From Candidatus Gastranaerophilales bacterium (GTDB lineage: Bacteria > Cyanobacteriota > Vampirovibrionia > Gastranaerophilales > Gastranaerophilaceae), in contig CANRGC010000010.1 of NCBI GenBank assembly GCA_947630045.1, positions 1 through 64,000 on the forward strand: 64,000 bases of DNA, read 5' to 3'. Of the stretch, positions 1-64,000 are shown piece by piece. Below the pieces are notes generated by a model. It ran no database searches. It saw nothing but the letters and a program-made list of their open reading frames with translations, and had not been told where the DNA came from. Each line of letters starts with the position of its first letter. Within the stretch, counting starts at the first letter, position 1. The translations under genes and the position numbers were made by a program.

Positions 1-1
1 G

Positions 2-75
2 CGCGCCTGGAGGGATTCGAACCCCCGACCTTTTGGTTCGTAGCCAAACACTCTATCCAGCTGAGCTACAGGCGC
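2..75 (-). tRNA. tRNA-Arg (anticodon ACG)
   Basis: On the minus strand a complete cloverleaf can be drawn: acceptor stem GCGCCTG/CAGGCGC, D-arm with AGCTCAGCTGG, anticodon loop CTACGAA (anticodon ACG, Arg) and a T-loop TTCGAAT. The discriminator base is G and no CCA is encoded. An ACG anticodon normally needs A34-to-inosine editing to read CGU, CGC and CGA. The gene lies at the window edge. Its upstream side carries two tandem repeats that copy its first ~19 bases. Confidence 0.95.
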
Positions 76-292
76 AATGTTATTCAGTTTTAAATTTTTG
101 CTTTCACCTCAGCCGGATAGAGTTTTAATATATATTTTCGTTGAAATTTTGCTCTCGCAAAATGTTCAACAGCCAGCTGAGCTACAGGCGCAATGTTATT
201 CAGTTTTAAATTTTTGCTTTCACCTCAGCCGGATAGAGTTTTAATATATATTTTCGTTGAAATTTTGCTCTCGCAAAATGTTCAACAGCCAG
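61..292. repeat. Two tandem 116-bp repeats carrying tRNA 5'-half copies
   Basis: Bases 61-176 and 177-292 are near-identical direct repeats with a period of 116 bp. A third partial start lies at 293-300. Each unit holds the tRNA-Arg 5' end up to the D-loop (57-75, 173-191 and a diverged copy at 289-307), an AT-rich spacer, a D-arm-like segment in the opposite orientation (CTCAGCCGGATAGAGT near 109-124), and a hairpin (TTGAAATTTTGC against GCAAAATGTTCAA, loop TCTC, 141-169). The function is unknown. It could be a tRNA-derived mobile or duplicated element, or an assembly effect. Confidence 0.85.
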
Positions 293-378
293 CTGAGCTA
301 AGGGCACAAACATTTTAGACAAAATAAAAGTCTATAAAAGTTCAAGACAATTTTACATTATAAAAGGAAATAATCAAC

Positions 379-2061
379 TTATTTTTTATTCTCTTTAATA
401 AATTTCTCTGTTCCCGAAACAATAGACTGCCAAAATGCAGTTTCGGTGACCTTGCCCGCTCTTTTGGAAATTTCCGCCGCCAGTTTCTTATAATTCAAAT
501 CATTTGGCTCAATTTCAATTGCCTCTTTAATATATAAAAGCGCCTCATCAAAGCTGTTCAATTCAAGATAAGAACAAGCCGCCTGTGCATAATATTTTGC
601 GGGAAGCGGGTTTAGCTGAAGGGCTGTTTCAATGTTTTTCAAAGCTTCCGAATAATTTTTTGTCGTATTCAAAACAAGTCCCTTAAAATAATATCCTTCC
701 GCATTGTTTTTATCCAGATTTAACAACTCGTTAAGCGAAGACAGTGCCTTTTCATATTCTTTTTTTCTATAAAAAATTCTTGCCTTTGAATTAAGAAAAG
801 CGGGCATATTTTGATATTTGGAATATTTATCCATAATGGCAAAAGCGCCTTCATAATCTTCCATATCAATTAAAAGGTCAACATATTCACATGCCGTATG
901 TATAGAGTCCGGAAAATTTGAAAGGTGTTTTTCAAAAAATTCTTTTGCTTTTTGATTGAGTTTTAAATCTCTGTAAATATTTCCCAATGTATCAATCAAG
1001 GTAAGGTCATCTCTAACTTGAGGTTTAGCTTCGTAAAGGGTTTCAAGCATGTTTTTAGCGTTAACAATTTGCCCTTTTCTGTAGGCCAAAAGCCCGTTTA
1101 AAATTTCCGCCTCATAATAAAGCGGGGATGTTTTGTCTATTAAACTTAAGTTAAAAAGCGCATTATCATAATCTTTTTGCTTTTCAAAAACCCAAGCCAA
1201 TAAAAGATAGCTTTTATCAATTGATGTTTGTTCCACACCGTTTTTTATATATAAAGTAATTGAATTTTTAATGGTGGCAACAGCCTCATCAAACCAGTTA
1301 ACATCCATATAGGTTTTTGCAAGCTCAAAATAAAACTCGGGAATATTACCCTTGCAAGACTTAATAGCAAAATGCAGATTATCAATCGCAGGAAAAAATT
1401 CTCTTCTTTTAATTTGAATTAGCGCCTTATAATAATATGAAAGAGGGTCTTTTTTAATTTTTAATATTTCATTAAAAAGGGTTTCCGCCCTCTCATAATT
1501 TTCTTCTTCATAATAAATTAAACCCAAATCAAATTTTGCGTCGGTAAAATTGGGTGACTTTTCAACAACTTTTTCAAGAATTTCCTTTCTTCCCTCGGTT
1601 TTTAAAAGCGAAATAATATACATTATCTGAAAATCTTCTCTTAAATCCAGAGAAAGTTTTTCATATTCGGAAAAAATTGTATCAATTTTTTTAAGTTTTA
1701 ATAAAACGGTAAAATATCTGACATAATCAATGGCTTTGCCGCTATTTTGACAAGCGGTTTGAGCAATGTTTAGCGCCTTATTATATTCACAAAGCTCAAA
1801 ATATATATCATAGAGAGAGTTTCTGCTGTGTTCATGGTTATTATCAAGCTCAAGAACATGTTCATATTGTTCAATGGCACGGTCATAATTTTTCAAAATA
1901 TAATGCAAATCGCCAATTTGAGAAGAAACTTCTATAAAAGTCGGCTCATCGACATCGTCGGTCAAAACCTTATACAAAACCTCAATTGCTTCTTTATAAA
2001 GTTTCCGGTTTTTTAAATCAAAAGATTGCTTAATATATTTCAAAGATTCTGAGTTTGTCAT
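379..2061 (-). CDS. Large tetratricopeptide-repeat (TPR) protein
   Basis: A 560-residue protein made almost entirely of ~34-residue helical pairs of TPR type. Examples are the segments beginning YYFKGLVLNTTKNYSEAL and YYAQAACSYLELNSFDEAL near the C-terminus. TPR solenoids are protein-binding scaffolds. No enzymatic domain, signal peptide or membrane segment is visible, so it is probably cytoplasmic. There is no convincing Shine-Dalgarno site. Instead a TTGCAA-17-TATAAT promoter ends 8 bases before the ATG, suggesting a leaderless or nearly leaderless mRNA. It is divergent from the membrane-protein gene at 2168. The specific partner cannot be predicted. Confidence 0.85.
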   Translation of the reverse strand: MTNSESLKYIKQSFDLKNRKLYKEAIEVLYKVLTDDVDEPTFIEVSSQIGDLHYILKNYDRAIEQYEHVLELDNNHEHSRNSLYDIYFELCEYNKALNIAQTACQNSGKAIDYVRYFTVLLKLKKIDTIFSEYEKLSLDLREDFQIMYIISLLKTEGRKEILEKVVEKSPNFTDAKFDLGLIYYEEENYERAETLFNEILKIKKDPLSYYYKALIQIKRREFFPAIDNLHFAIKSCKGNIPEFYFELAKTYMDVNWFDEAVATIKNSITLYIKNGVEQTSIDKSYLLLAWVFEKQKDYDNALFNLSLIDKTSPLYYEAEILNGLLAYRKGQIVNAKNMLETLYEAKPQVRDDLTLIDTLGNIYRDLKLNQKAKEFFEKHLSNFPDSIHTACEYVDLLIDMEDYEGAFAIMDKYSKYQNMPAFLNSKARIFYRKKEYEKALSSLNELLNLDKNNAEGYYFKGLVLNTTKNYSEALKNIETALQLNPLPAKYYAQAACSYLELNSFDEALLYIKEAIEIEPNDLNYKKLAAEISKRAGKVTETAFWQSIVSGTEKFIKENKK

Positions 2062-2068
2062 AATCGAA

Positions 2069-2097
2069 ATTATATTTTATAAGTAAAATATTTGCAA
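2069..2097 (-). promoter_or_regulatory. Sigma70-type promoter for the TPR gene
   Basis: On the minus strand, TTGCAA (2097-2092), a 17-bp spacer and TATAAT (2074-2069). The predicted transcription start falls within a few bases of the ATG at 2061. Confidence 0.6.
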
Positions 2098-2110
2098 AAA
2101 AATTAACAAC

Positions 2111-2140
2111 TTGCAAAAGAAACAACAATAATGTTATTAT
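2111..2140 (+). promoter_or_regulatory. Sigma70-type promoter for the 2168 gene
   Basis: TTGCAA (2111-2116), an 18-bp spacer and TATTAT (2135-2140), followed by the ATG at 2168. It is back to back with the TPR-gene promoter. Confidence 0.5.
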
Positions 2141-2167
2141 CAAAAGAACAGAATATCGGATAAAAGT

Positions 2168-3061
2168 ATGACTGAAGATAAATACACCAACATTATCAGA
2201 GAAGTTTTCAGACAAAATCTCAAAAAAAAGCCGAAATTATCAAAAAGAACGGCGGAAGGTTTTAACTTAGCGGCTTGTTTCCTGCCGGTTTTATACAATC
2301 TCATTTATAAAAGGTTTTTACTTGCTGTCTGTTTTGTAATATTAACATGTATTCCTCATATTGTAGATCGCTTAGTTTCGTCAGAAGTATATCTTGCAAT
2401 CGTATGGACGGTAGGCGTTATTTCTTTGATTTTGGCAATTTATTCAGGAAAAACAGGCAACAAAGACGCCTATGACGCCAGAAATTATGACGATGAATTT
2501 GACTTTTTAAAAAGTCAGCAAGGCTGGTTTTATATTGCGCTCCTCGCCCTTATCGCCCATATTATAGTTTTTCCCATGCAAGTTAACGGACACTTTAATA
2601 CATCAAGAATGATTGCCCTTGCAGACGCCAAACAAGAGCTTAAAGAAGCAATTGTAAAAGGTGAGGAAAACGAAGACATTGTCGGCTCAAGCGCCGTCGG
2701 CGATAATATACCGTCATTTTTTGCACAATATATTGACGGCTCATTTGACGGAACAAGTAAAATAACAAGCAAAAAAGGCTATGTATACGATATTGAAGGA
2801 TATGAATATGACTGTCTTACAAGAGAAGCTACATCATATCATGAAAGTAAAACCGCATGTGCTAAAGTAAAAATCGACATAAACGGAAATAAAGGTCCAA
2901 ACGCAAAAGCTAACAGCGAAAATGCCGATGCTATCTCCGCAATAGCACAGAACACAAAGCGTTTGAACGATATCTTTGTTTTATATATATACAGCGATGA
3001 TTTAGCCCCAAAGGAAGGCTCAATAGAGCAATACGCATTTAAAAAGTTTGAAAGGAAGTAA
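2168..3061 (+). CDS. Membrane protein with a pilin-like C-terminal domain
   Basis: 297 residues. The N-terminal third has a basic cytoplasmic start and two hydrophobic segments (about 32-60 and 72-95). A third membrane segment lies near 118-138. The region between resembles small DUF2628-like membrane proteins, a weak match. The C-terminal ~150 residues contain a pseudopilin-style stretch: CAKVKIDINGNKGPN, then DIFVLYIYSDDLAPKEG. This resembles the end of the prepilin at 54407 (VDVNGDKKP, then DIFNLMITESRVIPYG). Instead of a prepilin leader the domain is anchored by the membrane segments. Its stop lies one base before the mscL ATG, so the two are probably co-transcribed. Function unknown. Confidence 0.75.
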   Translation: MTEDKYTNIIREVFRQNLKKKPKLSKRTAEGFNLAACFLPVLYNLIYKRFLLAVCFVILTCIPHIVDRLVSSEVYLAIVWTVGVISLILAIYSGKTGNKDAYDARNYDDEFDFLKSQQGWFYIALLALIAHIIVFPMQVNGHFNTSRMIALADAKQELKEAIVKGEENEDIVGSSAVGDNIPSFFAQYIDGSFDGTSKITSKKGYVYDIEGYEYDCLTREATSYHESKTACAKVKIDINGNKGPNAKANSENADAISAIAQNTKRLNDIFVLYIYSDDLAPKEGSIEQYAFKKFERK

Positions 3062-3062
3062 A

Positions 3063-3554
3063 ATGTTTGAAAAGATTAAACAGGAACTCGTGGAATTTCG
3101 TAACTTTGCAGTAAAAGGCAACGTGGTTGATATGGCTGTCGGTATTATTATCGGCGCAAGCTTTGGCGGAATTGTTAATTCACTTGTTAAAGACATAATT
3201 ATGCCCCCTTTGGGCTGGATCTTGGGAAAAGTTGATTTTACAAACCTTTATCTTGTGCTCCCGACTTCGCTCAATCCGGCTGAAATTCAGTCTTATCCAA
3301 CATTAGAAGCGGCAAAAGAAGCCGGTGCCGTCACAATCAGTTATGGTTTATTTATAAACCAAATAATTAATTTTCTTATTGTTGCATTTGCAATTTTTCT
3401 TCTTATTAAAGGGATAAATAAGCTTCAAAAGGCTACCGCAAAAGACGCTGCAGATGCTGAAACCGCAGAACCGACAACAAAACCATGCCCGAGATGTACA
3501 ACGGAAATTCCGATTAAAGCAACGAAATGTCCTCATTGCACTGCTGACATATAG
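3063..3554 (+). CDS. mscL: Large-conductance mechanosensitive channel MscL with C-terminal zinc ribbon
   Basis: 163 residues. MscL releases solutes through the inner membrane on hypo-osmotic shock. The sequence shows the family's N-terminal amphipathic helix and TM1 (EFRNFAVKGNVVDMAVGIIIG), a short periplasmic loop, TM2 (INQIINFLIVAFAIFLLI) and a cytoplasmic tail. The tail ends in a Cys4 zinc ribbon (CPRC and CPHC, residues ~143-160) that the E. coli protein lacks. The start at 3063 is preferred over an upstream in-frame ATG at 3048 because AAAGGAAG sits just before it and it avoids overlap with the previous gene. Confidence 0.95.
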   Translation: MFEKIKQELVEFRNFAVKGNVVDMAVGIIIGASFGGIVNSLVKDIIMPPLGWILGKVDFTNLYLVLPTSLNPAEIQSYPTLEAAKEAGAVTISYGLFINQIINFLIVAFAIFLLIKGINKLQKATAKDAADAETAEPTTKPCPRCTTEIPIKATKCPHCTADI

Positions 3555-3572
3555 ATTTTTTATAGTAAAATA

Positions 3573-3603
3573 AAAACATAAGAAAATAATTTTCTTATGT
3601 TTT
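3573..3603 (+). terminator. Hairpin after mscL
   Basis: A 14-bp perfect inverted repeat (AAACATAAGAAAA against TTTTCTTATGTTT) ends in TTTT directly against the tRNA-Thr 5' end. It is probably the mscL terminator, though it could also act as a tRNA leader structure. Confidence 0.6.
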
Positions 3604-3676
<73 letters not shown>

Positions 3677-3683
3677 TTTTAGA

Positions 3684-3719
3684 GAAAAAAAGAACGGTTT
3701 TTAGCCGTTCTTTTTTTAT
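3684..3719. terminator. Bidirectional intrinsic terminator
   Basis: GAACGG-TTTTTAG-CCGTTC flanked by A-rich sequence on the left and T7 on the right. It can end the tRNA-Thr transcript and the convergent tail-fibre operon. Confidence 0.85.
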
Positions 3720-3732
3720 AAACCGGATAATC

Positions 3733-4185
3733 TTACTTCTCAATAGAGTCTGTTTCGGTTTGAAGTCCCTCTGCGGGCAATTCTTCTTCTTCAGGCAATT
3801 CCTTATTTAAAAACAAATAATCAAGCTCATCTGTCGTATACCCCAGTTTTTCGCCGATTAAATCAATTAATGGATTTCCTCTGAAATATTCGTTTGCATA
3901 TTCAAATTCAATTAACTGTTTTGGGTCTGTAATTTGAGCTTTCACCATATCGGGGGTTATTCCTTTTGCCTTGTATAGTGCAAGGAAAACCTCTCTTTTT
4001 GTTAATGAGAGCATCGCAATGCGTTCTTTTTCCGCCTGTTTCTTTTCATCTTCCGTTAAACCCCACGCAACAAGCGCCGAGGTTGTTTCTTTAATTTCAT
4101 AGCCCAAGTTGTGATTATATCTCACAATAAATTCAAGCCTTTTTTCTTCATCATACGGCTTATTTAACTTTGCTTTAATTTCCAT
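3733..4185 (-). CDS. Small phage-tail-associated protein (putative tail-fibre accessory)
   Basis: 150 residues, acidic, no signal peptide. It starts 7 bp after the stop of the tail-fibre gene and is surely in the same transcript. A central helical part (about 45-125) contains the segment SLTKREVFLALYKAKGITPDM. The tail is Glu-rich. I do not recognise a named family with confidence. Small genes downstream of tail fibres in phages are often tail-fibre assembly or accessory factors, and position is the main reason for the call. Confidence 0.6.
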   Translation of the reverse strand: MEIKAKLNKPYDEEKRLEFIVRYNHNLGYEIKETTSALVAWGLTEDEKKQAEKERIAMLSLTKREVFLALYKAKGITPDMVKAQITDPKQLIEFEYANEYFRGNPLIDLIGEKLGYTTDELDYLFLNKELPEEEELPAEGLQTETDSIEK

Positions 4186-4192
4186 AGTTTAA

Positions 4193-6772
4193 TTATTCTC
4201 CTTCTTTTATATACCCTTTAACTTCCCACTGAATTGTGTTTATTCCGTCTATGGAATATCCGTATACATCAAAAGATGTTGTTTTAAAATTAAAAGGCTC
4301 ATTGGTGTGCGCCCCAAATACTCCGCTTCTGTAACTTCCCGTTACCCCTCTTGAGTTAGCACACAAATAATTTGTATCTTTCATTTCTTTTAAAAGATTT
4401 ACCGTATAGACAGTGTCAGAATTTGTAGTAAGCCTTCCCCACTGTTCACAATATCCGTCAGACCAAATTCTATAACCTGAAGTACCATTAGTATATGTTT
4501 CCTTTACATATGCCTTGCATTCGGTTTTTGAAATTTTATTGTTTAATTCCTCTAAAACTTCGCCACAATCAATGGCTTCAATGTTTTCCAAGGCGTTTGC
4601 AACTTTGAAATACAATTGCGCTTTATCAGATTTTAAACCTGATAAGTCTGCAACTATTCCCGATAAATCAGGGTTTGTTGTTAAGCCTGCAAGGTTATTT
4701 GTCGGAAGCGAATTTGCGCCCGATATTACTTGTCCTATATCTTGTCCTAAAAGCGAAGTATCATGCCAAGGTACAATTACGGCATTCCCGTTATAATTCC
4801 CAATTGCGATAGGATATTCCGTTGTGCCGTTTGAAAAAGTTAATGACTTTCCGTTACCGATAACGGGAACTTTGCCCGAACTTACGGGCGAAAAACTTAA
4901 TTTTAAAGGCGCTCTAAAAGTTTGTTCATCTTCATTAACAATCCAATATTCGGAATAATCAGTGTCAGAAAGTTTTCCACTTTCTTTAACAACCTTAAGC
5001 CCTTCTCCGTATTTTGTTTCTTCCCCGTTTACAATCTTTAAAAGTTCGCTGTAGGCGCTCTCATAAATATCAGCTTTAAGCGTACTTCCCGCCTTTATCC
5101 ATGAAGGGTGATTTGGTTTAAAATCAAAATAGATAGGGGTAAACATAGGCAAAGTGTCATTGGTTGATGATGTAAGCTCAATAGCTTCACTTCTTGCTTT
5201 TTTAGTTGATGTATTTCCCACAACCATATATACAATAACTCCGACAGAGGGCGGTTGAACTGTTTTATTTGCCCCATATATCGGGTTGCTTTGTGAAGCT
5301 AAAGTTGTGCTGATTTCACTTTTATTATTTGCAACGGAAGCGCTTCCGCCCGCAACTTGAATTGATGCCCAAGTGTATGCGTCAGTTACTTTGTGGTCAT
5401 GGTCAGGCAGCCCCGCTTCGATATATTTACCCGCATTTTTGTTGTTTTGGAAAAAGTAATCATTCCTTGGCAATAATATTCTTTCTTGTGCGGTGTCTAT
5501 CCCGTAATACCAAGCAACGCCCGTATCTTGATAGATTTTGTCGACTTTTTCTTTATCTTTGATGTCATAGAACCTGTGACCGTTTAGATTTTTTGTTATC
5601 TCAACAGATTTAACACCTTGCCAGAAGATTTCATCACCAATTTCTATATAACTTTGATTTAAGTTAATTTCACCGTTGGTAAAAGGTCTGTTAAAATCAA
5701 GTCCCAAGCTTGGAGTAAAAGAAGCTGCTTTATACGTATCTTCTTGAGTTTGAGAAGTTATATCAATTTCTTTAGTAATGTAGTTTACCCATTCATCTTT
5801 AGAAATACTTTCTGATATATTAGCCACGTCAACACTATATATTGCTTTTGCAATGTTTGTACTATCTTCTTCATTGATACTTTTATACTTATAGCTTATT
5901 TTTATTAAATATTCTTTTTCTAATTCAAGGGTATTTGTTGAAGTTATACTATTTGCAATATTCCAGCTTGTTGAATTACCCGAAACATAAAATGCAAGAG
6001 TTCTTGTTTGTAAAAAATTTAAAACAATACCATATTTTTGTACCGAAGCACCCGAGCCAAATATCGCTAAACTGCTTGAGACACTTGAAGGGGTTTTAAT
6101 TTTTAATACGATTTCCCAATTTTTTTGTGCACTTTCAAGTTCAAATGTTTTGTTTATTGAAGCATAGTTATTTGTGCTAAAGTTTGAAAGTATACCTTCT
6201 TTATCGGTAACTTCAGCGATTGTTTCAACGTTTGATGAAATATACAGATTTTCTTTTGTATTATTTTCATCTTTGAATTCATCTATACATTTTTCATAAA
6301 AATCAGGGTAACCGTAGCGCCCGTCTTGTGCTTCTTTGTATACGAATTCCCCTAATCTCTCTAAACCCTCTTTTTCCTCAAAAGCTAAGATATGGTCTTT
6401 TTGAATGAGGTCAAAGAGGTTTGAACCGCCTGAATTATTAAAATCAACCGCAGCCCAAAACTCACTGTTTTCAAGGTTGTTCCCTTTATTTTCATCTTTT
6501 AAGCTTTCAAAAATTATTTTTTTGCCGTCAAGAACTCCTAAAACCCATTCTCCCAATTCAAATTTTTCTTCGTGGTTATACTTTCTTATACCGCAGCCTG
6601 CAATTCCTTCTTCAATACGGTTCATATTTTCAGCATTTACAGGCGTTCCGAGATTTTTAACCTCTCCGAAACTTTCAATCAGTTTTGTTGAGCCGTCATC
6701 ATTTTTTTCAAATTCATATGTTTTTTGGCGTTCAACATCCTGATCTTCCCAGTGTTTTTTTACATAAGCCAT
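4193..6772 (-). CDS. Phage-like tail fibre / receptor-binding protein
   Basis: 859 residues. The N-terminus has the GTPVNAENMNRIEEGI motif common in tail proteins of Firmicutes-type phages. A segment around 190-400 looks like a LamG/concanavalin-type beta sandwich (ASINKTFEL, then WEIVLKIKTP and YIEIGDEIFWQGV). Next comes a collar-like region with GLPDHDHKV and the conserved VQPPSVGVIVYMVVGN, and finally a tip domain (GYRIWSDGYCEQWGR). The start at 6772 is chosen over 6826 because AAAGGAGT lies just upstream. No capsid, portal, integrase or lysis genes are nearby, so this is an orphan module. It may be a prophage remnant or a domesticated adhesin. Confidence 0.88.
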   Translation of the reverse strand: MAYVKKHWEDQDVERQKTYEFEKNDDGSTKLIESFGEVKNLGTPVNAENMNRIEEGIAGCGIRKYNHEEKFELGEWVLGVLDGKKIIFESLKDENKGNNLENSEFWAAVDFNNSGGSNLFDLIQKDHILAFEEKEGLERLGEFVYKEAQDGRYGYPDFYEKCIDEFKDENNTKENLYISSNVETIAEVTDKEGILSNFSTNNYASINKTFELESAQKNWEIVLKIKTPSSVSSSLAIFGSGASVQKYGIVLNFLQTRTLAFYVSGNSTSWNIANSITSTNTLELEKEYLIKISYKYKSINEEDSTNIAKAIYSVDVANISESISKDEWVNYITKEIDITSQTQEDTYKAASFTPSLGLDFNRPFTNGEINLNQSYIEIGDEIFWQGVKSVEITKNLNGHRFYDIKDKEKVDKIYQDTGVAWYYGIDTAQERILLPRNDYFFQNNKNAGKYIEAGLPDHDHKVTDAYTWASIQVAGGSASVANNKSEISTTLASQSNPIYGANKTVQPPSVGVIVYMVVGNTSTKKARSEAIELTSSTNDTLPMFTPIYFDFKPNHPSWIKAGSTLKADIYESAYSELLKIVNGEETKYGEGLKVVKESGKLSDTDYSEYWIVNEDEQTFRAPLKLSFSPVSSGKVPVIGNGKSLTFSNGTTEYPIAIGNYNGNAVIVPWHDTSLLGQDIGQVISGANSLPTNNLAGLTTNPDLSGIVADLSGLKSDKAQLYFKVANALENIEAIDCGEVLEELNNKISKTECKAYVKETYTNGTSGYRIWSDGYCEQWGRLTTNSDTVYTVNLLKEMKDTNYLCANSRGVTGSYRSGVFGAHTNEPFNFKTTSFDVYGYSIDGINTIQWEVKGYIKEGE

Positions 6773-6868
6773 ATATAAAACTCCTTTCTTTCCAGTTCTC
6801 ATTTTAACTTGGGCGAATTTCGGCACTTAATTTCAAGTCAAAGCGCTTTATACACCTTTATTTTGGAG

Positions 6869-9838
6869 TTATTTTTTGTTGTTTAGAATTATAAAAATTG
6901 AAGGCAAAAAGAAAAGGGTAATCATGATTGAAGTTAAAAGCCCGAAAATTATTGAAATTCCAAGCGTTGAAAACATCGGGTCATTTTTAAGCCACAAAGG
7001 AAGCATTCCCCCGATTGTTGTAAGACAAGTTAATAAAATCGGCTCTACTCTTGATTTTGTAACCTCTATAACATGATTTTTTTCATAAGAATTAAGCTCG
7101 CATGCAAGAATAACGCCATTATTTGTACAAATTCCGACAAGGCATATATACCCCAAAAATGTAATAAAACCAAAGTCTGAATTTGTAAAAAATAATCCGA
7201 AATTTGCGCCCGTTAACGCCAATAGAGCGCAAAAGGCTATTACCGTCGGTTTTATGATGTCATTGAAGTAAGCAATTAAAATTAAAAGTATAATACCGTA
7301 TGCAACGGGAATTTTTTCCGTTACCGATTTATTTCCCTTTTTAGATTTTTCAAGAATTCCGCCGAGTTCATAATTTAAACCCGTGATTGAATCCAGTTTT
7401 GATTTAAATTTCAAAACAAGGTCGTTTGCGCTCACGTTTTCATTATTCCATGCCTGTAAAGTTAAAACGTAGGCATTGTTTCTTCTGTAAATTTTTGGGT
7501 GGACGAATTCTATTTGGACATTTGCAATTTGATTTAGAGGAATAACAGAATTTTTTTCTTTTGAATAAAAGGAAAGCCTTTTTAAATCAAGGTTTTTATC
7601 TTCCTGTCCTTTTAAAATAACGGGAATTTTTAAATCATCTCTGTAATAATAGGTTAAAACTTTACCGTTAAGACAGGTGTTTAAAAAGTCATACAAAAAA
7701 TCGGGGCGAACACCCGCCATTATTGCAAGCCGGTTATTGACCCGTGCTTTATATTCGGGAATTAAATCTCCCCAGTTGTTTTTAACAAGATATATTCCCT
7801 TTTCTTTTGCAAGTTCGGATGAAACAACATCCGCATATTTAAAAAGAAGGTCAATGTTGTTGTTTATTATTCTGATTTCAATAGGGGCGTCAACGGGCGG
7901 TCCTAAGGGAATTTTTCTGACAACTCCCTGAGCGTTCGGAATGTTTTTATCTATAAATTTTTTAACCTCGTTAATGTTGTTTGGAACCGTTTTGGAATTT
8001 TTTACACTGACAATAATTACGGCATTTTCAACGCAATCAGCGTCGGGACTTGCCGATAAGACATATCTTGGCGCAGACGTTCCTATAAAACTCGCAAAGT
8101 TTACAACATCTTTCATTGATTGTAAATAATTTTCCGCCTTTTTAACCGCACTGTCGGTTTCTTCGAAGCTCACCCCGTTTTTTAAAGACAGCTTTATTTC
8201 AAACATATTCCTGTCAGAATCGGGGAAAAATATTTTCGGCACAAAAGAAAAAAGAATAAGTGACACTAAAAAGGCGGATATTCCTGATATTATAACCGTT
8301 TTTGGATGATTAAGAAAATGTTCGATTTTGTTTTTCAAAAATGTCGTAAGAAAAAGTTCTTTTTTGTTTTCAGTGTTATCTTTATCAAAAACATAAATCA
8401 AAAAAGGAAGAAGGGTCACGGAATAAAACCACGAAAATGCCAAAGTTATAAAAACCACTTTAAACAGGCTTGATGTATACTCGCTCACGGTGCTTTTTGC
8501 AATAAAAACAGGCAAGAAAGAAAGAGAAGTTGTCAAGCTTACAACAAAAAGCGGGGTTTGAAATTTTTGTGCAACATTTATAATGCGCTCTTTAAAATTT
8601 GTTTTATCAAAAGAACGCAGACACCCTTGGGCAACAACAATCGAATTATCAACGAGAATACCGAGAGAAATAATCAAAGCCGAAAGCGAAATTTTATCCA
8701 GCCCGATATTTAAAATGTTCATAACAACAAAAACCGAACAAACCGTGACAAGAATAATTCCCCCTGTTATTAACCCGATTTTTAAATTTAATATCGCCAT
8801 AACGATTAAAATTACCGCAACAATACTTTCATAAAGGCTTGACGTAAATTTATCGGTAAGTTTTTTAACATATTCGCTTTGAAGGGCTACAATATCAACG
8901 TTTACTTCGGGGAATTTCTCTTTTAAGCGTTTAACGTTTCTTTTAATTTCTTTGCCCCAATTTAGTATATTTCCGTCCTTTTGAAGAGAAATTCCAACAA
9001 TAAGTGCGTCTTTGCCGTTTATTCTTGTCGTCGTTTTTTTGGGTTTTTGTGTTGTTTTTTGAATATCAAAAATATCCCCCATATTTACGGGTCTTGAGTT
9101 CAAATCTAAAGGAATATTTTTTATGTCATCCACGCTTTTTATATCACTTTTTATATCCACGGGAATTATATTTGAATTTGTTTCAAGAAAAGCATGGTTT
9201 TTTATTAAATTGACGGAATTTATATAGTTTTGAAGATAATCAGGAGTAAGTTTTAAATTTGTAAAAAGGGGGTTTTTAAAATAAACATATAAAACTTCTT
9301 TTTGAAGCCCGAAAATTTCAACTTTTCCTCTCGTTTTAAGCTTTAGAAGCTCGTCTTTTATTTTTCTTGAATAATCATAAAGTTCTTCATAGTCAGCGCC
9401 TTCTTTGGAAACGCCGATAAGTGCCCCGAATACATCGCCGAATTCATCGTTCACAACGGGGTTTAAACCCGAAGGGATATCATTTTTGGAAAGTTCCGTT
9501 TTTCTTCTTAATCTGTCCCAAATCGGCTGAAGGTCAGAAACATTTTCATACAGGTGAGCGTATACGACACTTTTTTCCATAAAAGACTTTTCAACTATAT
9601 CTTCAATTTCTTCCATGGAAAGAAGATTGTATTCAATCGGTCGTGAAATATATTTATCAACGCTGTTTGCGCCATAACCTTCCGCACTTGTAGAAACGGT
9701 TGCCGTTCTTATTTTAAAACCGGGGTCTTCATTTCTGTTTAAATTTGCAAAAGCTGCTATTCCCCAAATTGTAAAAATCAAAGTTATAACAATTAAAAGA
9801 ATACTGTTTTTTATAAAAAATTTGCATAAGTTTATCAT
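6869..9838 (-). CDS. RND-family efflux transporter, inner-membrane permease
   Basis: 989 residues, similar in length to AcrB-type pumps (~1030). It has an N-terminal TM helix, two large periplasmic porter regions (about 35-330 and 545-825) and two six-helix bundles. The TM4 motif ILVDNSIVV keeps one acidic proton-relay residue, and TM10 has GICTNNGVIL. RND permeases use the proton gradient to export drugs or amphiphiles through a periplasmic adaptor and an outer-membrane channel. The ATG overlaps the stop of the adaptor gene by 4 bases, so the two are translationally coupled. No TolC-like channel is in the window and the substrate is not predictable. Confidence 0.93.
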   Translation of the reverse strand: MINLCKFFIKNSILLIVITLIFTIWGIAAFANLNRNEDPGFKIRTATVSTSAEGYGANSVDKYISRPIEYNLLSMEEIEDIVEKSFMEKSVVYAHLYENVSDLQPIWDRLRRKTELSKNDIPSGLNPVVNDEFGDVFGALIGVSKEGADYEELYDYSRKIKDELLKLKTRGKVEIFGLQKEVLYVYFKNPLFTNLKLTPDYLQNYINSVNLIKNHAFLETNSNIIPVDIKSDIKSVDDIKNIPLDLNSRPVNMGDIFDIQKTTQKPKKTTTRINGKDALIVGISLQKDGNILNWGKEIKRNVKRLKEKFPEVNVDIVALQSEYVKKLTDKFTSSLYESIVAVILIVMAILNLKIGLITGGIILVTVCSVFVVMNILNIGLDKISLSALIISLGILVDNSIVVAQGCLRSFDKTNFKERIINVAQKFQTPLFVVSLTTSLSFLPVFIAKSTVSEYTSSLFKVVFITLAFSWFYSVTLLPFLIYVFDKDNTENKKELFLTTFLKNKIEHFLNHPKTVIISGISAFLVSLILFSFVPKIFFPDSDRNMFEIKLSLKNGVSFEETDSAVKKAENYLQSMKDVVNFASFIGTSAPRYVLSASPDADCVENAVIIVSVKNSKTVPNNINEVKKFIDKNIPNAQGVVRKIPLGPPVDAPIEIRIINNNIDLLFKYADVVSSELAKEKGIYLVKNNWGDLIPEYKARVNNRLAIMAGVRPDFLYDFLNTCLNGKVLTYYYRDDLKIPVILKGQEDKNLDLKRLSFYSKEKNSVIPLNQIANVQIEFVHPKIYRRNNAYVLTLQAWNNENVSANDLVLKFKSKLDSITGLNYELGGILEKSKKGNKSVTEKIPVAYGIILLILIAYFNDIIKPTVIAFCALLALTGANFGLFFTNSDFGFITFLGYICLVGICTNNGVILACELNSYEKNHVIEVTKSRVEPILLTCLTTIGGMLPLWLKNDPMFSTLGISIIFGLLTSIMITLFFLPSIFIILNNKK

Positions 9839-10893
9839 ATAAATTTTACTTTAATTCCGTCCATAACTTTATTTGTGCCCTCGGTCACAATTGTTTCCCC
9901 GCCGTTGAGCCCGCTTACAATCAAAATTTTATCTTTTATAATTTCTCCTGTTTGAACTTCTTTTTTAGTTAATATGCCTGTATTTTCAGATGTTTTATTT
10001 AAAATATAAACAAATTTTTTGTCTTTCTCGGAAACAACCGCCAAAAGGGGAATATAAATCTTTTTATTTTCTTTTACCTCGCCAATCAAGGCAGTTATGC
10101 TCATTCCGTCCAAAAGTTCATTTTTATCATCCTTAACGGAAACTCTTATTTCATACGAACCTTTATCAAGGCTTGAATTTATTTTGCTTTTAATTTTTCC
10201 TTCATAGGTTTTATTCAAGCTTGTGTCGCTTTTAATCAAGACTTTTTCGCCGACTTCAATATTGTTTATATCAAATTCGGAAACAAAAATTCTTGCTTCA
10301 AGCCCGTTCAGCCCCTGAAAATAAAAAACGTTTTCGCCCGCCTCGGCATATTGATAGGGGTCTTTATATGCTTTTATTACATAACCGTCATAGGGGGCAA
10401 AAATTTTTGTATAGCCTTCTTGTTTTAGAGCGATTTTAAGATTGTCTTTTGAGATTTCTATATTGTTTATGCTTGATTTTAAATCAGTTTGAGCCGCTTC
10501 CCAATCGTTATATGAAATTCCGCCGGCTTTATAGAGTTTTGAAATTCTTTCAAAATAGCTTTTTGCACGACTGTTTTTAACGGCGGCGTCTTGAAGTTCA
10601 AGTTTTGCCTTTTGAACGTCCAAATCATATTTCTCACTGTCAAGTCTTGCAAGAAGCTCGCCTTTCTTTGCAAAATCGCCGTCAGTTACATATCTTGAAG
10701 TCATAATTCCTGACAAATTAAAACTTAAATAAACGTCAGAGCTTCTTTTTATATAGCCTTGAAAAGTTTTGTTTAAAGTTTCGTTTTGGATATCAACCTT
10801 TTCAACCCTGACAAAGGGAATATTTTCTTCATTTGTTCTCATGCAGCCTGAAAGCAAAAAAATACACGCAATAAAAAGAAACGCTTTTTTCAT
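9835..10893 (-). CDS. RND efflux periplasmic adaptor lipoprotein
   Basis: 352 residues. The start has a lipoprotein signal with lipobox LLSGC (Cys17), so the mature protein should be tethered to a membrane. It shows the membrane-fusion-protein layout: a barrel-sandwich half-motif (SGIMTSRYVTDGDFAKKGELLARL), a helical hairpin (~75-150), the second barrel-sandwich half (IFAPYDGYVIKAY), then beta-barrel and membrane-proximal domains ending in GGETIVTEGTNKVMDG. It bridges the RND permease to an outer-membrane channel. It is the first gene of the two-gene pump operon. Confidence 0.93.
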   Translation of the reverse strand: MKKAFLFIACIFLLSGCMRTNEENIPFVRVEKVDIQNETLNKTFQGYIKRSSDVYLSFNLSGIMTSRYVTDGDFAKKGELLARLDSEKYDLDVQKAKLELQDAAVKNSRAKSYFERISKLYKAGGISYNDWEAAQTDLKSSINNIEISKDNLKIALKQEGYTKIFAPYDGYVIKAYKDPYQYAEAGENVFYFQGLNGLEARIFVSEFDINNIEVGEKVLIKSDTSLNKTYEGKIKSKINSSLDKGSYEIRVSVKDDKNELLDGMSITALIGEVKENKKIYIPLLAVVSEKDKKFVYILNKTSENTGILTKKEVQTGEIIKDKILIVSGLNGGETIVTEGTNKVMDGIKVKFI

Positions 10894-11008
10894 AGAAATT
10901 AATTATATTCAGGCAAACAAAATATGCTATTAGCCTTTTATTCTAGCCACAAGGCGATTTTTAATATTTAACTTCAAATTTAAAATACGAAAAAAAGGAG
11001 AAAACAAA

Positions 11009-11329
11009 ATGAATGAAGAAACAAAAATATTATGGAAACAGTTGGGGGTAATTCTTCTCGGGAGTTTTTTGGGAAGCCTTATAGGAAGCTGCGCCTTTCA
11101 TTGCATGCATGGACACTGTAATCACCATATGCATATTCACCACCACAAAATGTTTCATGGCGGACACAATTTAAAAAAATTCGACGAATTTTTTGAAAGA
11201 AAAATAAGCCCGTATGAAAACGAATTTATTGAAGAAGAATATATAATTATTCCGAAGAAAACAATCGAAAAAGACGATATGGAAGCTCCTTCGCCTTTTG
11301 ACGGTCCGAGACCGAACAAGAAAAGATAA
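11009..11329 (+). CDS. Small His-rich membrane-anchored protein
   Basis: 106 residues with a strong AAGGAG site. One hydrophobic segment (~9-28, GVILLGSFLGSLIGSCAF) is followed at once by a His/Cys/Met cluster (CMHGHCNHHMHIHHHKMFHGGH), then an acidic and proline-rich tail. The cluster looks able to bind transition metals such as Cu, Ni or Zn. It is divergent from the RND pump operon, which might link it to metal handling, but that is only positional inference. No family is recognised. Confidence 0.7.
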   Translation: MNEETKILWKQLGVILLGSFLGSLIGSCAFHCMHGHCNHHMHIHHHKMFHGGHNLKKFDEFFERKISPYENEFIEEEYIIIPKKTIEKDDMEAPSPFDGPRPNKKR

Positions 11330-11339
11330 TATTTTCGGC

Positions 11340-11903
11340 TTATTCACTCCAATTCGGATAATAATATATTACAATTTTTTCTCTGTCAGAAATTGTGCAA
11401 TGACCCCCCTTAATTATGTTTGTTAAAGAACCTGTGGGGGGTAAAATTGTAAGCGCCCATTTTAACGGAAGAACGAAATAGCCCCTGTTTTGACCGTCTT
11501 TATGATATTCGCCCATTATTTTATTTGGGCTTATATTTGGAATTTCAAAATCATCAAGATAAATAGAATAAGGAATGCCGTTCATTCCGCTTTTTATAAT
11601 ATATTTAACGGTTCCTTTTATTATGTCGTTTTTATTTAAAATTGTTTCGCCGTTATATTTCACGGTTTCAAGAACAGTGAATTTTAACTTTTCTCCTTCG
11701 TAGAGATATTTGTCTTTTGTTGAAATCTTTTCTTTCGGCGAAAGATAAACAGGAACTCTGACAACATCTTCATAGTTATAATTCCTGTTAATTACGGGCG
11801 GTTTTTGATTTTCCGCATCAAGTTCATTTACAATAAAATCTTCGAGCGCATATGCGGGCGAAAAAACAAACACAAATAAGAATAAAAGAAAAAATCTAAT
11901 CAT
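11340..11903 (-). CDS. Secreted beta-rich protein of unknown function
   Basis: 187 residues with an N-terminal signal peptide (RFFLLFLFVFVFSPAYA). The mature part is predicted beta-rich (EKLKFTVLETVKYNGETIL, then NDIIKGTVKYIIKSGMNGIP). Its layout resembles the protein at 13809: a property 'cost' motif followed by a G-x-V-x-G turn and a GMNG/GMIG step, suggesting a shared fold. It overlaps the end of the M48-like gene by 8 bases, so the two form an operon and probably act together in the periplasm. Function unknown. Confidence 0.75.
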   Translation of the reverse strand: MIRFFLLFLFVFVFSPAYALEDFIVNELDAENQKPPVINRNYNYEDVVRVPVYLSPKEKISTKDKYLYEGEKLKFTVLETVKYNGETILNKNDIIKGTVKYIIKSGMNGIPYSIYLDDFEIPNISPNKIMGEYHKDGQNRGYFVLPLKWALTILPPTGSLTNIIKGGHCTISDREKIVIYYYPNWSE

Positions 11904-12591
11904 ATTTAATCACCTTAATTGAGTGTGTTCTGATTTTTTCCTTGAGTTTTTGCCTGTTTTCTATGGAATTTAAAAGGAAATTTTGATAGTAAGGGTTGTC
12001 TTGATATTCGTTGTTTACAAGGTATTGAGGGTAAGATATCGCTATTTTTTCATAAATATACATTAATCTTTTTGAAGTTAAATTGTGCCCCGATACAAAT
12101 TCTTGTTTTGCTTGCGGATAAGTTTTATTTATAAAAGTAATAAGCCCGATTGGATTGTATCCCGCTTTAACCATATAATCTACCGCCCTTTTATCGGCTA
12201 AGATTTCAAACTTTTTGGGCGCAAGTTTAATTTGAACCATGGAAGCAAAACTTCCAAGTCCGCCTTGAAAGGTTCTGTCTGCGTTTGAAATTTGTTCTGC
12301 AAGCATGGCTGCAATTTCATCATCATTTTCAAGAGAAAAGATATATTTATCATAAAAAACAATCTGGCGCTTTGTTAACGTCGAAACGCCTTTAATAAGC
12401 TTGTCTTTAGGGTCATATAAAAAAGTAATGTGGTTATCAATTTTGTTTGCGTTTAAAATTTCAAAACCTATACTGTTAATTCTCTTTTGAATTTCCATTC
12501 CGTTTTGATAATAACTTTCGGGGTTATCGTCGAGAGAAAATGCAGGCATGGAACATAAAAGAAAAAACAAAATTAAAATCTTTTTCAACAT
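11896..12591 (-). CDS. M48-like peptidase homologue with a lost catalytic motif
   Basis: 231 residues with a signal peptide (ILILFFLLCSMPAFS). The order of motifs follows M48 zinc peptidases: ENDDEIAAMLA before the metal site, FEILADKRAVDYMVKAGYNP after it (the usual E..AD..g motif) and a FVSGHNLTSKR segment near the end. The HEISH-type zinc motif, however, reads EQISN (residues ~99-103), so both histidines and the catalytic glutamate are replaced. It is therefore probably a non-catalytic chaperone-like or scaffold member. It is coupled to the secreted protein at 11340. Confidence 0.75.
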   Translation of the reverse strand: MLKKILILFFLLCSMPAFSLDDNPESYYQNGMEIQKRINSIGFEILNANKIDNHITFLYDPKDKLIKGVSTLTKRQIVFYDKYIFSLENDDEIAAMLAEQISNADRTFQGGLGSFASMVQIKLAPKKFEILADKRAVDYMVKAGYNPIGLITFINKTYPQAKQEFVSGHNLTSKRLMYIYEKIAISYPQYLVNNEYQDNPYYQNFLLNSIENRQKLKEKIRTHSIKVIKYD

Positions 12592-12709
12592 AAATAAAAC
12601 TCCTAAAATTTATTCTACAACAAACTTTCTTTTTTCGGCAAATAAAAGAATGTTGATGAAATATCGACAATCATTAAATATATTTTGGTTTTTAGGCAGC
12701 TGTTCAAAT

Positions 12710-12737
12710 TTGAAATAATTGAAAAATAATATATAAT
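12710..12737 (+). promoter_or_regulatory. Sigma70-type promoter for the AIM24 gene
   Basis: TTGAAA (12710-12715), a 16-bp spacer and TATAAT (12732-12737), 41 bp before the ATG at 12779. An AAAGGAGAG ribosome site follows. Confidence 0.6.
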
Positions 12738-12778
12738 AAAAGGATATTTTGTTTATTAAAAGTTAAAGGAGAGATTTT

Positions 12779-13729
12779 ATGACACAATGCCCACAGTGCA
12801 ACACCCAGCTTCCTGATACCGCAACCCAATGTTATAATTGCGGAAAACAGCTCAAAGAAGTTGAAAACAGATTTTTAAACCAAATAGACATCCAAAACAA
12901 CACAAACATGAAAGCTGTTGCAAGCCTTGGAAAATATACCGTATATGAACATCAACAAGACTTGAGTTGTGACGGAAATTGCATTGAAGCTTATTTTGAA
13001 AAAGAAATGAATGTCAAAAAAAGACAGCTTTTAATCAGGCTGGATAACAATGGCGCAAAAGTTCAATCGGGCGCTATGCAGTGGATGTTCGGAGATGTTG
13101 TAAGCGAAACGGGGCTTGGCTCAGGAGTTAAAGCTGTGGGCAACCTTATAAAAGGCGCAGTGGCTAGCATGGTTACAAGTGAATCTGCCGTAAAACCGAT
13201 ATATAAAGGCGTTGGGCTTGTTATGCTTGAGCCGACATTTAAAAATATCATTCTTGAAGATGTTGCCTCATGGGGCGAAAAGGGCGTTGTTCTTGACGAC
13301 GGAATATTTCTGACATGTGACGCTCAACTGAAAGAAAAAGTTGTTGTTTCAGGAAAAAATATTTCTTCTCTGGTTGGCGGAAAAGGTTTATTTAATCTTT
13401 GCTTGCAAGGCACAGGGATTGCAGCGTTGGAATCACCCGTTCCAAGACAGGAACTTATAGAATTTGAATTGCACAATGACACCTTAAAAATAGACGGAAG
13501 TATGGCTGTTATGTGGTCAAAATCTTTGGATTTCACCGTGGAACGCTCCTCAAAAACGCTTATTGGCTCAATGTTTAACAAAGAAGGTCTTGTTAACGTA
13601 TACAGGGGCACGGGAAAAGTCTTAATGGCACCAACCATTGCAAGAACACTTATGAATGAAGGGATAAATACTCCCGCAAAAGCTTCAAAAGGCATTATGG
13701 ATAAATTCCAAACATCATTATCAAATTAA
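12779..13729 (+). CDS. AIM24-family protein with N-terminal zinc ribbon
   Basis: 316 residues. The first 25 residues form a Cys4 ribbon (CPQC and CYNCGK). The rest matches the AIM24/DUF124 beta-helical family: glycine-rich turns, the GKGLFNLCLQGTGIAALES stretch and the C-terminal VNVYRGTGKVLMAPT. Bacterial AIM24 proteins are cytoplasmic, of unclear function and sometimes stress-linked. This copy has its own good promoter and ribosome site and is followed by a clear terminator, so it is a single-gene unit. Confidence 0.85.
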   Translation: MTQCPQCNTQLPDTATQCYNCGKQLKEVENRFLNQIDIQNNTNMKAVASLGKYTVYEHQQDLSCDGNCIEAYFEKEMNVKKRQLLIRLDNNGAKVQSGAMQWMFGDVVSETGLGSGVKAVGNLIKGAVASMVTSESAVKPIYKGVGLVMLEPTFKNIILEDVASWGEKGVVLDDGIFLTCDAQLKEKVVVSGKNISSLVGGKGLFNLCLQGTGIAALESPVPRQELIEFELHNDTLKIDGSMAVMWSKSLDFTVERSSKTLIGSMFNKEGLVNVYRGTGKVLMAPTIARTLMNEGINTPAKASKGIMDKFQTSLSN

Positions 13730-13744
13730 TAAATAACGATTTAT

Positions 13745-13787
13745 AAAATCGGGCATATAACTCTTTTGTTACATGCCCGATTTTTTA
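13745..13787 (+). terminator. Intrinsic terminator after the AIM24 gene
   Basis: AAAATCGGGCAT paired with ATGCCCGATTTT, followed by more T. The gene on the other side converges on it, so it may work in both directions. Confidence 0.85.
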
Positions 13788-13808
13788 TTATTAAACCGTT
13801 CTATATAT

Positions 13809-14441
13809 TTATAACCTTACCGCTTTTACATAAGTATCAACAACGGTATATGCCGATTTTGTCATTCCTGCTTCAAGGCGGGCTTCATCACCCTTCATAA
13901 GTAAAAATAACGGACAAATTAAAACACTTAAAACGATAGATAAAGTCATTTTGTCGTCAGGTCTTGCGGAAACAGAGCCTGAAAGCGGAACATAGGTTCC
14001 GTCAACTGCGGTTGTGTGGAAATCATTAACTGTAACTTCACCGCTTCTTCCAATCATTCCTTTGTCTTTTGCAAAGCTTATGTTAGCGGTAACAGGCGTT
14101 CCCGATTTAATAAGAACATTTCCGCTATTGTCTTTAATATCGGAAACAACGGCAAAATCAACCGTGCCGCCGCTTACAATATCCCTTGTTGAAATTGTTT
14201 GCACGCACCTGATTGTAATCGGAGTATGCGCAGGAAGCAAAGATTTACCGCCGGAAGCGTCAGAAATTTTCATTGAAGGATATTTATATCCTGCTTCAAC
14301 CTTATTCATATCGGTAGTCTTTAAAAATTCATGCAATGTCATTTCACCTTCCGTATTTGCAACGGCTTGAAGCGGACATAACATCATAGACACCATTGTG
14401 GCGATTAAAAATTGCGCAATAATTTTAGTAAATTTCATCAT
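13809..14441 (-). CDS. Secreted protein of unknown function
   Basis: 210 residues, signal peptide with cleavage near AVANT. The mature part has LPAHTPITIRCVQTISTRDI, then GTPVTANISFAKDKGMIGRSGEVTVNDF, a beta-barrel-like pattern that resembles the secreted protein at 11340. A hydrophobic stretch near 168-185 (LSIVLSVLICPLFLLM) could be a membrane anchor. The first 17 bases overlap the end of the DUF2085 gene upstream, so the two are coupled. The true start could be the second Met, 3 bases in. No named family is recognised. Confidence 0.72.
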   Translation of the reverse strand: MMKFTKIIAQFLIATMVSMMLCPLQAVANTEGEMTLHEFLKTTDMNKVEAGYKYPSMKISDASGGKSLLPAHTPITIRCVQTISTRDIVSGGTVDFAVVSDIKDNSGNVLIKSGTPVTANISFAKDKGMIGRSGEVTVNDFHTTAVDGTYVPLSGSVSARPDDKMTLSIVLSVLICPLFLLMKGDEARLEAGMTKSAYTVVDTYVKAVRL

Positions 14442-14898
14442 TTTTCCCTTTCATATTTATTAAATAATTAAGTATAGCTACAATAACAATTCCAAACAAA
14501 ATACCTGCAATAAATCTTGTAACATTGCCTGTATTCAGGCGCTTTCCAAGCCCGTAATTTATGAAAACATCAAGTATTGATAAAAACGCAAATAAAATAA
14601 ACATTTTTAAGTTTATTTTAAACCTGTTAAAAACAGCCAGCGCCGATGAAGCGGCGCACCCGAGATAAACACCCGTGCAGCGGCAGCAAAGCGCCATGGG
14701 ATAGCCTAATATCCAAAATGTACGGTCAGGCTGTTGATGACAGGAAAACATAAAGACAGAAGTTATTTTTCCTGACAGGTCATAAAATTTTAAATGAGCC
14801 AGAACGGGCGGAAAAAGACTGCCCAGAACAAAGAAAACACTGTATAAAAACAGAAGTGAGAAAAATATTTTCTTTATTATAGCTCTTGCATTTTTCAT
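14425..14898 (-). CDS. DUF2085 membrane protein
   Basis: 157 residues with four predicted membrane helices. The signature CHQQPDRTFWILGYPMALCC continuing into RCTGVYLG is diagnostic of DUF2085. Its clustered cysteines (three in CCRC) suggest metal binding or redox chemistry, but the family's function is unknown. It is the first gene of a pair with the secreted protein at 13809. Confidence 0.87.
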   Translation of the reverse strand: MKNARAIIKKIFFSLLFLYSVFFVLGSLFPPVLAHLKFYDLSGKITSVFMFSCHQQPDRTFWILGYPMALCCRCTGVYLGCAASSALAVFNRFKINLKMFILFAFLSILDVFINYGLGKRLNTGNVTRFIAGILFGIVIVAILNYLINMKGKNDEIY

Positions 14899-14972
14899 TA
14901 AAATTCCGCCGCCAGATTTATCAAATTAAAGAAATAGTTGCTATTCTACACCAATAATAAATAACATATGTT

Positions 14973-15386
14973 CTATTTTTCTTCCGTTTTTTCTTTGACA
15001 GGCTCATCTTTTTTCGGCTCATCGTAATTTGGAATAGGAGCCTCAAGCACTTTTTGAGTTTTTTCTTCAACCTTTTTAGCGCCGCTGTTTAATTTTTTTG
15101 CGGTAAATCTTTTTGTCTTGTTTGCGCCTTTTTTAATTGCTTTTCCGGTTTTATTAGCCCCTTTTTTAATTGCATCACCTGTTTTATCAGCGCCTTTTTT
15201 CAAAACTTCTCCCGTTTTATCGGCGCCCTTCTTTAAAGCTTCGCCGGTTTTATCCGCAAAAGCGTCAAGATTTGACTCTTTTTTTTCTTCAAAAGTTTGA
15301 ATAGGGCTTGCTTCATCTGCAAACACGGCGCCTGAGATAAAGAGCCCGAAAATTGATACAAAAATAACAGCTAAAATATTTTTCAT
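14973..15386 (-). CDS. Secreted LEA-like protein with 11-residue repeats
   Basis: 137 residues with a signal peptide ending AVFA. The centre has five consecutive 11-residue units of the form ADKTGEALKKG (~43-97), visible at DNA level as ~33-bp repeats. This is the periodicity of group-3 LEA and apolipoprotein-like amphipathic helices. The tail is Lys/Glu/Pro-rich. LEA-like proteins bind membranes or act as desiccation and aggregation protectants, and export suggests a periplasmic envelope role here. It follows the transporter gene by 9 bases with its own AAGGAG, so it is probably co-transcribed. Confidence 0.8.
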   Translation of the reverse strand: MKNILAVIFVSIFGLFISGAVFADEASPIQTFEEKKESNLDAFADKTGEALKKGADKTGEVLKKGADKTGDAIKKGANKTGKAIKKGANKTKRFTAKKLNSGAKKVEEKTQKVLEAPIPNYDEPKKDEPVKEKTEEK

Positions 15387-15395
15387 TTTTTCTCC

Positions 15396-16700
15396 TTAAT
15401 TTAATCCTGTATAAATTACAAGCGCAAAAACAACGGGCACTACAAACCTTAAAAGAAAGTCTAAAACTTTTCCGAATAAGTCTGTGCCAAACGCTTCTTT
15501 TGCAATATTTCTCGAATACCAGCCGCCGATTAAACAAATCAAAAGTGTTCCAAACGGTAAAAGAAAGTTTGATGTTATATAGTCAAGAAAATCAAAAAAT
15601 GTCTTATCAAAAATTTTAAAATCTGCTAAAAGCCCGAAAGATAAAGCCGAAGGAACGGCAAAAAGTGCCGTGATTGCAGAAATTATAACAACCGCTTTTT
15701 TTCTTTTTATTTTGTAATGGTCAACAAGACAACAAACGGAAGTTTCAAGAAGGCTTATTCCCGAAGTTATAGCGGCAAAAAGCAACAAAAGGAAAAATAT
15801 AACCGCAACCGGAATTGCAAAAGGCATATTTACAAAAATCTGCGGAAGTGAAATAAACACAAGCGTTGCGCCCGCCGTCGGCTCAATTCCGTTTGAGAAA
15901 ACAATCGGGAAAATTACAACACCGGCTAAAATTGCAATTAAAGTGTCAAAGAAAATTAATGTATATGCAGATTTTTTAATGTTTGTTTCAGGCTTTAAAT
16001 AACTGCCGTATGTCATCATGGCGCCCATTCCGATACTTAATGTAAAAAGCGCTTGTCCGAGCGCACAAAGAACCATATCAGCCGTAAATTTCTCAAAATT
16101 CGGGTTAAACATAAATTCTAAGCCCTCTTTTGCGTTTGGCAAAGTTACGGCATAAATCGCAAGTGCAACAAGCATAAAAGCAAACAAGGGCATCATTATG
16201 TTATTTGCTTTTTCAATTCCAGAGTTTATTCCCCTGTAAGGAAAAATTGCCGTAACAATTAAAAATAACAGCGTAAGCAAACAAGGGACATATGGGTTGG
16301 AATTTAAAGCTGAAAAATAAACCGAAAAATCCGAAGGGATGTTATTTGTCAAAAAGAGCCATATATAATTCAGTATCCAGCCGCCCACAACAAAATAAAA
16401 ACAGGGAATTAAGATTGCCGTCAATATTGAAGCAAAACCGAAAATCTTTAATTTGGGGCTGATTGCTTCATAGACGGAAACCGGATCTTTTTTATAAATT
16501 TTACCCATTGCAAGTTCCAAACACAGTGGTATAGCGCATATAAAGGCAATTATAATAAGGTATAAAACCAAAAATACCGCCCCGCCGTTTTTTCCCATAA
16601 TGTAAGGAAAGCGCCAAATATTACCCAGACCGACTGCCCCGCCGATTGAAGCGAGCATAAAACTTAAATGAGATGTCCATTCAGGTCTTGTTTTGTTCAT
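15396..16700 (-). CDS. Sodium-dependent transporter (SNF/NSS family)
   Basis: 434 residues with 11-12 membrane helices. The N-terminus has the family signature GAVGLGNIWRFPYIMGKNGG, which lines the sodium and substrate sites of LeuT-like transporters. Bacterial members import amino acids or related amines with Na+. The C-terminus is short, as in many bacterial 11-TM members. The substrate cannot be assigned. It is followed at 9 bases by the LEA-like gene. Confidence 0.93.
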   Translation of the reverse strand: MNKTRPEWTSHLSFMLASIGGAVGLGNIWRFPYIMGKNGGAVFLVLYLIIIAFICAIPLCLELAMGKIYKKDPVSVYEAISPKLKIFGFASILTAILIPCFYFVVGGWILNYIWLFLTNNIPSDFSVYFSALNSNPYVPCLLTLLFLIVTAIFPYRGINSGIEKANNIMMPLFAFMLVALAIYAVTLPNAKEGLEFMFNPNFEKFTADMVLCALGQALFTLSIGMGAMMTYGSYLKPETNIKKSAYTLIFFDTLIAILAGVVIFPIVFSNGIEPTAGATLVFISLPQIFVNMPFAIPVAVIFFLLLLFAAITSGISLLETSVCCLVDHYKIKRKKAVVIISAITALFAVPSALSFGLLADFKIFDKTFFDFLDYITSNFLLPFGTLLICLIGGWYSRNIAKEAFGTDLFGKVLDFLLRFVVPVVFALVIYTGLN

Positions 16701-16809
16701 TTTTTAAAAATAGCACATGTATCTTTTTTTTGGCAAGAAATAATTAATATCTTTAAAAAGTTAAAAACATAGTGTAAAATAGAAGTAAGAGCATTCTATC
16801 AGGAGAAAA

Positions 16810-17616
16810 ATGAAGTCAGCAAAAGAGAAACTTGTAGAAACAAAAATCTTGGAAAGGGTTTCTAAATATCCCCAGTGCAAACCCTTAATCGAATTTTTGT
16901 TCAATGATGAAGAACTGCATGAAATGCAAGATTATTCAAATGTCGTGTCTATTAAAAGACTGGGCTTTAATGACCACGGACCCGTTCATATGCGACAGGT
17001 CACAAGCAATGCCATAAAAATGATGGAAATGCTTCATCAAGCCGGAATTAAGACCTCTCTTGAAAAAGAAGAAACGGGAACCTTTGAAGACAGTCTTTGT
17101 GCGGTTGTTCTTGCCGCAATGACTCATGACCTCGGCATGATGATTGGCAGAGAAGACCATGAAGACCTTTCCGTTGTTTTTGCGCTTCAGCTTTTAGACA
17201 GGGCTTTAACGTCAATTTTGAAAAACGACATAAGAAAAAAAGTTATAATAAAATCTCTTGCAACGGAAGCAATTGCGGGGCATATGGCTCACAGAAAAAT
17301 TCATTCCCTTGAAGCGGGGATAATTTTGATTGCTGACGGCTGTGATATGACAAAAGGAAGGGCAAGAATTCCTCTTGCAATGCACAATGCGCCGAGGGCG
17401 GGAGACATTCATATTTATTCCGCAAATGCAATTACCAGAGTCGGAATTAATATGGGCGAAAATAAACCAATCAGAATTGATGTTGAAATGTCCTCTGAAG
17501 TCGGTTTCTTCCAGATTGAAGAAGTCTTGCTTCCAAAGGTTAATTCAAGCACCGCAAAAGAATATATTGAAATTTATGCCGGCGTAACAGGGCAAGAATC
17601 TAAAAGATATTTATAA
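16810..17616 (+). CDS. HD-domain phosphohydrolase-like protein
   Basis: 268 residues, cytoplasmic. HD superfamily motifs are HGPVHMRQV (first His), THDLGMMIGREDHEDLS (His-Asp metal pair) and a later ADGCDMTKGRARIPL (final Asp). Such proteins hydrolyse nucleotides or other phosphoesters with divalent metal. The C-terminal ~75 residues may be a small regulatory domain. It has a good AGGAG site and stands alone upstream of the glnA promoter. The substrate is unknown. Confidence 0.85.
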   Translation: MKSAKEKLVETKILERVSKYPQCKPLIEFLFNDEELHEMQDYSNVVSIKRLGFNDHGPVHMRQVTSNAIKMMEMLHQAGIKTSLEKEETGTFEDSLCAVVLAAMTHDLGMMIGREDHEDLSVVFALQLLDRALTSILKNDIRKKVIIKSLATEAIAGHMAHRKIHSLEAGIILIADGCDMTKGRARIPLAMHNAPRAGDIHIYSANAITRVGINMGENKPIRIDVEMSSEVGFFQIEEVLLPKVNSSTAKEYIEIYAGVTGQESKRYL

Positions 17617-17636
17617 AATTATATAAATTTTTGTAA

Positions 17637-17680
17637 ATCGTAGCCGTTTTTAACAAAAAAGCGGACGATTTTTTATTTTT
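17637..17680 (+). terminator. Terminator after the HD gene
   Basis: An imperfect stem (ATCGT/ACGAT with an inner CCGTTTTT/AAAAAGCGG) followed by long T runs. The next ~80 bp are strongly T-rich and hold no gene. Confidence 0.6.
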
Positions 17681-17800
17681 TTACCAATTTTTTATTTTTT
17701 TTTATAAAAAAAACCGATTTTTTTCCAATTTTTTTTAATTTTCAGATAAATTTGAAATCATTTTTCGGATAGTTTACATTTCTTTAAATGATATTTTTCT

Positions 17801-17829
17801 TTGACATAAGTAATAAATAGAAATAATAT
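17801..17829 (+). promoter_or_regulatory. Strong sigma70-type promoter of the glnA operon
   Basis: A consensus TTGACA (17801-17806), a 17-bp spacer and TAATAT (17824-17829), 32 bp before the ATG. I found no clear NtcA site (GTA-N8-TAC) and no glutamine-riboswitch-like sequence upstream. Confidence 0.75.
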
Positions 17830-17860
17830 TATTTCTGTAATAAATCTGAGAGAATAAATT

Positions 17861-19186
17861 ATGTACGCCGAAGAAATTAAAAAAACTATTGAAAAAAATA
17901 ATATTGAATTTATTAAACTTGAGTTTTGCGATATTAACGGAACAATGAAAAACCTTTCCGTGCCTTGCGAACAAATTGATAAGGTTTTAAACAATGAAAT
18001 AATGCTGGACGGTTCTTCAATTAAAGGTTTTAGAAGCATTGAAACCTCTGATATGTATTTTTACCCCGATTTAAATACATTTACGGTATTGCCTTGGCGT
18101 TCTGACGATGAAACAAAAGTTGCAAGATTTATTTGCGATATTCATAATGCGGACGGCACGCCGTTTGAGGGCTGCCCGAGGTGTAACCTCAAAAAAATGA
18201 TTGAAAAAGCGAAAAAACTCGGTTATACAATGAATGTCGGACCGGAAGCAGAATTTTTCATTTTCCATAAAGATGAAAACGGCACTCCGACACTTGATAC
18301 AAGCGATAAGGCGGGCTATTATGACGCTTCCCCCAGAGATAAGGGCGAAAACTTAAGAAGGAAAATAGTTAAAACCCTTAAACAAATGGGCTTTGAGATT
18401 GAAGCAAGCCACCATGAAGTTGCCGCAGGTCAACATGAAATTGATTTTAAATATGCTGATGCTCTTACCACTGCGGACAATATTGCAACATTCAGATATG
18501 TTGTTAAGGCAATAGCCGAAGAAGCCGGAATGTATGCGACTTTTATGCCAAAACCGATTTTTGGAATAAACGGTTCAGGCATGCACTGCAATATTTCGCT
18601 TTTTAAAAACGGAAAAAATATGTTTTACGCTCCGGATAGAGCATATCAGCTTTCAAAAGAAGCTCTTTACAGTATTGGCGGGCTTTTAAAACACGTTAAA
18701 TCGTTTACCGCAATAACAAACCCTATAGTAAACAGCTATAAGCGCCTTGTGGTTGGTTATGAAGCGCCCGTATATCTTGCATGGAGCCTTGCAAACAGAA
18801 GCGCACTCATAAGAGTGCCCGCAAAAAGAAAAGACGCAACAAGAGTTGAGTTGCGTTCGCCTGACCCCTCTTGCAACCCTTATTTAGCATTGGCAGTTAT
18901 TCTGGGAGCAATAATTGACGGGGTTGAAAACCATATTGAACCGCCGCTTCAAGTCGAAGAAAACATATACGAAATGACCCCCAAAGAATTAAAAAGAGCA
19001 AAGATTGAATCCCTTCCTTCGAGCCTTGAAGAAGCGGTTTATCTGTTAAAAAAGAATGAAATTATAAAAGAAGCTTTAGGAGAACACATTTTTAACGAGT
19101 TCGTAACCACTAAAACAAAAGAGTGCGAAATATTCAAAACAAGAATTTCACCTCTTGAAATTGAAATGTATCTGGATATGCATTAA
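17861..19186 (+). CDS. glnA: Glutamine synthetase type I
   Basis: 441 residues, the length of the short GSI-alpha class. The enzyme makes glutamine from glutamate, ammonium and ATP in a cytoplasmic dodecamer. Seen: LDGSSIKGF, the metal-site GPEAEFFIF, HEVAAGQHEID, NGSGMHCN, and the active-site run KRLVVGYEAPVYLAWSLANR. The adenylylation-loop sequence typical of GSI-beta (NLYDLPPEE) is absent, so regulation is more likely by feedback or transcription. It is the first gene of glnA-amt-glnB-porin behind a consensus promoter. Confidence 0.97.
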   Translation: MYAEEIKKTIEKNNIEFIKLEFCDINGTMKNLSVPCEQIDKVLNNEIMLDGSSIKGFRSIETSDMYFYPDLNTFTVLPWRSDDETKVARFICDIHNADGTPFEGCPRCNLKKMIEKAKKLGYTMNVGPEAEFFIFHKDENGTPTLDTSDKAGYYDASPRDKGENLRRKIVKTLKQMGFEIEASHHEVAAGQHEIDFKYADALTTADNIATFRYVVKAIAEEAGMYATFMPKPIFGINGSGMHCNISLFKNGKNMFYAPDRAYQLSKEALYSIGGLLKHVKSFTAITNPIVNSYKRLVVGYEAPVYLAWSLANRSALIRVPAKRKDATRVELRSPDPSCNPYLALAVILGAIIDGVENHIEPPLQVEENIYEMTPKELKRAKIESLPSSLEEAVYLLKKNEIIKEALGEHIFNEFVTTKTKECEIFKTRISPLEIEMYLDMH

Positions 19187-19213
19187 CGTACAAAACAAAA
19201 TAAGGAAAAAATT

Positions 19214-20632
19214 ATGGCAGAAAGTTTAGAAAAGACAGAGCCTTCAGTTGTGTTACAAAAAATAGATACACCTGAAGAAAAACGAAGAAAAAACAGAATT
19301 AAAAAAGTGGCAATTTTTACGCTGACACTTTTAATAACTCTTGCCGCAGGGGTGTTTTTGGCAAACAAACCTTCGCTTGTTCAAAATGAAAACAGCGTAA
19401 TTAGCGGGCTTGACAATACCGATATTGTTTTTATGATTGTTTCCGCAATACTTGTAATGCTTATGACACCTGCGCTTGCGCTTTTTTACGGCGGAATGGT
19501 AAGAAAGAAAAATGTCCTTGGAACAATAATGCAAAGCTTTACCGCTCTCGGCGTTGTTTCAATTATCTGGTTTGTATACGGATACAGTCTTGTTTTCGGA
19601 CCTGATGTCGGACATTTAATCGGAAACTTCGACTTTTTAATGTTAAAATCGGTTTCGCTTGCCCCGTCTGACATTGCACCGACAATTCCTCATCAGCTTT
19701 TTGCCGCATTTCAGATGATGTTTGCTTGTCTTACACCGGCTCTTATAACGGGGGCGTTTGCCGAAAGATTTAAATTCAAAAGTTTTATAATTTTTCTCAT
19801 CCTTTGGACAACATTCATTTATTGTCCGCTTGCCCACTGGGTTTGGGGAAACGGCGGCTGGATAAAAAATATGGGCGGGCTTGATTTTGCAGGCGGGCTT
19901 GTCATCCACATAGCTTCCGGAGCGGCAGCACTGGCATGTTGTTTGGTTCTCGGCTCAAGAAAGGGCTATCAAAAAGAAAACATGCCGCCTCACAACTTAA
20001 CTTTAACATTTATCGGGCTAATGTTCCTTTGGGTGGGTTGGTTCGGTTTTAACGCCGGAAGCGCACTTTGTGCGGGCACTCTTGCCACAACGGCATTTAT
20101 AAACACTCAAATCGGGGCAACGGCGGGACTTCTGGCATGGATAGGCGTTGAATATCTTCACAGAGGCAAAGCTACGGTTTTGGGCGGAATGTCAGGAACT
20201 CTTGCCGGTCTGGTCGGAATAACTCCCGCATGCGGCTTTGTAAATTCAACATCCGCAATTGCAATCGGGCTTATAGCAGGCATGGTATGCTACATTCTAA
20301 CCACCTTTAAAGGGAAATTTAAATATGACGACTCGCTTGATGTTATAGGAATTCACGGAACGGGCGGAATTGTAGGCTCAATTTTAACGGGCGTTTTTGC
20401 AAGCGTCCTTGTTAACCCCGCAGGCGCCGACGGTCTTGCATACGGAGCGGTTCACCTTTTTAACGTACAGGTTATATCAACTCTTGCAAGCATATTCTTT
20501 GCATTCTTCGGAACTTTAATTCTTCTTTTGATTATCAAAAAACTTTTCGGCATAAGAGTTTCGGAATTTGAAGAAATGCAAGGCTTAGACATTTCTCAAC
20601 ACGGTGAAAACGCTTACAGATTACAGATATAA
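19214..20632 (+). CDS. amt: Ammonium transporter Amt
   Basis: 472 residues. A basic N-terminus and a signal-like helix (~38-57) precede the 11-TM Amt core. Family signatures are visible: ALALFYGGMVRKKNVL, WTTFIYCPLAHWVWG, GGLDFAGGLVIHIASG and the second pore His in DVIGIHGTGGIVGS. Amt takes up ammonium across the inner membrane and is gated by P-II, whose gene lies 12 bp downstream. The C-terminal tail after FGIRVSEFEE is short. Confidence 0.96.
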   Translation: MAESLEKTEPSVVLQKIDTPEEKRRKNRIKKVAIFTLTLLITLAAGVFLANKPSLVQNENSVISGLDNTDIVFMIVSAILVMLMTPALALFYGGMVRKKNVLGTIMQSFTALGVVSIIWFVYGYSLVFGPDVGHLIGNFDFLMLKSVSLAPSDIAPTIPHQLFAAFQMMFACLTPALITGAFAERFKFKSFIIFLILWTTFIYCPLAHWVWGNGGWIKNMGGLDFAGGLVIHIASGAAALACCLVLGSRKGYQKENMPPHNLTLTFIGLMFLWVGWFGFNAGSALCAGTLATTAFINTQIGATAGLLAWIGVEYLHRGKATVLGGMSGTLAGLVGITPACGFVNSTSAIAIGLIAGMVCYILTTFKGKFKYDDSLDVIGIHGTGGIVGSILTGVFASVLVNPAGADGLAYGAVHLFNVQVISTLASIFFAFFGTLILLLIIKKLFGIRVSEFEEMQGLDISQHGENAYRLQI

Positions 20633-20644
20633 GGAAAAAATTAA

Positions 20645-20986
20645 ATGAAAAAAATTGAAGCAATTATAAAACCTTACAAAATTGAAGAAATAAAAAACTC
20701 ACTTGTTGAAATCGGAGTTGTCGGAATGACGGTAACTTACGTCGAAGGTTTCGGCTCTCAGGGCGGACACAAGGAAATTTACAGAACCTCGGAAATTGCG
20801 GTAAGTTTTATTCCGAAAATAAAAATTGAAGTTGTTATAGACGACGATAAGCTTGACGAAACAATTGACGCCATTATAAAACACGCAAAAACAGGCACGA
20901 TAGGCGACGGCAAAATTTTTGTCTATAACATTGAAAACGCAATAAGGATAAGAACAATGGAAGAAGGGTCAATCGCAATTCAATGA
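20645..20986 (+). CDS. glnB: P-II nitrogen regulatory protein lacking the uridylylation Tyr
   Basis: 113 residues, normal P-II length. P-II senses ATP/ADP and 2-oxoglutarate and controls Amt and other targets. The C-terminal signature GTIGDGKIFV is present. In the T-loop (residues 37-55) the usual YRGAEY reads YRTSEI: Ser49, the site phosphorylated in unicellular cyanobacteria, is kept, while Tyr51, uridylylated in Proteobacteria, is Ile. Pairing with amt suggests a GlnK-like role. Its stop overlaps the ATG of the porin gene by 4 bases. Confidence 0.95.
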   Translation: MKKIEAIIKPYKIEEIKNSLVEIGVVGMTVTYVEGFGSQGGHKEIYRTSEIAVSFIPKIKIEVVIDDDKLDETIDAIIKHAKTGTIGDGKIFVYNIENAIRIRTMEEGSIAIQ

Positions 20987-22224
20987 AAAAGTTCCTTTTG
21001 ATAACAGCTCTCCTTTTATCAGCGGCAAAAACGTATGCAATTGAAGAAATTTTGCCCGATATAGAAGAAAAAAAGGATGAAGCGCCCATAGTTTTTTCTC
21101 TTGAAGCAATAAAAGAATCAGATTATCTTTTGGGCGATTTATTCGGCGCAAGAGAAGCACTTAAAGAAAAGGGAATTGATATTCAAAGCTCATATATAAT
21201 TGATTCTTTTTTAATGTCAAACAGAGAAACAAAATCTAAAAAAGGAACATATCAGGGTCTTTTTAATGCAAGTATAGAGTTTGACACCGAAAAAATGAAC
21301 CTTTATAAAGGCGGAAAACTTTATCTTTTATATCAGGTTGCAAACACGGGTGTTAACTCAATGAATTTCTTAAATTCCTTTTCAGACATAAATTCATATG
21401 ACCCAATGCGCTCGATTAACCAAATTTCGGAATTATATTATGAACACAGTTTTAAAGACGATTTATTTAATTTGAAAGTGGGTAAACAAGACGCCAATAT
21501 GGACTTTCAAGCGCTTGATACCGGCTTCAACTTTTTAAATTTATCATTTTCTTTTATACCCAATACGCCAATGCCTTTGTTCCCAAGTCAACAAATGGGG
21601 GCAAGGGCAAGGCTTAAATTAAAAAATGACTTTTACATTCAAAACGGTTTCTATGACGGAAATTTAGATATCGGAAGCAACCCGAAAAGTTTTTTTACGG
21701 GGAAAAATAAATATTTTGACATTATAGAAGGCTATAAATTAACGAATTTTGACGGAAAAGAAGGCAAATATTTTTTAGGCGGCTGGATTAAAACAAACAA
21801 AAATTATGACTTTGAAACAAACGAATTAAAAAGAAATAATTTTGGCGGATATCTGGGCTTTGAACAAAAAATAACCGAAAAATACGAGGACGGTTCGGGC
21901 GGGGCTAATATTTTCGGACAATTTGGCTATGCAAGAGAAGGAATAAACGATGTTCCCTATTATGGCGGAATTGGCGCCGTTTATAAAGGAATAGGCAAAA
22001 AAAGAAAAGAAGATTCAATCGGACTTGCTTTTAATTGGCACCAATTTGATAAAACTTTAAAACATTTGGAAAATAAAACGGCTGAAAAAGTGGTTGAGGT
22101 TTTTTATAAAATAAAAGTCACAAATTTTCTCTATATTCAGCCTGATATTCAGTATATAATCAAACCCGACGGAACAGACAAAAATGCTCTTGCTTTCGGG
22201 GTGAGAACTTATATAAGTTTTTAA
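20983..22224 (+). CDS. OprB-like outer-membrane porin
   Basis: 413 residues with a signal peptide (FLLITALLLSAAKTYA). The remainder alternates beta strands, with LKVGKQDANMDFQ, YIQNGFYDGN and a C-terminal FGVRTYISF ending in an aromatic residue as expected of outer-membrane barrels. It fits the carbohydrate-selective OprB family that is common in cyanobacteria. It is translationally coupled to glnB (ATGA overlap), which suggests an uptake role linked to nitrogen status. The solute is unknown. Confidence 0.82.
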   Translation: MKKFLLITALLLSAAKTYAIEEILPDIEEKKDEAPIVFSLEAIKESDYLLGDLFGAREALKEKGIDIQSSYIIDSFLMSNRETKSKKGTYQGLFNASIEFDTEKMNLYKGGKLYLLYQVANTGVNSMNFLNSFSDINSYDPMRSINQISELYYEHSFKDDLFNLKVGKQDANMDFQALDTGFNFLNLSFSFIPNTPMPLFPSQQMGARARLKLKNDFYIQNGFYDGNLDIGSNPKSFFTGKNKYFDIIEGYKLTNFDGKEGKYFLGGWIKTNKNYDFETNELKRNNFGGYLGFEQKITEKYEDGSGGANIFGQFGYAREGINDVPYYGGIGAVYKGIGKKRKEDSIGLAFNWHQFDKTLKHLENKTAEKVVEVFYKIKVTNFLYIQPDIQYIIKPDGTDKNALAFGVRTYISF

Positions 22225-22293
22225 ATAAAAGTTTTTTAAAAAATGAAATTTTATGTTTAAAAAAAACTTCTTTTGTGCTAGGTTATACTTGCT

Positions 22294-24207
22294 ATGCACG
22301 AAATAACAAGTTTAATTAATTTAGAGTTGAGCGGAAAAAGCGTTAATAAAAAAGACACGCTGACACGCTTAAAACCGCTTTTAAATAAAGACACAATCGC
22401 CCTTGCACAAGTTGACCCCATTGTCGGCGATATTGAATATAACTTCAATAAGGCGAAAGTTTATATCGAATGGGCAAACGAATTAAAACTCGGAGCAATC
22501 GTTTTTCCTGAACTTTTTTTAATCGGATACCCCGTTTTTGATATGATAGACAGGTTTCCGAACATTGTTGAAAAAAATGTCGAATATTTGGAAAAACTTG
22601 CGAAAATAACCGGAAAAACAAAAGTTATAATCGGTTTTTGCGAATTTAACAGGTTTTATGTCGGAAAAAGATATTTTAACTCGGTTGCGGTGTTAGCGGA
22701 TAAAAAAATTGAAAAGATAATAAGAAAAACCCTTTTGCCCGTATATTCGGAATTTAACGACGCAAGATATTTTCAATCTGCCGAATTTAACCCGAAAGAC
22801 AGAATTATTGAAATCGGAACAAACAAGGCGGGAATTGTAATTTGTGAAGAAAACTGGGCGGATAAAGACTTTTTTGACACTCCCGTTTACGGGTTTGACC
22901 CGATTGATGAAATAGTCAAAACGCAAAAACCCGACATCATTATAAACTGTTCTTCATCCCCGACAAGAGCAAAAAAAGAGCAGCTTTTAAACAACATGCT
23001 CTCTTTTGTTTCAAAAAAACATGCAACCCCGATTGTTTACGTAAATCAGGTCGGTGCGGTTGACAACATCAGTTTTTCAGGTTCTTCAAGGTGTTACGAT
23101 TCAAAAGGAAAAATCATTGCAAGGGCAAAATCTTTTGAGGAACAATTTTTCCTCGTGCAGATGCCTTCAAAAAAACCTTCCAGAGGGAATGTTAACCATA
23201 TTTTCTCCCTTCCTTCGGGGCTGGAACAGAGCCTGAACGAACAAAAGGCTTTTTCACTCGATTATGAACCCGATTTAGAAAGAACATATTTAACAATAAC
23301 AAACTCCATAAGAGATTACTTTAATAAAAACGGCTTTAAGCGTGCGGTATTAGGAGTTTCAGGCGGGCTTGATTCTTCCGTTTGTGCGGTTTTATTGACA
23401 GATTCTCTCGGGTGTGAAAACGTTTATGCCGTTTCCATGCCGTCTAAAATAACAAGCAACGAGAGCAGAAATGACGCTAAAGAGCTTTGCAAAAACCTCG
23501 GAGTTAACTATTTTGAAATACCCATAAAAGATATGGTTGAAACCTCAGCTATGACATTTGGCAAAGTTTTTGACGAAGTCGAAAAAAGTTGGGAAGGAAG
23601 ATATAAAAACCCGCTCACAATGGATAACATTCAAGCAAGAAGCAGAGCGATGATTCTTTGGGGAATTTCAAACGAATTTTCATCAACCATACCGATTGCA
23701 ACAAGCGATAAATCGGAAGCGTATATGGGCTATGCAACAATAAACGGCGATATGTCGGGCGGTTTTGCGCCTATTGGAGATGTCACAAAAACAAAGCTTT
23801 TTGCTCTTGCAAGGTGGTTAAATTCAAACAGAATAAAAAAAGATGTAATTCCGAGAGCCATAATTGAAAAACGCCCCGGAGCCGAGCTTGCAATTGACCC
23901 GAAAACGGGTAAACCGCTTTTGGCAGAAGACGCACTTATGCCGTACGAATTTTTGGATGAGATTATCTGGAGAGTTGAAAATCTTCACCAAACAAAAGAA
24001 GAAATGCTAAAAGAATGGTTTTTGTATGAACAAAAAAATCCGATTACGAACAAACAAAAATCAGAGTGGATAGATAAATTCTTTAAACGTGTACAGACGG
24101 CACTGTTTAAGTGGTCTTTAATGCCGCCTTCTCCAATCGTTGACGCACGTTCAATCAACAAAGCGGAATATAATCAGCCTATTACTTCAAAATTAAAATT
24201 TTATTAA
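22294..24207 (+). CDS. nadE: Glutamine-dependent NAD+ synthetase
   Basis: 637 residues with two domains. The N-terminal nitrilase-type glutaminase (~35-300) has catalytic Glu in VFPELFLIGYP, Lys in RKTLLPVY and Cys in GIVICEENW. The C-terminal synthetase (~330-637) has the pyrophosphatase loop GVSGGLDSSVC. It amidates nicotinic acid adenine dinucleotide, using ammonia released from glutamine, in the last step of NAD synthesis. The start is uncertain: the first ~33 residues precede the nitrilase fold and no strong ribosome site is seen. Confidence 0.95.
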   Translation: MHEITSLINLELSGKSVNKKDTLTRLKPLLNKDTIALAQVDPIVGDIEYNFNKAKVYIEWANELKLGAIVFPELFLIGYPVFDMIDRFPNIVEKNVEYLEKLAKITGKTKVIIGFCEFNRFYVGKRYFNSVAVLADKKIEKIIRKTLLPVYSEFNDARYFQSAEFNPKDRIIEIGTNKAGIVICEENWADKDFFDTPVYGFDPIDEIVKTQKPDIIINCSSSPTRAKKEQLLNNMLSFVSKKHATPIVYVNQVGAVDNISFSGSSRCYDSKGKIIARAKSFEEQFFLVQMPSKKPSRGNVNHIFSLPSGLEQSLNEQKAFSLDYEPDLERTYLTITNSIRDYFNKNGFKRAVLGVSGGLDSSVCAVLLTDSLGCENVYAVSMPSKITSNESRNDAKELCKNLGVNYFEIPIKDMVETSAMTFGKVFDEVEKSWEGRYKNPLTMDNIQARSRAMILWGISNEFSSTIPIATSDKSEAYMGYATINGDMSGGFAPIGDVTKTKLFALARWLNSNRIKKDVIPRAIIEKRPGAELAIDPKTGKPLLAEDALMPYEFLDEIIWRVENLHQTKEEMLKEWFLYEQKNPITNKQKSEWIDKFFKRVQTALFKWSLMPPSPIVDARSINKAEYNQPITSKLKFY

Positions 24208-24217
24208 TGTAAATAAA

Positions 24218-24247
24218 TTGTACAAGGTTTTATATTGTGTGTATAAT
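24218..24247 (+). promoter_or_regulatory. Promoter of bamA
   Basis: TTGTAC (24218-24223), an 18-bp spacer and a consensus TATAAT (24242-24247), 38 bp before the ATG at 24285. Confidence 0.6.
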
Positions 24248-24284
24248 TTAAATATCACTATTTTTAATTTAACAGACAGGAATT

Positions 24285-26282
24285 ATGACAAAAAAATATA
24301 AGCACGTTTTATTATTTCTTCTTGCTGCGTTTATTATTCAAGCGCAAAACCCTGTTTGTGCTTTTCCTCACTTCCATTTTAAGAAGAAAGTTAAACAGCA
24401 ACAGGAAGAAAAAATTCCCGAAAATCTGCCTGAAAGTTCCCCAATTCAATCAGAAAGTGAAATTTTACCCGAAACGGATAACACCTCAAGTGAAGATGAA
24501 AGCCTGACGGAACAAGGGTTCATGCCTGATGACGAAAACGTTTCATATATAAATCAGCTTGAAATTCTCGGAAACAACATGCTTGATGTCAGTTTTATAC
24601 AGGAAACAATAACCTCTAAAGAAGGTCATATCTATAGCAGACAGGCAATTACAAAAGATTTAAACAACCTTTATGCAACTGGTTATTTTACACAAAACCT
24701 TAGAGCCGTGCCGATTAAACTTGATGACGGCAACGTTCGCTTAAGAATTATTGTCGAAGAAAATCAACCTGTAACAGGCTTTACGATTGAAGGAAACAAT
24801 TCCGTTCCCACAAGCGATATAGAACAAATTTTAGAACCTCTTGAAGGAAAACCGCAAAATATTGTCGAATTAAACATGGCAATTGAAAGAATTCAGGAAT
24901 TATACGCTTCTAGAGGATATATTCTTTCAAGAGTAACTTCCTTAACTGATGACCCCGACGGAATAATCAATATTCAAATTACGGAAGGCACAATCGGCGA
25001 CATAAAAGTTGTCGGCAACTATAAAACAAAAGATTTTATCGTTAAAAGAAATATTTTATCTTCCCCCGGAGAAGTTTATAACGAAAATGTTATGAGAACT
25101 GATATTATGCGCCTTATGGGAACGCAGGCGTTTAAAGATGTTCAGCGTGATATTGTTATGAATGAAGAAACGGGGCTTTATGATGTCACAATAAACCTTG
25201 AAGAACAAAGAACGGGTAAGATTTCTTTAGGTGTCGGTATTGATTCATCTTCGGGCTTCTTCGGTTCTGTCGGTTTTGGTGAAAACAATTTTAGAGGTTT
25301 GGGTCAAAAAATCAACCTTAACGTTATGGCGGGCACAGGTATCCTTATGGATGACAACAGTGTTGTAAGACGTGCCAACTGGCAGGCTGAATTAAGCTTT
25401 TTAGAGCCTTACTTCAAAAAAGAAGGTCAATCGTTAGGGTTTCATGCTTTTGTAAGAAGTTTCGGAAGTTATCAAGTTCCGCTTGCAATTGAAAAACGCT
25501 ATGGCGGCGACATTACCTTGGCAAGAGTTTTTGAAAAATATCCCGCTTTAACGGGAAGCATTTCAATCGGGGCGGAAGATATTAACCTGAGCGAAGGCGA
25601 TGAAACAAAAATAACCAGACTTTTTGCAATGCACGGGCTTTCAATGGAACAAAGAAAGAAACAACTTGAAGGCGGCTTTTATCTTCGTGCAATTCCCGCC
25701 ATTACTTTTGACACGAGAGATAACCCCACCAACCCGAGACATGGTTTAATTGCAAGAATAAGCTTAGAAGAAGCGCTCAGCCTCTCGGGCGCAAGTTCAT
25801 ACGGCAAAATGGACGGTGTTGTTAAAAAGTTTGTTCCCGCCGGAAAAAAATCTTCATTTGTCTTGACCGCTCGTGCAGGCGGCACACTGAACGGAAATTT
25901 GCCTGAGTTTGCAATGTATACTTTGGGCGGACCCTATTCAATCAGAGGTTTCAACTTGTCGGAAGTCGGCATGGGTGACGGATACATGATGGGCAGTGTT
26001 GAATACAGAACTCCTATTCCTTTTATAGACAGGCTGACATCAAACTCATTTATCAACAACGTAAGACTGGCAGCCTTTGTTGACGGCGGCAAAGTGTTCT
26101 CAACCTCTTTAACAGACCGCTTGTATGACAGACCCGGTTATGCCATTACTGCGGGCGCCGGAATTAGAATTTTCATCCCCGGTCTCGGTCCAATCAGCTT
26201 AGATTACGGCTATCCTTTGACAAATACAAAGGGTTCAAGAAGCAACGGTTTCTTCACCTTTGGCATGGGCGATATGCTCTAG
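24285..26282 (+). CDS. bamA: Omp85-family outer-membrane assembly protein BamA
   Basis: 665 residues. A signal peptide (ending near PVCAF) is followed by an acidic low-complexity linker (~35-85), about three POTRA domains (~85-310) and a 16-strand barrel. The barrel carries the Omp85 motif GGPYSIRGFNLSEVG with the IRGF lock and ends in FFTFGMGDML. BamA folds beta-barrel proteins into the outer membrane. E. coli BamA has five POTRAs, and three is typical of the cyanobacterial side. This shows that the cell is diderm. Confidence 0.93.
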   Translation: MTKKYKHVLLFLLAAFIIQAQNPVCAFPHFHFKKKVKQQQEEKIPENLPESSPIQSESEILPETDNTSSEDESLTEQGFMPDDENVSYINQLEILGNNMLDVSFIQETITSKEGHIYSRQAITKDLNNLYATGYFTQNLRAVPIKLDDGNVRLRIIVEENQPVTGFTIEGNNSVPTSDIEQILEPLEGKPQNIVELNMAIERIQELYASRGYILSRVTSLTDDPDGIINIQITEGTIGDIKVVGNYKTKDFIVKRNILSSPGEVYNENVMRTDIMRLMGTQAFKDVQRDIVMNEETGLYDVTINLEEQRTGKISLGVGIDSSSGFFGSVGFGENNFRGLGQKINLNVMAGTGILMDDNSVVRRANWQAELSFLEPYFKKEGQSLGFHAFVRSFGSYQVPLAIEKRYGGDITLARVFEKYPALTGSISIGAEDINLSEGDETKITRLFAMHGLSMEQRKKQLEGGFYLRAIPAITFDTRDNPTNPRHGLIARISLEEALSLSGASSYGKMDGVVKKFVPAGKKSSFVLTARAGGTLNGNLPEFAMYTLGGPYSIRGFNLSEVGMGDGYMMGSVEYRTPIPFIDRLTSNSFINNVRLAAFVDGGKVFSTSLTDRLYDRPGYAITAGAGIRIFIPGLGPISLDYGYPLTNTKGSRSNGFFTFGMGDML

Positions 26283-26349
26283 TTTAATTTTAACCGCAAA
26301 ATTTTTTATTTTTGCATTTTATTACCTTTGGTACAAAAAAGGTATTAAA

Positions 26350-27669
26350 ATGCAGATATCATCGGTTTCATTATCATACCCTTACATCAATTATTCAAAT
26401 TTAAATTTTAAAGGCTCGTCTAAAAAGCCAATAACGGATAAAAAGTATGAAAAAGCGGTGAAATATTTTAACAAAGAAGAAGAAAAAGATAAAACCGGTT
26501 TTCTTCATCGTTTAACTTATTATAACCTTAAAAAATTGGACGGTATTCAAAAAGGAATTGAAGTTTTTGACGGGCTTTCAATGAAGGATATAAACTTTTT
26601 GTCTAACGGCACTTTTATACTTTTAAACAGAGGATGTAAAAATAATTGCACTCATTGCGCATATTCGGCGGGAAGTTTTAACAGAAAAGACGGCAAATTG
26701 AATAAAATGTCTTTTGAAGACTATCAAAGCTTAATTCAGGGGGCAAACGAACTTGAAAAAAGATTAAACGGAAAGGCACACGTTTTTGATGACCTTACAC
26801 TATTTTTAGACTCAGACTGTATAGATATTGAGATTGAAGACAAAAACGGGAAAAAATATGACATTATAGATTGCATAAAAGAGGCAGGCAAAGAAAAATT
26901 CGGAATGCCAAGAACAGTTTTGTTAGACACATCGGGCTGGCCTGTTAACAATAAAAAATCTCAACAGCGTGCGGAAAAAATTGTTTCATATCTTCTTGAA
27001 GATGACGGTTCAAAAAAAGTTCGCCAATTTAATATTTCAATTAACCCGTATCATGGAATTTATGCCAAGGCAAAAGAGCTTGAAAGCGAAGGAAAACAAT
27101 CAAAAGCCGAAAAACTGAAAGAGCTGTATGCAAAAAGAATGGCAAATGTTCTTTTTACTTTTTCGCCCGCACTTGAAACAAAAAACAAAATCAATATAAT
27201 TCAGCGCTATGTAAACGGAAAGTATACGGAAAGAGATGATTTGCATGAATTGTATGAAATTCAAGATAAAGTTAAAAACGAACTTGAAAAAATGTATGAT
27301 GAGGACTTAAATTCTTCTCAAAAAATAGTAAAAACAGAGGCTGATAAACAGAAATATATGGCAAAATGGGAAGGAAAACTCAATATATCCCCGAAAGATA
27401 ATGCAATTTCACCATTTGGCAGAGCGGAAAAACTTTTTGATAAAAAACACAGCACCTCAAATACAAGAAAACTCAAAGCTGCGTTTCACGCAATAATTCA
27501 CGATTATAGCTATTTTTATAAAGTGATTAACACAAACGGAAAGGTCTATATGCTTGAAAAAGATATAGCAATTCCGACAAACGTATCTTTAAACTTTGAA
27601 AACAAAGACAAAAAGACAAGACCTGTGAGCATTGAAACCAAACGTTACAAGTTTAATTATAAAGGCTGA
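26350..27669 (+). CDS. Radical SAM protein with N-terminal NFKG tag
   Basis: 439 residues. The iron-sulfur motif C96-x3-C100-x2-C103 (GCKNNCTHC) follows a beta strand (GTFILLNR), as in radical SAM enzymes, which use a 4Fe-4S cluster and SAM to start radical reactions. The first 21 residues (ISSVSLSYPYINYSNLNFKG) resemble the tag of the proteins at 40786 and 41552. The centre has SINPYHGIYAKAKELE and is otherwise unfamiliar. The start at 26350 is chosen over an upstream ATG within bamA because AAAAAGGT precedes it. The substrate is unknown, and its stop abuts the convergent AsmA-like gene. Confidence 0.85.
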   Translation: MQISSVSLSYPYINYSNLNFKGSSKKPITDKKYEKAVKYFNKEEEKDKTGFLHRLTYYNLKKLDGIQKGIEVFDGLSMKDINFLSNGTFILLNRGCKNNCTHCAYSAGSFNRKDGKLNKMSFEDYQSLIQGANELEKRLNGKAHVFDDLTLFLDSDCIDIEIEDKNGKKYDIIDCIKEAGKEKFGMPRTVLLDTSGWPVNNKKSQQRAEKIVSYLLEDDGSKKVRQFNISINPYHGIYAKAKELESEGKQSKAEKLKELYAKRMANVLFTFSPALETKNKINIIQRYVNGKYTERDDLHELYEIQDKVKNELEKMYDEDLNSSQKIVKTEADKQKYMAKWEGKLNISPKDNAISPFGRAEKLFDKKHSTSNTRKLKAAFHAIIHDYSYFYKVINTNGKVYMLEKDIAIPTNVSLNFENKDKKTRPVSIETKRYKFNYKG

Positions 27670-30600
27670 TTAAACCTTTTCTTTTGATTTTTTCTTTATA
27701 AACTTTTTAAAGAATTTTTTAATTTTGCCAAAGAAAGTCTTGCTTTCGGCTTCTTCTTTCGCAAGCTGTTCCTGATATGCCTTCAATTCTTCCAAGGTGG
27801 AAACTCCTTCCGGCATGTTTTCAGGAATAGAAGCGACAAACTGTTCGGCTTGAGCGTATTCTTCCTCTGTTACAAGCCATTTGAAAGATTTTAAAAGCCC
27901 AAGAGGTTTATTTACGTCACCACGTAAAATTAATTGGAATTTAGTGGCGCTCAGGTCAGATTTTTTCTTTGAAAAGCTTGGAATTCTGTTCATTTCTTCT
28001 TCGGAAATCGCTTCGCAGAAGAAAGAGAATGTTTTTGCCATTACAACATTAAGCCCCGGAGTTGCCTTTACAATATTTACCGGATTTAAGTTTGTAAGAG
28101 GTCCAAGCATTGATTCAACCATAGAGCCTAAACGTCCTCTGACATGGGCGTCAAGCGTGTTGCCTAAAATATCCATCTCGCCGCCGATTTTAAGACAGAG
28201 CGCATTTCCTTGCATTGTAATCGGGTCTATTTTTGCAATTCCCGTTTTGTTGAAATAAATAGTGCCTAAAAGTTCTTTAAATCTTGAAGTGTCAACGGAA
28301 ACCGCCGATGTAATAACAGAGCCGAAAGCACTGTTAAAGAAGGTTGATTCTCTGAGGTTTTCAGACAGGAATATATTTTCAACCTTGCTGAAAGGCCCTG
28401 CCTGACCGTCTTTTATCTTGAAGTTAAAGACACCGTCAAGGCTTTTAACCTGTTGTTCATATTCAAGACCTTGCAATTTTATGTCAGTATCAAACGAAAG
28501 TTCGCCCGAGAGCGTGTCTTTCATGTTTGCAAGAACAACAAGCGCCTCATCAACATCCATTGACTCGCCACGAACTTTAACGGCCATGTTGTAATCAAGA
28601 ATGTTTATGTCGGCTTTACCGTTAACTTTTCCTTTAAACACGTCGGTTTGAAGGTTGTTTATACTTAAAACATTTTTATAAAGCTTGATATCGCCTTTTG
28701 TGTTTTTAGGTTCAATATTGCCTGATTTCAAGTTTTTAATATCAAAGTTACCGCTTGCAATAACGGCGGGAATATCGGCCGGCGCCTTTGGCGTAGGATC
28801 AGCCGGAATCATGGATAAAAGATTGTTGCTTACAACCATAAGCTTATCCGCATCAAGATTATTTGAAGTTATTTTTAAGTTTCTGAGCCAAATTAAAGGA
28901 ATTTTAGATAAATCTAAATCAGAGGTGAGTTTTAAATCTGACTCATTTAAGATTAGCCCGTCTGTGGCGAGTTTTGCCTGTTTTCCGTTCATAGTCGCAG
29001 ACATTTGGTTTGCATTAAGCTTCAGGTCAGGAATTACGATATTTTTAGCAATTATATGTCCTTTAGTTCTTGGCGAATTAAGGTTTCCAAAAACATTAAT
29101 ATTTGTGTTTAAATCAATGTTTGAATTCGGGAAACCCGCAAGAGAAAACGACAAGGGCTTAGACGTGAGTTTTAAAAGGTTAATGGAAGGGTTAGCCCTG
29201 TCTAAGTTTGCAATTGTGCCGGTCAGCTTTATAATTTCATCCATGCCTGAAAGATTTAAGTCATAGTCTTCCGTTAAATCTTTTGAATAAGTTCTTGAAT
29301 AAAGCCCCGAGTTTTTAATTTTTATTCTGTTTCCTTTAAAATCAGCAAGAAACTGAATTATGGATTGTCCGTTCAAAATTCTTTTTATATGAACGGGTGT
29401 AATATAATTGTTTGAGTTAGAAGCAATTTGAACCCTTGCGGTCTGTTTTCTTTCGTTTCCCGCAAAATTACCTATGAAAGAAATTACCCCTTTTGAGTCA
29501 ATAAACGGTGCAGCGGAAGGTCCGAGAAGGGTTTTTAATTCATTTGCATAAAAATTGCCGTCAAACTTAAAGTCTATCTCGGGAGAGATGGAACAATCAA
29601 GAATGCTGCCTTTTGCCGTAAGAACACTGTTTGAATTAAGTCTGAATTGTGTCGGTTTTAATTCAAGATTGTCGTCAAGATATGAAACTTCAATTAAGTC
29701 GTCTTTAACAGAAGCTTTTATATAAGGTTGTGAAACTTGGAACCCTTGATTTTTAACCTTTACCGAAAGTTTTTTATCATAGTTTCCCGAAATATCAAAT
29801 TTTTTGTTTGATAAAATCAATGTCTGTAATTTGTCGGTCAAAATAAAGTTATCAAGAGAAACATCAAAATCGGATACAAATTTCTTTAATTTGCCCTTAA
29901 CTGTCGCTTTTGTTGAAACATCTCCGCTTGTTATATTAATTTGATTTTTAATTTCCTGAGGCGCAAAACCTCTGTATAGTGCGGGAACAGGAATTTTCGA
30001 AGCACTGAGGCTAACATCGGTATTTGTGTCTTTATCAATAAAAGCGCTCAATTTAATAAGTCCGTCATTAATTTTTAAGCTTCCGTCGCTTATTTTCAAA
30101 CAGTTGTCAAACAAAACATCAAGGTTAACGTCAGAAATGCTTAAGTTTGCGTTTTTATTTATTATTGCGCCGTTTTTGACTTTTATTGAACCGTTTGAGT
30201 CAAATTTTCTTGAATTTGTTTTTATGGTGGCGTCCGCAATAAAATATCCCCTGCCTTCAATTTGAGCAAGGTTATTTTTAATTCCCAAAGAATCTAAAAG
30301 CTCTTTGGATAAAACGATTAAATCATTAAAATATACTCCGTTTGAAAAAATATTCAAATTAAAGTGAGGATATTTCGAAAGCTTAACTTTGCCGTTAACA
30401 TTCAGCTTTTGATTTTCTTTGATTGCAAGCGATGTATCAATGAAGAAATTTTTTCCGCTGAGTTTTGTTTTAAAATAGCTCTTTGGAATTTGACAGTTGC
30501 CAACCTTGAGGGTTAAATTTTCAAGGTTCAAAAAGCCGCTCATTTTATTTTCTCTGAGTTTGATTTTTCCTTCAATATCCCCTTTCAGCCCGTATTTTTT

Positions 30601-31365
30601 ATAAATATCAACAGGGTTTACAAGTTGAACTTCCATTCTTGCTTCGGGGTCGTCTTCTTCATCAAGTTCGCCTTTTTCGGGAATATAAGTATCAAGCGCA
30701 AGATTAACCGATACATGTTTATCTTTGTTTAAATAAAGTCCGCCTTCGGTTTTAACTTTAACGCTTTTGCCGTTAAAATAACCGATTTTTGCCCTGTCAC
30801 CTTCAAAAAGAAGGTAATCTTTAGAGGCAAGGTCAGCTATATAAAATCTGTAATATCTGATATCAATGTTTGGAACGTTAATTCTTATCCAATTTAAAAT
30901 AGGCGGGGCTTCAGTTTCAACAACAACGGTGTCTTCGCTTTTATTTTTTTCTATATCGCTCAAGACTTTTTCAATTGTCTTAACAAATTTAAACTCGTTT
31001 TTGTTTACAATTTCTATGTCAACAACGGGTTTATAAACAAGAAGTTTATCCACCTTAACATTTAACAATAAAAGCTGAGGAAGGGAAATTCCGCCCTTTA
31101 AATAGGGAACTGCGGCAACGGTTGAATTATCGGGAAGCGAAACAACAATATCCGTTGCTTCAATTCCTGCGCTAAGATAAGGGGTTGTGTAAATTTTTAC
31201 ATTTCCTATATCAAGATTTAAATCGGTTGTTTCTTTAACCGTTTTTTTAAGTATGTCAACATAGGGAGAAATATCAATTCTCGGAACGAGATATAGAAAC
31301 AGAAAATATGCCGTCAAAACCACAAACAATAAGAAAAATAAGGAAATTTTCAACCACTTTTTCAT
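27670..31365 (-). CDS. AsmA/TamB-like envelope protein
   Basis: 1231 residues with one N-terminal membrane anchor (ISLFFLLFVVLTAYFLFLYLV) and a very long beta-rich periplasmic part. The start has AsmA-type features (DIGNVKIYTTPYLSAGIEA). The C-terminal third has LSGELSFDTDIKLQGL, then a stretch like the AsmA C-terminal domain (LDGVFNFKIKDGQAGPFSKVE). This family builds bridge-like grooves that move phospholipids between membranes or aid outer-membrane assembly. The last ~60 residues are Lys-rich. It converges with the radical SAM gene with no gap. Its closeness to bamA fits an envelope-biogenesis role. Confidence 0.85.
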   Translation of the reverse strand: MKKWLKISLFFLLFVVLTAYFLFLYLVPRIDISPYVDILKKTVKETTDLNLDIGNVKIYTTPYLSAGIEATDIVVSLPDNSTVAAVPYLKGGISLPQLLLLNVKVDKLLVYKPVVDIEIVNKNEFKFVKTIEKVLSDIEKNKSEDTVVVETEAPPILNWIRINVPNIDIRYYRFYIADLASKDYLLFEGDRAKIGYFNGKSVKVKTEGGLYLNKDKHVSVNLALDTYIPEKGELDEEDDPEARMEVQLVNPVDIYKKYGLKGDIEGKIKLRENKMSGFLNLENLTLKVGNCQIPKSYFKTKLSGKNFFIDTSLAIKENQKLNVNGKVKLSKYPHFNLNIFSNGVYFNDLIVLSKELLDSLGIKNNLAQIEGRGYFIADATIKTNSRKFDSNGSIKVKNGAIINKNANLSISDVNLDVLFDNCLKISDGSLKINDGLIKLSAFIDKDTNTDVSLSASKIPVPALYRGFAPQEIKNQINITSGDVSTKATVKGKLKKFVSDFDVSLDNFILTDKLQTLILSNKKFDISGNYDKKLSVKVKNQGFQVSQPYIKASVKDDLIEVSYLDDNLELKPTQFRLNSNSVLTAKGSILDCSISPEIDFKFDGNFYANELKTLLGPSAAPFIDSKGVISFIGNFAGNERKQTARVQIASNSNNYITPVHIKRILNGQSIIQFLADFKGNRIKIKNSGLYSRTYSKDLTEDYDLNLSGMDEIIKLTGTIANLDRANPSINLLKLTSKPLSFSLAGFPNSNIDLNTNINVFGNLNSPRTKGHIIAKNIVIPDLKLNANQMSATMNGKQAKLATDGLILNESDLKLTSDLDLSKIPLIWLRNLKITSNNLDADKLMVVSNNLLSMIPADPTPKAPADIPAVIASGNFDIKNLKSGNIEPKNTKGDIKLYKNVLSINNLQTDVFKGKVNGKADINILDYNMAVKVRGESMDVDEALVVLANMKDTLSGELSFDTDIKLQGLEYEQQVKSLDGVFNFKIKDGQAGPFSKVENIFLSENLRESTFFNSAFGSVITSAVSVDTSRFKELLGTIYFNKTGIAKIDPITMQGNALCLKIGGEMDILGNTLDAHVRGRLGSMVESMLGPLTNLNPVNIVKATPGLNVVMAKTFSFFCEAISEEEMNRIPSFSKKKSDLSATKFQLILRGDVNKPLGLLKSFKWLVTEEEYAQAEQFVASIPENMPEGVSTLEELKAYQEQLAKEEAESKTFFGKIKKFFKKFIKKKSKEKV

Positions 31366-31508
31366 TTAATACCCCCCAAAGCTTGATAATTCATTTTACT
31401 TCAAAAGACAAATTGTTGCAAAAATAAAAGACAAAAGAATTAATAAACTCGGGCGGGTTTAAATTTTTAACAATTATTTTATTATTGTTTTATCAAGAAG
31501 GAGAAGAA

Positions 31509-31589
31509 ATGGTTATAGAAAGACTTGCGGGGGTATACCTCATTATTTGTTCTGTTTTTATTTTGTTTTGCACTCTAACAATGCTATAG
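31509..31589 (+). CDS. Possible 26-residue membrane peptide
   Basis: A short frame with a strong site (AAGAAGGAGAAGAA directly before the ATG) encodes MVIERLAGVYLIICSVFILF followed by CTLTML, a single hydrophobic helix. Its end overlaps the convergent ribF stop by 32 bases. Small hydrophobic peptides are real in many bacteria, but this could be chance. Conservation is unknown. Confidence 0.4.
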   Translation: MVIERLAGVYLIICSVFILFCTLTML

Positions 31590-32466
31590 ATAAAATATCT
31601 TTTTTAATTTGAAATTTTAAATCTTCAAAAGAGTTAAATTTAATCTCATCCCTGATTTTAGATATAAATTCCACTTTTAAAATTTCGCCGTAAATGTCTT
31701 GATTAAAGTCTAAAATATGAACCTCAAGAGTTTCCGTCAGTGTTTTATCAATTGTGGGGCGAATTCCAAAATTAATAAGCGCTTTATATTTTTTTTCTTT
31801 ATAAGTTGCACACCCGAAATAAACCCCGTATTTAGGTTTAATTATCAAATTGTCCCAGATGATATTTGCCGTTTTATAGCCCAGTTTTGAGGCAATTTGG
31901 TTTCCCTTGACAACTGTTCCTTTCACGGAAAAATTTCTGTCAAGAAACAAATTGGCTTCTTTTATGTCGCCTGACAAGATAAGTTTTTTTATTTTTGTGC
32001 TTGAAACGCTTTTATTGTTAAATTTAACTTCATTAATGGCGATATATTTAAACTTTCCCTTATAATTCTTTAAAAATTCGCTGTTTCCGATTTTGTTTTT
32101 TCCGAAAGTGTGGTTGTATCCCGTTAAAATAAATTTCGGGGCAAAGTGTTTAATAATGACATTTTCAAGATAATCTTTTGCGCTCATATCTTTAAATTCT
32201 TCAAAGTCTAAAATGTAAAGATAATCAACGCCCAAATTTCTTATAAGTTCAATTTTGTCATCGGTTTCGCAAATATATTTAACGTTTTTTCCAAAATAAG
32301 AAGCCGGCGACTTTTCAAAAGTAATTACACCTGATTTTATGTTATTCAGATGAGCCAATTCCACCGCATTTGAAATAAGTTTTTTGTGTGCAAAGTGAAC
32401 CCCGTCAAAAAAGCCAAGTGCCAAAGAAAGGTTTTTATTTTCGGTTAATTTATGAAATATTCTCAT
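31558..32466 (-). CDS. ribF: Bifunctional riboflavin kinase / FAD synthetase
   Basis: 302 residues. The N-terminal adenylyltransferase half has LALGFFDGVHFAHKKLI (nucleotide-binding HxxH-like site) and VSSTKIKKLILSGDI. The C-terminal kinase half has GYKTANI and YGVYFG. It converts riboflavin to FMN and FAD. The start is placed at MRIFHKL (32466), which leaves a 17-base overlap with rel upstream. An earlier Met at 32541 would lengthen the overlap to 92 bases. It is probably translated from the rel mRNA. Confidence 0.93.
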   Translation of the reverse strand: MRIFHKLTENKNLSLALGFFDGVHFAHKKLISNAVELAHLNNIKSGVITFEKSPASYFGKNVKYICETDDKIELIRNLGVDYLYILDFEEFKDMSAKDYLENVIIKHFAPKFILTGYNHTFGKNKIGNSEFLKNYKGKFKYIAINEVKFNNKSVSSTKIKKLILSGDIKEANLFLDRNFSVKGTVVKGNQIASKLGYKTANIIWDNLIIKPKYGVYFGCATYKEKKYKALINFGIRPTIDKTLTETLEVHILDFNQDIYGEILKVEFISKIRDEIKFNSFEDLKFQIKKDILSIALLECKTK

Positions 32467-34693
32467 TTTGTTTGCCGTTAGATGATTTTGAAGGTGTGCG
32501 TTTTTGTTTGTGAGTTTTTTTCTGTAAAGACTGCGGGTCATTTTTCTGTTGAAGTCTTCTTACCGAAAAAACGTCAGGCATGGCTTGAATATTGGTTATA
32601 ATTTTTTTCAGGGTTTCAATATCCGAAAGCTCAATTCCAAGGTCAACTATACCAAATTTTTTATTTTTTGAATAACTTGAAGCATAAGACAAATTTGTGT
32701 TTGTGTCGGCAATTTTTACAAGAATGTCTTTTAAAAGCCCCGCTCTTTCCTGAGCTTCAATTCTGACATGCGCAACATAAGTTCCTTCCGAAACTTTATC
32801 AGCCCAGCGGATATCCATCATTCTGTTGGGGTCAATATCAAATAACGATTTGCAATCAAGTCTGTGAACGGAAACGCCCTTTGATTTTGTAACAACGCCG
32901 ACTATGGGTTCCCCCGGAATAGGCGAACAACACTTGGCAAGCGACCACATTAAACCTTCAAGCCCGATTATATCGTTTTGTTTAGAGGCTTTCTTCTTTT
33001 TAATCGTTTCATTTTCGTGGTTTATTTCTTTTATGTCTTGTTTTACAGGCTTTTTAATCTTGTTTAAAACTTTTAAAAGAGTTGTTTCGCCGTATCCGAT
33101 AGCGGCAAAAAGGTCATCTGACGTTTTATAATTCATCTCTTTTGCAACTCTGTCAAGCTCACCCGATTTTAAAAGTTCTTCAAAAACCGCCTTTGTAAGT
33201 TCGCTTTCAAGGTTGGAACGCCCGAGTTCAAGATTGTCTTCACGTTTATATTTTTTAAACCAGCCTCTTATCTTATTTGCGGTGTTTTTTGTCGCAACAA
33301 AATCAAGCCAGTCAAGCTTGGGCATACACTGTTTTTGGGTTAAAATTTCAACAATATCGCCGTTTTGAAGCTTTGTATCAAGCTGGACAATTCTTCCGTT
33401 AACAAGCGCACCTACCGTTCTGTGTCCAATTTCCGTATGAATTCTGTATGCAAAATCGACGGGGGTTGAACCGTAAGGAAGGTCTATGACATCGCCCGCC
33501 GGAGTAAAAGCAAAAACCTGATCCGAAAAAAGGTCTAATTTGACGGATTCCACAAATTCTTTAGCGTCAGTTTCGTCTTTTGAAATTTCAATTAATTTTC
33601 TCATCCAGTTAAATTTGATATCGTTTGAGGTTTGAGCCTTAACGGAACCCGATTCTTTATATCTCCAATGCGCAGCAAGACCATATTCCGCAACTTCATG
33701 CATTTCTTGAGTTCTTATTTGAATTTCAAAAGGTTTGTTTTTCAGCCCGATAACAGAGGTGTGCAAAGAGCGATACATATTTCCCTTTGGCATTGCAATA
33801 TAGTCTTTAAAACGCCCCGGTATGGGTTTAAACTGAGAATGGATAATTCCCAAAGCGTTATAACAATCTTTTTCGTCTTTTACGATAACCCTGATTGCAA
33901 CAATGTCATAAAGCTGGTCAAACGAAACATTTAAGCGTTTCATCTTGTTATAAATTGAATAATAATGTTTTGCCCTTCCGTAAATGGTTGCTTCAACCCC
34001 GTTTTCATCAAGATGTTTTTTTGTCATTTCAATCAAAGAATTAACAAGAGCCGCTCTTTGTGTTTTTGTCTGGGCAACAAGTTTTGCAATCTGATAATAT
34101 TTTTCGGGGTCAATATATCTTAAAGACAAGTCTTCAAGCTCCGCTTTGATTTTTCCGATACCCAGTCTGTTTGCAAGCGGGGCGAAAATATCAAGGGTTT
34201 CCTGAGCAATTCTTTTTTGCTTGTTTGAAGCCATATAATTCAAGGTGCGCATATTATGAAGGCGGTCTGCGAGTTTAAGGAAAATTATTCTGACATCTTC
34301 AGCCATAGCGATAAACATTCTTCTGAAGTTTTCCGCCTGTCTTTCTTCTTTTGATTTAAACTGATACTTTCCGAGTTTTGTAACCCCTTGAACAAGCTTT
34401 AAAACATCTTTACCGAAATTTTCGACAATTTCTTCGGGTTTTGTATCGGTATCTTCCAAAATATCGTGCAAAAATGCGGCTATGATAGTATGCGTATCCA
34501 TTCTGAGTTCCGCTAAAATTTTTGCAACTTCAATCGGGTGAATAATATACGGTTCTTCGGAAATTCTGTATTGCCCCTCATGAAGCTTCGCCGCAAAAAG
34601 GTATGCTGCCTCGATTTGGGAAATATCTTCAGGACGCCTGTTTTGAGACATCAAAATTTGTTTTACTTCAAGAAAATGTGTTAAATGTGTCAT
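32450..34693 (-). CDS. rel: Bifunctional (p)ppGpp synthetase/hydrolase (Rel)
   Basis: 747 residues in the long RSH order: HD hydrolase (~25-190, FLHDILEDTDT), synthetase (~215-350, with GRFKDYIAMPKGNMYRSLHT), TGS (~390-450, FAFTPAGDVIDLPYGSTP), a zinc-finger/helical region and a C-terminal ACT domain (~640-720). The RFKD motif is that of bifunctional Rel/SpoT enzymes, not the EFDD of RelA. It controls the stringent response. The Lys/Gln-rich end overlaps ribF. It is divergent from the DUF167 gene. Confidence 0.96.
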   Translation of the reverse strand: MTHLTHFLEVKQILMSQNRRPEDISQIEAAYLFAAKLHEGQYRISEEPYIIHPIEVAKILAELRMDTHTIIAAFLHDILEDTDTKPEEIVENFGKDVLKLVQGVTKLGKYQFKSKEERQAENFRRMFIAMAEDVRIIFLKLADRLHNMRTLNYMASNKQKRIAQETLDIFAPLANRLGIGKIKAELEDLSLRYIDPEKYYQIAKLVAQTKTQRAALVNSLIEMTKKHLDENGVEATIYGRAKHYYSIYNKMKRLNVSFDQLYDIVAIRVIVKDEKDCYNALGIIHSQFKPIPGRFKDYIAMPKGNMYRSLHTSVIGLKNKPFEIQIRTQEMHEVAEYGLAAHWRYKESGSVKAQTSNDIKFNWMRKLIEISKDETDAKEFVESVKLDLFSDQVFAFTPAGDVIDLPYGSTPVDFAYRIHTEIGHRTVGALVNGRIVQLDTKLQNGDIVEILTQKQCMPKLDWLDFVATKNTANKIRGWFKKYKREDNLELGRSNLESELTKAVFEELLKSGELDRVAKEMNYKTSDDLFAAIGYGETTLLKVLNKIKKPVKQDIKEINHENETIKKKKASKQNDIIGLEGLMWSLAKCCSPIPGEPIVGVVTKSKGVSVHRLDCKSLFDIDPNRMMDIRWADKVSEGTYVAHVRIEAQERAGLLKDILVKIADTNTNLSYASSYSKNKKFGIVDLGIELSDIETLKKIITNIQAMPDVFSVRRLQQKNDPQSLQKKTHKQKRTPSKSSNGKQNENIS

Positions 34694-34776
34694 TAAATGA
34701 TATTATGCCTTATAATACGTATGAAAATTTTACAACTTTTTTAACTATTTTTCTATATATCATTGAAAGTATTTTT

Positions 34777-35064
34777 ATGAGCGAAATTATTGAAAATCTA
34801 AAGTCCGAGTTAGAAAAAAATCAGCCCTTTACAATAAAAATAAAAGTTGTTGCCAAAGCAAAACAGAACGGCATTGAATTTTTTACGGATGAAATTATTA
34901 AAGTTAAGATAAATAAACCCGCAGTTGACGGAAAGGCAAATAAGGCAATAATTGATTATTTTTCAAATCTTTTAAATCTTCCAAAAACAAATATAACAAT
35001 AACAAGAGGGGAAAAAAGTTCATTAAAAGACTTGCGAATTATTCCAAAAAGCCGTATAATTTAA
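34777..35064 (+). CDS. DUF167 (YggU-family) protein
   Basis: 95 residues. The motif VKINKPAVDGKANKAIIDYF followed by ITRGEKSSLKDLRI is diagnostic of the DUF167/YggU family, small alpha/beta cytoplasmic proteins of unknown function. The frame is open further upstream (to 34603), but that part lies inside the divergent rel gene. The ATG at 34777 fits the domain. Its last codons contain the promoter of the next gene. Confidence 0.85.
   Translation: MSEIIENLKSELEKNQPFTIKIKVVAKAKQNGIEFFTDEIIKVKINKPAVDGKANKAIIDYFSNLLNLPKTNITITRGEKSSLKDLRIIPKSRII
35032..35060 (+). promoter_or_regulatory. Promoter of the GGDEF/HD-GYP gene, inside the DUF167 end
   Basis: TTGCGA (35032-35037), a 17-bp spacer and a consensus TATAAT (35055-35060). 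Transcription would start near 35067, giving a leader of ~140 nt before the GTG at 35208. Confidence 0.6.
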
Positions 35065-35089
35065 TCAAATTTAAGAAGGATGAGTTGGT

Positions 35090-35140
35090 ATGAAAATTTC
35101 AAAAAAGTTACGAATTGTTAACATAGTATATCCATGCTGA
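35090..35140 (+). CDS. Possible 16-codon leader peptide
   Basis: Inside the predicted 5' leader of the next gene, an ATG after AAGGATGAG opens a 16-residue frame (MKISKKLRIVNIVYPC) that closes at TGA, 67 bp before the main start. This could be a translational control peptide or chance. Confidence 0.3.
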   Translation: MKISKKLRIVNIVYPC

Positions 35141-35207
35141 CAATTTATTCTTTTTTCGTGTATTTCTACTAAATGTGAAGACTATTATAGTTTGAAGGCG
35201 AATACCA

Positions 35208-37079
35208 GTGGCATCAGACAAAGAACTTCAAAGGGAAGCTACAAGCCCTATTTCTCAAAACAACAACGATATCAATAAAAATATATCCAACCCTATGGGA
35301 ACAATTCTTTCAAACCCTATTATTACGGGAGCGCCCATAGGCTCAAGAACTTCTGCAAATAAGCTTTATTCAACCGGCTCTGCAAGAGGACATATTGCAA
35401 AACAGGTAAATATCGGCTTTCAGGAAGTTATGCGTCTTGTAAACGATGCCTTTTTAATTAAAAATGATACCGGACAACTTTTCTATGCCTTAAATAACAT
35501 TATGGTAAATAAACTTCAGGTTTCATTTACCGCAATGGGGCTTTATAACAAACATTCAAACAGTGTAAATATCAAGCTTATAGACAAAATCGGCTCAACA
35601 TACACAACAAAAGTAATTATGACCGACGAAACAAACCCTGTCGTAAAAGCAATTAAAACCAAAAAGAACGTAACCACTCAAGACACGGGCTTTTTAAGTT
35701 CATGGTATCAATCTCATGCTTCAACCGCAATCATTCCTTTAATGGCAATAGATGAGTGCATTGGGGTGTATATTGTCGGAAATTATCATATCGGTGCAAC
35801 TATCGAATTTTGCCAGCTTCTGGCAAACTCTCTTGCGCTTTTTGCCCAAACAAAAAATCTTATTGAACTTGCCGAAACAAACTCTGATACCGACTCGCTT
35901 ACGGGTCTTGCAAACCACAAACATTTTCAGGAAGAACTTTCAAGACAAATTCAAAACTCTGAAAATAAAAATGAATCTCTTTCCGTTGTTATTGCAGACA
36001 TTGCAAACATTTCAAGAATAAACAGAGATTTAGGTCACGCAAAAGGCGATGAAATAATTAAAACCGTTGCTCAAAAAATTAAAAAGAATATCAGAAACAC
36101 TGATTTTGCGGGCAGATACGGCGGAGATGAAATTGCAATTATTATGCCTTCCACCTCTTTGGATGAAGCAAAATATATGGCGGAATACATTTCATACGTT
36201 TTGTCGTGTTCATATATTGATGATGTCGGCCCGATTAAAGTCAGCATGGGCATTTCATCTTATCCCAAATCATCGGAAAACCAAGAAAAACTCCTTGTTC
36301 TTGCAGAACAGGCAATGTATATTTCAAAATCAAAGTCACAAGAAACAGGAAATTGCAAAGTTATAACAAGCGAAGATTACAATTTCTGGGACGATGAAGC
36401 GCTTAAATGTTTTGCGGAAGTTTTAACCAAAAAACACGCACAAATCGGCGTTCAATTTGAAGACGAGCTTATAAACAAGTTCCATAACGAAAAAATTATT
36501 TCGAACTCACACCTTCTTGATGTTGTAACATCGCTTGCAAACACAATTGATGCGAAAGACACCTACACAAAAGGTCATTCTACATTTGTTTCAAGATATT
36601 CGGAAGCGCTTGCAAGGGCAATAGGTCTGCCTGAAAACGAAGTTCAAAGAATAAGATTGGGCGCAATGCTTCATGATATCGGAAAAATAGGCATTCCGGA
36701 AAATGTTTTAAGAAAACCTTCAAAGTTAACCGATGAAGAATGGGAAATAATGAAGCAGCACCCCGTAATCGGTGCGGACAAGGTGTTAGCGCCAAATGAA
36801 TCTTTAAGAGATTTAATTCCCATGGTTAAATATCACCACGAACATTATGACGGTTCGGGTTATCCCATGGGGCTTAAAGGGGAAGAAATTCCGTTATCGG
36901 CAAGAATTGTCGCCATAGCAGACGCTTATCATGCTCTTGTATCCGACAGACCCTACAGAAAAGGTATGGGCGTTGAAAAAGCTTGCGAAATTTTGAAAAT
37001 GGGCGCCGACGTTCAATGGGACAGAGAGCTTGTAAGACAATTCGTAATCATCGCTCCGAGCCTTTCCACAAGCGCTTAG
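35208..37079 (+). CDS. GAF-GGDEF-HD-GYP cyclic-di-GMP enzyme
   Basis: 623 residues with a GTG start after GAAGGCG. The first ~65 residues are polar and disordered. Residues ~70-220 look like a GAF sensor. The GGDEF domain (~230-390) has RYGGDEIAIIMPS with the product-inhibition site RNTD five residues before it. The HD-GYP domain (~440-610) has MLHDIGKIGIP and HHEHYDGSGYPMGL. It could both make and break c-di-GMP, with direction set by the GAF ligand. No membrane segment is seen, so it is cytoplasmic. The stop overlaps the convergent protease gene by 4 bases. Confidence 0.94.
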   Translation: MASDKELQREATSPISQNNNDINKNISNPMGTILSNPIITGAPIGSRTSANKLYSTGSARGHIAKQVNIGFQEVMRLVNDAFLIKNDTGQLFYALNNIMVNKLQVSFTAMGLYNKHSNSVNIKLIDKIGSTYTTKVIMTDETNPVVKAIKTKKNVTTQDTGFLSSWYQSHASTAIIPLMAIDECIGVYIVGNYHIGATIEFCQLLANSLALFAQTKNLIELAETNSDTDSLTGLANHKHFQEELSRQIQNSENKNESLSVVIADIANISRINRDLGHAKGDEIIKTVAQKIKKNIRNTDFAGRYGGDEIAIIMPSTSLDEAKYMAEYISYVLSCSYIDDVGPIKVSMGISSYPKSSENQEKLLVLAEQAMYISKSKSQETGNCKVITSEDYNFWDDEALKCFAEVLTKKHAQIGVQFEDELINKFHNEKIISNSHLLDVVTSLANTIDAKDTYTKGHSTFVSRYSEALARAIGLPENEVQRIRLGAMLHDIGKIGIPENVLRKPSKLTDEEWEIMKQHPVIGADKVLAPNESLRDLIPMVKYHHEHYDGSGYPMGLKGEEIPLSARIVAIADAYHALVSDRPYRKGMGVEKACEILKMGADVQWDRELVRQFVIIAPSLSTSA

Positions 37080-37846
37080 TCTTTTTTGTTGAAGTTGAAT
37101 TGAATGCTGTTTATTTGCATTAAATATTTTTTCAATTCGCCAATATTTGCATTCTCTTGAATTAAATCTTTTTTTGAATGCTTTCCCGCCCCGTCAAGCG
37201 TTTTTTGAAACTCAGATTTTTCGCCCCTTAAAATATGGACGAGATGATCCAAATTTCTCGCATTGTGAGAGGAATATTGATTTAAAATTTCGCTTTCCGT
37301 TTTTCCCGCACCGAATTTATATAAAAATCTTGCAGTTTGAATATCGGCTTGAGAAAGATTTATTCTGCCATATTGATGAGGAGTATACATAATATCTTCA
37401 ATGTAAGGGGAATGCCCGAGCCCGATTGAGTGTCCGACTTCATGTAAAATAGTATGGTAAACCTCGTTTTCATCCATATACTGTTTATGAATAATTCCGT
37501 CGGAAAGCCCGATGCTGACTTCGGCGGAATAAAACCTTCCGTAATTGTCATAATTAAATTGACAACACCCGAGAGATTTCCTGTCCACCCTTTTCCATTC
37601 AACATTAATATGGGAATCATTTAAATTTGAAACAATATAAAAAGTGACCATGCCCGAAAGCGCTGATTGCCATGTATTAAATGCGTTTATTACCATGGAA
37701 CGATACTTGTAAGAGTCGGCTTCGCTCATTGATTTATACCAGCGAAAAGGCGCAATATAAACGCATAAAGGCATAAGTTCTTTAGGCCAGCCCGAAAGAT
37801 AACCGTTTTTTGCTATACATTGTTGAAGATATGTTTTAGTTTGCAT
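37076..37846 (-). CDS. Matrixin-like zinc metalloprotease
   Basis: 256 residues. The extended zinc motif HEVGHSIGLGHS and a Met-turn (EDIMYTP) are those of matrixins and other metzincins. The segment before it (INAFNTWQ, then FYIVSNLNDSHINVEW) matches the start of a matrixin fold. No signal peptide is visible, which is unusual for the family. It may be cytoplasmic or leave by another route. The C-terminal ~80 residues are helical and charged. Confidence 0.85.
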   Translation of the reverse strand: MQTKTYLQQCIAKNGYLSGWPKELMPLCVYIAPFRWYKSMSEADSYKYRSMVINAFNTWQSALSGMVTFYIVSNLNDSHINVEWKRVDRKSLGCCQFNYDNYGRFYSAEVSIGLSDGIIHKQYMDENEVYHTILHEVGHSIGLGHSPYIEDIMYTPHQYGRINLSQADIQTARFLYKFGAGKTESEILNQYSSHNARNLDHLVHILRGEKSEFQKTLDGAGKHSKKDLIQENANIGELKKYLMQINSIQFNFNKKD

Positions 37847-37870
37847 ATAATAGAAATTATAACATATTAT
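37841..37870 (+). promoter_or_regulatory. Probable promoter of ybaB-recR
   Basis: TTGCAT (37841-37846), an 18-bp spacer and TATTAT (37865-37870), 36 bp before the ATG. The -35 overlaps the start codon of the divergent protease gene. Confidence 0.45.
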
Positions 37871-37905
37871 GGTAAGAGATAAAAAACCATAGGGGAGAAG
37901 AATTT

Positions 37906-38238
37906 ATGAATATGATGCAAATTATGCAGCAGGCGCAAAAAATTCAAAAGAAAGTAAAAGAAGTTCAGGAAGAACTTGAAAAAATGGACGTTAAAGGGAC
38001 TTCAAACGGAGATGCGGTTGAAGTTGTTTTAAACGGACAGGGAAAATTTAAAAGCATTAAGCTTACAAAAAATGCTATTAACCCTGAAAATCCTGATGGC
38101 GTTGACGATGAAACGGTTGAAATGCTTGAAGATTTAATCACACAGGCAATGACAAACGCTGCACAGGCTTCGGCAAAAGAGGCGGAAGTAAAATTAAAAG
38201 CCGCAACGGGCGGTATTAACATTCCGGGGCTCTTTTAA
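37906..38238 (+). CDS. YbaB/EbfC nucleoid-associated protein
   Basis: 110 residues. It starts with the Met/Gln-rich helix typical of the family (MNMMQIMQQAQKIQKKVKEV), followed by the GDAVEVVLNGQGKFKSIKL strands and a C-terminal helix. YbaB dimers bind DNA loosely and shape the nucleoid. It sits directly upstream of recR with a 1-base overlap, a conserved pairing in bacteria. Confidence 0.95.
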   Translation: MNMMQIMQQAQKIQKKVKEVQEELEKMDVKGTSNGDAVEVVLNGQGKFKSIKLTKNAINPENPDGVDDETVEMLEDLITQAMTNAAQASAKEAEVKLKAATGGINIPGLF

Positions 38239-38834
38239 TGGAATATACAAAACCGCTTGCAAAACTGATTGAATATTTTCAGAAATTGCCTTCAATCGGC
38301 CCAAAAACGGCTCAAAGGCTTGCTTTACATATTTTAAAAATGGACGTGTTTGATGTGGAAAACTTTGCAAATTCAATGATTGAAGCAAAGACCACAATTA
38401 AATATTGTTCAAATTGTTTTAACATTTCATCGACAGACCCTTGTGAAATCTGTTCTTCGACATCAAGAAACAGAGAAGTTATCTGTGTGGTGTCGGAAGC
38501 AAAAGACCTCATTGCAATTGAAAAAACCAATGAATACAAAGGTCTGTATCACGTTTTGGGCGGTTTAATTTCCCCTATTGACGGCATTGGTCCGGAAGAC
38601 ATTAAAGTAAAAGAGCTTTTAACAAGAGTAAACGAAAATGATATAAAAGAAATAATTCTTGCTCTAAACCCTTCCGTTGAAGGCGAAGCAACCGCACTTT
38701 ATCTGTCAAAGCTGTTAAAACCTTTTGGTGTAAAAGTTTCAAGAATAGCGTACGGCATTCCTTTAGGTTCAGAGCTTGAATACACTGACGAGTTAACTCT
38801 GATTAGAGCGCTTGAAACAAGAACGGAAATTTAA
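38238..38834 (+). CDS. recR: Recombination mediator RecR
   Basis: 198 residues, full length. It shows the helix-hairpin-helix (LPSIGPKTAQRLALHIL), the Cys4 zinc finger (CSNCFNISSTDPCEIC), and a Toprim domain (VVSEAKDLIAIE, then ILALNPSVEGEATALYL). RecR works with RecO/RecF to load RecA on gapped DNA. The ATG overlaps the ybaB stop (TAATG). It converges with a 4-base overlap on the small gene at 38831. Confidence 0.97.
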   Translation: MEYTKPLAKLIEYFQKLPSIGPKTAQRLALHILKMDVFDVENFANSMIEAKTTIKYCSNCFNISSTDPCEICSSTSRNREVICVVSEAKDLIAIEKTNEYKGLYHVLGGLISPIDGIGPEDIKVKELLTRVNENDIKEIILALNPSVEGEATALYLSKLLKPFGVKVSRIAYGIPLGSELEYTDELTLIRALETRTEI

Positions 38835-39079
38835 GCGTAATAGTTAAGCTTTTTATTTTTAAGCGCCTCAGCTTCAGCTTTTGCGGCCTTTGCTTTGACT
38901 TCCGCCTGTTCTTTTTCAAGTTGAAGTTGTAATTCCTTTTGAGCAAGAGCTTTCATATCACCGGAACCTGATTTTGCCAAATCTTGAATGCCCTGATTTG
39001 CCCTAATTGCTGCCATTTCGGCGTTATTGGAATTTATAATTGCAGATTGTCTTGCAAGAGACGATGTAATATAAGACAT
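38831..39079 (-). CDS. Small helical protein of unknown function
   Basis: 82 residues with a good GAGGTG site. It is entirely helical and Ala/Gln/Glu/Lys-rich. The second half (ALAQKELQLQLEKEQAEVKA) should form a coiled coil. There is no Cys, signal peptide or known motif. It lies between recR and metG on its own. It could be a partner or cargo protein. Confidence 0.7.
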   Translation of the reverse strand: MSYITSSLARQSAIINSNNAEMAAIRANQGIQDLAKSGSGDMKALAQKELQLQLEKEQAEVKAKAAKAEAEALKNKKLNYYA

Positions 39080-39123
39080 TTTTCACCTCACGTTAAGATA
39101 AAACATGTAAATATGATTTGTTG

Positions 39124-40683
39124 TTAGTTTTTCTTAGATTTTCCCGCAATTTCAGAGTCCAATCTCAAAAATACGGGGTGAATTTCTTCTTTTGAAATTA
39201 ATTTGCCTGTTTTTAACATATAGTCTTCAATTTCAAAATATTTTTTATTTATATCGGTTTTTAATTGAAGCGCCATATCTTTGGCAATGTTGGGGCAGAA
39301 GGGCTCAATTAAAAGCGCAACTTTTATCATAAGATTTAAAACCGAATATAACACTTTTCCGCACTCATCAAGCTTTCCTTCTTTAGCAAGCGCCCATGGG
39401 GCTTTTTCGCTGACAAATTTATTTGCTTCATCTGCAAGAGAAACAATTTTGCTTGCGGCAAGGGTTATATCCATTTTGTCAAAAAGGTCTAAAACCTCTT
39501 TAATTACGGTGTTTGTTTCCTTAACAAGGCTGTCATTAATAAATTCTTCTTTAATTTCACCGTCAAAATATTTAACAAGCATATTCAACGAACGGTTTAA
39601 AAGGTTTCCTATATTGTTTGCAAGGTCAGCATTAACCTTTTCTTTAAAATCATCATCGGAATAATTTCCGTCTTTTCCGCCTATTGCGGATGTCGCCATA
39701 AAATATCTCAAAGAGTCGGGTTTATCAAGACTGAAGGCTTCCATAACGCTCTTTGGCGAAACAACGTTTCCCGTAGATTTAGACATTTTATTTTTATCAA
39801 TCATTATCCACCCGTGAGCGTAAATTCCCTTTGGAAGCTCAACTCCGAGCGCCATTAAAATTCCCGTCCAATAAATCGAGTGAAATTTTAAAATGTCTTT
39901 ACCGATAATATGATAATTTACGGGCCAAAAATCAATAAAGTTTTGACCGTGATTTCCGTTAACGTCATATCCCAGAGCCGTTATATAGTTTGAAAGCGCA
40001 TCTATCCAAACATAAATTACCTGTGTCGGGTCTGATTTAACTTCAATTCCCCATTCTACATTTGTTTTTGCCCTTGAAACAGAGATGTCTTCGATATCTT
40101 CAAGCTGGTTCAAAACTTCTTGAACCCTAAAATCGGGCTGGATAAAATTGGGGTTATTTTTAATATGTTCTTTAATTTTTTCTTTATATTTGCTAAGTTT
40201 AAAGAAATAATTTTCTTCTTCCACAACATCCGGTTTTTTTTGATGAATTGGGCAACAGCCGGCTTCATCCAAATCTTTTTCCGCCAAAAAACACTCACAG
40301 CCGGAACAATAAAGCCCTTTATATTTGTGTTTATAAATGTCTCCGTTTTCTAAAAGTTTTTCAAAAATATCCTGAACCGTTTTTTTATGATAAGAGTCTG
40401 TTGTTCTTATAAATTTTGAATAGTCGATATCTAAAAGCTTCCAGTTTTCAATAAATGCCGAGGCATTCTTATCGCAAAGCTCTTTTGGGGTTATATTGAG
40501 AGATTTTGCCGTTTTTTGAATTTTTATGCCGTGTTCGTCAGTGCCGGTTAACATAAAAGTTTTATCCGCACGTTTTTTGTAGTGTCTTGATAAAACATCC
40601 GTTAAAATCTTTTCATAGGCATGCCCGATATGAGGTTCGCCGTTAACATAATCAATAGCGGTTGTAATTGAATATTTTTCCAT
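39124..40683 (-). CDS. metG: Methionyl-tRNA synthetase
   Basis: 519 residues. Class I signatures are EPHIGHAYEKILTD (HIGH) and KNKMSKSTGN (KMSKS). The zinc-knuckle region has CSGC and CCPIH. The short form lacks the C-terminal tRNA-binding domain found in E. coli. It charges tRNA-Met in the cytoplasm. The start at 40683 (MEKYSITTA) has a GGAG site. An upstream in-frame Met at 40716 lacks one. Confidence 0.97.
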   Translation of the reverse strand: MEKYSITTAIDYVNGEPHIGHAYEKILTDVLSRHYKKRADKTFMLTGTDEHGIKIQKTAKSLNITPKELCDKNASAFIENWKLLDIDYSKFIRTTDSYHKKTVQDIFEKLLENGDIYKHKYKGLYCSGCECFLAEKDLDEAGCCPIHQKKPDVVEEENYFFKLSKYKEKIKEHIKNNPNFIQPDFRVQEVLNQLEDIEDISVSRAKTNVEWGIEVKSDPTQVIYVWIDALSNYITALGYDVNGNHGQNFIDFWPVNYHIIGKDILKFHSIYWTGILMALGVELPKGIYAHGWIMIDKNKMSKSTGNVVSPKSVMEAFSLDKPDSLRYFMATSAIGGKDGNYSDDDFKEKVNADLANNIGNLLNRSLNMLVKYFDGEIKEEFINDSLVKETNTVIKEVLDLFDKMDITLAASKIVSLADEANKFVSEKAPWALAKEGKLDECGKVLYSVLNLMIKVALLIEPFCPNIAKDMALQLKTDINKKYFEIEDYMLKTGKLISKEEIHPVFLRLDSEIAGKSKKN

Positions 40684-40704
40684 AAAATTGCTCCAAATAA
40701 AGAA

Positions 40705-40733
40705 ATTATATACCAACGAAAAAATACACGCAA
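40705..40733 (-). promoter_or_regulatory. Promoter of metG
   Basis: On the minus strand TTGCGT (40733-40728), a 17-bp spacer and a consensus TATAAT (40710-40705), 21 bp before the start codon. Confidence 0.6.
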
Positions 40734-40785
40734 ATTTTATTTTTTACACGTTTTGTAATTTTAAATCAAATCTAAAGGAGAGGAA

Positions 40786-41562
40786 ATGAGAATAGCGCCT
40801 TTATCCAATAACATAACAAATTCATATGGGTTATACGGTAAAAACGTTTCAAAACCTTTATCTTTTGGCGAAATTGACAGCAAAGAACCGGTATTAACCG
40901 CCACTTTTAAACGCATGGAAGCCGAGGATACCTTTCTGCAAGAAAGAAAAAACATAGAAATTGACGAATTTAAAAAATCTGTAGATGAAATATACAAAGA
41001 TTCTCTAAGCAATACAAAGCCAATCAGAAAAAATCTTGATAACGCTCTAAAATGGGGTAAAAAGTTTAATTACAAAGGTTATAAAGTAATTTGCGAAATG
41101 GACAACGGAAAAGTGGCAAGCCTTGTTTTCAGAAAACCCGACAAAGAAACCAAAATTCCATGCAACGTGGCCTATGTTAACCCTGAAACCCTTTCTGTTG
41201 TCGCAGAATATGACTCAACATCAAAAGAAGGTGAGGCGCCGTATACTTCATTTATTTATAAAGATATTGAGGAAGATGTTGAATCAGCCCAATCTGTTGA
41301 AAACGGGAAATTGATTTCAACTTCATACAGAGAAAAAAATACAAATACTGAAGCGCTCATATTATATGAACCAAACGGCTATACCTATGTTGAAAGAAGA
41401 ATGTCGGACGGTGGAGCAAAAACAATTGTTCTTAAAGTTTCAAATGCAATAGGCGCAAAATCGGCAGAATACATAGAATATAACGGCAAAACAGAAAAAA
41501 AATATGTTTACGACAGACAAAATAACGTCTGGAAAGCGAAAGGAATAAAGTATGAAAATTAG
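40786..41562 (+). CDS. SFGE-tagged protein of unknown function (first of a pair)
   Basis: 258 residues with a strong AAAGGAGAGG site. The N-terminus is MRIAPLSNNIT, then VSKPLSFGE, the same plan as the next gene (MKISPVSCQIT, then FSKPISFGE). After a helical stretch (~40-90) the rest is beta-rich with repeated short strands (YVERRMSDGGAKTIVLKV, then AEYIEYNGKTEKKYVYD). There is no standard signal peptide. No family is recognised. It overlaps the next gene by 11 bases. Confidence 0.78.
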   Translation: MRIAPLSNNITNSYGLYGKNVSKPLSFGEIDSKEPVLTATFKRMEAEDTFLQERKNIEIDEFKKSVDEIYKDSLSNTKPIRKNLDNALKWGKKFNYKGYKVICEMDNGKVASLVFRKPDKETKIPCNVAYVNPETLSVVAEYDSTSKEGEAPYTSFIYKDIEEDVESAQSVENGKLISTSYREKNTNTEALILYEPNGYTYVERRMSDGGAKTIVLKVSNAIGAKSAEYIEYNGKTEKKYVYDRQNNVWKAKGIKYEN

Positions 41563-42322
41563 TCCTGTTTCCTGTCAAATTACATCCAATACAAGTTCCG
41601 TAAGATATAATCAAAATTTCTCCAAACCGATTTCTTTTGGCGAATATGAATCAGGAAAAGACTCGTATAGCTATCTTAAAAAAATGAACTCAAAAATTAA
41701 CGCCGAAATAGAACCCATAGCAAAAAAAGCCGAAAAGCTGACAAAAAAAGAGGGTAAAAAATTTGTAAACGAGGCACTAAAAGCATTATCTAAAGGCGCA
41801 TGCGAAGGTTTTAAAAATTATAAAACAAATTTGAACAACAAAAAAGACTCACCAAAACTCGTGTTTGACGAAATTGATAAAAACACCGGATACCCGATAT
41901 CGATTAAACTTATAGAAGAACGCAACGGATTAAACCTTGCAAGAATGTACGAATTCAAAAAAACATCGCCTGAAAAAAACGGCTTTGATTATTTAAAAGT
42001 GACGGAATATAAAGGTGATTTAGAAATTGAACACTTTTTAGACTCAAACGGCGCATATTGCAGCTATAAGGAAACAAACATTTATACGGGCGACAGACTC
42101 AGAATTACAAAACTCAGAAATAATGAGGGTTTTAACTTTACTGAAGAAAAAACCGATATATCAGAACAGTCACCCGCAAAAACCTTAAAAGAAGGGTATA
42201 TTTACACGGATAAATCTGCACCTTACAATTCAACTTACAGGGTTTTAACGGAAGAAGGGTTTAAAAAATTTGTAAAAAAACCAAACTCAATTTGGCAGGA
42301 AAACATTATGTATGTCGGCTAG
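41552..42322 (+). CDS. SFGE-tagged protein of unknown function (second of a pair)
   Basis: 256 residues. The N-terminus reads MKISPVSCQIT and SKPISFGEYESGK. A Lys/Glu-rich helical part (~45-90) is followed by a beta-rich part with YD-like strands (FDYLKVTEYKGDLEIEHFL). Size and layout match the gene before it, though the bodies are diverged, so they may be old duplicates. The 11-base overlap implies coupled translation. Function unknown. Confidence 0.78.
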   Translation: MKISPVSCQITSNTSSVRYNQNFSKPISFGEYESGKDSYSYLKKMNSKINAEIEPIAKKAEKLTKKEGKKFVNEALKALSKGACEGFKNYKTNLNNKKDSPKLVFDEIDKNTGYPISIKLIEERNGLNLARMYEFKKTSPEKNGFDYLKVTEYKGDLEIEHFLDSNGAYCSYKETNIYTGDRLRITKLRNNEGFNFTEEKTDISEQSPAKTLKEGYIYTDKSAPYNSTYRVLTEEGFKKFVKKPNSIWQENIMYVG

Positions 42323-42343
42323 AGCCTGTATTTACCGATAATT

Positions 42344-43678
42344 TTATTTACCGATACAGAACTTATCAAAAATTCCGTTTAAAATTTCATCGTTTACAAC
42401 CTCGCCCGTTATTTCCCCGAGAGAAATCAAGGCTGATTTAACGTCTATTAAAATTAAATCTTGTAATTCGCATGCTCTTGAAGCAGATATGGCATTATTA
42501 AGGAAACAGGACGCATTTTTTAAGCTTTCCTGTTGTCTTTGGTTTGTTGTAAAATCAGTGTTTTCAACATTTGTGCCCATGACTTCTTTAAAGATAATTT
42601 CTTTTAATTTGTTTATGTTTTCGCCTGTTTTTGAGCTGACAAGAAGCGCACCCGTTGTGTTTTTAGCCGATAAATTTATATCAGACTTTGTTGAAACTAA
42701 AATTCCCCTTTTTTCTTTGCAAAGTTCAAAAATTTCCTCATCTTTCGGGGTAATTCCAACCGAACCGTCAAAAAGCATAAGAACGATATCGGCTTCTTCA
42801 ATTGCGCTTTTTGCCTGATTAATACCGATTTTTTCAACCTTATCAATATCTTCGTTTTCTCTTATGCCCGCAGTATCAATCAAAGTGGCACAAACTCCGT
42901 CAATTTCAAAACTTTCGGTTATTATATCTCTTGTTGTTCCCGCAATATCAGTCACAATGGCACGTTCAAGGTTTAACAGCGCATTAAAAAGTGAAGATTT
43001 TCCGACATTCGGTCTTCCGACAACCGCTATTTTAATTCCTTCTCGCATAATATTGTGAGAATTTGCGTTTGATAAAATTTGGTCGATTTCATCTTTTATT
43101 TTTCCCAGAGTTTCAATTAAATATTCATAAGAAACTTCCGCAACATCTTCGGGAAAATCAACCGAAGCGGTAATTCTTGAGGCAATTTCAAGAATTTTTT
43201 CTCTTATTTCATTTATTTTTATTGAAAGCGCACCTGAAAGGTTTGAAGCGTTTTTAAGGGCAGACTTTGCCGTTTTTGAATTAATTAAATCTAAAACGGC
43301 TTCCGCCTCAGACAAGTCAAGTTTGCCGTTTAAAAAAGCTCGTTTTGTAAACTCGCCCCTGTCGGCAAGTCTTGCGCCGAGGCTTATAATTATATTTAAA
43401 ATTTTCTTTATAACAACGGGTGAGCCATGGGTTTGAAATTCAACAACATCTTCTCCGGTATAGCTTTTTGGGTTTTTAAAATATAAAACAATCGCTTCGT
43501 CAATTTTTTCATTGTTATGAATAACCCAGCCGTGATTAATTTTTCCTTCAACAATTTTTTTATTAAAAATCTTTTGCGCAATTTCATACGCACATTCGCC
43601 CGATATTCTCACAATGCCTATTCCGCCAAAAGAAAGCGGGGTTGATATTGCACAAATTGTTTCAAAAAAGTTACTCAT
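42344..43678 (-). CDS. mnmE: tRNA modification GTPase MnmE
   Basis: 444 residues, full length. The N-terminal folate-binding domain starts ICAISTPLSFGGIGIVRISG. The G domain has GRPNVGKSSLFN (G1), DTAG (G3) and TKSD in place of the usual NKxD (G4). The C-terminus ends with the active-site CIGK. With MnmG it installs the 5-carboxymethylaminomethyl group on U34 of tRNAs. The start at 43678 is preferred over 43696. A TAATAT box lies 8 bases before it, so the mRNA could be leaderless. Confidence 0.96.
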   Translation of the reverse strand: MSNFFETICAISTPLSFGGIGIVRISGECAYEIAQKIFNKKIVEGKINHGWVIHNNEKIDEAIVLYFKNPKSYTGEDVVEFQTHGSPVVIKKILNIIISLGARLADRGEFTKRAFLNGKLDLSEAEAVLDLINSKTAKSALKNASNLSGALSIKINEIREKILEIASRITASVDFPEDVAEVSYEYLIETLGKIKDEIDQILSNANSHNIMREGIKIAVVGRPNVGKSSLFNALLNLERAIVTDIAGTTRDIITESFEIDGVCATLIDTAGIRENEDIDKVEKIGINQAKSAIEEADIVLMLFDGSVGITPKDEEIFELCKEKRGILVSTKSDINLSAKNTTGALLVSSKTGENINKLKEIIFKEVMGTNVENTDFTTNQRQQESLKNASCFLNNAISASRACELQDLILIDVKSALISLGEITGEVVNDEILNGIFDKFCIGK

Positions 43679-43750
43679 AATTGTAAATATTATCATGTTT
43701 ATATTAAAATCAACAGTGACACTTTTTAAATCATGGGGAAATTATAGACA

Positions 43751-44827
43751 ATGGATTTTACCGCATTAACAATAGAATTTTTAAAAGCAATTGCAAATTT
43801 GGTCGGAAACTGGGGAGTTGCAATTATTATCTTGACTTTAATTATAAGGTTTGCGCTCTGGCCCGCTAACGTTTCTCAGCAAAAATCAATGAAGGCTATG
43901 CAAACAATTCAACCGAAATTAAAAATGATTCAGGACAGATATAAATCAAACCCTGAAATGATGCAACAAAAAATGATGGAATTTTACAAAGACAACAAAA
44001 TCAACCCGATGGCGGGCTGTTTGCCAATGTTAATTCAACTTCCGATTTTTATTTTGTTGTATTCCGCCCTGATGAGTCCGGCTTTTATCGAACAGGCGGG
44101 AAATGCTGATTTTCTCTTTATTAAAAGGCTTGACGCCACAATAAGAAGCAATGCGGGGCTTTCCAATGACGGTCAGTTTCAGGTTGACAAATTCGTAAGA
44201 CTTCAAAGCGCAAAGAGCATAAAAATTTATTTAAAAGACGGACAGGTTAAAGAGGCAAAAGTTAAAGACCCTCAAAAGGCAATTAATGTTATAGGAGAAG
44301 TTATTCCCAATGACCCTATAAATTTGGAATTTAAAATTAATAATGTTGATGAAGAATTCCCAATTCAAAACGCAATAGAAAAAGCGGAAGTCCAAGTTTC
44401 AAACCCGCAAACAAGAGAAACCGAACAGATTACATTTAAAAGAAACGGTGATGTTCTCTCGGCTGAAGTGCCGACTTTGCAAGCGGCTCAAACCATACAC
44501 TATGATGTAATATTTTTACTCGTTCTTTTTGTCTTGACAATGGTTTTAATGCAAAAAGTAATGATGGCAACTCAAAAAAAGGAAAATCAAGACCCTTCAC
44601 AGGCTGCAATTCAAAAGTCAATGACAACGGTAATGCCCGTAATGATTACTCTGACTTTCCTTTTTGTGCCTATCCCTGCGGGCGTTTTATTATATCTGGT
44701 AACTTCAAATATTTTTCAGATAATTCAAACGGTTATAATAAATAAACAAATGGAAGCTGAAGAAAATAACAAAAAACAGGCTAAAGACGCCGTTATTGAA
44801 GGAAATATAATAGAAGAAAAGAAATAA
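43751..44827 (+). CDS. yidC: Membrane protein insertase YidC/Oxa1 with a large loop insertion
   Basis: 358 residues. The conserved groove Arg is in TLIIRFALWP. The cytoplasmic hairpin (QPKLKMIQDRYKSNPEMM) and PMAGCLPMLIQLPIF follow. Core helices lie near 20-38, 91-108, 252-270 and 290-335. Residues ~131-250 form a charged, beta-like insert between the second and third core helices, far longer than the usual loop. The big N-terminal periplasmic domain of E. coli YidC is missing. It inserts proteins into the inner membrane. It is followed by ribH at 9 bp. Confidence 0.94.
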   Translation: MDFTALTIEFLKAIANLVGNWGVAIIILTLIIRFALWPANVSQQKSMKAMQTIQPKLKMIQDRYKSNPEMMQQKMMEFYKDNKINPMAGCLPMLIQLPIFILLYSALMSPAFIEQAGNADFLFIKRLDATIRSNAGLSNDGQFQVDKFVRLQSAKSIKIYLKDGQVKEAKVKDPQKAINVIGEVIPNDPINLEFKINNVDEEFPIQNAIEKAEVQVSNPQTRETEQITFKRNGDVLSAEVPTLQAAQTIHYDVIFLLVLFVLTMVLMQKVMMATQKKENQDPSQAAIQKSMTTVMPVMITLTFLFVPIPAGVLLYLVTSNIFQIIQTVIINKQMEAEENNKKQAKDAVIEGNIIEEKK

Positions 44828-44836
44828 GGTGAGATT

Positions 44837-45301
44837 ATGACAAACATTTATGAAGGAAAACTTGTTGCAAAAGAAACTGACAGATTTTGCATAGTTATTT
44901 CAAGATTTAATGATTTTATAGGTTCAAAACTCTTATCGGGCGCTCTTGACACTTTTTTAAGACACGGCGTTAAACAAGAAAATATTGATGTTGTATGGGT
45001 TCCGGGGGCTTTTGAAATTCCTCTTTTATGCAAAAAAGTTGCAAAAAAAGGTTACAGTGCAATTGTTGCACTCGGGGCAATCATAAAGGGTTCAACTCCT
45101 CATTTTGACTATGTTTCAGCTGAGCTTTCAAAAGGAATTGCCAGCGTTTCTCTCTCTGAAAACATTCCCGTAATGTTTGGTGTTTTAACAACGGATAACA
45201 TTGAACAGGCAATTGAAAGAGCGGGAACAAAAGCCGGAAATAAAGGCGCTGACGCCGCAAAAGCAGCGATTGAAGTTGTAAATCTTATAAATACGCTTTA
45301 G
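44837..45301 (+). CDS. ribH: 6,7-dimethyl-8-ribityllumazine synthase
   Basis: 154 residues. Family motifs are [41 protein letters not shown] (His88-type catalytic region) and [24 protein letters not shown]. It forms the penultimate intermediate of riboflavin synthesis. It sits behind yidC in a two-gene unit, and ribF lies ~12 kb upstream in the window. Confidence 0.97.
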
Positions 45302-45321
45302 ACAATCTTTTAATATTAAAT

Positions 45322-45352
45322 AAAACAGGGAATTTTTCTCCCTGTTTTTTGT
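45322..45352 (+). terminator. Intrinsic terminator after ribH
   Basis: ACAGGGA and TCCCTGT around a 7-base loop, followed by T6. Confidence 0.88.
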
Positions 45353-45512
45353 TTTTTCTTGATATGAAGCTGTTATAAGCGTTTGAAGATAAATTTTTCC
45401 CGCCGTTGTCACAACAATGTAAACTTTTCTTAACTGGAATATATTTTTACTAAAGTTACACTTGTTTTATCACGATAAATATAGAGTGTAAATGAAAGAA
45501 GGAGTTTGCCCC

Positions 45513-47354
45513 ATGACTTCAATTAACGGTGATAGCAGCTTTAATTATGCTGCGCTAAATCTTAGAAGCAAATCGCAACTTGGCGGAAGACCAATTAAAA
45601 GTAAAGAGGAAAATCTTTTCGACGGTCTTAGTTTAAATGAATTAAAGACCATTGATAAAGATGAAGACGGCTTAGTTACATATAGAGAGTTTGAAGCCGT
45701 TGCAAAAAAAGGACATTACAACGGAAGCTATCTTAAGAGTGTTTTTGAAAAATTAATGAAAGCTTTCGATTCTTCGGCAAAAGTTGTAGAAAAAGCTAAA
45801 TTCGATAAAACCGCCTCATATAAATCAAATTCAAAAGGAATTGTTACGGAATATTCATCAAACGGGATTAGAGCTACTGAAATAAAAACAGACTCTAAGG
45901 GGCAATTCACTTCGATGAAAGTCGGGCATGCAAAATATAGTGCAACAAAAACAGAAAAACTTGATAACGGCACAACAAGAACAATCTTAAGCGCAAAAGA
46001 CGGTTCCAAAGTTCAGATTGATACCGATAAAGACGGAAACTACACTTTTAAAACGTACGATAAAAACAAAACTGCAACAAGCGAAGTTAAATTTAATAAA
46101 AACGGAACGATTAACTATACAGCAACATTTAAAAACGGGCGTGTCGCAACAAAAATTATGCACTCAACAGGCAATGTAAGAGAATATGAGCGTGACGAAA
46201 AAGGCAACCTTTTAAAATCAGTTGATAAAAATAAATCAGGAAAAAAAGTAAGCGAACAAACTTATGTAAAAATAGACGGTGCTAATCAGTATGCAACAAA
46301 AACCACCTTCGACACTAAAACCGGCAAAAAGGAAAGCACATATAAATATGACTATTCTAACTTAAAAAACGGCACAGGAACGGTTAAGATAACAAGAACA
46401 GATTCAAAAGGCAAAGGTGAAATTACAACAAAAACAATGAAAGACGGGAGTGTAACAAAAATAGTTACAAAAGATAAAAAGGGCAATGTTGTTAAAAACA
46501 GTGAATATAAAAATGGGAATATAACCAAAGAAGTTAAAACTTCAAACGGTAAAAAAACCGAAATCAAATATGACAATTCACGCAACACCAAAGAACAAGT
46601 TGAAACTTCAAAAGACAAAAACAATAAAACAGTAAAAGCAAAAACCGTTAATTTTTACAATTCAAAAACGGGCGTAATTACAAAAGCCGAATATACAAAA
46701 CAGGTTGACGGCAAAAAATCTCAAACATCAACAAGAAAATATGACAGCAAAGGTGTTATAAAAAGCAAAGATATAACAAACTATGAAAGTGACGGCAAAA
46801 CCGTTAAAAGTAAAAAATCTATTACTTATAAAAATGGTGTTGCATCAAGCGCCGTTCAATATAATAAAGAGGGCGGATATGAAAAATATAAATATGAAAT
46901 TAAATATGATAAAAACGGAAAAGAAAAATCAAAAACAACAAAAATTTATTACGGCGGAAAATGGATAAACAAAACAGACAATTACAAATGGGATACAAAA
47001 ACCCATAAATGGGTTAAAAAAGCTGTGAAAAAATCAACATCATATGGCGGATACAACAGTTATTCATACAATAATTATTCGTATAATAACTCATATAACA
47101 ATAACTATTCATCCAATAATTCCAATAACAAAAATAATAACACGTCAAGCACATCATACAGTTCGTATGACAAATATATCGGCGTATTGAATGACCCTGC
47201 CATAAGCAGCTCACAAAGAAGTAAAACTGAAAGTGATTTTAAAGCTAACGGCGGACACTCGTTTAAAGACACAAACGGAAAAACACATTATACATATGAC
47301 CCGACGTTACAGTATAATCAACAGTACAGTCAGTTTCAAAACAAAAAGAAATAA
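45513..47354 (+). CDS. Large EF-hand protein with YD-like repeats and Asn/Tyr/Ser-rich tail
   Basis: 613 residues. The start at 45513 has an AAGGAG site. A canonical EF-hand loop (DKDEDGLVTYRE, residues 48-59) should bind calcium. From ~95 to ~510 the protein is a series of Lys/Thr/Gly-rich strands with recurring YDSKG- and KDGS-like turns, similar to YD/Rhs-type or MORN-like beta repeats. The tail (~520-560) is a Tyr/Asn/Ser low-complexity run, and the last 50 residues are Gln/Tyr-rich. No signal peptide is seen. It is probably a surface or exported structural protein, by comparison with the EF-hand protein at 62055. The exact family is unknown. Confidence 0.82.
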   Translation: MTSINGDSSFNYAALNLRSKSQLGGRPIKSKEENLFDGLSLNELKTIDKDEDGLVTYREFEAVAKKGHYNGSYLKSVFEKLMKAFDSSAKVVEKAKFDKTASYKSNSKGIVTEYSSNGIRATEIKTDSKGQFTSMKVGHAKYSATKTEKLDNGTTRTILSAKDGSKVQIDTDKDGNYTFKTYDKNKTATSEVKFNKNGTINYTATFKNGRVATKIMHSTGNVREYERDEKGNLLKSVDKNKSGKKVSEQTYVKIDGANQYATKTTFDTKTGKKESTYKYDYSNLKNGTGTVKITRTDSKGKGEITTKTMKDGSVTKIVTKDKKGNVVKNSEYKNGNITKEVKTSNGKKTEIKYDNSRNTKEQVETSKDKNNKTVKAKTVNFYNSKTGVITKAEYTKQVDGKKSQTSTRKYDSKGVIKSKDITNYESDGKTVKSKKSITYKNGVASSAVQYNKEGGYEKYKYEIKYDKNGKEKSKTTKIYYGGKWINKTDNYKWDTKTHKWVKKAVKKSTSYGGYNSYSYNNYSYNNSYNNNYSSNNSNNKNNNTSSTSYSSYDKYIGVLNDPAISSSQRSKTESDFKANGGHSFKDTNGKTHYTYDPTLQYNQQYSQFQNKKK

Positions 47355-47410
47355 TAAAGTTGAAAAACAATAAAAGACAACGGGAGAAACCGTAAAACTT
47401 AATAACAATC

Positions 47411-47434
47411 GAGGGGGCAAGACCCCCTCTTTTT
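47411..47434 (+). terminator. Intrinsic terminator after the EF-hand gene
   Basis: GAGGGGG-CAAGA-CCCCCTC followed by T5, ending just before the convergent aroF stop. Confidence 0.9.
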
Positions 47435-47436
47435 AA

Positions 47437-48447
47437 TTACATTTTTTTATCTACAACGGGTGCCAAAACTTTTAATTTTTTATAAAGTTCTGCAAACTGT
47501 TCGGGATAAAGCGATTGCGCCCCGTCACAAAGCGCACATTCAGGCTTATTGTGTACCTCAATCATAAGACCGTCAGCGCCTGCCGCAATTGAAGCCATTG
47601 ACATCGGGGCAACTTTATCTCTCAAACCCGTTCCGTGGGAAGGGTCAACAATAATGGGAAGGTGGCTAAGCTTTTTCACAACGGGAATTGCGCACAAATC
47701 AAGAGTGTTTCTCGTTGCAACTTCAAAAGTTCTTATCCCTCTTTCACAAAGAATAACTTCTCTGTTTCCGCCCGAAAGAATATATTCGGCAGCCATAAGC
47801 CATTCGTTAATTGTCGCCGAAAGCCCTCTTTTAAGTACAACCGGCTTATCTATTTTGCTTAACTCTTTTAAAAGGTTAAAGTTCTGCATATTTCTTGCGC
47901 CAACCTGCAAGATGTCGACATAATCTAAAAACATGGGAATTTGGCTGATTTCCATGACTTCGGAAGTTACTGCAAGGTGATTTCTGTCAGCCGCTTTTCT
48001 AATCATTTTCAAACCTTCTTCGCCAAGCCCCTGAAAGGCATAGGGTGAAGTTCTCGGCTTAAAAGCGCCGCCTCTCATAATTTTAACGCCAAATTGAGCC
48101 ATTTTTTCGGCGCATTCCTCAATCTGATCTTCATTTTCGATTGTACAGGGTCCCGCTATCATTCCCGCATAATCACCGCCGAATTTCTCGCCGTTAACTT
48201 CAATTATGGTATCTTCTTCCTTAAAAAGATGAGAAACAAGCTTATAGCTTGATGAAATTTTAATAACTTCTTTAACGCCGTCTAAAAGTTCAAAATCTCT
48301 CGGGTCAACCGGACTTTCCCCGACAGCGCCGATAATTGTGTGAGATTCCCCTTTTGATAAATGAGCGTCACGCCCCTTTGATTTTACGAAACTTACAACC
48401 TTTTCTATATTTTCTTCACTCGCCCCATGGCGCATAACGATAATCAT
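47437..48447 (-). CDS. aroF: 3-deoxy-7-phosphoheptulonate (DAHP) synthase, AroF type
   Basis: 336 residues, class I-beta. An N-terminal ferredoxin-like regulatory domain (~1-70, MIIVMRHGASEENIEKVV) precedes the TIM barrel with MIAGPCTIENEDQIEECA, RGGAFKPRTSPYAFQGLG and PIIVDPSHGTGLRDKV. It joins phosphoenolpyruvate and erythrose-4-phosphate in the first step of the shikimate pathway. It is divergent from rsmE. Confidence 0.97.
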   Translation of the reverse strand: MIIVMRHGASEENIEKVVSFVKSKGRDAHLSKGESHTIIGAVGESPVDPRDFELLDGVKEVIKISSSYKLVSHLFKEEDTIIEVNGEKFGGDYAGMIAGPCTIENEDQIEECAEKMAQFGVKIMRGGAFKPRTSPYAFQGLGEEGLKMIRKAADRNHLAVTSEVMEISQIPMFLDYVDILQVGARNMQNFNLLKELSKIDKPVVLKRGLSATINEWLMAAEYILSGGNREVILCERGIRTFEVATRNTLDLCAIPVVKKLSHLPIIVDPSHGTGLRDKVAPMSMASIAAGADGLMIEVHNKPECALCDGAQSLYPEQFAELYKKLKVLAPVVDKKM

Positions 48448-48513
48448 TTTTCATATTCTCCTTTAGCTTTAGCAATTCTAACATAAAGAAAACGGTTGTG
48501 ATAGAATAATTCT

Positions 48514-49236
48514 ATGCCGCATTTTTTAATCTCAAAAAATTCAATAGAAAACAACAAAATTATTATCAATGACAAAGAGCTTCTTTGTCATATTGTTCAA
48601 TCTTTAAGGGTGAAAGCGGGCGAAGTTGTTAAATTTATCGACGAAAACGAGAATGTTTATTTTTCCGAAATTGAAAGCATATCAAAAAAAGAAATCATGG
48701 CAAAAATATTAAAATCTGAAAAGTCTGAAAGAAGGCTCAATTTTAATCTTTGTGTTTTAATTTCCGTTTTAAAACAGGAAGCTATGCACCTTGCAATAGA
48801 AAATGCGGTTCAGCTCGGGGCAAAAGAAATTTATACGGTATATTCCGATAACGCCTCGGTTAAGAAAGATTTGATTTTAAACAAAGCCGAAAAGTGGCAA
48901 AAAATCGGCACGGAAAGTTTCAAACAGTGCGAAAGAGCGGATATGCCCAAAGTTTTTGACATTTTAAAATTTGATGAAATTTTTTCAAAATTCAAAAAAG
49001 AAAATATTCTTGTTTTTGCGGAAAAATATGACGAATTTTCCGTCAAAGAAGCGTGTTTAAATTTGGATAAAAACGAAAAAATTCTTGCCGTCTTTGGTCC
49101 TGAGGGCGGTTTTTCAGAAAAAGAGTTTGAATATTTTAAAAACGAAAATATAAAGCTTGTCACTCTCGGAAAATTAATTTTAAAAGCGCCAAATGCAATT
49201 ACGGCAGGGCTTTTTGGAGTTATTCAAAATGTTTGA
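48514..49236 (+). CDS. rsmE: 16S rRNA m3U1498 methyltransferase RsmE
   Basis: 240 residues. A PUA-like N-terminal domain (~1-70) is followed by a SPOUT methyltransferase domain with VFGPEGGFSEKEFEYF and the knot region LGKLILKAPNAITAGLFGVI. The last motif is usually LG-x-RILR-x-ETA, so this copy is diverged there. It methylates U1498 in the decoding region of 16S rRNA. The end overlaps cca by 8 bases. Confidence 0.93.
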   Translation: MPHFLISKNSIENNKIIINDKELLCHIVQSLRVKAGEVVKFIDENENVYFSEIESISKKEIMAKILKSEKSERRLNFNLCVLISVLKQEAMHLAIENAVQLGAKEIYTVYSDNASVKKDLILNKAEKWQKIGTESFKQCERADMPKVFDILKFDEIFSKFKKENILVFAEKYDEFSVKEACLNLDKNEKILAVFGPEGGFSEKEFEYFKNENIKLVTLGKLILKAPNAITAGLFGVIQNV

Positions 49237-50539
49237 TGAGATAATTGAAAAAATAAAACCTTACATAAAAAACAAAGAAGCATACCTTGTGGGCGGATAT
49301 ATGAGAGATATGCTCCTTAAAAAAACTTCGCCTGACAGAGATATCACAATTAAAACAGAAAATCTGAAAGAACTCTGCATAAAAATTGCCGATGAAAATA
49401 ATGGCGCTTTTGTAGAGCTGGACAGCAAAAACGAGATTTACAGAGTTGTTTTTGATAAAGACTATATTGATTTTGCAAGGCTTTTGGAAAACGACGTCAC
49501 TAAAGACTCAAACAGACGTGATTTTACGATTAATTCCATTATGTATGACATAAATAACGATAAAATTGTTGATATAAATAATGGAATTGAAGACTTTAAA
49601 AACAAAATAATAAGAACAAAAACCTTAGAAAATTTATCGGATGATTACCTGAGAATGCTTAGAGCGTTCAGATTTCAAGCTATGCTTGGTTTTGAAATTG
49701 ACCCTTCAATTTTGGATTTTATAAAAGAAAACGCAAAAAAAATAAATAACGTTGCAAAAGAGCGAATTCATCAGGAATTAATTAAAACTTTTGAAGGGAA
49801 ATTTTTAAAAAAAGCAATTTTAAATATGGATAACTCAGGAATGCTTGAGGTGATTTTCCCCTGTTTCACCGAAATTAAAAAAATTCCTTCAAATTCTCAT
49901 CATCATCTTTGCCTTTTTCATCATTTAATTGAAACTGTCGAAAATATCAGAATTGACAAGCCCGAACTTAAACTTGCGGCGTTTTTACACGACATTGCAA
50001 AACCCGAAACGTGGACAATTGAACAAGATACGGGACGCCACAGGTTTATTGGTCACGATGAGGTCGGAAGCAAAAAAGTTGTTCCCCTTTTAAAAAGTTT
50101 AAAATTTTCAAATAAAGAAATCGACTACATTTCAAAAATGATAAAATATCATATTTACCCTTCTTCCTTAATGGCTCAGGCTGATAAAACGGAAAAAGCT
50201 TACGTTAAATTTGTCAGAAAAATCGGAGATGACACCCCCGATTTAATTGAACTTGCCAGAGCAGACAGGCTTTCAGCCAGAGGGGAAGCCGTCAGTGAAG
50301 AAATGGTTAAAACAAACCTGAAAAATCTTGAAATTTTATATCAAAAATATCTGGAAATTTCTCCGAAATTAAAGTCATTGCCTAAATTAACGGACGGATA
50401 TGAAATTATGAAAATTTTAAACTTGAAACCTTCAAAAAGGCTCGGCGAAATTATCGACGAAATAAAAGAACTTCAATTTGAAGGTGTTTTAAACACAAAA
50501 GAAGACGTTATTTCTTATCTTTTAAAATTAAACGGGTAA
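49229..50539 (+). CDS. cca: CCA tRNA nucleotidyltransferase / poly(A) polymerase family with HD domain
   Basis: 436 residues. The class II nucleotidyltransferase head has AYLVGGYMRDMLL, PDRDITIK (catalytic acids) and NRRDFTINSIMYD. The neck has YLRMLRAFRFQA. A C-terminal HD domain has LHDIAKPETW. It probably adds or repairs tRNA 3' CCA, since neither tRNA here encodes CCA. Whether it is a full CCA, CC- or A-adding enzyme cannot be told by eye. The start at 49229 replaces an earlier in-frame codon inside rsmE. Confidence 0.92.
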   Translation: MFDEIIEKIKPYIKNKEAYLVGGYMRDMLLKKTSPDRDITIKTENLKELCIKIADENNGAFVELDSKNEIYRVVFDKDYIDFARLLENDVTKDSNRRDFTINSIMYDINNDKIVDINNGIEDFKNKIIRTKTLENLSDDYLRMLRAFRFQAMLGFEIDPSILDFIKENAKKINNVAKERIHQELIKTFEGKFLKKAILNMDNSGMLEVIFPCFTEIKKIPSNSHHHLCLFHHLIETVENIRIDKPELKLAAFLHDIAKPETWTIEQDTGRHRFIGHDEVGSKKVVPLLKSLKFSNKEIDYISKMIKYHIYPSSLMAQADKTEKAYVKFVRKIGDDTPDLIELARADRLSARGEAVSEEMVKTNLKNLEILYQKYLEISPKLKSLPKLTDGYEIMKILNLKPSKRLGEIIDEIKELQFEGVLNTKEDVISYLLKLNG

Positions 50540-50983
50540 GGTCATATCCGAAAGCTCGTTTTTAATTTCTTCAACCGAAACATGAACTATATCGTCGCCG
50601 GATTTTTCCTGAAGATAAACGTCAACAATACCGGATTGGGCAATAAACCTTTTACACAAAATGCAAATCATTGTATGCCCGTATATATACATGGAAGAAC
50701 CCTTACACCTGTCTTGACCCGCCTGTATTATGGCGTTTTGTTCCGCATGAATTGAGCGGCAGGTTTCATATCTTGTGCCGGATTGAATGTTATTTTTCAT
50801 TCTGTAGCAATATCCAAGCTCATAACAAGAAATTACTTTTGAAGGAGTGCCGTTATATCCCGTTGCCTTAATTTTTTTATCATCCCCGACAATTACCGCA
50901 CCAACATGCGCCCTTAGACAATTAGAGCGGGAAGCGCACGTTTTTGCAATTTCCATAAAATATTCATCCCACGGTTTAATCAT
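50528..50983 (-). CDS. dCMP deaminase-like protein (ComEB type)
   Basis: 151 residues. The zinc-binding deaminase motifs are IHAEQNAII (His and catalytic Glu) and CILC (two Cys); the usual Pro before the first Cys is Ile. Extra Cys residues near the N-terminus and the GTRYETCRSIHAEQN stretch match dCMP deaminases, which supply dUMP for dTMP synthesis. It converges with cca with a 12-base overlap. Confidence 0.9.
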   Translation of the reverse strand: MIKPWDEYFMEIAKTCASRSNCLRAHVGAVIVGDDKKIKATGYNGTPSKVISCYELGYCYRMKNNIQSGTRYETCRSIHAEQNAIIQAGQDRCKGSSMYIYGHTMICILCKRFIAQSGIVDVYLQEKSGDDIVHVSVEEIKNELSDMTLPV

Positions 50984-51058
50984 AAAAAAGCTTTCTTAAG
51001 ATATTATAAAAAGTAAAATAGCATATAAAATTTTTTTTATCAATTTTTGGTTTATCTA

Positions 51059-51087
51059 TTGCAAAATATGTTAAAAAACATTAAAAT
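51059..51087 (+). promoter_or_regulatory. Promoter of the zinc-ribbon gene
   Basis: TTGCAA (51059-51064), a 17-bp spacer and TAAAAT (51082-51087). This leaves a leader of ~80 nt before the ATG at 51174. No further structure was recognised in it. Confidence 0.45.
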
Positions 51088-51173
51088 AAGTTAGTAAACC
51101 AATTATTATCGGCAATAGATTTTGTTAGGTAGCGGTTTAAATTTTACACTTTAATCTTAAGGAGAGCCTAAGA

Positions 51174-51443
51174 ATGTACCAAGATGAAACCCTTCACTGT
51201 GAAGATTGCGGTAAAGAATTTGTTTTTACTTCCGGTGAACAGGAATTTTACGCTGAAAAAGGTTTGGTAAACAAACCAAAACGCTGCCCCGAATGCAGAC
51301 AGCAAAGACGCCAAAAAAACAGAAGAAAAATGCATGACGCTGTTTGTTCAGAATGCGGAGCACCGACAAAAGTTCCGTTTAGACCCATTGAAGGGAAGGA
51401 AATCTATTGCAAAGAGTGTTTCCAAAAAAGACAACAAGCTTAA
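51174..51443 (+). CDS. Small double zinc-ribbon protein
   Basis: 89 residues with AAGGAG. Two Cys4 sets are visible: CEDCGKEF with CPECR (residues ~9-42), and CSECGAP with CKECF (~60-85), linked by a basic stretch (RQQRRQKNRRK). This is the 'zf-trcl plus CxxC' arrangement found in many small bacterial proteins, likely binding nucleic acid or ribosomes. It has its own promoter and terminator. Confidence 0.88.
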   Translation: MYQDETLHCEDCGKEFVFTSGEQEFYAEKGLVNKPKRCPECRQQRRQKNRRKMHDAVCSECGAPTKVPFRPIEGKEIYCKECFQKRQQA

Positions 51444-51452
51444 TAAAAACGA

Positions 51453-51477
51453 AGCGGGGCAAAAACCCCGCTTTTTA
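51453..51477 (+). terminator. Intrinsic terminator after the zinc-ribbon gene
   Basis: AGCGGGG and CCCCGCT around CAAAAA, followed by T5. Confidence 0.9.
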
Positions 51478-51486
51478 ACATCTTAA

Positions 51487-51978
51487 TTATCTCGGCTTAT
51501 AAACAATTCCGCCCGATTTTACATAATTTTTTAAAACCTGAGCCCCAAGTTCGGCTGAAATTTCAGAATAAACTTCAATTCCCCGTTTTTTAAATTCTTC
51601 TTTCCAATCAGGTTTAAACCCTTCATCAAAACCGGTAATTCTTTCAACCTCACATGAAGGAGTTGAAAAATAAACTCTTTTAATTCCTGACCACATAATG
51701 GCACCAAGGCACATAATACAAGGTTCGCTTGTTATATAAATTGAAAGGTCAAATTCTGAAAGGTTATATGCGCCAAGCTTTTTTTGCGCCTCTTTAATAA
51801 CGTTCATTTCGGCATGGTTATTGGAACAGTTGTCTTTAACAACCGTGTTTTGGGCTTTTGCGATAATATTATAATTTTTATCATAAATTGCCGCCAAAAA
51901 AGGACCCATACCGTTTTTGAGGTTGGAATTCAGCTCATGTTGAAGATTTTCAATTATTTCAATGTCTTTTTCAATCAT
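51487..51978 (-). CDS. Nucleoside/guanine deaminase-like protein
   Basis: 163 residues. The cytidine-deaminase fold motifs NHAEMNVI and SEPCIMCLGAI give zinc ligands His, Cys, Cys and the catalytic Glu. The segment GAYNLSEFDLSIYITSEPC and the ITGFDEGF stretch resemble B. subtilis guanine deaminase more than TadA. It would convert guanine to xanthine for purine salvage. A different base or nucleoside is possible. It lies downstream of tpiA behind a terminator. Confidence 0.85.
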   Translation of the reverse strand: MIEKDIEIIENLQHELNSNLKNGMGPFLAAIYDKNYNIIAKAQNTVVKDNCSNNHAEMNVIKEAQKKLGAYNLSEFDLSIYITSEPCIMCLGAIMWSGIKRVYFSTPSCEVERITGFDEGFKPDWKEEFKKRGIEVYSEISAELGAQVLKNYVKSGGIVYKPR

Positions 51979-51992
51979 TTTTTCATTATAAC

Positions 51993-52024
51993 AAAAAACC
52001 CGCCGTTTTAAAATTGGCGGGTTT
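51993..52024 (-). terminator. Intrinsic terminator of tpiA
   Basis: AAACCCGCC and GGCGGGTTT around an 11-base loop. On the minus strand it is followed by TTTTTTG. Confidence 0.85.
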
Positions 52025-52043
52025 ATTTTTTAAATTTGATTTT

Positions 52044-52823
52044 TTAAGCCATAGCGCCTTTAACGATTTTTGAGAAGCTGTCAGCCTTTAAGCTTGCTCC
52101 GCCAACAAGTGCGCCGTCTATATCAGACTGAGCCATTTGTTCTTCAATGGTTTCGGGTTTAACGGAACCGCCGTATAAAATTCTGATTGAATTTGCGGCA
52201 GCTTCACCCTTCAAGCTTTTTACGGTTTCTCTAATCATTTTAATAACTCTGTTAGCTTCGATTGAATCACAAGTTTTGCCCGTGCCGATTGCCCAGATAG
52301 GTTCATAAGCTATAACCGATTTTGCAACATCTTCGCTTGAAATGCCGTCAAGCGCTTTTGTAATTTGAGAAGCAATATGTTTGTCGGTTATACCCTGTTC
52401 CCTTTGTTCCAAAGTTTCGCCGCAGCATATAATCGGCAGTAAACCGTTTGCCAAAATAGCTTTTGCTTTTTTATTAATCATTTCGTCAGATTCGCTGAAA
52501 TATTGTCTTCTTTCGGAGTGTCCGATAATTATATAAGACATATCAAAATCTTTTAACATATTAATTGCAATTTCGCCCGTATAAGCGCCTTTTTCTTCAT
52601 AGAAACAATTTTGAGCGGCAAGTTTAATTTTTCCGCAAGCGCATTTTTTTAATTCTTCATCCACAGCGTATAAAGATGTAAAAACAGGAGCAACAACAAC
52701 TTCAGGCAATAAATCTTTTTCAATATCTTTTAATTCAGCTTTTAAGCCTTGAATTAATTCAACACTCTGCGCACAGTTATTGTGCATTTTCCAGTTTCCC
52801 GCAATAATAGGTTTTCTAGACAT
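52044..52823 (-). CDS. tpiA: Triosephosphate isomerase
   Basis: 259 residues, a complete TIM barrel. Active-site features are GNWKMHNN (Lys), IIGHSERRQYF (His) and VIAYEPIWAIGTGK (Glu), plus the phosphate loop ILYGGSVKPE. It interconverts dihydroxyacetone phosphate and glyceraldehyde-3-phosphate in glycolysis. It is divergent from bioA and ends at a clear terminator. Confidence 0.98.
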   Translation of the reverse strand: MSRKPIIAGNWKMHNNCAQSVELIQGLKAELKDIEKDLLPEVVVAPVFTSLYAVDEELKKCACGKIKLAAQNCFYEEKGAYTGEIAINMLKDFDMSYIIIGHSERRQYFSESDEMINKKAKAILANGLLPIICCGETLEQREQGITDKHIASQITKALDGISSEDVAKSVIAYEPIWAIGTGKTCDSIEANRVIKMIRETVKSLKGEAAANSIRILYGGSVKPETIEEQMAQSDIDGALVGGASLKADSFSKIVKGAMA

Positions 52824-52907
52824 AATTTTTATACTCCTTCTTTAAATTAATATCCTTTTATAGTATTTATACTAACATAAACAGAAAAAAAGAAAGAGTA
52901 AAGGTTT

Positions 52908-54146
52908 ATGGCGGAAATTTGGCACCCTTTTTGGCAGCATGGTCTTTGCGAACCCATTTTTGAAATTGACCATACAAAAGACGAATTTTTATATACAAAA
53001 GACGGAAAAGAAATAATTGACGGAATTTCATCGTGGTGGGTAAACACACTCGGTCATAATAACCCTTATATAAAAGCGCATGTTAAAGAAGAAATTGACA
53101 AAATGCAACAAATTATCTTTGCCGGCTTTACCCACAAACCCGCAATTGATGTCGCTCAAAAATTAAGCGGGTTTTTGCCCGAAAAACTTAATTATGTTTT
53201 TTATTCGGACTCAGGCTCAATTTGTGTTGAAGTTGCGCTCAAAATGGCGGTTGGATATTATTTTAATAAATTCAAAAAAAATAAATCAAAAATTGTTGCC
53301 TTTGAACATTCATATCACGGAGATACATTCGGGGGAATGGCTTCAGGCGGCGAGTCTGTTTTTAACTATCCTTACAGAAAAATGCTTTTTGAAGTTTTAA
53401 GAATACCTTACCCTTCAGCCGGAAATGAAGAAAAAACAATTGAAGAATACAGAAAACTTTTAAAAAACCGCTCCGGCGAAATTGGCGCAATTGTTTTAGA
53501 ACCGCTTGTTTTGGGTTCGGGCGGAATGCTTTTTTATAAACCGTTTGTTTTAGATGAACTTTACAAGCTTTCAAAAGAATATGATGTAATGTTTGTTCTT
53601 GACGAAGTAATGACAGGCTTTGGAAGGTGCGGGACGATGTTTGCTTTTGAACAGTCAAACATAGTTCCTGATATTATCTGTCTTTCAAAAGGCTTAACGG
53701 GCGGAACTTTGCCCCTTGCCGCCACTTTATGCACAAAAGAAATTTTTGAAGCATATTATTCAAAAGATAAATCAAAAATGTTTTTTCATTCTTCAAGCTA
53801 TTCCGCTAATCCTGTTTGTCTTAGCGCCGCAAGCGCCAACCTTGATTTATGGGCTGATAAAAAACCGCTTGAAGACGTTAAAAGAATTAACAACTATTAT
53901 AAAAAACAACAGTCAAGCTTTAAAAACGCAAGAATTTTGGGAGACATTTTTACTTTTGAAGTTGAGGGCAAAAATAACGACTACACGGCGCCAATCGGGG
54001 TCAAGATGTATGACTTTTTCCTAAGAAACGGCGTTTTATTAAGACCTTTGGGAAATACGGTTTATGTTATGCCGCCATATTGCATAAAAGAAAAGAGTTT
54101 AGATAAAATTTTTGATTTATTAAAACAAGTTTACAATTTGAAATAA
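52908..54146 (+). CDS. bioA: Adenosylmethionine-8-amino-7-oxononanoate aminotransferase
   Basis: 412 residues, class III PLP aminotransferase. BioA-type marks are IWHPFWQHG at the start, ISSWWVNTLGHNNP, FEHSYHGDTFG and FVLDEVMTGFGRCG. The PLP lysine is in LSKGLTGG. It makes 7,8-diaminopelargonate in biotin synthesis. No other bio genes are in the window, so the pathway is dispersed or partly by uptake. Confidence 0.93.
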   Translation: MAEIWHPFWQHGLCEPIFEIDHTKDEFLYTKDGKEIIDGISSWWVNTLGHNNPYIKAHVKEEIDKMQQIIFAGFTHKPAIDVAQKLSGFLPEKLNYVFYSDSGSICVEVALKMAVGYYFNKFKKNKSKIVAFEHSYHGDTFGGMASGGESVFNYPYRKMLFEVLRIPYPSAGNEEKTIEEYRKLLKNRSGEIGAIVLEPLVLGSGGMLFYKPFVLDELYKLSKEYDVMFVLDEVMTGFGRCGTMFAFEQSNIVPDIICLSKGLTGGTLPLAATLCTKEIFEAYYSKDKSKMFFHSSSYSANPVCLSAASANLDLWADKKPLEDVKRINNYYKKQQSSFKNARILGDIFTFEVEGKNNDYTAPIGVKMYDFFLRNGVLLRPLGNTVYVMPPYCIKEKSLDKIFDLLKQVYNLK

Positions 54147-54256
54147 AATCAAAATTACATATCCAAACTTCCATTCGGGCAATTTACAATTGCAAGCAAG
54201 ATTTTTATTATGATGTTGTGCATATTCACATCTCTCACTCGTAAACTGTACTTTTT

Positions 54257-54281
54257 CCGAGATTTTTCTCGGTTTTTTTTG
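54257..54281 (+). terminator. Intrinsic terminator downstream of bioA
   Basis: CCGAGA-TTTT-TCTCGG followed by T8. It lies ~110 bp after the bioA stop. The 260-bp gap (54147-54406) otherwise shows no gene. Confidence 0.75.
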
Positions 54282-54406
54282 TTTAAAATCAGGCAAATAT
54301 AGATTATATAAAAAATCATTTATTTTTTAAAAGAGTTGAAATTATAATCAAAAACCTTTAAAATAAAAGAAGTTAGAAAAATACAAGTTTTTGAGGAGTT
54401 TTACTT

Positions 54407-55269
54407 ATGTTTAAAAAATCGTCATTCCCTTGGGGGGGGGGGGTAAATTAAACCCGAAAAACGTTATTCCCCAATCAAATTTAACAACTAATGCCCTTAA
54501 CTGCCAAGGGAATTCATCCTTCGGCTTTCGCATTACGGGGCTAAAGCCCGTCAGAATTTCCGCTTTCACTTTAGCGGAAATACTTATAACGCTTGCAATT
54601 ATCGGTATTGTTGCCGCACTTACAATTCCGTCTGTTATAAGCAACGCCCAGCAACAAGAATATAAGACGGGTTTAAAAAAGGCGGTGAGTGTTTTAAATC
54701 AAGCGATTGCAACCAATTTGGCGCTTGACGGAGACACACCGTATACAACAAAAGATGACTTATTAGATTTTCTTTCAAGACATATGTCCGTTATAAAAAA
54801 AGTTGACGCTACAACGCTTAAAAAAACCGAAGATGGAGAAGCAAACTCAAACACCAATAATGCATTTTACACAACAGACGGTATGCGTTTTGAAGCAAAG
54901 ACTTGGGGTAGCAAGAATTCATTATATAGAGGCTTCACTTTTTATGACCCGCCCGAATCTGAAAAAGACGCAAAATTTCACGATTCTGCAACCTGCGGAG
55001 CTGAGGGCAGTGCATGGAAATGCGGTTCATACGGGCTTGCGACAAATCCGAACAATACAAAGTGTGCTCCATGTATAGTTTTGGTTGACGTTAACGGAGA
55101 TAAAAAACCTTCAAAATTAGCTGAAAACGCCACCGATGTCGAAAATTCTTACGTCTGGGCAAAGCCTGATGACGGCTATTTGACAGACATCTTTAATCTT
55201 ATGATAACGGAATCAAGAGTTATACCGTATGGAACAGTCGCTCAAAAAGCAATGTATGAGGAAAGGTAA
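54407..55269 (+). CDS. Type IV prepilin-like protein, reading frame interrupted at a G12 tract
   Basis: TTGAGGAGTTTTACTT precedes an ATG at 54407 that starts MFKKSSFPW. With the 12 G seen here (54432-54443) this frame stops at once (TAA at 54449-54451). One more G, or two fewer, would join it to the long frame to 55269. That frame encodes a prepilin: AFTLAEILITLAIIGIVAAL (cleavage expected before Phe, with Ala at -1), a globular domain with four Cys, and VDVNGDKKP near the end. The start could otherwise be the TTG at 54430, which has no ribosome site of its own. ~50 residues precede the cleavage site, against 6-10 usually. It is either phase-variable or damaged. Confidence 0.82.
54432..54443 (+). 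repeat. Homopolymeric G12 tract in the prepilin leader
   Basis: Twelve consecutive G, the longest G run I noticed, 25 bases after the likely start codon. It lies within the left arm of an inverted repeat (ATTCCCTTGG at 54424-54433, CCAAGGGAAT at 54504-54513). Such tracts are mutable by slipped-strand mispairing, and also prone to sequencing length errors. Confidence 0.9.
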
Positions 55270-55364
55270 TCTGATTTTAATTTTATAATTCAAAGGGAAT
55301 TTCAGCCCGGCCCCTTTTGTTTAACCAAATAAGGGCAGTTGATCTTCTTTTTCACACATTTAAA

Positions 55365-55398
55365 GCCTCAAAGGTAACTTTGAGGCCTGTTTTTTTTA
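55365..55398 (+). terminator. Intrinsic terminator between the prepilin gene and dnaB
   Basis: GCCTCAAAG-GTAA-CTTTGAGGC, a 9-bp stem with a tetraloop, followed by CTG and T8. Confidence 0.88.
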
Positions 55399-55404
55399 AA
55401 TATA

Positions 55405-56766
55405 TTATTCCATATTTTGTTTAATCGGGTTTTTAAATTTGGTTGTTGTACCCTGAAATAAAAGCTCAAGTTCGCCCGTCGGGCCGTTTCTTTGCTTTGC
55501 TATAATAATTTTTGCCTTATTTTTTACATTCGGATTATCTTTTTCGTAATATTCTTCTCTGTAGATAAACATTACAATATCGGCGTCTTGTTCTATTGCG
55601 CCCGATTCTCTAAGGTCAGAGAGCATTGGGCGTTTATCCGTTCTTTCTTCAACTTTACGTGACAATTGAGAAAGGGCGATAATCGGAACATTTAATTCTC
55701 TTGCAAGAGATTTTAAGCCTCTTGAAATTGCGGAAATCTGTTGTATTCTGTCTGACGAACTTCTGTCATCAATTAATTGAAGGTAATCAATTATAACCAT
55801 TCCAAGGTCAGGTCTTTGCATTTTTAATCTTCTGCACTTTGCTCTGATATCAGAAACGCTGACACCCGCCGTATCATCAATATATAAGGGGCTTACGTGC
55901 AATTTGTCCATACATTCGGCGATTTTTTGCCAGTCATTGGGCGCAATTTCACCCGTTCTAACCTTTTGAGCGTCAATTTCAGCTTCGGAGCATAAAATTC
56001 TTTGAACAAGCTGAACCTTAGACATTTCAAGAGAAAAAATTGCAACGGGAATTTTGTGTCTTATCGCAATATTTTGCCCGATATTTAAGGCAAAAGCGGT
56101 TTTTCCCATGGAAGGACGTGCGGCAAGGATAATAAGGTCTGACTTTTGAAAACCCGCCGTCAATATGTCTAAATCATAGAAGTCGGAAGGAACGCCCGTG
56201 TATGTTCCTTTGTTATTAAACCTGTATTCAAGTTGTTCAACCGTTTCCGGCAAAATTGAAGACAAGGTTTCAAGCTGACCCGTTGCCTTGCTTTGAGAAA
56301 TTTCAAAAATCATTTTTTCCGCATACTCAAGCGAAGTTGCAGACTCGGGGTTTTTGAAAGATTCTTCAATTATAAGGCTGCCTGCGTTTATAAGCTCTCT
56401 TTTAAGAGAATTTTCCTTTATTATATTTGCGTAATATTCAATATTTGAAGTTAAAATTGTGTCAATGACAAGGTCATTTAAATATTCCCTTCCGCCGACG
56501 GAATCAAGCTGATTTTTTGAATTAAAATATTCCGCAATCGAAAGACTGTCTATGGGTTTATTTTGGTTAAACATAAACAGCATTGCTTCATAAATTAATT
56601 TGTTTCTCGGGCTGTAGAATGAAGAAGGTTTTAAAATTTCAACAACTCTGTTCATTGCTTCAGACGGGTTAATTAAAATTGCACCGAGAACCGCTTCTTC
56701 AGCTTCAATGCTGTGAGGCGGCAGCTTTGCGCTATATTTCTCCATTCCCTTAGTTTGACTTGCCAT
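55405..56766 (-). CDS. dnaB: Replicative DNA helicase DnaB
   Basis: 453 residues. The N-terminal DnaB domain starts at LPPHSIEAEEAVLGAIL. The C-terminal RecA-like motor has the Walker A loop AARPSMGKTAFALNIG and Walker B MVIIDYLQLI, with the later FRE(Y)-type DIVMFIYREEYY. It is a hexameric helicase at the replication fork. No intein is present. Confidence 0.97.
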   Translation of the reverse strand: MASQTKGMEKYSAKLPPHSIEAEEAVLGAILINPSEAMNRVVEILKPSSFYSPRNKLIYEAMLFMFNQNKPIDSLSIAEYFNSKNQLDSVGGREYLNDLVIDTILTSNIEYYANIIKENSLKRELINAGSLIIEESFKNPESATSLEYAEKMIFEISQSKATGQLETLSSILPETVEQLEYRFNNKGTYTGVPSDFYDLDILTAGFQKSDLIILAARPSMGKTAFALNIGQNIAIRHKIPVAIFSLEMSKVQLVQRILCSEAEIDAQKVRTGEIAPNDWQKIAECMDKLHVSPLYIDDTAGVSVSDIRAKCRRLKMQRPDLGMVIIDYLQLIDDRSSSDRIQQISAISRGLKSLARELNVPIIALSQLSRKVEERTDKRPMLSDLRESGAIEQDADIVMFIYREEYYEKDNPNVKNKAKIIIAKQRNGPTGELELLFQGTTTKFKNPIKQNME

Positions 56767-57068
56767 ATAACTCCTTACACAAAAAAGTATAATTAAAGCC
56801 GAATAAAAATAAAAGAATATGTAACAATTTAATACGAAAGTTGGAGAAAAATCTAACTAAAGTCTGATTTAAAAATTCTTAACAAAAGTATATTATAAAG
56901 CTTGTAAATCACAAATCCCCAATAAAATGCAATTTATATCTAACTGGTGATGGCAATACAGTGGAGCTTGAGAAATCAGCTCCTTTTTTTATTTTAAAAG
57001 CAATTTTTGTTTTCAAACCCTAAATTTTATTGTATAATCAGATTTGTATCAGTTTTTGGAGTTTATTT
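56767..57068. other. 302-bp intergenic region between dnaB and manC
   Basis: AT-rich, no convincing protein-coding frame. It holds the divergent promoters' space and, on the plus strand, a possible -10 (TATTAT, ~56890) with a weak -35 (TTTAAA). It then has an unrecognised ~90-base segment ending in a terminator-like hairpin (GGAGCT/AGCTCC, 56963-56983, then T7). The hairpin precedes manC by ~80 bp and no gene lies before it. Confidence 0.6.
56900..56992 (+). ncRNA. Candidate small RNA or leader ending in a terminator
   Basis: The segment contains TAACTGGTGATGGCAATACA and ends in GGAGCT-TGAGAAATC-AGCTCC followed by T7. A terminator with no upstream gene on that strand implies a short transcript or an attenuated manC leader. 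It does not match a riboswitch I recognise. The 5' end is a guess. Confidence 0.35.
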
Positions 57069-58478
57069 ATGCACGGCATTATCTTAGCAGGCGGTTCCGG
57101 TTCAAGGCTTTGGCCTTTATCAAGAGAGCTTTATCCAAAACAGCTTTTAAAAATTAACACGGAAAAAAGCTTGCTTGAAGGAACTTATTTAAGGCTTTTG
57201 AGCTTTATTGACGAAGATAAAATTATAAATATAACCAACCAAAAACACTTGTCGGATGTTAAATCTCAACTTGATGAAATTTCAAAAAAGGTCATTTTGT
57301 TGTCGGAGCCGACATCTAAAAACACTGCGCCTGCGGTTTCGGTTTGTGTGAAATATATTTTGGACAAAAAAGGAGACGACCTTGTTCTTGTTGTTCCGTC
57401 AGACCATTTAATCAAAAATGACAAGCTTTTCAGAGATACTGTCAAAATAGGCGAAAAATTTGCAAAGGAAGGAAATATCGTAACCTTCGGAATTACCCCC
57501 ACAAGCCCGCAAACAGGTTTTGGATATATTAAAACGGGAAAAGATTATAAAAATCAGAAAAAAGAAAAAATTGCATTTCAAGCGGCGGAATTTAAAGAAA
57601 AGCCCGATGAAAAAACGGCAAAAAAATATTTTAAATCGGGGAAATATTTCTGGAATTCCGGCATTTTTCTTTTTAAGGCGAGTGTTTTTATGGAAGCCTT
57701 AAAAACTTATGCGCCTGATATATATAACATTTCATGCGAATTTAATTTCAAAAAAGACAGCACGATTGACTTTATGAAGTTTGACAAAATGCCTTCCATT
57801 TCAATTGATTATGCCGTTATGGAACATGCCAAAAATGTTATCGTTGTGCCTTTGCAATCTGATTGGAACGATCTTGGCTGTTGGGAATCTATTTACGATA
57901 TCAATAAAAAAGATAAAAGCGGAAACGTAAATATCGGAAATGTTATTGCAAATGATTGCAAAAACTCGATGTTATATTCTTCTGAGCGCCTTATTGCGGG
58001 AATCGGGCTCAATGACATTTTGCTTGTTGAAACGGCGGATGCAATTCTTGTTTGCAATAAAAACAAAACTCAAGATGTTAAAATAGTTTATGACCAACTA
58101 AAAAAGATGAATAACGAAGCGCACAGGGTTCACACGACGGTTTATCGCCCGTGGGGTTATTACACTGTTTTAAATCAGGGTGACGGATATTTAACGAAAA
58201 TGATTTGCGTTTCGCCGAGAGGACAGTTGAGCTTGCAATCGCACAACTTCCGCTCCGAACACTGGGTTGTCTTGAACGGCACTGCAAGAGTAACGCTGGA
58301 TGATAAAACATTCATCTTAAAACCGGGGTCAAGCATTGATATTCCCGTTAAAATTAAGCATTCACTTGCTAACCCTTATCAAAACGAATTAAAAATCATT
58401 GAAGTTCAAAAGGGCGACAAGCTTTTTGAAGAAGACATTATAAGATATAAAGATATTTATGGCAGAGTTAAGGCTTAA
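57069..58478 (+). CDS. manC: Mannose-1-phosphate guanylyltransferase / mannose-6-phosphate isomerase (type II)
   Basis: 469 residues. The nucleotidyltransferase part (~1-340) has GIILAGGSGSRLWPLSRELY and LVVPSDHLIKN. The C-terminal cupin (~355-469) has YRPWGYYTVLNQGDGY and LSLQSHNFRSEHWVVLNG, as in bifunctional type II enzymes. It makes GDP-mannose for polysaccharides. The start at 57069 has a TTGGAG site. An upstream in-frame Met at 57030 lacks one. It overlaps the convergent HD gene by 11 bases. Confidence 0.95.
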   Translation: MHGIILAGGSGSRLWPLSRELYPKQLLKINTEKSLLEGTYLRLLSFIDEDKIINITNQKHLSDVKSQLDEISKKVILLSEPTSKNTAPAVSVCVKYILDKKGDDLVLVVPSDHLIKNDKLFRDTVKIGEKFAKEGNIVTFGITPTSPQTGFGYIKTGKDYKNQKKEKIAFQAAEFKEKPDEKTAKKYFKSGKYFWNSGIFLFKASVFMEALKTYAPDIYNISCEFNFKKDSTIDFMKFDKMPSISIDYAVMEHAKNVIVVPLQSDWNDLGCWESIYDINKKDKSGNVNIGNVIANDCKNSMLYSSERLIAGIGLNDILLVETADAILVCNKNKTQDVKIVYDQLKKMNNEAHRVHTTVYRPWGYYTVLNQGDGYLTKMICVSPRGQLSLQSHNFRSEHWVVLNGTARVTLDDKTFILKPGSSIDIPVKIKHSLANPYQNELKIIEVQKGDKLFEEDIIRYKDIYGRVKA

Positions 58479-59358
58479 GTCTTAAAATTTCTTTTACAAC
58501 GGCGTCAGAACAGGCGTCATAGACACTTTTCAGAGAATTATAAAAGCTTTCATCCGAAAGAACCGATTTCAAATCGGCTTTGCAGAGCATTTTTGTCATT
58601 TTAAACGTTTCTAAATTTTTTACACCTCTTGCAACAGTTTTAATTTTTTCTTCTGCATTATGCCCCATGCCCTCATTATTTCCGATTTCATCCGAATATT
58701 TTGCTTTGTTTATAATTTCAAGATAGTGGTGATTTTTAATTATGTCATAAATTTTTGTCTGTTCATCTTCTGAAAAATTTAATTTTTTTGCCGCAATAAG
58801 TGCGCTGTTTGCGGAATTTAGGGGATGAGAATTGTCTTTTTTTCCTTCTTTTTTTTCAATATCATGAAAAAGGGCGCAGAAAGTTGAAATTTTCTTGTCG
58901 TTTTTACTTAAGGATTGAAAGTCAGGGTCATTAACCAAATTTTGAGTAACTTTTAAAATATGCTTATCGAGCGTGAAACAATGAATTCCGTTCTGTTTTC
59001 TTCCGATTGTTTTTTCGAAACAGTTGAGAGGGCTGAAAAAGTTATTCAAATCTTTTTCAAAGCGCCTGTTGCCGCTTACTTTGATTTTGCCGTCATTTAA
59101 AGAAATTTGTGTGTTATTAAAATCAACATTTTTTATGCTTTTTTGAATATTATATAGACCTTTTATTGATTTTTTTATTTGCCCGCCGGAAAGTTCTTTT
59201 GAATTTATGCGCTTTTTACTTGTAAATTCAACAAAATCAAACGGATATATATGGGCGATTTTTTCATTTTTTATACTATAGCAAAACTTTTGCCCTTCGG
59301 GCTTATATTCTGAAGGCAAATAATAAAAATTTTTAAAATTTTCCGTTCTTGAAATCAT
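58468..59358 (-). CDS. HD-domain protein of unknown function
   Basis: 296 residues. The N-terminal ~110 residues are unfamiliar. The C-terminal half has HD features: HCFTLDKHILKVTQNLV (first His), ALFHDIEKKEGK (His-Asp) and IIKNHHYLEII, with a late Asp in CKADLKSVLSD. It is probably a metal-dependent phosphohydrolase. The N-terminus does not carry the SFGE/NFKG tag. The ribosome site is weak. Confidence 0.75.
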   Translation of the reverse strand: MISRTENFKNFYYLPSEYKPEGQKFCYSIKNEKIAHIYPFDFVEFTSKKRINSKELSGGQIKKSIKGLYNIQKSIKNVDFNNTQISLNDGKIKVSGNRRFEKDLNNFFSPLNCFEKTIGRKQNGIHCFTLDKHILKVTQNLVNDPDFQSLSKNDKKISTFCALFHDIEKKEGKKDNSHPLNSANSALIAAKKLNFSEDEQTKIYDIIKNHHYLEIINKAKYSDEIGNNEGMGHNAEEKIKTVARGVKNLETFKMTKMLCKADLKSVLSDESFYNSLKSVYDACSDAVVKEILRLKP

Positions 59359-59400
59359 TTTTATAATGTTTTAAAACTTCTGAAATTTTATTTTTGATAA

Positions 59401-60090
59401 TTAAAAAAGTGATTTTAAAAAGCTTACAATAAGAAAAATTACCGGCGCAACAACCAAAGAAGGCAGTAAATTCATCGTTTTTATGTCTTTAATTTTCAAA
59501 ACGGAAAGACTTGTGCTTAAAATTAAAATTCCGCCTATAATTGAAAGTTCGACAAAAAGACTGTCAGATATAAAGTTTTTTGCATAAAGGCTTAAAAAAT
59601 ATATTGAGCCTTGCCACAAAAACAAAACAAGAGCGCTCCATATAATTCCTATTCCAAACGCACATGACAGAATAATCGAGGTTATAAAATCGAGAGTTGC
59701 GTTGGTAAAAAGAAAAATATTGTTGTGAAAAAGCGCTGACTGTACAGGACCCAAAATGGAAAGAGTTCCTATACAAAAAAGTAAAATTGCAGTTTGGAGC
59801 CCTTTTAAACAGGCTTCATCACCAATTTTAGAAGTCAATTTTTTAAACTTGCCCTCAATGTCGAAAATTGTTCCGAAAACTGTGCCTATGGCGATTGCAA
59901 TAATAAAAAGAACGGGAATTTCACTTTTTGAAACGGAAGATGAAAAAATATTTATGCCGATAGCCATGGAACAAAGCCCGACAGAGATAAGAAGGGCTTC
60001 TTTTGTTTTATCGTTAAGAAATTTTTTAAACAAACTTCCGATTAAAGAGCCCGTGACAATAGCTGCGGTATTAACAATAGTGCCAATCAT
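59401..60090 (-). CDS. DUF554 membrane protein
   Basis: 229 residues with about seven membrane helices. The opening MIGTIVNTAAIVTGSLIGSL and the later LFCIGTLSILGPVQSAL match DUF554 (YdfK/YqgA-like), a possible transporter family of unknown substrate. It is a single gene, divergent from the gene at 60182. Confidence 0.9.
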   Translation of the reverse strand: MIGTIVNTAAIVTGSLIGSLFKKFLNDKTKEALLISVGLCSMAIGINIFSSSVSKSEIPVLFIIAIAIGTVFGTIFDIEGKFKKLTSKIGDEACLKGLQTAILLFCIGTLSILGPVQSALFHNNIFLFTNATLDFITSIILSCAFGIGIIWSALVLFLWQGSIYFLSLYAKNFISDSLFVELSIIGGILILSTSLSVLKIKDIKTMNLLPSLVVAPVIFLIVSFLKSLF

Positions 60091-60181
60091 ACCGTAATAT
60101 TACATTTTTTTAAATCAACTTGCAAGAATGTAAAAAAAATAATACTATAAAATAAGTTTGTTAGTAAACGGGAGATTTAAA

Positions 60182-60985
60182 ATGCTTGAAGCCTTTAAAT
60201 ATATGTTTAAGAGCAAAAACTTTTTGGCAAACTATCTTATTTGCAGCTTTTTATCGGTCTTTACCTTGCTTTATAACAGTTTGAGCAACGGAATAGCGAC
60301 AAATCGAAATGAACAAATTTCGCCTTTTCTGATTGTTTTATTTCTTATTTGTGCGCTGGCTTCAATTGTTATAAGCGGTTATTTGGCATCCGTTGTAAAA
60401 TATATAATGGAATATAGGGAAGATTGCGAATTTAAATTGCCGAGTTTTTGCCCTAAAAATTTAATTGACGGGCTAAAAATATTTGTTTCATCACTTTTAT
60501 TGCTTGTTATATGCGTCCTTGTATGTATCATACCGTTTCTTTTCTCACATTATCTTCAAGAAACTTTTGAGTTTCCGGACACAGTTGATTTGCTTGCCTT
60601 TATACCGATTGGGGTATTTTTAATTTATATAATATTAAGAAGCATTGCCCTTTTTGTAATTTTTGCAAAAACTTCGGATATTTTTTCTTTTGTAAGATTT
60701 ATAAAAGCGGAAAAAATTATAAAGGCATCAGGTTCTTCTTATATAAAAGGTGTTTTCTCGGTTTTTGGCGTAAATATTCTTTACATTTTGGTATCCTTAA
60801 TCATAACCATAATGGGGCTTTATATAACCGGACTTTTAACGCTGGCTAATATTCATACAAAAATTTTAATTATTCTTTCATTTATCCTGTGCGCTTTTAT
60901 TGTGGCATACGTTACTTTTGTAAATGCTTACATTTTTGCAAAAGCGGTTAATAATAACGCTATAGAACAAGAGGGAATATTATGA
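60182..60985 (+). CDS. Six-helix membrane protein (DUF4013-like)
   Basis: 267 residues. Six predicted helices alternate with short loops. The second helix pair spans ASIVISGYLASVVKYIMEY, resembling the DUF4013 pattern, but only weakly. The start at 60182 follows GGGAGATTTAAA. It overlaps the next gene by 4 bases (ATGA), so both products are probably made together at the membrane. Function unknown. Confidence 0.78.
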   Translation: MLEAFKYMFKSKNFLANYLICSFLSVFTLLYNSLSNGIATNRNEQISPFLIVLFLICALASIVISGYLASVVKYIMEYREDCEFKLPSFCPKNLIDGLKIFVSSLLLLVICVLVCIIPFLFSHYLQETFEFPDTVDLLAFIPIGVFLIYIILRSIALFVIFAKTSDIFSFVRFIKAEKIIKASGSSYIKGVFSVFGVNILYILVSLIITIMGLYITGLLTLANIHTKILIILSFILCAFIVAYVTFVNAYIFAKAVNNNAIEQEGIL

Positions 60986-61377
60986 AATTTTCAATTTTTA
61001 TAATATCTGTTTTTGCAACGTATTTAATAATAAATAATTTTTATATTGAAGGCGCTCTTTTATTTTTGCTTGGCATTCCCGCCGTTTTCTTTGCAAAAAA
61101 TATTTTACTCAAACAAAAAATAGCCCTTACTAAACTAAAAGTAAATAAGGCAAAAGAAGATTTTAAAAACGATATTGAATTTAAACCGTTTATAAATGTA
61201 AACACGTCTTGTTCTGAAATTTTAGAATTAATTCCCGGAATATCAAGACCAAGAGCCAAAGAAATAAGAACAAGGGCGCTTGAGAGAAAATATATTAAAG
61301 ATTTCACCGAGTTTGCAAATTTAACCGGACTTGAAATTGAATTATATGAGCTTGTAAAAAAGATAATAACTTTTTAG
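60982..61377 (+). CDS. Membrane-anchored helix-hairpin-helix protein (ComEA-like)
   Basis: 131 residues. Two hydrophobic segments (~3-20 and ~24-42) are followed by a charged helix and a helix-hairpin-helix region (FINVNTSCSEILELIPGISR, then RAKEIRTRALERKYIKDFTE), as in ComEA-type DNA-binding domains. With no signal cleavage, whether the HhH faces cytoplasm or periplasm is uncertain. It could bind DNA at the membrane. It is coupled to the six-helix protein. Confidence 0.82.
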   Translation: MKFSIFIISVFATYLIINNFYIEGALLFLLGIPAVFFAKNILLKQKIALTKLKVNKAKEDFKNDIEFKPFINVNTSCSEILELIPGISRPRAKEIRTRALERKYIKDFTEFANLTGLEIELYELVKKIITF

Positions 61378-61402
61378 ACCAAAAATCATTACTTTTATTT
61401 TG

Positions 61403-61430
61403 GCGGCGCTGATATCAACGCCGCTTTTAC
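61403..61430 (+). terminator. Probable terminator after the HhH gene
   Basis: GCGGCG and CGCCGC around a 10-base loop, followed by TTTTA. Confidence 0.65.
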
Positions 61431-61595
61431 CTTGTCAAGTAAATTTTTATCGTTCCCCCTTTTTAAAAAAACTTGCAAAGGGTAGGCAAGTAGCCTCATA
61501 ATAAAAACGTATGCAAGGTGTTTTTATAAAAATTACAAACATATTAAATGGTCAGTTTTAAAAAAGGTTAGAAATTAATATAAAGGAAATCGGCT

Positions 61596-61910
61596 ATGAC
61601 AGAAACAAAATGTGCGGTAAAGATTAAAACTTATGATGAATTTGTTGAACAACTGACAAAATTAAAAGATTCGGATGATGTCACAATGCTCTCATTTTAC
61701 AAGTATTGCTGGGAATACAAAGAAGAAAACGAAGATTTAGACCTTACTCAGGTTTATAGAGATTTAATCGAAGAAGTTTTTGAAGAATACGGACTTAAGC
61801 CTTTTAAGATAAATGAAAATTTAGACATAATACTTAAATTTAAAAGAAAAGCCGAGGCAATTGTTCAAATTAAACCCCGCAAACTTGAAGTGTTGGTTTA
61901 TAAACGATAA
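61596..61910 (+). CDS. Small acidic protein of unknown function
   Basis: 104 residues with an AAAGGAAA site. It is highly acidic in the first two-thirds (WEYKEENEDLDLTQVYRDLI), then has a short beta-like basic end (AIVQIKPRKLEVLVYKR). There is no signal peptide, Cys cluster or known motif. It is a lone gene between the HhH pair and the large EF-hand protein. Confidence 0.7.
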   Translation: MTETKCAVKIKTYDEFVEQLTKLKDSDDVTMLSFYKYCWEYKEENEDLDLTQVYRDLIEEVFEEYGLKPFKINENLDIILKFKRKAEAIVQIKPRKLEVLVYKR

Positions 61911-62054
61911 TTGGCGAAATTGTACGCAATATAACAATAAAAGCTTTATGAAGTTGTTTTTTTTAAAAATAGCTTCATTTTTCTTTACATAATCTTAATT
62001 TTTTCAAACATAGTGCCGATATTAACTAATGGAAAAGAAGAAAGTGGTGTGAAT

Positions 62055-64000
62055 ATGATTGGAAAGTTGAGATTGGATCTCAACGGGGGGATTCAGCCTG
62101 CTCATGAAGAAGCGGGAGAATTAGCTTCGTCTGACGAAGAAACCTCCGCTGAGAAGAAAGTTGCCGAAACAAAACAACGTGAAGAGGAAGACAGCTACCA
62201 AGAGTATAGCGAAGAAGATTTTTCGGAAAGTTTTGTCAACGATGTTTCGTCTTCAAAAGAAAGTGACGAAAAAGACTTAGACAAAAAAGAGTTTAAGGAA
62301 GTCTTAGGCAAGACAAAAGGGGCGCTTGACGCCGTTAATAAGGTAGGATATGACAACTTTTTTAACAAAGTTGACATAGATAATGATGACACCATTTCAA
62401 ACTATGAATTAAATCTTTTAAATTCAAACGGGCAAACGGGTTCTGTCAGTTATAACAACATAATGGAAGCCGTTGACTCGATGAGCATATCCGACACACG
62501 CATATCTTCCGGAATTAAAAATGCTAAGCCTATTATCGCTGTGAGCGCTATAGAAAAAAGAAATGCTTCGGCTCAAGAAAACAAAGAAACAAAAGAGGTT
62601 AAAGATGTTGGTGTTGGTTCACCTGAAAAAGAAGTTAAAGCAAAAGAAAACAATACAGCGGATATTCAAAATAATGAAGCCGCTAAAACAGGCAACATAA
62701 ATAAAGAAAGAACAACGAGTTCTCCAAAAATGGCTTCATATAAGCCGGTTTCAGCTTCAAACAATATAAATAACGGTGAAGCCGGAAATAATGAAGGAAT
62801 AAGTACAATAAGTGCGCTAAATGTACAGGTTGAAAAATTAAATCAGGAAAAAGAAGAAACTAAAGAAGATTTAAACGAAAATAACGAAAAGTATAACGAT
62901 ACACAAAATGAAAAGGAAGCTGAAATTTCAAATATAGATTCAGAAATTTCAAGCTCAAAAGAAGATTTAGGTCAGGCTCAAAATGATGAACAATCTGTTC
63001 AGAATGAAGTAAATGTTGCGCAAGATGAAGTTGAAAGTGCGCAAGAAAAGGTTCGACAAGATAAAGAAAGCGTTGATGAGAACGAAGCGAATGTAAATGA
63101 AGCAAATCAAAATGTTCAAAGTTCAAATCAAAATGCTGATGTTAAAAATGAAGCAAATCAAAATGCGATAAATGAAGAAAACGCCGCTCAAGGAGATGTT
63201 AACAGCGCAAATGCGGATTTATCGAGTGCGATAAATGATACGGCTGCCGCTCAGTCAACATCAAATAAGGCTTCAGATAATCTTGCTGCCGCAGAAGGTG
63301 AAACGGCAACGGCTTTCAATGTTTTTAACCAAAAACAGGCGGAAGTCGAAGAAGCACAGAGAGAATATGATGCAGCTCAAGCAGCTCAAAACGACAAAAA
63401 CTGGTGGGATCAGTTTTGCGACTGGGTCGGCAACCTTTGGAACAGTCTTACTGACGCAATTCAAGGGCGTGACGCAAGTGAAAGAGAGCTTGAAGAAAAG
63501 AAACGGGAAGAATATGAAAAAAGAATAATAAGCGAAGAAGCTGAAGAAGCACTAAATGAAAAAAGAGAAGAACAGGAAACGGCACAAGATGTTGCGGACA
63601 GTGCTTCGGTTGTTCTTGCAAGAAAAACGGGCGAAAGAGAAGTGAGCGATCAGGAATATGCTGACGCACTTTTAGACCTTGCAAGCTCAATAGATGCTAA
63701 AGATAAAGCTGAAGGTGAATATTCATCGGCGCTTGAAGAATATATGAGCGCAAATGACTATAAAGTGAATGCGGAAGGAAATCTTACTGATAAAAACGGA
63801 CAGCTTGTTGATATTAAAACCGTTGTCGGTGAACTTGAAGATTTTCTTGAGATAAAAAATGCAACAAAAACAGAAAAAGAGTCTTCATATAATCAGGTTT
63901 TAGATACAACAACGGAAGTCATAAAAGGTGACGAATCAAAAATTTCAAGCCTTAGCAGTGAAATTGAAAATCTTCAAACAAAAATTCAAGAGGAAAATGA
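62055..64000 (+). CDS. Large EF-hand and coiled-coil protein (partial, runs off window)
   Basis: At least 648 residues with no stop before the window end. An acidic N-terminus leads to an EF-hand-like loop (DIDNDDTISNYE, 107-118). Later come Asn/Gln-rich linkers (ANQNVQSSNQNADVKNEANQ) and long heptad coiled coils (EVEEAQREYDAAQAAQ). They are interrupted by a Trp-rich hydrophobic island (NWWDQFCDWVGNLWNSLTDA, ~449-468). No signal peptide is seen. The EF-hand and low-complexity style recall the gene at 45513. It is probably a structural or exported protein. The start lacks a strong ribosome site. Confidence 0.8.
   Translation, partial: MIGKLRLDLNGGIQPAHEEAGELASSDEETSAEKKVAETKQREEEDSYQEYSEEDFSESFVNDVSSSKESDEKDLDKKEFKEVLGKTKGALDAVNKVGYDNFFNKVDIDNDDTISNYELNLLNSNGQTGSVSYNNIMEAVDSMSISDTRISSGIKNAKPIIAVSAIEKRNASAQENKETKEVKDVGVGSPEKEVKAKENNTADIQNNEAAKTGNINKERTTSSPKMASYKPVSASNNINNGEAGNNEGISTISALNVQVEKLNQEKEETKEDLNENNEKYNDTQNEKEAEISNIDSEISSSKEDLGQAQNDEQSVQNEVNVAQDEVESAQEKVRQDKESVDENEANVNEANQNVQSSNQNADVKNEANQNAINEENAAQGDVNSANADLSSAINDTAAAQSTSNKASDNLAAAEGETATAFNVFNQKQAEVEEAQREYDAAQAAQNDKNWWDQFCDWVGNLWNSLTDAIQGRDASERELEEKKREEYEKRIISEEAEEALNEKREEQETAQDVADSASVVLARKTGEREVSDQEYADALLDLASSIDAKDKAEGEYSSALEEYMSANDYKVNAEGNLTDKNGQLVDIKTVVGELEDFLEIKNATKTEKESSYNQVLDTTTEVIKGDESKISSLSSEIENLQTKIQEEN

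Follow-up and report, generated by a model that had tools for sequence, protein, structure and literature searches.

Transfer RNA genes are common integration sites, and tandem inversion duplications, in which two direct copies are separated by an inverted piece, are unstable structures that can be amplified. The tRNA-linked repeats (TLRs) of E. coli, described in 1978 (Egan and Landy 1978 and Rudd 1999, both as cited in PMC8144298), contain 18-19 bp of the 3' end of the upstream tRNA; PMC8144298 gives them no known function and does not explain their origin. In Salmonella, tandem inversion duplications (Kugelberg et al. 2010, as cited in PMC3857721) are large selected amplifications. A literature search confined to papers outside subscription found no paper on repeats at the 5' side of tRNA genes.

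Here, we describe an array of repeats upstream of tRNA-Arg(ACG) in a MAG of Candidatus Gastranaerophilales, an uncultured gut bacterium (GCA_947630045.1). The window is the whole stretch of DNA that was analysed, i.e. the first 64,000 nt of contig CANRGC010000010.1. The array is real and widespread, and the description that suits it best is a 5'-side variant of the tRNA-linked repeats. Like the TLR/RtT family (including the 178-bp repeats of tyrT and RF00391), it lies beside a tRNA gene and consists of one to several units, and each unit holds a tRNA end of that length together with a hairpin. However, the array repeats the 5' end of a downstream tRNA, i.e. its first 19 nt, and it lies between promoter and tRNA, whereas in TLRs it is the 3' end that recurs, on the 3' side; it is also found in another phylum and has another sequence. 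The RF00391 model found no match at E<=1 in the window array or in the 3' units described below; the E. coli control was matched four times, with 133-138 bits. Because the 3'-end signature and the Rfam model were both tested and neither was found, the array was not filed as RtT.

Architecture of the array

The array adjoins the only tRNA-Arg(ACG) gene in the 1.70-Mb MAG. Its features, in window coordinates, are the following.

1-75, minus: tRNA-Arg(ACG), the resident gene of the units (ARAGORN; Rfam RF00005, 68.7 bits)
75-57, minus: nt 1-19 of tRNA-Arg
76-107, minus: leader abutting tRNA-Arg, bearing the AAAACTGAATA motif and duplicated in each unit (from the sequence)
191 to 76, minus: unit 2, tRNA-proximal, 116 bp, with the copy of nt 1-19, hairpin, inverted D arm and leader
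173-191, minus: unit 2 copy of tRNA nt 1-19, 19/19 identical
140-170, minus: unit 2 hairpin, 13 bp with a conserved 1-nt bulge
108-123, minus: unit 2 inverted copy of the tRNA D arm, ACTCTATCCGGCTGAG, complementary to tRNA nt 11-29
307 to 192, minus: unit 1, promoter-proximal, its first 19 nt being the decayed outermost copy of the tRNA start
289-307, minus: outermost, diverged copy of tRNA nt 1-19 (21-mer 86% identical)
256-286, minus: unit 1 hairpin, identical to 140-170
224-239, minus: unit 1 inverted D arm, identical to 108-123
223-192, minus: unit 1 leader
108-173 (unit 2) and 224-289 (unit 1): matches of model R1, one per unit
350-377, minus: promoter-like site (TTGATT, 16 nt, TAAAAT) upstream of both units
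379-2061, minus: gene for a TPR-repeat protein, the upstream neighbour (ORF)

Read along the minus strand, the decayed start (307-289) is followed by the hairpin, the inverted D arm, the leader and the perfect start (191-173), and a second round (172-76) leads into the tRNA. Thus, the array comprises two full units and tRNA-Arg itself, and the most distal copy, at 289-307, is probably the original tRNA 5' half. The general plan of a unit is a leader with the copy of tRNA nt 1-19, a hairpin, an inverted D arm (about nt 11-28) and again the leader. The direct repeats at 57-172 and 173-288 are 100% identical over 116 bp (TRF score 488), as are unit 2 and unit 1 when compared in register, and the 21-mer of 57-77 occurs again at 173-193 (100%) and 289-309 (86%). 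The preliminary description had reported tandem 116-bp repeats with copies of the tRNA-Arg start, each followed by the same hairpin and an inverted segment resembling the D arm. Both observations were borne out, by two identical units plus the diverged copy, with hairpins at 286-256 and 170-140 and inverted segments at 239-224 and 123-108.

The complementarity of ACTCTATCCGGCTGAG to the tRNA reached a score of 15, compared with a maximum of 10 for shuffled sequences, and the array strand folds far more stably than shuffled sequences (z = -6.8). The approximately 97 bp between the direct copies contain no ORF. Searching the whole window with Rfam yielded two tRNAs and nothing else.

The TPR-protein gene is a conserved neighbour within the genus (L002, L005, L009, L011, L273-L275) and was used as an anchor for the within-genus comparison. 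The number of units at this Arg site varied: it was empty in three genomes (G002, G005, G006) and contained one to three units in five others (G000, G001, G004, G007, G008). Just after the TPR-protein gene, a promoter-like site (TTGATT, 16-17 nt, TAAAAT or TAGAAT) is conserved in position in most species of the genus that were compared, whether or not they have units. As this conserved promoter precedes the units and the tRNA follows them, transcription of the units within the leader of the pre-tRNA is probable. The earlier proposal of co-transcription with the tRNA is therefore supported by position and by a genus-conserved promoter that precedes the outermost copy.

Units at other tRNA genes and in other genomes

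A DNA search yielded matches in 50 of 145 relatives, although many weak ones were tRNA starts only. The same plan in unrelated sequence was read at genes for tRNA-Arg (acg, tct, cct, ccg), Lys, Phe, Pro and Leu, and 5' units were also found upstream of tRNA-Val; the hosts were many Gastranaerophilales and a few CPR and Firmicutes genomes. An exact pattern scan of 84,980 species returned 30 contigs, mostly of Gastranaerophilales and including some chance matches. Beyond this order, real units were present at tRNA-Val in Gracilibacteria and at tRNA-Arg in Oscillospiraceae and Peregrinibacteria, the last with two in tandem. With a covariance model built for Arg-type units, matches were obtained in 38 of the order's 286 genomes; these belong to 15 of 50 genera, and as many as five copies stand in tandem. 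The phage records among the matches listed were matched in the tRNA alone; the pattern matches in viral contigs, as well as L127 and L131, were chance matches within ordinary tRNA genes. Another pattern match (L139) had no tRNA nearby.

A search of the present genome for further units, which the preliminary description had recommended, was productive on both sides of tRNA genes. When the copied end and the inverted arm were both required, 3 of 40 tRNAs were positive on the 5' side and 2 of 37 on the 3' side; a control with swapped tRNAs gave no match in 312 comparisons. Weaker units, judged by eye, precede Pro-cgg, Lys-ctt, Leu-gag and Ala-tgc. The leader motif AAAACTGAATA was found within 70 nt of 7 of the 41 tRNAs, and six of these seven have units or unit remnants. 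A second site for the tRNA-Arg 3' half was not found in this genome. As a separate observation, a leader motif like TTTGAAAACTGAATA stands mainly before unit-bearing tRNAs of this genome (window 76-107, L048, L056, L059, L104, L079); we take it to resemble a block in the rRNA spacers of Firmicutes.

In total, 46 units at tRNA-Arg, Lys, Phe, Pro, Leu, Thr and Val genes were compared; they had been collected by window similarity or by the Arg-type pattern, so that the survey favours Arg-like D arms, and units that are related do not count as independent. The piece that follows the hairpin was complementary to the unit's own tRNA, typically to nt 11-28. The mean score was 14.5 with the own tRNA, compared with 10.4 for the best of 100 shuffles and 10.1 with other tRNAs, and the best shuffle was exceeded in 39 of the 46 units. 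In 44 of 46 cases, the inverted arm fitted the full tRNA better than the unit's own copy (7.3), and in 30 of 33 cases it spanned the end of the copied tRNA start. Because it extends beyond the copied nt 1-19, the inverted arm was made from a complete tRNA; and because it fits the own tRNA and reaches past the copy, the unit was derived from the host tRNA and not imported with a fixed sequence. A Lys unit (L019) contains sense nt 24-33 beside antisense nt 34-5, a fold-back junction.

The hairpins of 18 homologous units at Arg genes have 13 pairs and a constant one-base bulge, and 99.1% of the cells are paired. Two-sided changes occurred in 8 of the 13 pairs, a result obtained in 0 of 500 shuffles. 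This covariation indicates either that the structure is under constraint or that one arm has been corrected from the other. The hairpin family is common to several tRNA-Arg isoacceptors in the 15 genera, and similar inserts occur in one genome (G033) at three tRNA genes, Arg-cct, Arg-ccg and Phe. Together, the 46 units of the same plan at other tRNA genes, the negative result with swapped tRNAs and the 38 genomes that match the unit model exclude chance.

Mirror units on the 3' side

In the same genome, tandem units that copy the tRNA 3' end follow tRNA-Pro(tgg), tRNA-Met and tRNA-Leu(tag), and an inverted T arm is clear in those of tRNA-Pro and tRNA-Met. The 3' units have the anatomy of the tyrT repeats (TLR/RtT) of E. 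coli, in which an inverted T arm, hairpins and a renewed copy of the last 19 nt come after tRNA-Tyr, three times over; the inverted T arm of tyrT scores 16 within 22 nt. For the 5S repeat rrB of E. coli, an inverted arm was rejected, as its score was below the shuffle maximum. The individual 3' units are located at L082:1-400 (C19) for tRNA-Pro(tgg), with at least four copies of the 3' end, at L094 (C14) for Met and at L098 (C29) for Leu. In addition, mosaic palindromic modules 3' of a tRNA-Met (L065:1-300, C1) were seen at about fifteen places, often at contig ends.

The lysV gene of E. coli also has a tRNA-linked unit, with alleles of zero, one and two copies that differ by exact units (L285, L268, L286, L287). 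As the duplicated 61 bp take in the locus-specific flank with its terminator, the lysV copy was made in place. The unit at E. coli lysQ carries the lysV flank, which suggests that units may spread between paralogues. The E. coli repeat core is present in 4,248 of 5,426 genomes, at a median of 4 places. Thus, the TLRs of E. coli also resemble the array in that they contain the neighbouring tRNA arm in inverted form and have alleles of different copy number. The comparison of array and TLRs suggests that both were copied from the adjoining gene.

Origin of the units and possible effects on tRNA maturation

On balance, we favour, if only by a little, an origin of the array as a 5'-side tRNA-linked repeat that was born from its resident gene by strand switching, expanded by recombination and is transcribed in the leader. 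The first unit would arise in place when replication or repair switches strands at a foldable tRNA arm, giving a miniature tandem inversion duplication with two direct copies flanking an inverted piece. The surviving events would be those that left one intact, transcribed tRNA, so that the tRNA adjacent to the array would stay perfect while outer copies decay; that the outermost copy is indeed the decayed one supports this view. Identical direct repeats would then expand and contract through unequal recombination, units could reach paralogous tRNA genes by recombination, and transcription would include them in the pre-tRNA leader. The TLR/RtT repeats of E. coli could have come from the same process acting on the 3' side.

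Birth from the resident gene, and not from an element with fixed ends, is indicated because the copies include the local flank and the inverted arms fit the local tRNA. Later expansion and loss by recombination is indicated by the identical tandem copies and by the presence of zero to three units within one genus. The preliminary description had proposed a tRNA-associated element that was duplicated by recombination, and these data, together with the lysV alleles of E. coli, speak for that proposal. Like the tandem inversion duplications of Salmonella, the array has two direct copies separated by an inverted piece; in contrast to those, its units are about 100 bp long and anchored to tRNA arms. 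None of the allele pairs catches the first event of a strand-switch birth, and empty alleles could be losses.

The occurrence of one hairpin family across tRNA-Arg isoacceptors and the inserts at three tRNAs of G033 would also suit a mobile insert and thus argue against birth in place. Under this alternative, a non-autonomous, site-specific mobile mini-element with a recombinase-recognised hairpin enters the D loop (5' side) or the T loop (3' side), and the tRNA end is restored. Arg copies indeed end at about nt 19, the point that the inverted arm usually spans, and because different tRNA genes have hairpin families in common, we regard such an insert as unlikely but credible. However, the duplicated sequence includes leader or terminator flank, the inverted arm matches the particular tRNA that hosts it, and the unit has no ORF. 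Furthermore, the position of the copy end and the centre of the inverted arm correlate only weakly and not significantly (r 0.28, P 0.12). The array has tandem units, conserved hairpins and an adjoining fixed anchor in common with integron attC arrays, but it has no cassette genes or integrase and its anchor is a tRNA gene. The integron integrase model TIGR02249 gave no hit above the cut-off in 58 genomes, in which only weaker matches to tyrosine recombinases were found. With the REP/RAYT palindromes it shares short imperfect hairpins with a bulge, but the units are tied to tRNA ends and not dispersed. The Y1 transposase (PF01797) was found in 9 of 29 genomes and is absent from the array's own genome. 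A broader version, which we hold to be doubtful, is that the tRNA genes of bacteria harbour a widespread class of self-propagating hairpin elements, which enter at the D or the T loop, reconstitute the interrupted tRNA end and bring with them an inverted copy of the host arm, with TLRs as the 3' members and the array as a 5' member, the 5' members acting in cis on maturation.

The strong covariation of the hairpin could reflect selection for function, but self-templated hairpin correction could also give it. It is one of the observations that would suit a selected regulatory leader, in which the inverted arm sequesters the nascent tRNA 5' half and the upstream copy competes for it, tuning maturation. 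The units lie downstream of a promoter, and in the predicted minimum-energy RNA folds the tRNA 5' half pairs with the unit in all 43 units examined. The gain over separate folding has a median of 11.6 kcal/mol, although these are equilibrium folds that ignore co-transcriptional folding. However, such pairing is expected from any inverted copy, whether functional or not, and sister species have no unit. In addition, 3' mirror units can sit past intrinsic terminators, as at lysV of E. coli, where little transcription would be expected. Selection as a regulatory leader is therefore improbable as the explanation of the array. Even so, it is plausible that the copies would compete for tRNA processing, as had been suggested earlier, and whether a unit may affect the maturation of an essential tRNA is a fair question in the light of the modelled folds.

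We think it very improbable that the copies are fossil attachment sites left by larger integrative elements for which tRNA-Arg was the target. Such elements often integrate at tRNA genes, and direct repeats of a tRNA end are reminiscent of attL and attR. Nevertheless, it is the 5' end that is copied, inverted arms would be unexpected and the unit length is fairly uniform. Between the direct repeats, neither an element with an integrase nor cargo is present, but only the short ORF-free stretch.

An assembly artefact is hardly conceivable: the contig starts at the 3' end of tRNA-Arg and tRNAs are enriched at contig ends (10 of 42 in the MAG lie within 400 bp of one, 0.7 expected), but homologous arrays lie inside contigs of many independent assemblies (e.g. 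G091:C2, at 80.8 kb of 227 kb, and G008:C1, at 126.8 kb of 174 kb) and the same plan exists on the 3' side in finished E. coli genomes. As so many homologous arrays sit deep inside contigs, it is the arrays that cause the contig breaks and not vice versa; the concern that the repeats might occur at assembly breaks only can thus be set aside.

With a mirror image on the 5' side, an inverted arm in 5' and 3' units alike and exact zero-, one- and two-copy alleles among E. coli genomes, the origin of TLRs becomes testable. If the 5' units affect maturation, they would represent an unusual cis control of an essential tRNA, with a copy number that can change quickly.

Several minor observations were made in addition. 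Eight contigs of the MAG (C1, C6, C9, C10, C19, C20, C26, C29) end at or near tRNA genes and C3 ends at tRNA-Phe, several contigs terminating exactly at the mature tRNA end. In the window, about four 33-bp repeats with a 66-bp period at 15124-15254 appear coding-like (roughly ADKTGEAIKKG on the minus strand), and an 877-aa ORF at 4193-6826 on the minus strand, which adjoins tRNA-Thr, resembles a phage tail or collar protein.
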